NCBI GenBank assembly: GCA_018302265.1
Contig: JAGVZV010000029.1
Coordinates: 1-34,049 of the forward strand
DNA length: 34,049 nucleotides
Direction of reading: 5' to 3'
Source: Candidatus Woesearchaeota archaeon
GTDB taxonomy: Archaea > Nanobdellota > Nanobdellia > SCGC-AAA011-G17 > JAFCDX01
The translations under genes and the position numbers were made by a program. Positions 1 through 34,049 of the stretch are shown here, in pieces. Numbering within the stretch: position 1 is the stretch's first letter; every line of letters begins with the position of its first letter. The notes under the pieces were generated by a model that saw only the letters and a program-made list of their open reading frames with translations, did not search any database and had not been told where the DNA came from.

Positions 1-167
1 CCTCTCTTTTACAAAATTTCATAATTAAATTAAAGAATCTATTATTTTTAAGCTTTTGGTATTATTAAAAATACCCTCTTTTTTACCAAGATTCATATAA
101 ACCTAAAGAATTTATTATTTTTAAGCTTTTGTATTATTAAAAATACCCTCTTTTTTCCAAATCTCAT
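1..167. repeat. Tandem ~72-73 bp repeat (starts at 1, 74 and 146), each beginning C(C)CTCTTTT..
   Basis: Units 1-73 and 74-145 align nearly end to end (..TAAAGAATYTATTATTTTTAAGCTTTTG(G)TATTATTAAAAATA); a third partial unit at 146-167 abuts the HEPN stop codon. Confidence 0.85.
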
Positions 168-614
168 TTATTTCACAACCTCTTTCCCTGTTCTGATTTT
201 TAGAACAAATGTTCTAATTTTTAGAACAAATTTCCCTGCCATATCAATTATTACTTCCTTTGCATTTTCTCTTGAAGCAGATTCTATCTCGCCATAAACA
301 AACTGATTCCTCGCTTTTCTAATATTATCAAAATAATCAACCAGTTCTATATCAAATCCTGTTTTTCTTAAAAACTCAAAAACATTTTTATGATGCTCCT
401 TTCCAATAGGTCTATATCCAAGATGAAACATAAAACTTCTGCTTGCTCTTAAAACCGCATTATAAGCTATAGAAACAGCCCAATTATAGTCTTCAGAACT
501 AAAATTATGCTCTGCTGATTTTATATCTTTTTCTGCAAGATCAGCATTGAACTCTTCTTTTTCAACTTCCTCTATTCTCTTGCTGTCTAATAATTCTTTG
601 AAATTCACTTTCAT
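168..614 (-). CDS. HEPN-domain protein (putative toxin of HEPN/MNT pair)
   Basis: ORF; RKARNQFVYG HEPN-like motif and typical helical HEPN pattern; overlaps the upstream MNT ORF. Confidence 0.8.
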   Translation of the reverse strand: MKVNFKELLDSKRIEEVEKEEFNADLAEKDIKSAEHNFSSEDYNWAVSIAYNAVLRASRSFMFHLGYRPIGKEHHKNVFEFLRKTGFDIELVDYFDNIRKARNQFVYGEIESASRENAKEVIIDMAGKFVLKIRTFVLKIRTGKEVVK

Positions 615-1143
615 CCCCTTTTATCATTATTTTGTTTTTTTTCATAATGTCTTTAATAAATGCTTTATTCTTATACCTTTTCAACTCATCTAGTGTCCAG
701 ACAATTGGGTTGATTTCCCTTATAATTAATTTTTCAATGGGTTTTAATAATTTAAATATTTCCCGCTGTTTAGTATTTCCTATAACAAGCAGATCGATAT
801 CACTATCTAAAGTATAATTTCCTTTTGCAAAGCTTCCAAATATCAAGATAAATTTAATATCTTGTTTTTTTAATGCTTTTTTTATTGGATAACTAATAAA
901 ATCTGTTTTTAAGAATATCCTTTTTAGGTCTTCAAGAAAGGGGTTTGATTCATTTAAAGAAAGTTTGTTCTTTTGCTTATTAATCAACCCTAAGTTAAGA
1001 AGATTATCAAGCTCCCTTTTAATAACGCTTGGGGATAACGCAAGGTCCTTGGCTATTTCTCTAAGGTAAGTTTCCTTTTTATGAAAAAATAAGTATTCTA
1101 ATATTCTTATCCTTGCTTTTGAAGTAAATAATTTTTCTAACAT
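562..1143 (-). CDS. wHTH + minimal nucleotidyltransferase (MNT) protein, putative antitoxin
   Basis: N-terminal winged HTH (LREIAKDLALSPSVIKRELDNL) and NTase motif GSFAKGNYTLDSDIDLLVIG. Confidence 0.85.
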   Translation of the reverse strand: MLEKLFTSKARIRILEYLFFHKKETYLREIAKDLALSPSVIKRELDNLLNLGLINKQKNKLSLNESNPFLEDLKRIFLKTDFISYPIKKALKKQDIKFILIFGSFAKGNYTLDSDIDLLVIGNTKQREIFKLLKPIEKLIIREINPIVWTLDELKRYKNKAFIKDIMKKNKIMIKGDESEFQRIIRQQENRGS

Positions 1144-1205
1144 TTTCCCTCTTTTTTTCCAAATCTCATATTATCTTAATGAATTTTCTCCTTTTTAAAC
1201 CTTTT

Positions 1206-2426
1206 TTATTTGTTGAGCAGCCATTTCCATAATGGAATAAAATATATTTCATTTTCTCTTTTTTCTATATTCTTTGTCAAAATAATTAGTTCTCCTGCTT
1301 TTGATTTAAATTCCTTCTTAAAATCTAATAATGCCTTTATCTCTCTTTCCTTAATTTCATCTGTATAAGAGACATTTATTGCGCTTAATGAATTATCCTT
1401 ATTTTTTATTATAAAATCCACTTCACTTGATTTTTTCCAATAATATATTGAACTCCTTTTTCTTTTCAGCTCAATAAAAACAAGATTTTCTATTAATTTT
1501 CCTTCATCCTTGGAAAATTTAAAGCTGACTGCATTTCTTAATCCATTATCTATGCAGTATATCTTTGAAGCATGCGTTTTTTGCTCCTTAAACGAATAAG
1601 AAAAATGATCTAATGTAAAAAATAAGAAAGCTTCTTTAAAATGAGAAAGGTAATCTTTTGTTGTATCATAAGATATTTTTAATGAGTTTCTTATATTTCT
1701 TAAAGATATCAAACCGGCTATATTTGTTATAAAAAATAGTGCAATATCCTTTGTTTTCTGGCTGTTTAAATTATACCTGTCAACTATATCTTTATACAAA
1801 ATATCATCGAAATACTGCTCAAGAAGCTTTATTTTATACTCTTTTTGCTTGAATACAACCTCTGGAAACCCTCCAAGCGTAAGATATTCCTGCAAATAGT
1901 TTAAAATAATAAATTTTGTTTTTTCAAGCATTATTCCCTTTTTTAGATTATCTTTATTTACTATTATATTATTAAATAATAAAAATTCTTCAAAACTTAA
2001 TGGAAATACTTCGAATGTTAAATTTCTTCCAGTTAATAATGTAGAATATTCTTTTTTTAAGAGATAAGAGCATGAACCAGAGATTATAAATTTTTCTTCA
2101 CTTTTTAAATCATATTTTTTTCTAATCCATGATTCCCAGCCTTCTTTTTTGTGTATTTCATCAATAAAAATATATGATTTTTTATCAGGATTTATACTTT
2201 CTTTATAGCTTGAATAGATTAATCCATTCTTTAACAGATTATCAATCATCTGGTACATTAAAGTGCTTTTGCCGGATCTTCTTACGCCTGTTATTATTGT
2301 TATCTCTTTTATATTAATAGAATTAACTAAATGTGCATAAGCAGGTCTGTTTCTCCCCCTTAATTCTTCAATAGGTTGTGGATTTTCCCACCAGGGATTC
2401 CATTCACTTAGTTTTTCTATTATCAT
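1206..2426 (-). CDS. AAA ATPase with C-terminal DUF4143-like domain
   Basis: Walker A GVRRSGKSTL, Walker B YIFIDEIHK, C-terminal ELKRKRSSIYYWKKSSEVDFIIK. Confidence 0.9.
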   Translation of the reverse strand: MIIEKLSEWNPWWENPQPIEELRGRNRPAYAHLVNSINIKEITIITGVRRSGKSTLMYQMIDNLLKNGLIYSSYKESINPDKKSYIFIDEIHKKEGWESWIRKKYDLKSEEKFIISGSCSYLLKKEYSTLLTGRNLTFEVFPLSFEEFLLFNNIIVNKDNLKKGIMLEKTKFIILNYLQEYLTLGGFPEVVFKQKEYKIKLLEQYFDDILYKDIVDRYNLNSQKTKDIALFFITNIAGLISLRNIRNSLKISYDTTKDYLSHFKEAFLFFTLDHFSYSFKEQKTHASKIYCIDNGLRNAVSFKFSKDEGKLIENLVFIELKRKRSSIYYWKKSSEVDFIIKNKDNSLSAINVSYTDEIKEREIKALLDFKKEFKSKAGELIILTKNIEKRENEIYFIPLWKWLLNK

Positions 2427-2477
2427 GTTACAATGAAGTGTAACATGTCATATATAAATGTTACGTTTTAATGTAAC
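2427..2477. promoter_or_regulatory. Two copies of inverted repeat GTTACR-N6-TGTAAC flanking a TATA-like element
   Basis: 2427-2444 GTTACAATGAAGTGTAAC; 2460-2477 GTTACGTTTTAATGTAAC; immediately upstream of the 2426 start codon. Confidence 0.75.
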
Positions 2478-2608
2478 AACTTTAAAATGATTAATTCAAG
2501 AACAGTTTAAATTAATAAATATCCAGTTATAATGCCAAATAGTTTGTAAATGTTTGAATTATAGTGCAAATTATTAAAAAATGAATTATAACTACAGACT
2601 TTTTAGTT

Positions 2609-2817
2609 ATCAAGATAATGAATTTTTAATTGAAGGGAAAAAAATAATATTTAAGCCTACTTGGAAATGGTTGCTGGAGAAATAAGATTCTGAAAATAAT
2701 AAAAGTTTAAACTTAACTATAGCCCACCGATGTCTTCTGCTATTTCCTGCAGTTTTTCTTTAAGCTCTACAACGGTCTTATCATCTATTTTTTTAGTGTT
2801 GTCTTCAAGCTCTTCAA
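2609..2817 (+). pseudogene. Relic of a DUF4143 ATPase 3' end plus the 3' part of a convergent small gene
   Basis: Gapless match (constant offset 1462) to 4071-4279; encodes ..NEFLIEGKKIIFKPTWKWLLEK* and, on the minus strand, TVVEELEDNTKKIDDKTVVELKEKLQEIAEDIGGL*. Confidence 0.85.
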
Positions 2818-2870
2818 CAACAGTATCTGTCTTCTATATAAACAATATTATTAACATTCTTTATACTGCC

Positions 2871-2912
2871 ATTAGAAACATATTTCTATTGACAATAGAA
2901 ACATTTATATAT
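2871..2912 (+). promoter_or_regulatory. Promoter/operator candidate: ATTAGAAACAT direct repeat, imperfect palindrome and TATA box
   Basis: ATTAGAAACATATTTCTATT (2871-2890), AATAGAAACAT (2894-2904), TTTATATA, then ATG at 2933. Confidence 0.55.
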
Positions 2913-2932
2913 TAGTTTATTATACCAATCTT

Positions 2933-4147
2933 ATGATAGCCAAAGAAACATTAAAAGAAATAATAATTTTACAGAGAGACTCTTTGGAAAAATTAGATAC
3001 AGGTATTCTGAGGGAGAAGGAAAAAGAAGTTAAAATATTGGATTCTTTTGCCCTTTTAATTACAGGAATAAGAAGATGCGGAAAAAGCACCTTTCTTCAC
3101 CAAATCTTAAAAAAACAAAAGAAATGGTACTATCTTAATCTTGAGGATCCCAGGCTGGAAGGATTTGAGCTTTCTGATTTTAATAAAACAGAATCAATAA
3201 TGAAAGAGGTGTATGGGGAAGAAGGAATATATTTTTTTGATGAAATTCAAAACATCGAAAAATGGGAAAAGTTTGTAAGATACCTAATTGATAAAAAAGA
3301 AAAAATCATTATCACGGGCTCTAATGCCTCCCTTCTAAGCCGGGAATTAGGCACAAAATTAACAGGCAGGCATTTGCAATTGGAATTATTCCCCTTCTCA
3401 TATTCAGAGTTTTTGAAGATAAAAAAAGAAAATCCCTCAATCAAATCTTTTGAAGAATATTTGGATAAGGGAGGTTTCCCCGAATATTTAAAAAAAGAAG
3501 ACCCCTCCATTAATAATGAACTGCTTTCTGATGTAGTTATGAAAGATGTTGCAGTGAGATTTGGAATTAAAAATACAAGCATGCTCAATAAAATTGCAGT
3601 TTATCTTATAAGCAATGTTGGAAAGGAATTTTCATATAATTCTATAAAAAAGATGTTTGAAATTAAATCTGTTCAAAGCGTTATTGATTATGTCTCTTAT
3701 TTTGAAAATGCTTATTTAATATTCACCGTCCCAAGATTCAGCTATTCTTACAGGCAACAACAAGTAAACCCAAAAAAAGTGTATTCCATTGACAACGGAT
3801 TTTCTCATGTTAATTCCACTTCTTTTTCAAAAGATAAGGGGAAAATGCTGGAAAATGCAGTATTCCTGGGTTTGAGGAGAAAATTTAAAGATATATTCTA
3901 TTTTCAAGAAAAGAATGAATGCGATTTTGTCATAAAGCAAAAAAATAAGATAATAATGGCTGTGCAATCATGCTTTGATTTTAATGAAGAAAATAAAAAC
4001 AGGGAAATCAAGGGGCTTTTGGAAGCCTTGAATGAATTTAATCTGAAAGAGGGGGTTATTTTGACATTTAATCAAGATGATGAATTTTTAATTGAAGGGA
4101 AAAAAATAATAGTTAAACCTGCTTGGAAGTGGTTGCTAGAAAAATAA
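2933..4147 (+). CDS. AAA ATPase with C-terminal DUF4143-like domain
   Basis: Walker A GIRRCGKSTF, Walker B IYFFDEIQN, C-terminal FYFQEKNECDFVIK; paralogue of 1206-2426. Confidence 0.9.
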   Translation: MIAKETLKEIIILQRDSLEKLDTGILREKEKEVKILDSFALLITGIRRCGKSTFLHQILKKQKKWYYLNLEDPRLEGFELSDFNKTESIMKEVYGEEGIYFFDEIQNIEKWEKFVRYLIDKKEKIIITGSNASLLSRELGTKLTGRHLQLELFPFSYSEFLKIKKENPSIKSFEEYLDKGGFPEYLKKEDPSINNELLSDVVMKDVAVRFGIKNTSMLNKIAVYLISNVGKEFSYNSIKKMFEIKSVQSVIDYVSYFENAYLIFTVPRFSYSYRQQQVNPKKVYSIDNGFSHVNSTSFSKDKGKMLENAVFLGLRRKFKDIFYFQEKNECDFVIKQKNKIIMAVQSCFDFNEENKNREIKGLLEALNEFNLKEGVILTFNQDDEFLIEGKKIIVKPAWKWLLEK

Positions 4148-4178
4148 AATTCTAAAAGTAATAAAAGTTTGAAGTTAA

Positions 4179-4355
4179 CTATAGCTCGCCAATGTCTTCT
4201 GCTATTTCCTGCAGCTTCTCTTTAAGCTCTACAACAGTTTCATCAGCTATCTTCTTTGTATTGTCTTCAATCTCTTCAAGATTCCAGACTTCTATCCAGT
4301 TAATCAAGTCGCGGATCTTATTTTCAACTATTTTTACCTGCTTTGGGTCTGCCAT
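4179..4355 (-). CDS. Small helical protein (MADPKQVKIVENKIRDLINWIEVW...), function unknown
   Basis: Internal ATG at 4355 preferred over 4412; C-terminus conserved in the relic copy at ~2720-2817. Confidence 0.6.
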   Translation of the reverse strand: MADPKQVKIVENKIRDLINWIEVWNLEEIEDNTKKIADETVVELKEKLQEIAEDIGEL

Positions 4356-4461
4356 TATAATAATAATAATACTCATTTTATATTTAAATCTTACTGTTGG
4401 CTGATCTATCATTCAATAATTAATACAAAGATTTAAAAGATTCTTTAACCAATAAAAACCA

Positions 4462-5247
4462 ATGAAATATAACCTAAAAATAGTGGCTTTGATGGTTGCT
4501 TTGTTCTTTATCGCCCAGCTTATTGGATTGTATGTTGTTAATCAATACACAGCAAAAGAGCTGCCATACAAAATAGAAAGGCCACAATTTGAAGAATCAA
4601 CGTCTTACATACCAATTACTTTTATGATTATAATTGCAACAGGCATTGCTTTGTTCATGATTAGATTCAAAACACAAAGACTGTGGAAGATATGGTTTTT
4701 TCTTGGAATAACCTTTGCTTTATTAATATCATTTGCCGCATTTATCCCGGATATGCTTGCTTTGTTATTGGCTGTTTTGATAGCTGCTATAAAAGTTTTC
4801 AGGCCAAATTATATTATTCACAATCTTGGGGAGATATTCATGTATGGCGGTCTTGCTGCAATATTTGTTCCTGTTCTTTCACTTAAATCCATATTTATCT
4901 TATTGGTCATAATTTCTGTTTATGATATGATAGCTGTATGGAAAACAAAGCACATGATAAAACTGGCAAAGTTCCAGTCTGACATCAAGGTTTTTGCAGG
5001 CTTATTAATACCTTATACTGATAAAAAAACAGCAATACTTGGGGGTGGGGATATAGGATTTCCCTTGTTGTTTGCTGGCACTGTCCTGAAAACGTATTCT
5101 ATTGTAAGTGCCCTAATAGTTGTTGTTTTTGCCAGCATAGCACTATTCATACTATTATACTATGCCAAGAAAAACAAGTTTTATCCGGCAATGCCCTTCT
5201 TGAGCATAGGATGTCTTATCGGATATTTGGTTAGTTTATTATTATAA
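4462..5247 (+). CDS. Presenilin/SPP-like intramembrane aspartyl protease (A22 family)
   Basis: Multi-TM; YDMIAVW, GGGDIGFPLL and PAMPFL in family order. Confidence 0.85.
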   Translation: MKYNLKIVALMVALFFIAQLIGLYVVNQYTAKELPYKIERPQFEESTSYIPITFMIIIATGIALFMIRFKTQRLWKIWFFLGITFALLISFAAFIPDMLALLLAVLIAAIKVFRPNYIIHNLGEIFMYGGLAAIFVPVLSLKSIFILLVIISVYDMIAVWKTKHMIKLAKFQSDIKVFAGLLIPYTDKKTAILGGGDIGFPLLFAGTVLKTYSIVSALIVVVFASIALFILLYYAKKNKFYPAMPFLSIGCLIGYLVSLLL

Positions 5248-5283
5248 GAAAGGTTTAAATTTGTTACACTCTAAGAAATATCA

Positions 5284-5709
5284 ATGAAATCCTATAATAA
5301 ACTGACTTGGGCTTTGGTTAACGGATTTGCTGGAAAGAAAGATGAACCCGGATTACTTCGCTTGATTTATAATACAAAAACAAAAGAGTTTTTTGCCGTG
5401 CCTTCCGATTATGAACATGTAGGTTTTATTAGAAGATTATTGGGGGTGACAGAAGACGAAATAAAAAATAGAGAAGTTGACAATTCTTATTTAATCCCTG
5501 TAACCTTAGATATAGATTTAGTTAATGGCTTAGTAAGGGGTTTTTTTATTGGTGTTAGTGGTTTGGCTAATTTGTTCAAGGCAGTGAGATACCGAGAAAA
5601 TGATCTAAAAGAAGCTGAACTTGCTACTATAAACTTTATTAAGGATGGAGAAATTATTCTAGATAAGAATTTTACTATTAAGGTAACAAAGAAATATGTA
5701 TATAGATAG
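5284..5709 (+). CDS. Uncharacterised protein, paralogue of 5981-6412
   Basis: Shared KSYxKLTxALV ... VPxxxEHxxFxxRxL ... IGVSGL ... NGEI/DGEI ... VYR. Confidence 0.75.
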   Translation: MKSYNKLTWALVNGFAGKKDEPGLLRLIYNTKTKEFFAVPSDYEHVGFIRRLLGVTEDEIKNREVDNSYLIPVTLDIDLVNGLVRGFFIGVSGLANLFKAVRYRENDLKEAELATINFIKDGEIILDKNFTIKVTKKYVYR

Positions 5710-5745
5710 AAAGATATATAAACTGTGATATATATTTTAAAACAT

Positions 5746-5988
5746 ATGAAAAACCTTAGAGAAATAATTGATCAATTACCTGGCGGGACGATTAGATTTA
5801 ATGATATCTATGAACTATTAATAGTTGCCCAGCAGAATTTTGAAGACCCTTTTCATCCTATTGAAGAGGTTATGGCTCTTGCAAGAGACAGATCTGATCC
5901 TAAACGTTTACCCGCATATTTACATAACTTAAGATGTTCTATTATTCTTAACCCAAAGATTAAGAAATTACTTTCACTTTATGATTAA
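5746..5988 (+). CDS. Uncharacterised 80-aa protein
   Basis: ORF between paralogues, overlaps the next ORF; ATG 5746 preferred over GTG 5725. Confidence 0.6.
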   Translation: MKNLREIIDQLPGGTIRFNDIYELLIVAQQNFEDPFHPIEEVMALARDRSDPKRLPAYLHNLRCSIILNPKIKKLLSLYD

Positions 5989-6412
5989 AATGGTAAAATC
6001 TTATCCTAAATTAACACAAGCTTTAGTAGCATCGCCCGTATACATAAATAGGAAAAAACCAGGCAGAATTAGTTTTATAGTTTATACCCCTCTTGGGGAT
6101 ATTTATCCTGTCCCAGTGAATGAAGAGCATATAGATTTTTTTAAAAGAATATTATTACCAAACATACCAAAAGAAAATTTTGGTATTTATGTGCCAGCCG
6201 ATATAGATTTGGAGTTGACAGGTTCAGGATTATATATTGTTAAAAATACGAGAATTGGTGTTAGTGGATTAGAGATAAGGCTTGGGATAAAACATAAAAA
6301 AGCAGATTTAGAATTGGCTGCTATAATATTAAAAGCTTTTGTTGAAAATGGTGAAATAAAAGTGCAGGGTGAATTAAAACAAGAAATGGTGTATAGACAC
6401 ACATGTGATTGA
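5981..6412 (+). CDS. Uncharacterised protein, paralogue of 5284-5709
   Basis: See 5284-5709. Confidence 0.75.
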   Translation: MIKMVKSYPKLTQALVASPVYINRKKPGRISFIVYTPLGDIYPVPVNEEHIDFFKRILLPNIPKENFGIYVPADIDLELTGSGLYIVKNTRIGVSGLEIRLGIKHKKADLELAAIILKAFVENGEIKVQGELKQEMVYRHTCD

Positions 6413-6449
6413 TTAGAAAGCTTTTTATTTGTTATATGTACGTATTATT

Positions 6450-7643
6450 ATGGACATATCTGATTTAGTAAAACCAACCCAAAAGGAAGAGCAAAAGTCT
6501 AAAGAGATTGTTAGCAAATTTCTTGATCGGCTTAATAATAAATTAATCGCAGCAGAGGCAATTGTTGGCGGTTCTTTTGCAAAAGATACCTGGCTGAAAG
6601 GGGATCATGATATTGATATATATACAATATTCAGCAGGAGATATGATCCAGCTAAAATATCCGAGATACTTGAAAAATTACTGAGAAAAGAATTTTTGTT
6701 CATAAAAAAGATCAATGGCTCAAGAGATTATTTTCAGATCAAATTCAGAGGTTACTTATTTGAGGTCATTCCGGTCTTGAAAATAGACAACCCTAACGAG
6801 GCAGAGAATATCATGGACATATCTCAAATGCATGTCTCATGGGTGAAAGAAAATATCAACGGGTTAAACAGTGATGTAAGAAAATTAAAATTATTCATGA
6901 AGGCAAACAACTGCTACGGCGCTGAGTCATACATCAGGGGATTTTCTGGATATGTATCAGAAATCTTAGTTATATATTACGGTTCTTTTGGTAATGTACT
7001 GAAAAATGCCATCCTTTGGAGGGAATTCGAGATTGTTGATACAAAAAATAGAAAAATATTAATTAAAAATATGGACAAATCAAAGATAAGCCCATTGATA
7101 GTAATAGATCCTGTGCAGAAAGAGAGAAACGCTGCAGCTGCGCTGTCAAAAGAAAAATTTGATTTATTCATAAAGAAAGCTAGAGAATACATAAAAAAAC
7201 CATCCATCAAGTTTTTTAGCCGTACATTTGTTGTGCCTGAAGATGCAACAGTGCTGAAAGTAAAACCTCTTGTTGGGAGAACAGATGTAATAGGAGCTAA
7301 ATTACTGAAGGCATACGAATACATCAGAGACAAACTGGATGAGGAGTTTGGCATATCTGACAGTTCATGGAACTGGGATGGAAAAGCAGTATTCTGGTAT
7401 ACCACAAAAACAAAAGAGCTGGCGGAATACACAAAACACTATGGCCCTCCAGTAGAGGATGAAACCAATCTCGAAAAGTTTAAGGAAAAATGGGAAGGCT
7501 ATAAATTATTCATGGAAAATGACAAAGTCTACATTAACATCAAGAGAAAACACACAAAATTAAAGCCATACTTGAATTATTTAGTAAAGAATGATGATTT
7601 GAAAGATAAAATTAAATCAATAAAAATCGTCAGAATAAAATAG
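6450..7643 (+). CDS. cca: Archaeal (class I) CCA-adding tRNA nucleotidyltransferase
   Basis: VGGSFAKDTWLKGDHDIDIYTIF plus full-length archaeal CCA architecture; start chosen at MDISDLV. Confidence 0.93.
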   Translation: MDISDLVKPTQKEEQKSKEIVSKFLDRLNNKLIAAEAIVGGSFAKDTWLKGDHDIDIYTIFSRRYDPAKISEILEKLLRKEFLFIKKINGSRDYFQIKFRGYLFEVIPVLKIDNPNEAENIMDISQMHVSWVKENINGLNSDVRKLKLFMKANNCYGAESYIRGFSGYVSEILVIYYGSFGNVLKNAILWREFEIVDTKNRKILIKNMDKSKISPLIVIDPVQKERNAAAALSKEKFDLFIKKAREYIKKPSIKFFSRTFVVPEDATVLKVKPLVGRTDVIGAKLLKAYEYIRDKLDEEFGISDSSWNWDGKAVFWYTTKTKELAEYTKHYGPPVEDETNLEKFKEKWEGYKLFMENDKVYINIKRKHTKLKPYLNYLVKNDDLKDKIKSIKIVRIK

Positions 7644-7658
7644 AAAAGCTTATACATT

Positions 7659-7698
7659 AATTATATTTTAATTATATTTTAATTATATTTTAATTATA
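7659..7698. repeat. 11-bp tandem repeat AATTATATTTT x ~3.6
   Basis: 59-69, 70-80 and 81-91 (+7600) identical, then partial AATTATA. Confidence 0.9.
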
Positions 7699-7709
7699 GG
7701 TGATATACA

Positions 7710-7889
7710 ATGAGTACAAAAACACAAATTGGCAATATATTTCATAACGCAGAGAAAAAGAACCAATATGACAAATTTATTCATGCAATCCAGCAACCAA
7801 AAATGAAAGAGTTGTGGGATAATAAAGAGGGTGAGGCTTGGAATAATTATTTAAAACAAAAATTAACAACAGAAAGCTTTATAAAGTAA
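7710..7889 (+). CDS. Small 59-aa ORF with an antitoxin-like C-terminal tail
   Basis: [59 protein letters not shown]; below the ORF-track cutoff; tail matches the AbrB protein at 7907-8167. Confidence 0.6.
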
Positions 7890-7904
7890 GAAAATTCTTA
7901 CTTT
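7883..7904. promoter_or_regulatory. Perfect 22-bp palindrome AAAGTAAGAA-AA-TTCTTACTTT, candidate antitoxin operator
   Basis: Lies between TATA-like CTTTATAAAG and the ATG at 7907. Confidence 0.8.
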
Positions 7905-7906
7905 CT

Positions 7907-8167
7907 ATGATAATCAAAACAATAAAGGTTTCTGATAAGGGCCAGATAGCAATACCACAAATTATTAGGGAACAAGCTGGAATAAACAAAGGGGATAGCA
8001 TTATATTAATTCAGGAGGATAGTAAAATTATGATAGAAAAAACCAATAAATTCGCTAATTTAATAAAAGAAGATTTTAAGGATATACAAAAGTTCAGTGA
8101 GAATTCTCTAAAAGAGGTTTGGGATAATAAAGAGGATGATATCTGGAATAACTATCTAAAAAAATGA
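7907..8167 (+). CDS. AbrB/SpoVT-fold antitoxin (MazE-like)
   Basis: [42 protein letters not shown] overlap with the downstream toxin. Confidence 0.9.
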
Positions 8168-8505
8168 ATATCAAGCAAAAAGAGATTGTATTACTGCCGT
8201 ATCCATTTAGTAATCTTGAAGAAACAAAAGTAAGACCGGCAGTTGTTATATCTAATAATTTTTTTAATGACAATTCAAATGATTTTGTTGCAATTCCAAT
8301 AACAAGTATAGCAAAAGAAGACCCATATTCTGTAATGTTGGGCCAGAATGATTTAGATTTTGGTAAATTACTGAAAGAAAGCAGAATTAGAGTTGATAAA
8401 ATTTTTACAGTTGAGAAAAATCTGATTATTATGAAAATTGGCGCAATAAATAACAAGACATTTGAGAATATTAAATCAAAAATTAAGGAAATACTTTCAT
8501 TATAA
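8164..8505 (+). CDS. MazF/PemK-family toxin
   Basis: [25 protein letters not shown] ... FVAIPITS ... [12 protein letters not shown]. Confidence 0.9.
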
Positions 8506-8561
8506 AATAAACAGAAAGATTTATAAACAATTAAAATACACAATAATTAACTGATTCTAAA

Positions 8562-9212
8562 ATGAAAGAGAATAATGATGTGTTGAAAACAGGAACTACA
8601 ACTGTTGGCATTGTATGCAGTGACGGTTTGATACTAGCTGCAGATAAGAGAGTAACAGTTGGGATGGGATATGTGATTAATCACGATATTGAAAAAGTGA
8701 TTATTCTAAGCGATAACATAGCTGTAACTATGGCAGGCAATGTATCTGATGTTCAATTATTGCTGAAATTACTGAAAGCAGAAATACAGATCAAGAAAAT
8801 GAGGCGTGAAAAAGAAGGCTCTGTAAAAGAAGCTGCTAATCTATTGGCAAGAATGGTATATAATAACATAAGAAAGATGTCGATGCTGCAGGGTGTATCG
8901 CACTTTATTCTTGGCGGAAGAGATGAAAATGGTTTTCACTTATATGATATATACCCGGATGGCTCTATAAATGAGGTAAAAACTTATGTTTCTTCTGGTT
9001 CGGGTTCTCTAGCAGGGGCTTACTCTGTTTTTGATACTCTTTACAGAGAAGGAATCACAATTGCTGAGGGCATCAAACTGGCTGGCAAGGCAATTAATGC
9101 AGCATTGCAGCGAGACGTGTTTTCCGGTGATGGGATTGATATAGTTACAATAACCGACAAAGGCATCAAGAAGGTATTGACTAAACTATTAAACACAAGA
9201 CTGGAAATTTAA
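8562..9212 (+). CDS. psmB: Proteasome beta subunit
   Basis: TGTTTVGIVCSDGLILAADKRVT.. N-terminal Thr region. Confidence 0.95.
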   Translation: MKENNDVLKTGTTTVGIVCSDGLILAADKRVTVGMGYVINHDIEKVIILSDNIAVTMAGNVSDVQLLLKLLKAEIQIKKMRREKEGSVKEAANLLARMVYNNIRKMSMLQGVSHFILGGRDENGFHLYDIYPDGSINEVKTYVSSGSGSLAGAYSVFDTLYREGITIAEGIKLAGKAINAALQRDVFSGDGIDIVTITDKGIKKVLTKLLNTRLEI

Positions 9213-9237
9213 TTATGTTTTTCTTAAAATAAAAAAA

Positions 9238-11142
9238 ATGACAAATATACTGGATGAAATAACTAAGTTGCTCCCTGATAAAGAGAAGGCTGGCATCAGC
9301 GACTCTTATTTTGAAGGAGCAAATATAGTTCTTTATACAAAAAATAAGGAATTTTTTCTTGATAATAATGGACTGATAAGGGAGATTGTAGATAAAATCA
9401 AGAAAAGGGTTGAATTAAGGTGCGATCCTTCTATAGTGGAAAGCGAGGAAAAATCCAAAACTGTGATAGACAAATTACTGCCCAAGGAAGCAGGTATTGG
9501 CAATATAATATTTGATCCTCAGAGATCTGTGGTTATAATAGAAGTAAAAAAACCCGGGCTAGCAATAGGCAAATCAGGGGACATATTAAAAGAAATAAGG
9601 AAACAAACACTCTGGGTTCCAATAATAAACAGGACTCCAGCGCTGAAATCAACAATTATAGAAAATATCAGGACGGTATTATACGAGAATAATGATTACA
9701 GGAAGAAGTTTCTTAACAAAACAGGAAAGAGGGTTTATGAGGGATATACGCGGGACAGAAAACACGAGTGGGTTCGTGTAAGTTTTCTTGGCGGAGCAAG
9801 AGAAGTAGGAAGATCCTGCTTATTATTACAAACGCAGGAATCAAGAATATTAATGGATTGCGGAATCAATGTTGCTGCTCCAGAAGAGGAAGCATATCCG
9901 TATCTTGATGCTCCAGAATTTAAGCTGGAAGACATAGACGCTATTATAGCAACTCATGCACACATAGATCATATAGCTATGATTCCATTATTGTATAAGT
10001 ATGGATTTACAGGACCTACTTACGCAACAGAACCAGTTCGTGATATCATGGCTCTATTGTGCCTTGATTATATTGAGATTGCGCAAAAAGAGGGAAGGAA
10101 GGTTCCGTATTCCAGCACTGACATAAAAAATATGGTCAAGCATACTATATGCCTGGATTATGAGGAGGTTACTGATATAACCCCGGATGTCAGGTTAACT
10201 TTGTACAATTCAGGGCACGCCCTTGGAGCATCAATGGCACACCTGCATATTGGAGAGGGATTGCATAATTTGTTGTATACTGGTGATTTTAATTTTGAAC
10301 TTACTAATCTGCTTGCTCCAGCTGCAACAAAATTCCCAAGGCTCGAAACCTGCATAATGGAAAGCACTTATGGTGGATCAGACGACAAGATCACAACAAG
10401 AGACGAATCAGAGCAGCAGTTCATCAAAGTTGTCAAGGAAACCGTTGCAAAGAACGGAAAGATACTGATGCCTATTCTTGGTGTTGGAAGATCGCAGGAA
10501 ATAATGCTGATAATTGAAAGATTGATCAGGGAGGGGAAATTAGACAAAATACCCATCTACATGCAGGGAATGTGCTGGGATGTTACTGCAATACACACAG
10601 CATATCCGGATTTTTTCAATATGAAAATAAAGAAGCAGATATTCCATCAGGATGTTAATCCATTCTTGTCTGAAATCTTCAAAAGAGTTGGATCGCAAAA
10701 AGAAATGGAGCAGGTGATGACAGAATCAGGACCATGCATAATAATGGCAACATCCGGTATGATGCAGGGCGGTCCATCTGTCGAGTATTTCAAGAAATTG
10801 GCTGATAATAAAAATAATGCCCTTATCTTTACTTGTTACCAGGGTGAGGGATCCTTGGGAAGACGATTAGAACAGGGAGATAAGCAGATTAATCTTGGAA
10901 ATATGGACAAGCCCGAGATTATCGAAGTGAAAATGTCTGTAAATTCAATAAAGGGATTTTCAGGGCACTCAAATAGGGAGCAATTAATGAATTTTGTTTA
11001 TAGATTGGATCCAAGACCGAAAAAAATAATTGTTGTCCATGGTGAGAGCTCAAAATGTCTTGACTTGGCAAGCTCTATACACAAGCAGAACAGAATCGAA
11101 ACAAATGCTCCAAAGAATCTGGAAGTAATCAGGTTAAGGTAA
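9238..11142 (+). CDS. aCPSF1/FttA transcription-termination ribonuclease (KH + MBL + beta-CASP)
   Basis: N-terminal KH region, ATHAHIDHIAMIPLL, beta-CASP, GFSGHSNREQL. Confidence 0.95.
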   Translation: MTNILDEITKLLPDKEKAGISDSYFEGANIVLYTKNKEFFLDNNGLIREIVDKIKKRVELRCDPSIVESEEKSKTVIDKLLPKEAGIGNIIFDPQRSVVIIEVKKPGLAIGKSGDILKEIRKQTLWVPIINRTPALKSTIIENIRTVLYENNDYRKKFLNKTGKRVYEGYTRDRKHEWVRVSFLGGAREVGRSCLLLQTQESRILMDCGINVAAPEEEAYPYLDAPEFKLEDIDAIIATHAHIDHIAMIPLLYKYGFTGPTYATEPVRDIMALLCLDYIEIAQKEGRKVPYSSTDIKNMVKHTICLDYEEVTDITPDVRLTLYNSGHALGASMAHLHIGEGLHNLLYTGDFNFELTNLLAPAATKFPRLETCIMESTYGGSDDKITTRDESEQQFIKVVKETVAKNGKILMPILGVGRSQEIMLIIERLIREGKLDKIPIYMQGMCWDVTAIHTAYPDFFNMKIKKQIFHQDVNPFLSEIFKRVGSQKEMEQVMTESGPCIIMATSGMMQGGPSVEYFKKLADNKNNALIFTCYQGEGSLGRRLEQGDKQINLGNMDKPEIIEVKMSVNSIKGFSGHSNREQLMNFVYRLDPRPKKIIVVHGESSKCLDLASSIHKQNRIETNAPKNLEVIRLR

Positions 11143-11144
11143 TC

Positions 11145-11155
11145 TTTATAAATTA
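11145..11155 (+). promoter_or_regulatory. TATA-like element upstream of the tRNA
   Basis: TTTATAAATTA about 25-30 nt upstream of 11177. Confidence 0.5.
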
Positions 11156-11176
11156 TAAAATTTATTTCTTTTACAT

Positions 11177-11384
11177 GCCGAGGTGGCACAACCTGGTAAT
11201 GCGCTGACATAACAAAATTATGGTGCAAGATTGCTATCAAGCATTTACTGATTGATGCGTTATGCTGAATATGAAGTAAATTACCACGCAAACATCCAGT
11301 GTCCTTACGGACTTGGGGGTTCAAAAGAGCTTTTCTTAAAAGAAAAGTTCGCAAAAGAAAGTTCTGAAATTCCCCCCCTCGGCG
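11177..11384 (+). tRNA. tRNA-Ser(GCU) with three BHB introns (11207-11228, 11237-11293, 11326-11370)
   Basis: Exons 11177-11206, 11229-11236, 11294-11325 and 11371-11384 join to GCCGAGGTGGCACAACCTGGTAATGCGCTG/GATTGCTA/ATCCAGTGTCCTTACGGACTTGGGGGTTCAAA/TCCCCCCCTCGGCG: 7-bp acceptor, CTGGA/TCCAG anticodon stem, loop TTGCTAA, long variable arm GTCC-TTAC-GGAC, T-arm GGGGG-TTCAAAT-CCCCC, G73, no encoded CCA. Confidence 0.9.
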
Positions 11385-11539
11385 TTATAATTCAAATTCA
11401 AAGCCTCAGGGTACCTTAGGGGTATCTAAGTTTTAAAAAGAAGTCTTATGGAAAATGATAAATCTGCCCTCAAAAGTAAAATTCAAGTTTGGATGGGAGC
11501 ATAGATAGATTTATATACTACTTAATAAAAGTAACATAT

Positions 11540-12223
11540 ATGGCAAATAAATCAATTATACTAATAAGCATAATTTTTGTAATGGTTTCTTCTCTAGCAT
11601 ATGCAGATTCAGTTACGTCTGAACTTGGAGCAATAACATCTGCATCAGCATGCAATTCAGGATGGAAATGTCAACTTCCTTATTTTATGGCTTATAGATC
11701 GTCAACATGCAGCTGGAGCGACAGGGAATATTGCTTGTTCGGATGTTCAGTAGGCAAATGCATAATAAAACCAATAAAGATAGTGGGTGATAGCGATTGT
11801 GTTCTAAAAACAAACCAGGCACTTACACTTTTGAAAAAAGAAGCAAGAGTACATTATAATGTTGTAACTAAATCTGTAGGGGTTATAAAATGTGTAGACA
11901 AGGGTTTTGGAATATATGTGGGAATAAATCCCCCAAAATATGTGGTTGGAAAAGCTACAATAAATGCAGGCACAATCTGGTATGCAAGCACGATAGTCCA
12001 TGATGCATGCCACTCAAAACAATATCATGATTATCGGGTAGACCATCCATATGCTACAGTGCCTTTGAAGATATATACTGGAAAAAATGCAGAAGCTTTA
12101 TGCCTTAATGCACAGTATGATGCTTTGGTTAAAATTGGTGCGAATCAAATAATTTTAGATCACATAAAAAACATCATAAACTCTGAATACTGGGAAATTC
12201 CTAAAAAAGACAGATGGTGGTAA
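11540..12223 (+). CDS. Secreted/membrane-anchored putative zinc peptidase-like protein
   Basis: Signal peptide MANKSIILISIIFVMVSSLAYA; IVHDACHSKQYHD (HDxxH) and downstream NAEALCLNAQ. Confidence 0.65.
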   Translation: MANKSIILISIIFVMVSSLAYADSVTSELGAITSASACNSGWKCQLPYFMAYRSSTCSWSDREYCLFGCSVGKCIIKPIKIVGDSDCVLKTNQALTLLKKEARVHYNVVTKSVGVIKCVDKGFGIYVGINPPKYVVGKATINAGTIWYASTIVHDACHSKQYHDYRVDHPYATVPLKIYTGKNAEALCLNAQYDALVKIGANQIILDHIKNIINSEYWEIPKKDRWW

Positions 12224-12295
12224 GCAAATTATTGCTTTATTTACTATTTAATGCTCTCAGAAGGTTTTTAAATATAAAAATTAACAATTAAACCT

Positions 12296-13320
12296 ATGAA
12301 AAAGAAGGGGTTAGTGATTCTAATATTTATAATTCTATTATTAATTTTAGTGATGTTAATAGTTGGATTTTTTACAGGAACTGCTGAAAGAAAAATAGTT
12401 GAAAATAATTCTAATGATAATGTTACATCTGTTGTTGAAAATGAGGAGAATATAACTACCCCAATAAAAGTTGAGCAAAAAGTAGAAATAAATAAAGATA
12501 TTGAAAAAATAGTTGAAGAATATAAGAAAAATCCAGATTTAAATTTAACTAAATCTATTGAAAGTTTGCCTAATATCAAAACTTCTAGCGGAGGGTATAA
12601 AATAGGGAGTAAATGGATTGAACAAACAGTTATAAGATTATTTGATGAACAAGAATTAGTAAGGGTTGATATTACTGGAGGTAATATAGATAATATTTTA
12701 TCTAGTTTAGGAAATGATTTTCAAGCCGAAGAAATAGCTAGAGATATCGGTGCTTTTAAAGGAAATATTACCAAAGATGGATTCATTAAATTATTAAACG
12801 ATCCTAATGTTGATGTAATAGAAATACCAAAAATAGTAAGTGCTCTACTTGATTATAGTATTTTATAGTATTCCATTAATAAATATAGATAAAATATCTG
12901 ATGATTTTAAAGGTGATGGACAAACTATTTGTTTAATAGATTCAGGAGTTGATAAAACCCATATGGCTTTATCTGGTAAAGTTATAGGAGAACATTGTTT
13001 TTGTAGTGAAAGAGATGGTTTATCTCCTCACTGTTGTCCAAATAATTCTACAGAACAAAATGGTGATGAAAGCGCATTAGATAATAATGGTCATGGAACA
13101 CATGTTGCGGGAATCATTGTTTCTGATGATATAAGTTATAGGGGAGTTGCTCCTAATTCAAAGATAGTTGCTGTTAAAATTTTAAATTCTACAGGAAAAA
13201 TATATCCATATGATATCTCATCTGCAATAAATTGGTGTGTTTCAAATAAAAATAAATATCATATTACAATAATTAGTTTGAGTCTTGGTGAAGGAGCTTA
13301 TACCAGTCAAAGCAATTGCG
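12296..13320 (+). pseudogene. Subtilisin-like serine protease, frameshifted and 3'-truncated
   Basis: Signal/TM and prodomain in frame 1, catalytic CLIDSGVD and NGHGTHVAGI in the next frame; Ser (GTSMA-type) region absent. Confidence 0.85.
12853..12872. repeat. Perfect 10-bp tandem duplication TTATAGTATT x2 causing the frameshift
   Basis: Removing one copy restores LLDYSIPLINIDKISDDF.. Confidence 0.9.
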
Positions 13321-13321
13321 A

Positions 13322-13498
13322 TCAGCAATCAGAAAGTTTAGCAGCATCCAAGGAAATTGCAGATACATCCGCTCCAGAATCTAACAGAGCAACTGTCTCG
13401 AATCTTTCCTTTCCCTCCAGCAAAATAGGAATTGAAGGTGTCTTGACTGTTGATCCATCAGGTCTTTTAACACTTTTATATTTAAAAGAGACAGTCAT
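13322..13498 (-). pseudogene. 3'-truncated retropepsin-like aspartic protease
   Basis: MTVSFKYKSVKRPDGSTVKTPSIPILLEGKERFETVALLDSGADVSAISLDAAKLSDC*; LLDSGADVSAI active-site motif; not in the ORF track. Confidence 0.75.
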
Positions 13499-13499
13499 T

Positions 13500-13694
13500 T
13501 TAGAAAATCATTGTTTCTTTATCAGGAACTCTTGTTAATAATGGTCTTTCATTAGGGCACTTTTCTTTAGCTTCTTGAAACACCTTCTTAATGCTGTTTC
13601 CATGAGAAATAATCTTCTGATTGCATATAGCTATCCATTGCCCGATATAACCGTCAAGGTCTGCTTTCATGAAAAACTGATAGTTCTTGTCCAT
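13500..13694 (-). CDS. Small DUF5678-like protein
   Basis: GYIGQWIAICNQKIISHGNSIKKVFQEAKEKCPNERPLLTRVPDKETMIF; directly upstream of the aspartic protease relic. Confidence 0.65.
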   Translation of the reverse strand: MDKNYQFFMKADLDGYIGQWIAICNQKIISHGNSIKKVFQEAKEKCPNERPLLTRVPDKETMIF

Positions 13695-13732
13695 GGTTTT
13701 ATACCTCTTTAAATTGAAGATGCTTATTTTCT

Positions 13733-13834
13733 TTATAAATCTTTCTGAGGTAAATAACAGTCCTTTGAATTATCTTCCCCACAACCACAATCTTTATTTA
13801 GAAGCTCAACTTCTTTGATTACAAAGTTGTTCAT
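13733..13834 (-). other. Short Cys-rich ORF (33 aa), possible gene relic
   Basis: MNNFVIKEVELLNKDCGCGEDNSKDCYLPQKDL*; ends inside the next gene's TATA region. Confidence 0.25.
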
Positions 13835-13883
13835 AAAGTTCAATGTTCAGGAAATTGTGCAACTTTAGGTTACAGCAGATTGT

Positions 13884-13904
13884 GAAATCACTCCCCTCGG
13901 CGTT
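13884..13904 (+). repeat. Degenerate copy of the tRNA-Ser 3' end (candidate att site remnant)
   Basis: GAAATCACTCCCCTCGGCGTT versus GAAATTCCCCCCCTCGGCGTT at 11366-11386 (18/21, last 12 identical). Confidence 0.7.
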
Positions 13905-14458
13905 TATTTTATAACATGATCCATTTCCAATTGTCTTATTATTTCCTCTGCAATTGGCTTTTCTGATGAATGCAAGTAGCTAATGACTTCGTCTTTGCCG
14001 CGCCATTTTTTGTCGTATAAATCATCTCCTAACCTAATCTTATTTCTTCTCCCAAGATATTCTATAACAAAATATGATAAGATTTTTCCAACATTTCCTC
14101 TGTCTTTGTAGTAAGCTAGTGTTTCCTCAAAAAATTTTCTTACCCATCTTATCTTTGTGTCTGTTGGTGTTCCGAAATCTTTTACTCCAAGCTCCTCACG
14201 CAATTCTCTTAGCAGGGCTGCTTCTAATGACTCTCCATCATTCACTCCCCCTTGGACAAATCCCCAACAATTTCCCCAATGTAATTTTTTTACGAGAAGA
14301 AATTCATTGTTTTGGTAAATAACTCCGGCAACAGTTTTTCTGTACCTTTCGAAAGATAATCCTTCATATTTTACTTTTCCTTCAGTTTGTTTACTTGAAT
14401 CTGGTTGTAAGTTTAAGCTACCAAATCGTTTCTTTTGCGTTTCAATTTGTTCGTGCAT
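13904..14458 (-). CDS. NUDIX hydrolase
   Basis: NUDIX box GGVNDGESLEAALLRELREELGV. Confidence 0.9.
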   Translation of the reverse strand: MHEQIETQKKRFGSLNLQPDSSKQTEGKVKYEGLSFERYRKTVAGVIYQNNEFLLVKKLHWGNCWGFVQGGVNDGESLEAALLRELREELGVKDFGTPTDTKIRWVRKFFEETLAYYKDRGNVGKILSYFVIEYLGRRNKIRLGDDLYDKKWRGKDEVISYLHSSEKPIAEEIIRQLEMDHVIK

Positions 14459-14512
14459 GGTCTCCTTTGCTAAAAGAGTTATATAAAAATATTTATCTTC
14501 TTTAAAATATAT

Positions 14513-15400
14513 TTAACTTCTCAAGAATGTGTCTACTGGAACAAAAATAGTCTGCACTATTTCCTGCGGCTGATTTGGATTGGAGTTTGTTTTATAGATA
14601 GAATATTCCTCTGAAAAACCCTCTTGCTCGTTTGTGTAAGCGTACTCTGTTGACAATAAATTATTTTCTTTTAATATCTGATAATCTGCTTTCCATATAT
14701 CCAGATTGTTTTGGTTATTCAAGAAAAAATTCTTGTAAATTATATGCGCTATCTCATGATAAATAACACGCACATCATTTGTTGCATTATAAATCAAGAT
14801 GTAATCGTACAAGGAATAATAAGCTCCAAGTATCTGTTTTTCCTCGTCTGTCAATGGCTGCTCGTCCTTGAAATAGAAAAATGGAATCCCTAATCTTGAA
14901 TAGTCCTCCTGATCATCAGCAACCTGCATAAAAAGGGGCTTCATACGCGCGTAAACCATCTCATTCTGGTATAAAACAAGAGTTCCGTGATACACTTCCT
15001 GTATTATTTTACTATCCCCTATGGTTTGTAATGATTTTACTAATTCAGTTAATTGAGCCTCCTTGTATTTGTTTTCTTCTTCTAATTTTTCAATTTCCTG
15101 GTTTGCATTTACAATAACATCCTCTTTTTTCTCTAATTCCTGCGCATAATTTGTTACTTGCTTATTTAAATTAGAAATTTGAGATTCTCTTTGTTTCAGG
15201 GTAAAATTAAGATAATTAATGTCTTGTATTGCATTGCTTAAACTCCCGGTTAAGTCACTTATGTGATAGTATGCGCTTTTAAGATCCTGGTTTTGCTGCA
15301 AGATTGCATCTCTCTTTAGCGTGTTATCATATATAAGATAGGTACTTAGTAGTACTAAAATTATGGTTATTGAAAAAAAGAAAAGATTTTTGTACCTCAT
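14513..15400 (-). CDS. Membrane-anchored coiled-coil protein with zincin-like HEIAH motif
   Basis: N-terminal TM, long coiled coil, VIYHEIAHIIYKNF. Confidence 0.75.
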   Translation of the reverse strand: MRYKNLFFFSITIILVLLSTYLIYDNTLKRDAILQQNQDLKSAYYHISDLTGSLSNAIQDINYLNFTLKQRESQISNLNKQVTNYAQELEKKEDVIVNANQEIEKLEEENKYKEAQLTELVKSLQTIGDSKIIQEVYHGTLVLYQNEMVYARMKPLFMQVADDQEDYSRLGIPFFYFKDEQPLTDEEKQILGAYYSLYDYILIYNATNDVRVIYHEIAHIIYKNFFLNNQNNLDIWKADYQILKENNLLSTEYAYTNEQEGFSEEYSIYKTNSNPNQPQEIVQTIFVPVDTFLRS

Positions 15401-15522
15401 ATTCGCTGATTTAAGAATGAGTTCTTAAACTTTACTCTTTTAATATGCAAATTAGGTTATGGAAAGCTTTAAATACTATTTATGATACTATTTTGCAATG
15501 ATAAATGAGTGGTGAATGATAA

Positions 15523-18500
15523 ATGGTCAAAGAAAAAACTCCAAAAACTCCACAATCCAAAACTAATGTAATTCCAGCAAGTGAGTCAGACAATAAACAA
15601 TGCTTGCAGTTATTCCCGTTTTATTTCTTACCAGCAAATAAAAATTTTGAAGAATTTGAAAATATATACGGCTCTCTTGGAGAACCTAAAAAGAAAGAAG
15701 TACTTACTCCACAAGATAAACATGATGCAGGCTTTGTTGAGACTGGAACAAAAAATAATCCGGCAAATCCTAGAGATTATAAATTTGGTGAAGCACTTGT
15801 ACCAGATGATAAATTAAAAGGAGAGCAACCCGGTCAAGGCGGTCATTTTTCTGAGGTTGATGATAGATACAATAAGAATAAAGAACCAGCACCAAATGCA
15901 CAAACAGCAAAGGGCAGTCCTTCAAGATTTAAAAAATGGGCAAAGAGAGCAGTAGTTGGATTAGCTGCAACAGCTTTAATTTCTACTGGAATAGGCTATT
16001 GCAGAGGGGAAAAAGTTTGTTACGATATAACCAATAAAAAAGTAGCAACAATGTGTTATGCTCAGCAAACTCCTGGCTTAAACAGGATAGATTTTATACA
16101 AAATTCTAATTTAATTAATAATCACAACCGAATGTATGCTGCAAAGAATGAGACATTGGATAAGAAATTTTTAGCCCAATTTAGTGAAGAGGAGAAAAAT
16201 TTATCTGCGATTCCAGTAAGTTACGAAGCACAAGATGTTCCAAAAGAAGCAGAACAAGTTAAGGAAACAACAGGATTCCCACAAGTAACTGGAAAAGTAG
16301 TAAAGAAAAAGGAAAAAATAACAACCTCGGGATATGCAGTAAGGCACCCAGGAATAGAAGAAATGGGATTGAGCCTGCATTTTGAAGGTGGAAAATTATA
16401 CTATCTGGTAAATTCAGATGTGCTTGAATTTTCAAAATCAGATGGAAGAGGCCTTGAAGCTATTGTTTATGCGCCAGATGAATTTAATCTTGCCCCATTA
16501 AAAGCAGAGTTTAATGAATGCGGTCTTTCATCCATAGATCTTGGAAAAGATGCAGGGAAATATCAATTAGCAGCAGTAGCACTAAAACAAGCTCCAACAA
16601 GCCCTGTCGATAGAGTTGAAGGTCAAGGTCTAATTATTGCATCTTCAAGATTTGACACTAACATTCAAGATAAGAATATACAAACTCAGCTTGAAAAAGG
16701 ATATGAATGCATAACTCCAAAAGACAAAGAGCAGCTAGAGGGTGTAATTGGAGAAGTTGCTGAGAATACAGCTCCAGCAATGTTTAATGCATTGGATATA
16801 AGAAAAGCTAAGATAGGAGAACCCTTTGAAGCATATGCCTTTGCAATAGATAAAGAGGATTCAGCAAGCATTGTTGTGAGGGGAATTCCAGGAAGAGATG
16901 ACAATAAAAAATATAATTTTGGAACAGAAAGTGCTGATGTTGATATAAACACAATACCTCCATTGGCTGAAATAGTAAGAGCAAATAAAGTGGTAGTAAG
17001 CTCATACAGAGTCATTTCAGAAAATCCAATAAAAGATGATTTTGTTACTGGATTGTGCGCGCTAGACCAGAATCACGAGGATATATCTGTAGAAAAACAG
17101 TGTTCGGATTATGCTGTTACCTTTGATAAAGAAGATGGAAAGGCAACTGTTAGCGTAGTTTCTGCTCAGGAGCAGGGGCCTGATGTTATTGCTAAAGAAA
17201 AAGTTTCTTCAGCAGCGCACGGGAAAAGAAGAGTACATTCAATATGGGATGCTTGGTCTCCATCACAAAGCAGAAGCACAATAACAGAAGAGACGATAAC
17301 TGAAGGTCAGCCTATAGGTCTTGAAGAAACAGTTGTAGTTGCTGGAACAGCAGCTAAAGCGCAGGAAGATGGGTTTGAGATGCAGCTTAGAAGAAGATTC
17401 CCATTGAGAAATCAAAATTACATTGATCTTGAAAAAGCAGTTAAGAATCCAGATGAGCTAAGGAGATTCTACATTCCAGAAGAGAACTATGGAAGAGGTT
17501 ATGTTGTGCATATGCTTAATGCAGACCAAAACCAGGATAAAAAGATTGTATTCACAAATTATTTTGAGGATGGAACATCTGTATCAAAATTATTAAAAAT
17601 AAACAGACATGGCAGTGTTAAGATTAAAAAGAGAATGCTTGAAGGGGCAGTTTCTACTATAGAAGATCCTGTCAGCCATGATTTACTGGCTGTCAAAAAC
17701 GTGGACGGAAAGCTGCAGGCCTATTACATTTATGATTCTTCCGAAACTGTAGTTCCATACGATACACTTGACGAAAATAAAGATGCATCAACGGAATTGC
17801 CAGAAGGGGATTATGGATTAAGGCCAAGCGCAGAGAGATTCATGCATGATAATTATATGGTAAAAGTAAGCCTTAATGGCGAAGAAAGAACTTCTAATGA
17901 AGATGAAGTTGAATTCAGCCTTAAGGGTGGGGATGAATTAAATATTAAAACAGAAGGGCATTCGCCTCCAGAAAGAGCATACTACAATGAGATAAAGATA
18001 AAAGTAGAGAAGAACAGAGAGGAAAAACAGACAGAAGAATCCAAAAAAACTCAGGAAGTTAAAGAGGATGCTCCTAAAGTTTCATTAAGCAGAGAAACCA
18101 GATTGCCAAAAGTAAGTTATGAAGCAGGGGTTTCATTAAGCGATAACAGCGGGAAGGTTGAATCTTCAGCATGGGAAAATGAATACCAAGAATCAGGATA
18201 CGAAGGGAATATTGATGTATCATACTTAATTAAGGATGCTTTAAGGCTTGGGATTACAACCAGGTTCGGGCAATCAGAATCAGACATAGACAATATTGGA
18301 GAGGCTGATACAACAACTCTTAGCATAGGCGGTTATGGAGATTTAAGATTGGATAAAAATCAAACCAATCTAAGATTGTTTGGACTGTATGACAGGACAA
18401 ATGAGAAATCAAAAATAGAATTATTGGGATCCAATATTGAACAGGATGCCATAACAGACAGAATGCTTGGGGATGTGCAGCTTGATGTTAATGGTCTTGG

Positions 18501-18981
18501 AATTGAAGCTCTTGGTTCATACAAATTATATTTACTGACGCAGGATAATCCAAGTGTTGATGAGCGCGGTGCTGATAGTGATGTAGTGCTTGCTCCATTC
18601 TTCAGATACGGTGATTCAGTAATACAAGCATACTTGCATCAATACGGAAGATACAGCATACAGCTTCAAGAGGAATTAAAGGGATTGTCAGCAGGTCTTG
18701 CTGGTGCATACACCCCAAAAAGCGACAGACTAAGCGGTTTTGCTTTTGCAGGATTCCCGGTGTCAGATGAGGACATGCAGGCTTATAATTTTGGAGCTGG
18801 ATTATCATTCAGGCCATTAAAAGATAAAAATTTCTATCTTAATTTAGCTGGAGAATTCGATCAAGAAACATATAACCAAGGCAGTGATGAAATAATGAAT
18901 CAGGGTTCATCTGTTGGGCTTAGCGTAAGCAACAGAAACTTGATTGATCTAAGGCCATATCTAACTAATCTATTACACTGA
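15523..18981 (+). CDS. Large secreted/membrane protein with beta-rich, barrel-like C-terminal region
   Basis: Internal TM (RAVVGLAATALISTGIGYC); last ~300 aa show alternating amphipathic strands and short turns. Confidence 0.7.
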   Translation: MVKEKTPKTPQSKTNVIPASESDNKQCLQLFPFYFLPANKNFEEFENIYGSLGEPKKKEVLTPQDKHDAGFVETGTKNNPANPRDYKFGEALVPDDKLKGEQPGQGGHFSEVDDRYNKNKEPAPNAQTAKGSPSRFKKWAKRAVVGLAATALISTGIGYCRGEKVCYDITNKKVATMCYAQQTPGLNRIDFIQNSNLINNHNRMYAAKNETLDKKFLAQFSEEEKNLSAIPVSYEAQDVPKEAEQVKETTGFPQVTGKVVKKKEKITTSGYAVRHPGIEEMGLSLHFEGGKLYYLVNSDVLEFSKSDGRGLEAIVYAPDEFNLAPLKAEFNECGLSSIDLGKDAGKYQLAAVALKQAPTSPVDRVEGQGLIIASSRFDTNIQDKNIQTQLEKGYECITPKDKEQLEGVIGEVAENTAPAMFNALDIRKAKIGEPFEAYAFAIDKEDSASIVVRGIPGRDDNKKYNFGTESADVDINTIPPLAEIVRANKVVVSSYRVISENPIKDDFVTGLCALDQNHEDISVEKQCSDYAVTFDKEDGKATVSVVSAQEQGPDVIAKEKVSSAAHGKRRVHSIWDAWSPSQSRSTITEETITEGQPIGLEETVVVAGTAAKAQEDGFEMQLRRRFPLRNQNYIDLEKAVKNPDELRRFYIPEENYGRGYVVHMLNADQNQDKKIVFTNYFEDGTSVSKLLKINRHGSVKIKKRMLEGAVSTIEDPVSHDLLAVKNVDGKLQAYYIYDSSETVVPYDTLDENKDASTELPEGDYGLRPSAERFMHDNYMVKVSLNGEERTSNEDEVEFSLKGGDELNIKTEGHSPPERAYYNEIKIKVEKNREEKQTEESKKTQEVKEDAPKVSLSRETRLPKVSYEAGVSLSDNSGKVESSAWENEYQESGYEGNIDVSYLIKDALRLGITTRFGQSESDIDNIGEADTTTLSIGGYGDLRLDKNQTNLRLFGLYDRTNEKSKIELLGSNIEQDAITDRMLGDVQLDVNGLGIEALGSYKLYLLTQDNPSVDERGADSDVVLAPFFRYGDSVIQAYLHQYGRYSIQLQEELKGLSAGLAGAYTPKSDRLSGFAFAGFPVSDEDMQAYNFGAGLSFRPLKDKNFYLNLAGEFDQETYNQGSDEIMNQGSSVGLSVSNRNLIDLRPYLTNLLH

Positions 18982-19005
18982 TCATAATTTATTGGGAAGG
19001 CAAAT

Positions 19006-21350
19006 ATGAAATTGAAAGGGGGGTTAGTCGGAATAGTAATATTTTTGATGTTTTTAGTAGTTCTGACTCCTGCATTCTCAGCTGTTTCTATTACAATAAG
19101 CCCGGCAAATCCGGATGACAGTAATGATTTAACCTGCTTGATGAATGGAAAAACAAGCGGATTTAATGCAAAGTGGAAGGGAAGCGGAGTGACCCAGCAG
19201 GGAATTATAGTAAACCCTCTGCCAGCGTCAAAGACGCAAATTGGAACAGCCAAGTGCGAAGCATGGGTTCCAAATCCATTGGGAAATCCTATTCTTGCTG
19301 GAAGCGCTTCTGCAACAGTAACTTCTGTAGATACTTGCGCAGGAAATCATGCTCCAACATTGAATATATCCAATCAAAGTGTTGATCAGACAAGTACATT
19401 AATCCTAAACTTAAGGGATTATTCTTCAGACCAGGATGGAAATGCACTTAATTATACTGTAAGAAACGAGAATATATCACAAGCTGACTGCTCAATATCC
19501 GGAAGAACGCTTACCATAACACCAGTTTCAAGCTTTAGCGGAATGGCTTCCTGCAGAATAAGAGCAACAGATACTTGCAATGCTTTTGCAGACAGCACAT
19601 TCAATATAAGTGTTAATTTCGTTGATACAACAAATCCAATTGTCAGTTTAATAGACCATATTACACTGGATGAGGATACAACTGCAACACTTGCACTTGA
19701 TGATTATGTTTCAGACAATAACCCTGATTCTACTCTAACATGGACAGTAACAGGGAATACAAATATTCAGATAACAATAGATCCAGTAACACACGTTGCT
19801 ACTTTTGTGCCTGCAGGAAACTGGTCAGGACAAGAGGATGTAACATTCACAGCTTATGATCCTTCTGGTAATTACGGACAGGATAATGTAAGAGTAATAG
19901 TTAATCCTGTTAATGATGCTCCTTGGATAGATCCTGTAATACCAGACCAAACTGCACAAGAGGATTCTGCACCATGGAGTCTTGATTTAAAAAATTATCA
20001 GCATGATGTTGAGTCAAGCACTTTAATATGGACAGTTTCAGGAGTTGATGCAAGTTTGTTAATTATAACAATAGACGCAAACAGCAATGCAATTTTCACT
20101 CTTGTTCCTAACAGAGACGGCAATGATACTGTTACATTTACGCTAAGCGATGGTCTTGCTTCAGTTTCACAGGATGTTTTAGTAACTGTGACCCCTATAA
20201 ATCACGCTCCTGTAATAATTGCATTCTCACCTGTGCTAAATGTTGTAATGAACGAGGGAAGCTCGCAATTATTTGCAATAACAGCATCTGATCTTGATAA
20301 TGATACTTTAGTATATGATTGGCTGCTTGATGGAGTTTCAGTTTCAAACACAAATGAATTTAATTATTCTGCTTTGAACGGACCTGAAACTCATACTTTA
20401 CTTGTAAATGTTTCTGATGGTTTGCTAAGTGCAAGTGTTACATGGACTATTAATATTTTAAATTTGCCTCCAACAATTAGTGCAGCAGCAGATATAGTGA
20501 ATGAATCACAGACAACAACTGTAACAGCAAATGCAAGTGATCCAGGAATAAATGATGCTTTAACATACTCATTTGATTTTAATAATGATGGGTCATTTGA
20601 AGTTCAGGATTCTGTTTCAAATATTGCAACTTACACATGGATGGATGACGGAATTTATCCTATAAGAATAATTGTGGATGATAATGATGGCGGTACTGCC
20701 AGTATAATAATAAATGCTGAGGTTCTTGATCTTGGACCAACAGCAGTAATAAATGCTCTTTTAACAGTAACTAATGAAGGAAGCCCATTAATCTTTGATG
20801 GAAATCTATCAACATCATACCCTGATACAATAGCATTATATGAATGGGACTGGAATTATGATGGAACATTCGCAGCAGAAGACACAGGATCTGATGCATC
20901 TCATATATGGATGGATAATGGAACTTATGTTGTAGGTTTAAGAGTAATTGATGAGGATGGCTCAATGAATATTGCTGCAATAAGCATAGATGTTCTTGAT
21001 CTTGGACCTGTTGCAGACTTTATATTTTCATCCAATAACAGTTTTGCAGAGCCAAGCACTGTTTCATTTATTGATACATCATTCTCATACCCTGACTTGA
21101 TAGTTTCATGGTCATGGGACTTTGATAATAATGGTGTAGAAGATTTAAATATACAGTTCCCAACACACGATTTCATACAGAATGGAACTTATCCTGTAAC
21201 TTTAATGGTAATTGATGAGGATGGCTCTAATAGTACAATAACAAGAGATGTTGTTATATATGATACTCACCCAGTTATAACTGATTTATCCGGTCCATTG
21301 AGTATTGTAGAAGGAAATGAAGCAACATTCAATTCTGCTGCAGCAAGTTC
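19006..21350 (+). CDS. Surface protein, N-terminal part (signal peptide, Ig/cadherin-like and PKD domains), frame broken at ~21350
   Basis: Signal peptide GIVIFLMFLVVLTPAFSA; repeated YxWDFDNNG / NGTYxVxLxVxDxDGS motifs. Confidence 0.8.
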
Positions 21351-24300
21351 CAGAATGGAACTTATGAAGTTATTTTAACTATTTACGAAGCTGATGGAGA
21401 TTACAACACCTCTTCATGGAATATAACGGTCCAGGATACTGTTCCAGTTGCAATTGCAAGATCAGATTTCGTTTTTGTTAATGAAGGAATACCACTGCAA
21501 TTCTATGGAAACAGTTCAACAGCTTATGATGGAATTTTATCATACTCATGGAATTTCTCTGACGGAACTCCATTGGACACTTTAGACAATCCTGCACATA
21601 CATTTGTGCAAGATGGAATTTATGATGTTTATCTAACTGTAACTGACAATGATGGAAGCGTAAACACAACAAGATTAACAGTCGGTGTAATTGACATTAA
21701 CCCAATTGCAAACTTTTCATTCTTGCCAATAAATCCATTGGAAACAGAGCTGGTTGACTTTGCAGATTCATCTTATAGCTATGATGGTATAATCAATTGG
21801 TCTTGGAACTTTGGAGATGGAAATATAACGCAAGGGGTACAGAATCCAGCGCATAATTACAATTCCGGAAATTATAATATAACTTTAACAGTATTTGAAG
21901 CTGATGGAGATACAAGTTCAGTAACATATCCTATCAGAGTAAATGATACTGAACCAGTTGCAAATTTCATTTATGCACCAAACCCAGCAAATGAATGGGA
22001 TAATGTAACATTCACAAGCACAAGCACTTATCCGCACGATCAAATAGTCTCATGGCTGTGGAATTTTGGTGATGGTTCAACAGCAAGCGGAGAAATAGTA
22101 AATCACATTTATGCAAGCAATGGAACTTACAATGTTACACTTACAATAACAGATTCGGATGGAAGCGTTGATAGCATTGCACAAACCCTCGATGTACAAA
22201 ATGTTCCTGTTCAGGTAACACTGACAGCAAATCCATTAAATGGAAATGAGCCACTGAATGTTTCATTCACATGCACAGCAACAGGAAATGCTCCTTTCAC
22301 TTACTCATTTAATTTCTTGACAGGAAGCATAACAACAAACAGCTCAAGCTTTATTATAAATACAACTTACAATAACGGAACATACAATGCAACTTGCTCG
22401 GTAATTGATGCAGACGGAGATACGAATGTTAGTTCACAATTAATAAATGTAGATGATTTAGCTCCGCAGACAGCATTTTATTACAGTCCATTAAATCCAA
22501 TTGAAAATGAATCCATTAATTTCACAGATAATTCAACTTATGTAGTTGATCCTATCACTGATTGGTCATGGAATTTTGGTGATGGTAATGCAAGTGCATT
22601 GAGAAATCCAACACATAGCTATTTACAGAATGGAAATTATGCTGTAACTCTGACAACAACAGATGTTGACGGTTCAGTAAATTCAACTTCTCAGATAGTA
22701 GCTGTAGGAGATACAGTGCCAACAGTACTAATAGTTGCTCCAAGCACTGCAGTGGAGAATACAACTGTTACATTTACTGGATTTGGAGCAGGTTATGACA
22801 TACCGCTAAATTATTCATGGGACTTTGATGCAAACAATGGAATTACAGAGGAAGCTACAGGGCAGATTGCAACTAATAGATACCTGCAGAATGGAACTTA
22901 TATTGTTACTTTAACCATAACTGATAATGATGGGGATACAGCGAGTGCAACACACACTATTAATATAACTGATACAACCCCAATAGCAGTAGCACAAGCT
23001 AATCCGTATCCTTCTGTTGCAGAGGGTGTTTCAGTGCAGTTTGATGCAAGCAATTCAACTGGCTATGATCAGCCACTGACTTATTTATGGAATTTTGGAG
23101 ATAGTTCAACAAGCACTTTAGTAAGTCCAACCCATGTTTATACAGACCAAGGAAATTATGCTGTGATATTGACAGTAAGAGATAATGATGGGTCAACAAA
23201 TACAGCTATTCTGAATCTGGCTGTAGCAGATGCAGTTCCAGTAGCAGACTTTACTTTTGTTCCAGTAAATCCAAATGAGGGAAGCCTAGTTCAGTTTAAT
23301 GATTTATCAACGCCTGGTTATGATGGTATTGTGTCCTGGTTCTGGGATTTTGGTGATGGAAGCAATAGTACTTTACAAAATCCAGCACACACTTACGTGG
23401 ATAATGGAGTCTATACAATAATCCTGACTGTTAATGATTCAGACGGTTCAGTTGCAAGTGATACAACTCCGATACAAGTTAATAATGTCAATCCAATTGC
23501 TAATGCAAATGGCCCTTACGCATGCGGCTTAGGAAGTTCTGTATCTTTGAATGGAAGTGTATCAGATCCTGGAAATGATACTCTCACTTTTGCTTGGGAT
23601 TTAGACAATAACGGGGTTTACGAAACAAGTGGGCAGAATGTAACATATAGTTGTTTAGTAGAAGGAGTGCATGATATTGCTTTACAGGTTACAGATGATG
23701 ATTTGGGTGCTGATACTGACAATACAAATGTAACTGTTTATAACATTGTAATAAATGAATTTGAATCTAATAACGGTATTAATAATTCAGAATGGATAGA
23801 AGTATTTAATCCATCAACAAGTATAATCAATTTAAATAATTGGTATATTCAAGATAGAAGTGGAAATGGGTTTAATCTTACAGGAATATTAAATCCAAAT
23901 AATTATACAATAATTTCTATGTCAAATAGATTAGATAATGGTGGTGAGGACTTAGCATTATATGCTTATGGAATTATCATTGACAATGTAAATTATAATT
24001 TAGCAGATGATGGAAGTATTCCTAATAATTGTTGGGCAAGAGTTCCAAATGGTGTAGACACAAATACAATGGCAGATTGGATATTCCAATTATGTACAAG
24101 AGGAGCAACCAATAATTTAGTAGTAAACACTGCACCAACTTTAGCGATATTACCAGACCAGAATTATTTACAAGATTCTGGATCCCATGATAATGTTATT
24201 GACATATGGGCTTACGCTAGTGATGCACAAGATGCAGATAGTGTAATGACTTATTCCATTATTTCAGAAACAAACACAGCAGTTGTTGATTGTTTAATTG

Positions 24301-26342
24301 ATTTAAACAGGTACATTAATTGTAGTGTACAAGCTGGAATGATTGGATTCTCAGATGTTACAGTAAGAGTAACAGATACTGGATTACTAACAGCTGATGA
24401 TACATTCAGAGTAAATGTTAATCCACTTGGATTGCCTCAGTGCTCAGACGGCGTTGATAATGACGGAGATTTGTTAACCGATGCAAATGATGCAGGATGT
24501 TATAATGGAGTTGGGATATATGATCCTAGCGACAATGATGAATTAAATAATGGAGCATTCCAGTGCAATGATGGACTGGATAATGATGGAGATACATTTG
24601 TGGATTGGAATTATGATGCACAATGTTCAAGCCCAATCGATAATAGCGAAGCTCCTATAACAGCACAATGTTCAGACGGAATTGATAATGATGGTGATGG
24701 AGATATTGATTATCCTAATGATCCTGGCTGTGTTGATACTTCAGACAATGATGAAACAGACCCAGTACCAATGCCATTGTGCTCTGATGGATTGGATAAT
24801 GACGGAGATCTTTTGATAGATTATCTTTCAGATCCTGGATGTACAAGCGCTTCTGATAATGATGAAACTAATGTTGTGATAACACAATGCAATGATGGAA
24901 TTGATAATGACGGAGATTTGTTAACCGATGCAAATGATGCAGGATGTTACACTAGCGGAGTTTACGATCCAAATGATGTTAGTGAAGTAAATACATTACC
25001 CCAATGTTCAGACTTTTTTGATAATGATGCTGATACATTTACAGATTATCCAACAGATATAGGCTGTTTAAATGCAGTTGATAATGATGAATCAAATCCA
25101 TTGCAAACAATAATAAATTCATTTATCTACGGAACTTATTACCCCCTTAATTTTGAATGGCAGGTAGTCGAAGTTCCTGTAATAAGCTCTACAATAAAAG
25201 ATTCTAGCATTATGGGAATCACAGCAAATTTCATAACAAATTCAAACATAACTGGAAGTTCATTAACCCTTGTTGCTGGTGCTGGTGAAACACCAAACGT
25301 AAATAATTGTGTATTAATTGATTCTACTTACACTTATTATGATTGTGTTGATGTTTACATAGACCCATCAGATATATTTATGAGTAATGTTGGTGGATCA
25401 ACAATTACAGACTCGCATATATGGTATTCAATATCAACAAATTCAGATATTTCCAATAGCACAATTGATAATTCTACTGTTACAGGGAGCACAATTAATA
25501 ATGCTACAATTAATTATGCTGTCATAAATAGTAATATAATTAGTTCTGGAACAATAACTATCAATGGAAGATACTATAATGCAACTGAAAGGGGTTCAAT
25601 GAATATCAATAGAATAGCTAATAATATCGTACCTGTTGCAAATGCTGGTTCTGACCAGAGTGTATCAACAGGAGCTACAGTTACTTTAAATGCAGGTTCA
25701 AGTTCTGATGCAAACAGTGATAGTTTAACCTACAGATGGGTGCAAAATTTAGGAATAAACGTTACTATAAATAATCAAAACACTGCGGTTGCAACATTTA
25801 ATACTTCTTTGGATGGAATATATACATTTAAGTTGGTTGTTGATGACGGAATAACAAACAATTCAGATTCGGTTACAATAACTGCTTCAACACCATGCAC
25901 AAATTGCGGTGGCGGAGGCGGTGGCGGAGGTGGAAGCCCTGGAGAATTAATATGTTCAGTAGAATTATTCAATTGCACAGAGTGGAGCAATTGTAATCCA
26001 GATGGAACAATGACAAGAGCATGTGTGCCAAATAGAAAATGTATCTGGGGAACTAAACCACAAACAAATGGTACATGCACTTATTACCCAAAAGAAACAA
26101 CTCCGGTGGTTGTAAATGAAACTGAAGAACCAGCAGAAACTCCTGTGGGAGCAGTTACATATAACTTAGGACCGATTATACTGACAAAAGACCAGTTATT
26201 ATACGGCGGGATTGGATTAGGAATAATTTTGCTTATGCTGATTGGATTAATTGTTTATAAACTAACAAGACCAAAAATAATAGAACACACCAGTCCGGTT
26301 AATCCAGTAGCAAAAGACTTTGTTAAAAAGAGAAAGAGGTAA
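21351..26342 (+). CDS. Continuation: PKD array, lamin-tail-like domain, CSDGxDNDGD repeats, Gly linker, TSP1-like motif, C-terminal TM
   Basis: Frame opens QNGTYEVILTIYEADGD at 21351; ORF track starts at Met 21573; C-terminal LLYGGIGLGIILLMLIGLIVYKLTRPK. Confidence 0.8.
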   Translation, partial: QNGTYEVILTIYEADGDYNTSSWNITVQDTVPVAIARSDFVFVNEGIPLQFYGNSSTAYDGILSYSWNFSDGTPLDTLDNPAHTFVQDGIYDVYLTVTDNDGSVNTTRLTVGVIDINPIANFSFLPINPLETELVDFADSSYSYDGIINWSWNFGDGNITQGVQNPAHNYNSGNYNITLTVFEADGDTSSVTYPIRVNDTEPVANFIYAPNPANEWDNVTFTSTSTYPHDQIVSWLWNFGDGSTASGEIVNHIYASNGTYNVTLTITDSDGSVDSIAQTLDVQNVPVQVTLTANPLNGNEPLNVSFTCTATGNAPFTYSFNFLTGSITTNSSSFIINTTYNNGTYNATCSVIDADGDTNVSSQLINVDDLAPQTAFYYSPLNPIENESINFTDNSTYVVDPITDWSWNFGDGNASALRNPTHSYLQNGNYAVTLTTTDVDGSVNSTSQIVAVGDTVPTVLIVAPSTAVENTTVTFTGFGAGYDIPLNYSWDFDANNGITEEATGQIATNRYLQNGTYIVTLTITDNDGDTASATHTINITDTTPIAVAQANPYPSVAEGVSVQFDASNSTGYDQPLTYLWNFGDSSTSTLVSPTHVYTDQGNYAVILTVRDNDGSTNTAILNLAVADAVPVADFTFVPVNPNEGSLVQFNDLSTPGYDGIVSWFWDFGDGSNSTLQNPAHTYVDNGVYTIILTVNDSDGSVASDTTPIQVNNVNPIANANGPYACGLGSSVSLNGSVSDPGNDTLTFAWDLDNNGVYETSGQNVTYSCLVEGVHDIALQVTDDDLGADTDNTNVTVYNIVINEFESNNGINNSEWIEVFNPSTSIINLNNWYIQDRSGNGFNLTGILNPNNYTIISMSNRLDNGGEDLALYAYGIIIDNVNYNLADDGSIPNNCWARVPNGVDTNTMADWIFQLCTRGATNNLVVNTAPTLAILPDQNYLQDSGSHDNVIDIWAYASDAQDADSVMTYSIISETNTAVVDCLIDLNRYINCSVQAGMIGFSDVTVRVTDTGLLTADDTFRVNVNPLGLPQCSDGVDNDGDLLTDANDAGCYNGVGIYDPSDNDELNNGAFQCNDGLDNDGDTFVDWNYDAQCSSPIDNSEAPITAQCSDGIDNDGDGDIDYPNDPGCVDTSDNDETDPVPMPLCSDGLDNDGDLLIDYLSDPGCTSASDNDETNVVITQCNDGIDNDGDLLTDANDAGCYTSGVYDPNDVSEVNTLPQCSDFFDNDADTFTDYPTDIGCLNAVDNDESNPLQTIINSFIYGTYYPLNFEWQVVEVPVISSTIKDSSIMGITANFITNSNITGSSLTLVAGAGETPNVNNCVLIDSTYTYYDCVDVYIDPSDIFMSNVGGSTITDSHIWYSISTNSDISNSTIDNSTVTGSTINNATINYAVINSNIISSGTITINGRYYNATERGSMNINRIANNIVPVANAGSDQSVSTGATVTLNAGSSSDANSDSLTYRWVQNLGINVTINNQNTAVATFNTSLDGIYTFKLVVDDGITNNSDSVTITASTPCTNCGGGGGGGGGSPGELICSVELFNCTEWSNCNPDGTMTRACVPNRKCIWGTKPQTNGTCTYYPKETTPVVVNETEEPAETPVGAVTYNLGPIILTKDQLLYGGIGLGIILLMLIGLIVYKLTRPKIIEHTSPVNPVAKDFVKKRKR

Positions 26343-26351
26343 GGTTTTGAT

Positions 26352-29300
26352 ATGAAACAAATATTTAAATTATTTTTATTTTTTATTTTTACGGTTTTAT
26401 TAACTAATTTTGTATATGCTGTTTGGGATGTGGATATTCCTTATTCTGGGGGTATTAGTATTAATACTAATGATCTATTAAATGAGAATTATACAATCAG
26501 CGTTACTCTAGATACATTTACTTTGATATCTGAAGGTAAAATGATGCCTGATTGCTCTGATATTTATGTTGTATACGATGAACTTATAGAATTGGACAGA
26601 ACGGTTTACTATTGTAACACTGATTATTCTAAGATAGAATTTATGTTAAAAGAATTTATACCAAAGAATACAGTTGAGAATGCACATTATAAAATCTATT
26701 ATGGTAATCTCACACACCAAGCAGAATCAGATAAAAATAAAATATATCTGTTGTGGGATGATTTTGATGATGGTGATTTAAATCTTAGCAAGTGGCAAAT
26801 TATAGATGCCGGATTTTCAGAAAGCGGTACAACTCTAAATGTACCAAGTGGTAACCCTAAAAGAATGAAATCTGTTAACATTTTTGGGTTAAATAAAACA
26901 TTGATAGCAAATGTTAGTTTTACAAATACAGGTGTAGACCAGCAGGTTGTTGGTTTTGATTGTGCAAATACATGTCATATACAAGGGGGTCAAAATATAG
27001 TAATCTTCCATGATTTTGGGGACCCATCATTCCTTTATGGTTTACAAACTAGCTGGATTGCAACCGGTTCATATGGACTGTATTCTAGAACAGCATTCAA
27101 TGGACAAGTGTATAACAATAATTATAATCTATATCAAATTGATAGAGCTTCAAATTCAGCAAAATTTTACATAAATAACATATCCTTTGGGGAAATTTCT
27201 TCAAACTTGCCTAGGATAGAAACTCCTATCGGAATATCTACCAGTAATTATCCATTTACTGTAGACTCAGTACTAGTTAAAGAATACGTAGATAATGCAC
27301 CAGTGGTTGATATTATAGTACCAATAATAATAGCAAATTTTTCCTATGAACCAGTATCTCCTTATGAAAAAGAAGCTGTTCACTTTATCGATACTTCTAT
27401 TTCAACATATGATATAATAAATTACCAATGGACTTTTGGTGATACTGGAACATCGACAAATAGAAATCCTTATCATATTTACAATACACAAGGTAATTAT
27501 GATGTTACTTTAACTATCAGGGATGTAAATGGAACTGAAAGCAGTTTAACTCTCCCACTAACAATCTTGGATTCAGTACCAACTGTCTCAGCAGGCCAAG
27601 ATCAGATAGTATCAGAAGGAGAGCTTGTTAATTTTAATGGCATTGGTTCAGGAAATGATCAGCCTTTATCTTACTCATGGAATTTTGGGGATGGAGAAAT
27701 AGGAACAGGACAATCTGTATCCCATCTATATGCCCAAGATGGTGTTTACATTGTAACACTCATTGCAACAGACAGCGATGGTTCACAGGATAGCGATAAT
27801 TTACTTGTTATTGCTGAGGATACAAATCCAAATATATTTGTTGCTTCAGATACCAATTTTATACAAGAAAATATGGCTGTCCAATTTTATTCTACTGGCT
27901 CCAATGCATATGATTCTCCTTTAAGCTACTCATGGAGCTTTGGTGATCTTTTAACAAGTAATGAAGAAAATCCAATACATATTTTCACACAAAATGGAAT
28001 CTACATTGTTATTTTGACTATTACAGACAGCGATGGAAGCACTAACAGCACAAATTTGACAATAATTGTTACGGACACTGTACCAATGGCTGATGCAGGT
28101 ATTGATAGAACTGCAGTTGTAGATCGTTTAGTCCAATTTGATGCAAGCAATTCAACTGGCTATGATCGGCCTTTAACCTATTTCTGGGACTTTGGAGATG
28201 ATGGAACAATAGACTCAACCGGGGTAACAGCATCAAATACATATACTGCTTCTGGAATCTACACTATTAAATTATTGGTGATGGATAGTGATTTAGACAC
28301 AGCACAAGATATCATAACCATAGATGTAATTGAAAATAGTCCTCCGATAGTCTCGGACATTCCTGATTTTGGCTTTGATGAAAATACGGTATATAATTTA
28401 AACCTTGATGATTATGTCTTGGACCAAGAAGACCCTGATTCAGAATTGGTATGGACAGTAACAGGAAATACAAATATTCAAATTACAATTGATCCATTAA
28501 CACATGTTGCTGCATTCATACCTACTCCTTATTGGGTTGGATCAGAGATTGTAACATTTAGTGTTTGTGATCCTGGCATTTTATGTAATCAAGATGGTCT
28601 AGAAGTAACTGTGAATCATGTAAATATTGCTCCAGAAGCCTGGATTGTTTCTCCAACAGATGGAAACTCGTTTGTACAGGATACAATTATAAACTTTTTT
28701 GGGGTAGGGATGGACTTAGAAGACGGAAATTTAACAGGATCTTCATTAAAATGGGCATCAGATATTGATGGTTTGTTAGGATATGGTGAGTCTATCAATA
28801 TCCAAACTTTAACTATAGGAACGCATGTAATAACTCTAAATGTTAGCGACTCTAATGGTTCCAGCGATACTTATTCAATTAGTATTGAGATTATTCCGGA
28901 ACAAATAAACAAAGAAATACAGGTTTTTATAGACGGTAATAATTTGCTGAATGCAACATTTGAGGGGTACAGATATGGCGCAGATTATATGGGGATTTTA
29001 ACTCATTATAGCCCAGAGAGTACTGCTAAGTTTTTCTCATGGAGTCTATATTTTCCCGCATCCAATATTGCATTAAATATGAACTATTCAAGTGGGATTT
29101 GTAGCATATCTAATATGACAATATTTGAAACAAGATATGATTGGACTGAACCAAGAATCACAAATTATTTAATGGGAGACGAATACGTTTCTGGTGTGTG
29201 TGATCTTGATATGGCAAACCAGATTTTATCAATTAGTACAAGTGAAGCAAACCCTGTAACAAATGTAGATAGGGATACCGATGGATTCACGAAGGAAATG

Positions 29301-29411
29301 TTTGGCGGAACAGACTGCGATGATGATAATAATGCTATTAACCCCAGTATAACAGAAGTATGTGATGGCATAGATAATAACTGTGATACGCAGATAGATG
29401 AAGGGTGTTAA
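26352..29411 (+). CDS. Secreted protein: DUF2341-like domain, PKD repeats, C-terminal MopE-like metal-binding motif
   Basis: FIPKNTVENAHYKIYYGN; PKD motifs; GTDCDDDNNAINPSITEVCDGIDNNCDTQIDEGC. Confidence 0.8.
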   Translation: MKQIFKLFLFFIFTVLLTNFVYAVWDVDIPYSGGISINTNDLLNENYTISVTLDTFTLISEGKMMPDCSDIYVVYDELIELDRTVYYCNTDYSKIEFMLKEFIPKNTVENAHYKIYYGNLTHQAESDKNKIYLLWDDFDDGDLNLSKWQIIDAGFSESGTTLNVPSGNPKRMKSVNIFGLNKTLIANVSFTNTGVDQQVVGFDCANTCHIQGGQNIVIFHDFGDPSFLYGLQTSWIATGSYGLYSRTAFNGQVYNNNYNLYQIDRASNSAKFYINNISFGEISSNLPRIETPIGISTSNYPFTVDSVLVKEYVDNAPVVDIIVPIIIANFSYEPVSPYEKEAVHFIDTSISTYDIINYQWTFGDTGTSTNRNPYHIYNTQGNYDVTLTIRDVNGTESSLTLPLTILDSVPTVSAGQDQIVSEGELVNFNGIGSGNDQPLSYSWNFGDGEIGTGQSVSHLYAQDGVYIVTLIATDSDGSQDSDNLLVIAEDTNPNIFVASDTNFIQENMAVQFYSTGSNAYDSPLSYSWSFGDLLTSNEENPIHIFTQNGIYIVILTITDSDGSTNSTNLTIIVTDTVPMADAGIDRTAVVDRLVQFDASNSTGYDRPLTYFWDFGDDGTIDSTGVTASNTYTASGIYTIKLLVMDSDLDTAQDIITIDVIENSPPIVSDIPDFGFDENTVYNLNLDDYVLDQEDPDSELVWTVTGNTNIQITIDPLTHVAAFIPTPYWVGSEIVTFSVCDPGILCNQDGLEVTVNHVNIAPEAWIVSPTDGNSFVQDTIINFFGVGMDLEDGNLTGSSLKWASDIDGLLGYGESINIQTLTIGTHVITLNVSDSNGSSDTYSISIEIIPEQINKEIQVFIDGNNLLNATFEGYRYGADYMGILTHYSPESTAKFFSWSLYFPASNIALNMNYSSGICSISNMTIFETRYDWTEPRITNYLMGDEYVSGVCDLDMANQILSISTSEANPVTNVDRDTDGFTKEMFGGTDCDDDNNAINPSITEVCDGIDNNCDTQIDEGC

Positions 29412-29451
29412 AAAGAGAAAAAAGTAAAAACAAAAGCTTTATATACCAGTG

Positions 29452-29468
29452 TTACTATAAAATAGTAA
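29452..29468. promoter_or_regulatory. Perfect palindrome TTACTAT-AAA-ATAGTAA between two TATA-like elements
   Basis: TTTATATA at ~29438 and AAATATATATAC at ~29481; next ATG 29513. Confidence 0.5.
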
Positions 29469-29512
29469 AATAAAAACGATAAATATATATACTATCCATT
29501 TAGTTTAAAAAC

Positions 29513-30208
29513 ATGAAAAATAAAATATTATTCGGATTGTTATCAATTTTGCTAGTTATTCCTTTTGTTTTAGCTTTGCAGGGAGATTATGATGGAAGTG
29601 AGTCTTACGGTGTTCCTGATATAGATGGGATGAAAGCGATGATAGAAGGGCGTGAAACATGTAATGTTGGATTAATGGATATGAATGATGATGGTTTATG
29701 CACAGAAGTGGATCTTTGGGCTATAATGGCTAATGTTGTAGGATGTGTTGATAATGATGATGATAATTATTATACTTGTGAAAATACTGGGGGGGGTTAT
29801 AATGGATTAAAAGACCTTAATGATAATGATCCTTTGGTAAATCCTGGTGCAGATGAAATATGTGGAAATGCTGTTGATGAAGATCAAGATGGTGTTTTAG
29901 ATAATGGCTGTGGAACTTTCTCTGGAATAGTTTATAGTACATTTGATTGGATTACTCCATTGGGTGGAGCAACAGTAAGCTTGTATGATCCTTTAACAGA
30001 TAAAACTTATTTATCTACTCCTTCAGGAGTGGATGGTAGTTTTACATTTAAGTTGCCAGAAGGATTAAATTATGAGTTTAATGTAATTCTTGTAGGGTAC
30101 ATTTATCCTAGCACAACATATCCATTTGCAATAGTAGATCAACCAGTTGTTATAACCGATGGTGGTACAAATAATGAGATTGTATTTATGGAGGAAGAAG
30201 TTGTATAA
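29513..30208 (+). CDS. Secreted protein with dockerin-like EF-hand pair and CarboxypepD_reg-like domain
   Basis: GDYDGSESYGVPDIDGMKAMIEG...GLMDMNDDGLCTEVDLWAIM; NPGADEICGNAVDEDQDGVLDNGC. Confidence 0.7.
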   Translation: MKNKILFGLLSILLVIPFVLALQGDYDGSESYGVPDIDGMKAMIEGRETCNVGLMDMNDDGLCTEVDLWAIMANVVGCVDNDDDNYYTCENTGGGYNGLKDLNDNDPLVNPGADEICGNAVDEDQDGVLDNGCGTFSGIVYSTFDWITPLGGATVSLYDPLTDKTYLSTPSGVDGSFTFKLPEGLNYEFNVILVGYIYPSTTYPFAIVDQPVVITDGGTNNEIVFMEEEVV

Positions 30209-30210
30209 TC

Positions 30211-30975
30211 ATGAAAAATAAATTATTACTTATCACATTAATATCTATTTTAATAGTACCTTTTGTATTATCAGCAGAATATTCTATATCAGGTACAATA
30301 TCCTTTTCTGTTGGAGGGGTAGCAACTCCTGCAGAAGGCGCACTAGTTGAATTAAGAGATATAAATAATATTCTAATTGGAGAAAATCAAGTAACAACAC
30401 TTAACGATGGAGCATACTTATTTATATTAGATGATACTTTAATTCCAGGAGCACCACCTAAAATTGTTGTAGCAACTATGCCTAATTATCCTGAAGTAGG
30501 AGAAAAATTTAAATTAACTAACGCGTATGCAGTTAATAATATTATAAGTTTAACTTTTGATTATGCATGCCCTGATTCAGATCTAGATACTTATTTTGCA
30601 GATTGGTGTGGTGGAAATGATTGCAATGATAATGAGGCTTTAATTAATCCAGCAGCATTGGATAATACTGATGATGATGTAGATAATGATTGTGATGGTT
30701 TAAAAGATGAAGATGTACCAGTCATACCTCCAGTAGGTGATGGAAGTTCAAGTTCAGGTGGAGGCGGTGGAAATAGTCACCCAGTTCTTATTACTCCAGT
30801 AGTACAAGAAACAAGAACACTTGAACAGCCAGTTGCAGAAGAACCAGTACAAGAGAGCAATGATTTAACAGGGGCAGTAACAGCAGAAACAGGCGCTGGA
30901 AATTATCTTATTGCGGGACTTATCATACTAGTTTTACTGGTAGCAGGATACTTCTTGTGGAAGAAATATAAATAA
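30211..30975 (+). CDS. Secreted/membrane-anchored protein with MopE-like motif and C-terminal TM
   Basis: Signal peptide; GGNDCNDNEALINPAALDNTDDDVDNDCDGLKDED; YLIAGLIILVLLVAGYFLWKKYK. Confidence 0.75.
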   Translation: MKNKLLLITLISILIVPFVLSAEYSISGTISFSVGGVATPAEGALVELRDINNILIGENQVTTLNDGAYLFILDDTLIPGAPPKIVVATMPNYPEVGEKFKLTNAYAVNNIISLTFDYACPDSDLDTYFADWCGGNDCNDNEALINPAALDNTDDDVDNDCDGLKDEDVPVIPPVGDGSSSSGGGGGNSHPVLITPVVQETRTLEQPVAEEPVQESNDLTGAVTAETGAGNYLIAGLIILVLLVAGYFLWKKYK

Positions 30976-30978
30976 ATT
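30951..30978. repeat. Left copy of 28-bp direct repeat flanking the second HEPN/MNT module
   Basis: CTTCTTGTGGAAGAAATATAAATAAATT; matches 31911-31938 with 1 mismatch. Confidence 0.85.
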
Positions 30979-30986
30979 AACTTTTT

Positions 30987-31286
30987 CTATTTAACCATAT
31001 CTTTTAATTTAGGACATATCTTTTTTGTAAATGCTACAACTTGCTTTGCATATTCTATAGTCAATATTTTTCCATAGTAAGTTACAGAATTTCTGAAGTA
31101 TCTTAAATCATTAAGAAATGAAATATCATTATCTAAAAACCCTGACTTTTTAAGATAAGAAATTTCTGCTTCATGGGCGTAAGATCCAGAAGAATTATAT
31201 CCATCCAAAAGGAGTTTAGCCCTTAGTTAATGGAGCATTTTTTGATTATTCCTTGCTTGATATATTCTTCAAATTCTTTTGGCAGA
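30987..31286 (-). pseudogene. Degraded HEPN toxin gene
   Basis: 5' fragment MNLPKEFEEYIKQGIIKKCSIN* then frame change into RAKLLLDGYNSSGSYAHEAEISYLKK...NDLRYFRNSVTYYGK.. Confidence 0.7.
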
Positions 31287-31287
31287 T

Positions 31288-31848
31288 TCATATTTCAATG
31301 CTCCCTTTTAATACTATTCCATTAAGTATATTATCTTTTAAATGTTTATGCATATCTTTCCAAGAATTATAAAAATTAATAGAAACTGTTCTTTCCAGCA
31401 TTTTATTAAATTTAAATAAATTTACTTCTTTTCTCTTTGTTCCAATTATGGCTATATCTATGTCTGAGCGGTTCTCTTCATCAATCCAAACATCTTCTCC
31501 CCTTGAATAGCTTCCAAAAAGAATTATAGTGCAACCAGGAAATTCATTAAATAAGAATCTTGGGAGCTCAGATTCATAAATCATCTTCAGATTTTCAACC
31601 CGCTTCATTTCAATTGCTTTTGGACTATCCCTATTAAACTCAATAGATAGAAGATTCATTGTTTTTGACTTTTTTATTTTTATAAGCCCTTCTCTTCCTA
31701 ATTCAATTAATGCATGGGAAACTGCTGTTGGGGAGACTTTCAGCATTCCAGCTATCCCTCTCAAATTCAGAATTTGCCCTGATTTTATACACAAAAGTCT
31801 AAATATTTCTGCCTGCAATCGTGTCCATTTTAATTTATACATATCCAT
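31288..31848 (-). CDS. wHTH + MNT nucleotidyltransferase, putative antitoxin
   Basis: IAGMLKVSPTAVSHALIELGREGLIKI; GSYSRGEDVWIDEENRSDIDIAIIG; start chosen at MDMYKLKW from TATA spacing (ORF track gives 31860). Confidence 0.8.
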   Translation of the reverse strand: MDMYKLKWTRLQAEIFRLLCIKSGQILNLRGIAGMLKVSPTAVSHALIELGREGLIKIKKSKTMNLLSIEFNRDSPKAIEMKRVENLKMIYESELPRFLFNEFPGCTIILFGSYSRGEDVWIDEENRSDIDIAIIGTKRKEVNLFKFNKMLERTVSINFYNSWKDMHKHLKDNILNGIVLKGSIEI

Positions 31849-31880
31849 TTTAGTTAACATGTGTCTATTTTAGTTTATAT
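31821..31880. repeat. Three tandem 20-bp repeats over the antitoxin promoter/start
   Basis: GTGTCCATTTTAATTTATAC / ATATCCATTTTAGTTAACAT / GTGTCTATTTTAGTTTATAT. Confidence 0.85.
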
Positions 31881-31910
31881 ATCTTTCGGTTTTTAACAAA
31901 TAGCCGACTT

Positions 31911-31938
31911 CTTCTTGTGGAAAAAATATAAATAAATT
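31911..31938. repeat. Right copy of the direct repeat; relic C-terminus (I)ADFFLWKKYK*
   Basis: See 30951-30978. Confidence 0.85.
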
Positions 31939-31965
31939 TAAATACAACTTCTTTTATTTTATTAC

Positions 31966-32427
31966 ATGTATTCATTACTGAGCTTTATTGGGATATTAAT
32001 TGGTATTCTAATAGCAAAATATACAAAAGAGGAATTAAAACAAGGAAAAAAGTACTTCTTGTGGATAGAGAGAGCGTCTTTAATATTAATTCTATTGGTA
32101 ATAGCATTTAATTTTAAATTATCCTGGTTGGTTCTGATAGGTTTGATGGCAGGATATTTTATTCCTGTACAATACTTGGCATTTGGCTTAATCTTAACCT
32201 CCTTTGAAAATATAATAATAGCCTGTTTAATATTTATATATGGATTGCCGTACGGTTCTCTGATAAACAAGGATAAAACCAAAAGGGTTTTAAAGGAATT
32301 AATTTTATTTATAATACCTGCATTGTTATTAATCAATAATTTTGGCTTAATGTACCAAAAAGAGTTAATCTCGGTTGCAGCAGGCATATTATTGATAAGG
32401 GGTGTAAATTGGAGTTTCAAGAAGTAA
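31966..32427 (+). CDS. Small multi-pass membrane protein, unknown
   Basis: ORF with several hydrophobic segments; overlaps the next ORF. Confidence 0.6.
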   Translation: MYSLLSFIGILIGILIAKYTKEELKQGKKYFLWIERASLILILLVIAFNFKLSWLVLIGLMAGYFIPVQYLAFGLILTSFENIIIACLIFIYGLPYGSLINKDKTKRVLKELILFIIPALLLINNFGLMYQKELISVAAGILLIRGVNWSFKK

Positions 32428-33158
32428 TAAAAGATTTAAAGCAAAAAAGAGAGCTTTCTGACTTAGATGACAGTTTCATCAAAAGCAGGGTTATGGACTA
32501 TCTAAATCAAAACAAGCTTTCTGACAAGTTCATGGAAAAGAAATTCTCAAAGACATCTGTATACAAAAGAATGTTCAAGGATATAAGAAGAAAACTGCAT
32601 GAAATCTATGGTATTTTCAGATCAGATACATTCAAAGAACATCCATCAGTAAAGGAGAGACTGGTATATTACAAGGAAATATATCACAAGATTTTCTCGA
32701 TAACAGGAAAGCCAAAGAAAATTCTAGATATTGGATGCGGATTAAACCCAATGTCTTACAAGTACTTGGGGTACAAGCCGTATTATTACGCTGCTGATAT
32801 AAGCAATTATGATGTCTCTAAAGTGTATCAATTCTTCAGGGTAAACAAGATAAGGGGAAGGGCATTTACATTCAATCTAATTGATGATCCATGCTCCAAA
32901 CTGCCTATAGTTGATGTCTGCTTCTTATTCAAGGTTCTTGAGTCATTAGAGGCTATTAAAAAGGGAATTTCCGAGAGCATAATCAAAGGATTAAGATGCG
33001 ACTGGATTGTTGTTTCCTTCTCAAAAAAACAGATCTCGGGTCTTAAAATAAGAAAAGCAGGCCGTTCCTGGTTCAGAAGAATTCTTGGAAAGCTAAAATT
33101 GCACTATGTTGTATTTGACATTGGAGATGAGATATTCTTTGTTATAAAGAGAAAATAG
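32409..33158 (+). CDS. SAM methyltransferase resembling the ArmA/FmrO 16S rRNA methyltransferase family
   Basis: KKILDIGCGLNPMSYKYLGYKPYYYAADIS; preceding helical region; apparent TTG start. Confidence 0.7.
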   Translation: MEFQEVIKDLKQKRELSDLDDSFIKSRVMDYLNQNKLSDKFMEKKFSKTSVYKRMFKDIRRKLHEIYGIFRSDTFKEHPSVKERLVYYKEIYHKIFSITGKPKKILDIGCGLNPMSYKYLGYKPYYYAADISNYDVSKVYQFFRVNKIRGRAFTFNLIDDPCSKLPIVDVCFLFKVLESLEAIKKGISESIIKGLRCDWIVVSFSKKQISGLKIRKAGRSWFRRILGKLKLHYVVFDIGDEIFFVIKRK

Positions 33159-33215
33159 ATTTATAATAAATATGTATAAACCAGAGTTAAAATATATTAA
33201 CTAAAGTTTCCATTA

Positions 33216-33893
33216 TTAAACAGGAATCAAAATCTTATCTTTTGCATTTTCCATTGATTTAACAATCAAAACTTTTTCTAAATCCAGGATTTTTTTAACA
33301 ATCAAGCTTTCAGAGTTTAGTGCGTATAAGATTGTTTTTCCAAATTTTCTTCTTGGTTTAATAATATTATACATTTCTAAAAATATCCACGAATTAAAAA
33401 TAACTTGTCTGGAGACCTCTAAGTTTCTAGCTATCTCTTCTTTAGAGAAGTCTAATGGATAATTATCTGATAAAAAATCAATTATTCTCACCTTTGTAAT
33501 ATTTGAAAATTTAGCTAAAAGTGATCTTATATTTCTTCTTATTTTTCTTTTTCGAATATTTATATTACTTAATTGTCCTTTATTTATAGATATATTTGGA
33601 TCTTTTTCAATATCTTCTAAAGTTACTAATCTTTGATTTTTTGGAGAAAATAATAAGAAAAGAACATTATCTAATTTTTTAAGTTCTTTTAATTTTTTTT
33701 CTGTTATTAGAAATTTTTTAGATTTAGTGTATCTTACTTCGATATAAAAAAGCTTATCATCTTTCTTTGCAGTTATATCAAAATGTGAAGTTGGTTGCTT
33801 TTTACTAATCCAATGAATATCCTTAAATTTTAATTTTTTAAGATATAATATTTCCTTTCTTTCATAAAATTTACCTACTTCATAAGTATTCAT
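33216..33893 (-). CDS. PD-(D/E)XK-like nuclease domain fused to wHTH
   Basis: SHFDITAKKDDKLFYIEVRYTKS; C-terminal FSKEEIARNLEVSRQVIFNSW. Confidence 0.6.
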   Translation of the reverse strand: MNTYEVGKFYERKEILYLKKLKFKDIHWISKKQPTSHFDITAKKDDKLFYIEVRYTKSKKFLITEKKLKELKKLDNVLFLLFSPKNQRLVTLEDIEKDPNISINKGQLSNINIRKRKIRRNIRSLLAKFSNITKVRIIDFLSDNYPLDFSKEEIARNLEVSRQVIFNSWIFLEMYNIIKPRRKFGKTILYALNSESLIVKKILDLEKVLIVKSMENAKDKILIPV

Positions 33894-34033
33894 TTAGTTA
33901 CCTCTATTTTTTCAATTTCTATCCTTAATAAATCTCCTTTTTCTATATTTAATAGCCGTATCATTTCTGTTGGGAGATTGATGGATAAACTTGTTCCGCT
34001 TTTTCTAACAGCCCTAATAAATTGTTCTTTCAT
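33890..34033 (-). CDS. 47-aa AbrB/SpoVT-like DNA-binding protein
   Basis: MKEQFIRAVRKSGTSLSINLPTEMIRLLNIEKGDLLRIEIEKIEVTK; ATGA overlap with 33893; missed by the ORF track (<60 aa). Confidence 0.75.
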   Translation of the reverse strand: MKEQFIRAVRKSGTSLSINLPTEMIRLLNIEKGDLLRIEIEKIEVTK

Positions 34034-34049
34034 TCTAATATAATATAAG

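Follow-up and report, generated by a model that had tools for sequence, protein, structure and literature searches.

On balance, two overlapping genes at the end of an archaeal contig are probably a free-standing, translationally coupled unit of an AbrB repressor and a homing-type endonuclease, the nuclease here being of a PD-(D/E)XK-wHTH kind. The window, by which we mean the whole 34,049-nucleotide stretch analysed, is an entire contig (G000:C34) from a genome of 0.59 Mb that is 82% complete. It ends at position 34049, just 16 bases upstream of the start of the smaller gene, and no tRNA was found in it. The locus comprises:

33890..34033, minus strand: P0002, a 47-aa AbrB/MazE-like protein (Pfam, NCBIfam, identities to other AbrBs)
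33216..33893, minus strand: P0001, a 225-aa nuclease and winged helix-turn-helix (wHTH) protein (open reading frame)
33890..33893, minus strand: ATGA overlap of stop and start, with likely translational coupling (sequence)
33564..33893, minus strand: putative N-terminal Hjc/NOV_C-like PD-(D/E)XK domain, P0001 residues 1-110 (PHROG, Pfam, hhalign, low-confidence model)
33216..33563, minus strand: C-terminal winged helix, P0001 residues ~111-225 (identity to a wHTH family, AlphaFold2, Foldseek)
34034..34049, minus strand: visible 16 bases of the putative P0002 promoter/operator, CTTATATTATATTAGA ahead of the ATG (CTTATATTAT common to L154)
32409..33158, plus strand: flanking FmrO-like rRNA methyltransferase (Pfam FmrO, E 8.8e-16; synteny in L164, L165, L166 and L168)

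Both reading frames are intact and their four-base overlap is exact (34033-33890 and 33893-33216, minus strand), as the original prediction had it in describing an AbrB-like ORF coupled through ATGA to a larger one. The pairing appears to be beyond chance, because other genomes contain homologues of both halves, and those of AbrB overlap their own partners by the same four bases. The same prediction read the gene order as that of an antitoxin and its toxin; the order is indeed common to toxin-antitoxin (TA) operons, but the comparative evidence favours a mobile unit of homing type.

The smaller protein proves the more informative half of the pair. P0002 matches NCBIfam doc_partner (TIGR02609, E 2.4e-6), below its cut-off, and Pfam MazE_antitoxin (PF04014, E 7.8e-5), where its 23.0 bits slightly miss the curated 24.7; these two matches bear out the AbrB fold that had been proposed for it. 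Within its own order, three close relatives of 44-46 aa were found, in L060, L061 and L062 (60, 47 and 44% identical), and the next ORF, overlapped by ATGA, is a LAGLIDADG gene in the first two and a 64-aa remnant in the third. Profile searches were run on the own order, on 200 genomes of a second order and on 371 genomes of the phylum, and they yielded 22 close members in addition to the window's. Nine of them precede a LAGLIDADG_3 protein (L060, L061, L116, L154, L155, L157, L159, L160, L161), in every case above the curated Pfam cut-off (E 4e-22 to 1e-4). The four-base overlap is kept in seven of these nine (L060, L061, L154, L155, L157, L160, L161), as it is with the remnant in L062; the gap is 1 in L116 and, to the first listed start, 71 in L159. 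The LAGLIDADG protein of L159 has a C-terminal wHTH, as P0001 does (HTH_45, E 0.002, below cut-off).

In ten further members (L107-L115, L117) the next gene encodes a helical protein of ~140-200 aa, and several of these pairs lie upstream of ileS, so not every AbrB of this subfamily belongs to a homing unit. These helical-partner pairs are possibly a domesticated relative of the homing-type unit. The AbrB gene overlaps that of the helical partner in L107-L115 and L117. Single members precede a 260-aa ORF at a gap of 1, with a nuclease-like motif seen by eye (L156), and an 86-aa Cys/His ORF (L106). The L156 motif is PD-(D/E)XK-like by eye only: the AlphaFold2 pLDDT of this partner is 42, and it has neither a Pfam nuclease match nor similarity to P0001. 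Pfam gave no match for the L106 partner, which to the eye is HNH-like, and it was left out of the nuclease count.

No recognised toxin was found as a partner among the 22 close relatives. Distant AbrB matches in the same searches precede PIN-like ORFs (VapC-type, by eye), so these searches would have revealed a TA pairing. The TA-like pair originally predicted finds no support in the partners of the close relatives, which are LAGLIDADG (9), nuclease-like (1), remnant (1), Cys/His (1) and helical (10) products. In viral contigs no member of the subfamily was confirmed, and a scan of genome contigs returned only three loci (L183-L185), with the same sequences as L156, L159 and L157, from Nanoarchaeota/Pacearchaeota MAGs of the window's class and another order, which makes the host of the window a small archaeon of DPANN type.

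The AbrB-sharing units in other genomes sit at conserved genes, four with gene-end remnants. Units in L116, L160 and L161 adjoin tRNA-Arg(TCT), that in L157 adjoins an interrupted tRNA-Arg sequence that is intron-like by eye, and those in L154 and L155 adjoin tRNA-Phe(GAA). The fen1 gene is the site of the L061 and L062 units and kae1 that of L156 and L159; here the stop of the second gene overlaps or touches the start of the intact gene. Upstream of AbrB, L160, L156, L061 and L062 carry a fragment of the gene end whose register agrees with base 1-3 of the intact copy. In L160 it matches the tRNA-Arg 3' end at 17 of 22 bases (letter-shuffle p 0.004), in L156 the kae1 start at 26 of 35 (MTIVLGIESTAHI against MIGLGIECTAHT; p 0.004), in L061 the fen1 start at 13 of 13 (p 0.17) and in L062 the fen1 start (p 0.02); these p values take no account of the register with the gene end, which lends further weight. 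No remnant was found at the remaining units, namely five associated with tRNAs, L060 and those at other sites. The kae1 site is occupied both by L156, whose second gene is not LAGLIDADG, and by L159, whose second gene is, and the two are unrelated; the second gene of the unit thus appears to be exchangeable.

In the window, the second gene encodes an apparent nuclease of another kind. Residues 1-76 of P0001 match PHROG 6591, a Holliday junction resolvase (E 4.7e-6), with weaker N-terminal matches to Pfam NOV_C (5e-4), Hjc (0.011) and also YraN, and residues 39-103 align to A6, a set of three distant PD-(D/E)XK sequences (hhalign E 3.3e-6). The motif HFDITAKKDDKLFYIEVR (residues 37-54) lies inside the region that matches the Hjc-type PD-(D/E)XK fold. 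The nuclease-like core first noticed here is upheld by the PHROG, NOV_C and Hjc matches, and so is the reading of EVR instead of E-x-K: E11, D39 and E52 are present and Arg54 replaces the motif-III Lys. From the Hjc pattern, we take the active site to be E11, D39, E52 and R54. In the PD-(D/E)XK superfamily the motif-III Lys can be replaced or can migrate to the following helix (PMC1913061), and residues 65-74 of P0001 are Lys-rich, so nuclease activity seems possible despite Arg54.

AlphaFold2 gave the nuclease part low confidence (mostly pLDDT <50), and the model does not confirm a nuclease fold; a sequence search of PDB chains gave no match. Pfam found no LAGLIDADG domain in P0001, unlike the partners of related AbrBs, and Pfam, NCBIfam, PHROGs and PADLOC assigned it to no known toxin family, the matches being to nuclease and HTH proteins only. 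Candidate homologues of the N-terminal part were by inspection mostly NrdR-like or other ORFs, not nucleases, and three matches from the phylum (L043-L045) were set aside as distant PD-(D/E)XK proteins. Near L043, but without overlapping it, lies an AbrB gene with a MazF-like gene.

The C-terminal wHTH proposed for P0001 is well supported. AlphaFold2 models residues ~130-220 with high confidence as a winged helix and a long C-terminal helix (pLDDT 90-97 across ~131-210), and Foldseek places this part with ArsR/MarR repressors (E ~1e-4). The domain belongs to an order-wide and mostly stand-alone wHTH family of ~105 aa, its nearest stand-alone relatives in the same archaeal order being 38-46% identical. 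Matches to the family (E <= 0.01) occur in 53 of 99 related genomes, with up to ten per genome, a list whose weak end takes in other HTH proteins and a few chance matches. Almost all own-order matches to P0001 cover the wHTH alone. We found no other fusion of nuclease and wHTH in the own order, the 371 phylum genomes, phages, viral contigs or genome contigs, and no full-length homologue of P0001 in the last three. Conserved pairing of exactly these two genes, which the original prediction set as a check, was not observed, there being no second such fusion in several hundred genomes.

The stand-alone wHTH has surroundings of its own. In 24 of 32 loci (L002-L033) a conserved 'HT..KGFP' protein of ~90 aa is encoded divergently next to it, as in L005 (1489-1812 and 1879-2145), and this partner has no Pfam match (L005 tested); the window fusion is without such a partner. 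At L051 (169-1989) a 492-aa ORF with no convincing Pfam match ends directly before a wHTH gene of the same family, and beside it is an ORF that appears Cas4-like by eye.

Sister genera show what the site of the window copy may look like without it. There, dph5 lies downstream of the FmrO-like methyltransferase gene in the same orientation (L164, L165, L166, L168; dph5 was recognised by its TP_methylase domain and sequence), which places the window unit at the methyltransferase/dph5 junction, in antisense. In sister genus G001 (L165) dph5 directly follows the methyltransferase and the junction is unoccupied. In G002 and G003, and also in G033, which is more distant, unrelated ORFs separate the two genes, and the junction may therefore be an insertion hot spot; the ORFs in L164, L166 and L168 encode 119, 318 and 49 aa and differ from one another. 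A search of the window's own assembly found no dph5, which would fit a gene located off the contig, but this assembly is only 82% complete. In the three sister genera, no member of the AbrB subfamily was found at E 1e-6. The window also holds a HEPN/MNT-type pair (30987-31440 and 31288-31860, minus strand), about 1.4 kb from the AbrB pair. Its nucleotidyltransferase ORF is intact and its HEPN frame is broken, with the N-terminal part (MNLPKEFEEYIKQGII) in another frame and about 50 aa missing relative to L050, so that the HEPN partner looks disrupted.

Ahead of most of the relatives' AbrB genes, some 20-30 bases from the ATG, stands a TATA-like box, and repeats follow it as far as the start codon, most clearly in L106 (CTGATTAAATCAGATTAAATCAG|ATG) and L111 (TTATTTAATCTTATTTAATCTT|ATG). 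The 16 bases visible in the window fit this pattern and share CTTATATTAT with L154. The repeats are AT repeats in AT-rich genomes, so an operator for autorepression is no more than suggested. P0002 is a probable autorepressor of the unit.

We propose a model in which the Hjc-like PD-(D/E)XK and winged helix nuclease would cut a conserved chromosomal site that lacks the unit, the winged helix supplying DNA specificity, and recombinational repair of the cut would copy the unit in. The co-translated AbrB would bind the repeats between TATA box and start codon and repress the operon; in a host already occupied this would hold cutting down, and entry into a naive host would allow a burst of it. Because the contig stops short of the window unit's far flank, we infer that this copy homes, and likewise that Arg54 permits cleavage, that the winged helix aims the nuclease and that AbrB represses. 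The unoccupied junction in G001 and the absence of the AbrB subfamily from searches of the three sister genera speak for homing. Against it stand the lack of a visible target remnant, with the far end of the unit off the contig, the lack of a second copy of the P0001 nuclease, and the Arg in motif III. The ten close AbrBs with a helical partner also count against it, as do the five tRNA-associated units and L060 without a remnant.

Other explanations draw on the same evidence. As a type II TA pair, P0001 would be a growth-inhibiting nuclease that an AbrB/MazE antitoxin neutralises and autoregulates. We think this unlikely, although both the AbrB/MazE family and a gene order with ATGA typify TA operons and a HEPN/MNT-type pair is close by. 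The close AbrBs pair with homing endonucleases or the helical protein, PIN-like ORFs going only with the more distant ones, and P0001 has neither a toxin family match nor a conserved effector homologue. That close relatives often precede homing endonucleases at the ends of essential genes makes the pair look more like a selfish element than an ordinary TA system.

The change from Lys to Arg could also point to a chromosomal regulator operon, with a catalytically dead nuclease (EVR), P0001 acting as a winged-helix repressor and AbrB as co-regulator. A wHTH drawn from a stand-alone family, with a fold like that of ArsR/MarR repressors, would suit that role. We consider it improbable, and no more credible than a TA pair, as E11, D39 and E52 are kept, the motif-III Lys can be replaced or can migrate within the superfamily (PMC1913061), AbrB relatives partner LAGLIDADG endonucleases, and no such pair turned up in sister genera. 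Alternatively, the fusion being a singleton, the pair could be a chimera or a relic in decay: chance fusion of a local nuclease and a wHTH gene would have replaced the nuclease of an AbrB-homing unit, and the unit would by now be immobile or inactive. Decay of such units is seen at the L062 locus; in the window neither frame is broken and the overlap is exact, and we judge this reading highly improbable.

Beyond the homing-type unit that we favour for the window, it is tempting to envisage an archaeal class of homing elements defined by a tiny AbrB repressor, a wider idea that we hold tentatively and with slightly more doubt than belief. Nucleases of different kinds (LAGLIDADG, PD-(D/E)XK-wHTH, perhaps HNH-like) would be exchanged in such a class beside a constant regulator and promoter; the element would invade essential genes at their ends and restore these with its own divergent copy. 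Homing endonucleases able to cut their own host have to be kept in check. In I-TevI this is done by self-repression (PMC3943268); of a small repressor gene dedicated to the task and travelling with exchangeable nucleases, the literature searched gave no example. That search, which most subscription journals lay outside, returned no work on both AbrB and LAGLIDADG, and the single paper matching AbrB, homing endonuclease and archaea is about iron in Synechocystis; we regard the novelty of the pairing as provisional. Should the idea be true, some AbrB 'antitoxin' pairs of small archaeal genomes would be selfish homing elements, and P0001 would be a compact PD-(D/E)XK-wHTH chimera and a possible site-specific nuclease. 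It also becomes testable how selfish endonucleases, by replacing essential gene ends, persist in a minimal genome.

Free-standing homing endonuclease genes, which have no intron, are known for example from phage T4 (PMC3943268). As there, the nuclease gene stands without intron or intein, and the AbrB relatives precede LAGLIDADG_3 at conserved genes; here, however, a separate overlapping AbrB gene comes first and the window's enzyme is PD-(D/E)XK-wHTH, not LAGLIDADG. Mobile endonuclease ORFs of fungal mitochondria bring in a divergent copy of a gene end and leave the native end behind, as in Allomyces atp6 and Glomus atp6, atp9, cox2 and nad3 (PMC3630166). The gene-end insertions with native-end remnants in L156, L160, L061 and L062 are alike, but they are archaeal, involve 5' gene ends or tRNA ends rather than C-termini, include an AbrB gene, and do not come from the window copy. 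I-Ssp6803I is cited as a PD-(D/E)XK homing endonuclease (in PMC3943268). The proposed unit would share with it a homing enzyme on a PD-(D/E)XK core. I-Ssp6803I is intron-encoded and is not known to have an AbrB partner. Archaeal Hjc, YraN and NOV_C nucleases have an E..D..E-x-K type core of similar spacing, whereas P0001 has Arg for Lys and an added C-terminal winged helix. With VapBC and MazEF the pair shares a small AbrB gene in first position, an overlapping second gene and probable autoregulation, and it differs from them in that its second gene is not PIN, MazF, Doc or any other recognised toxin.
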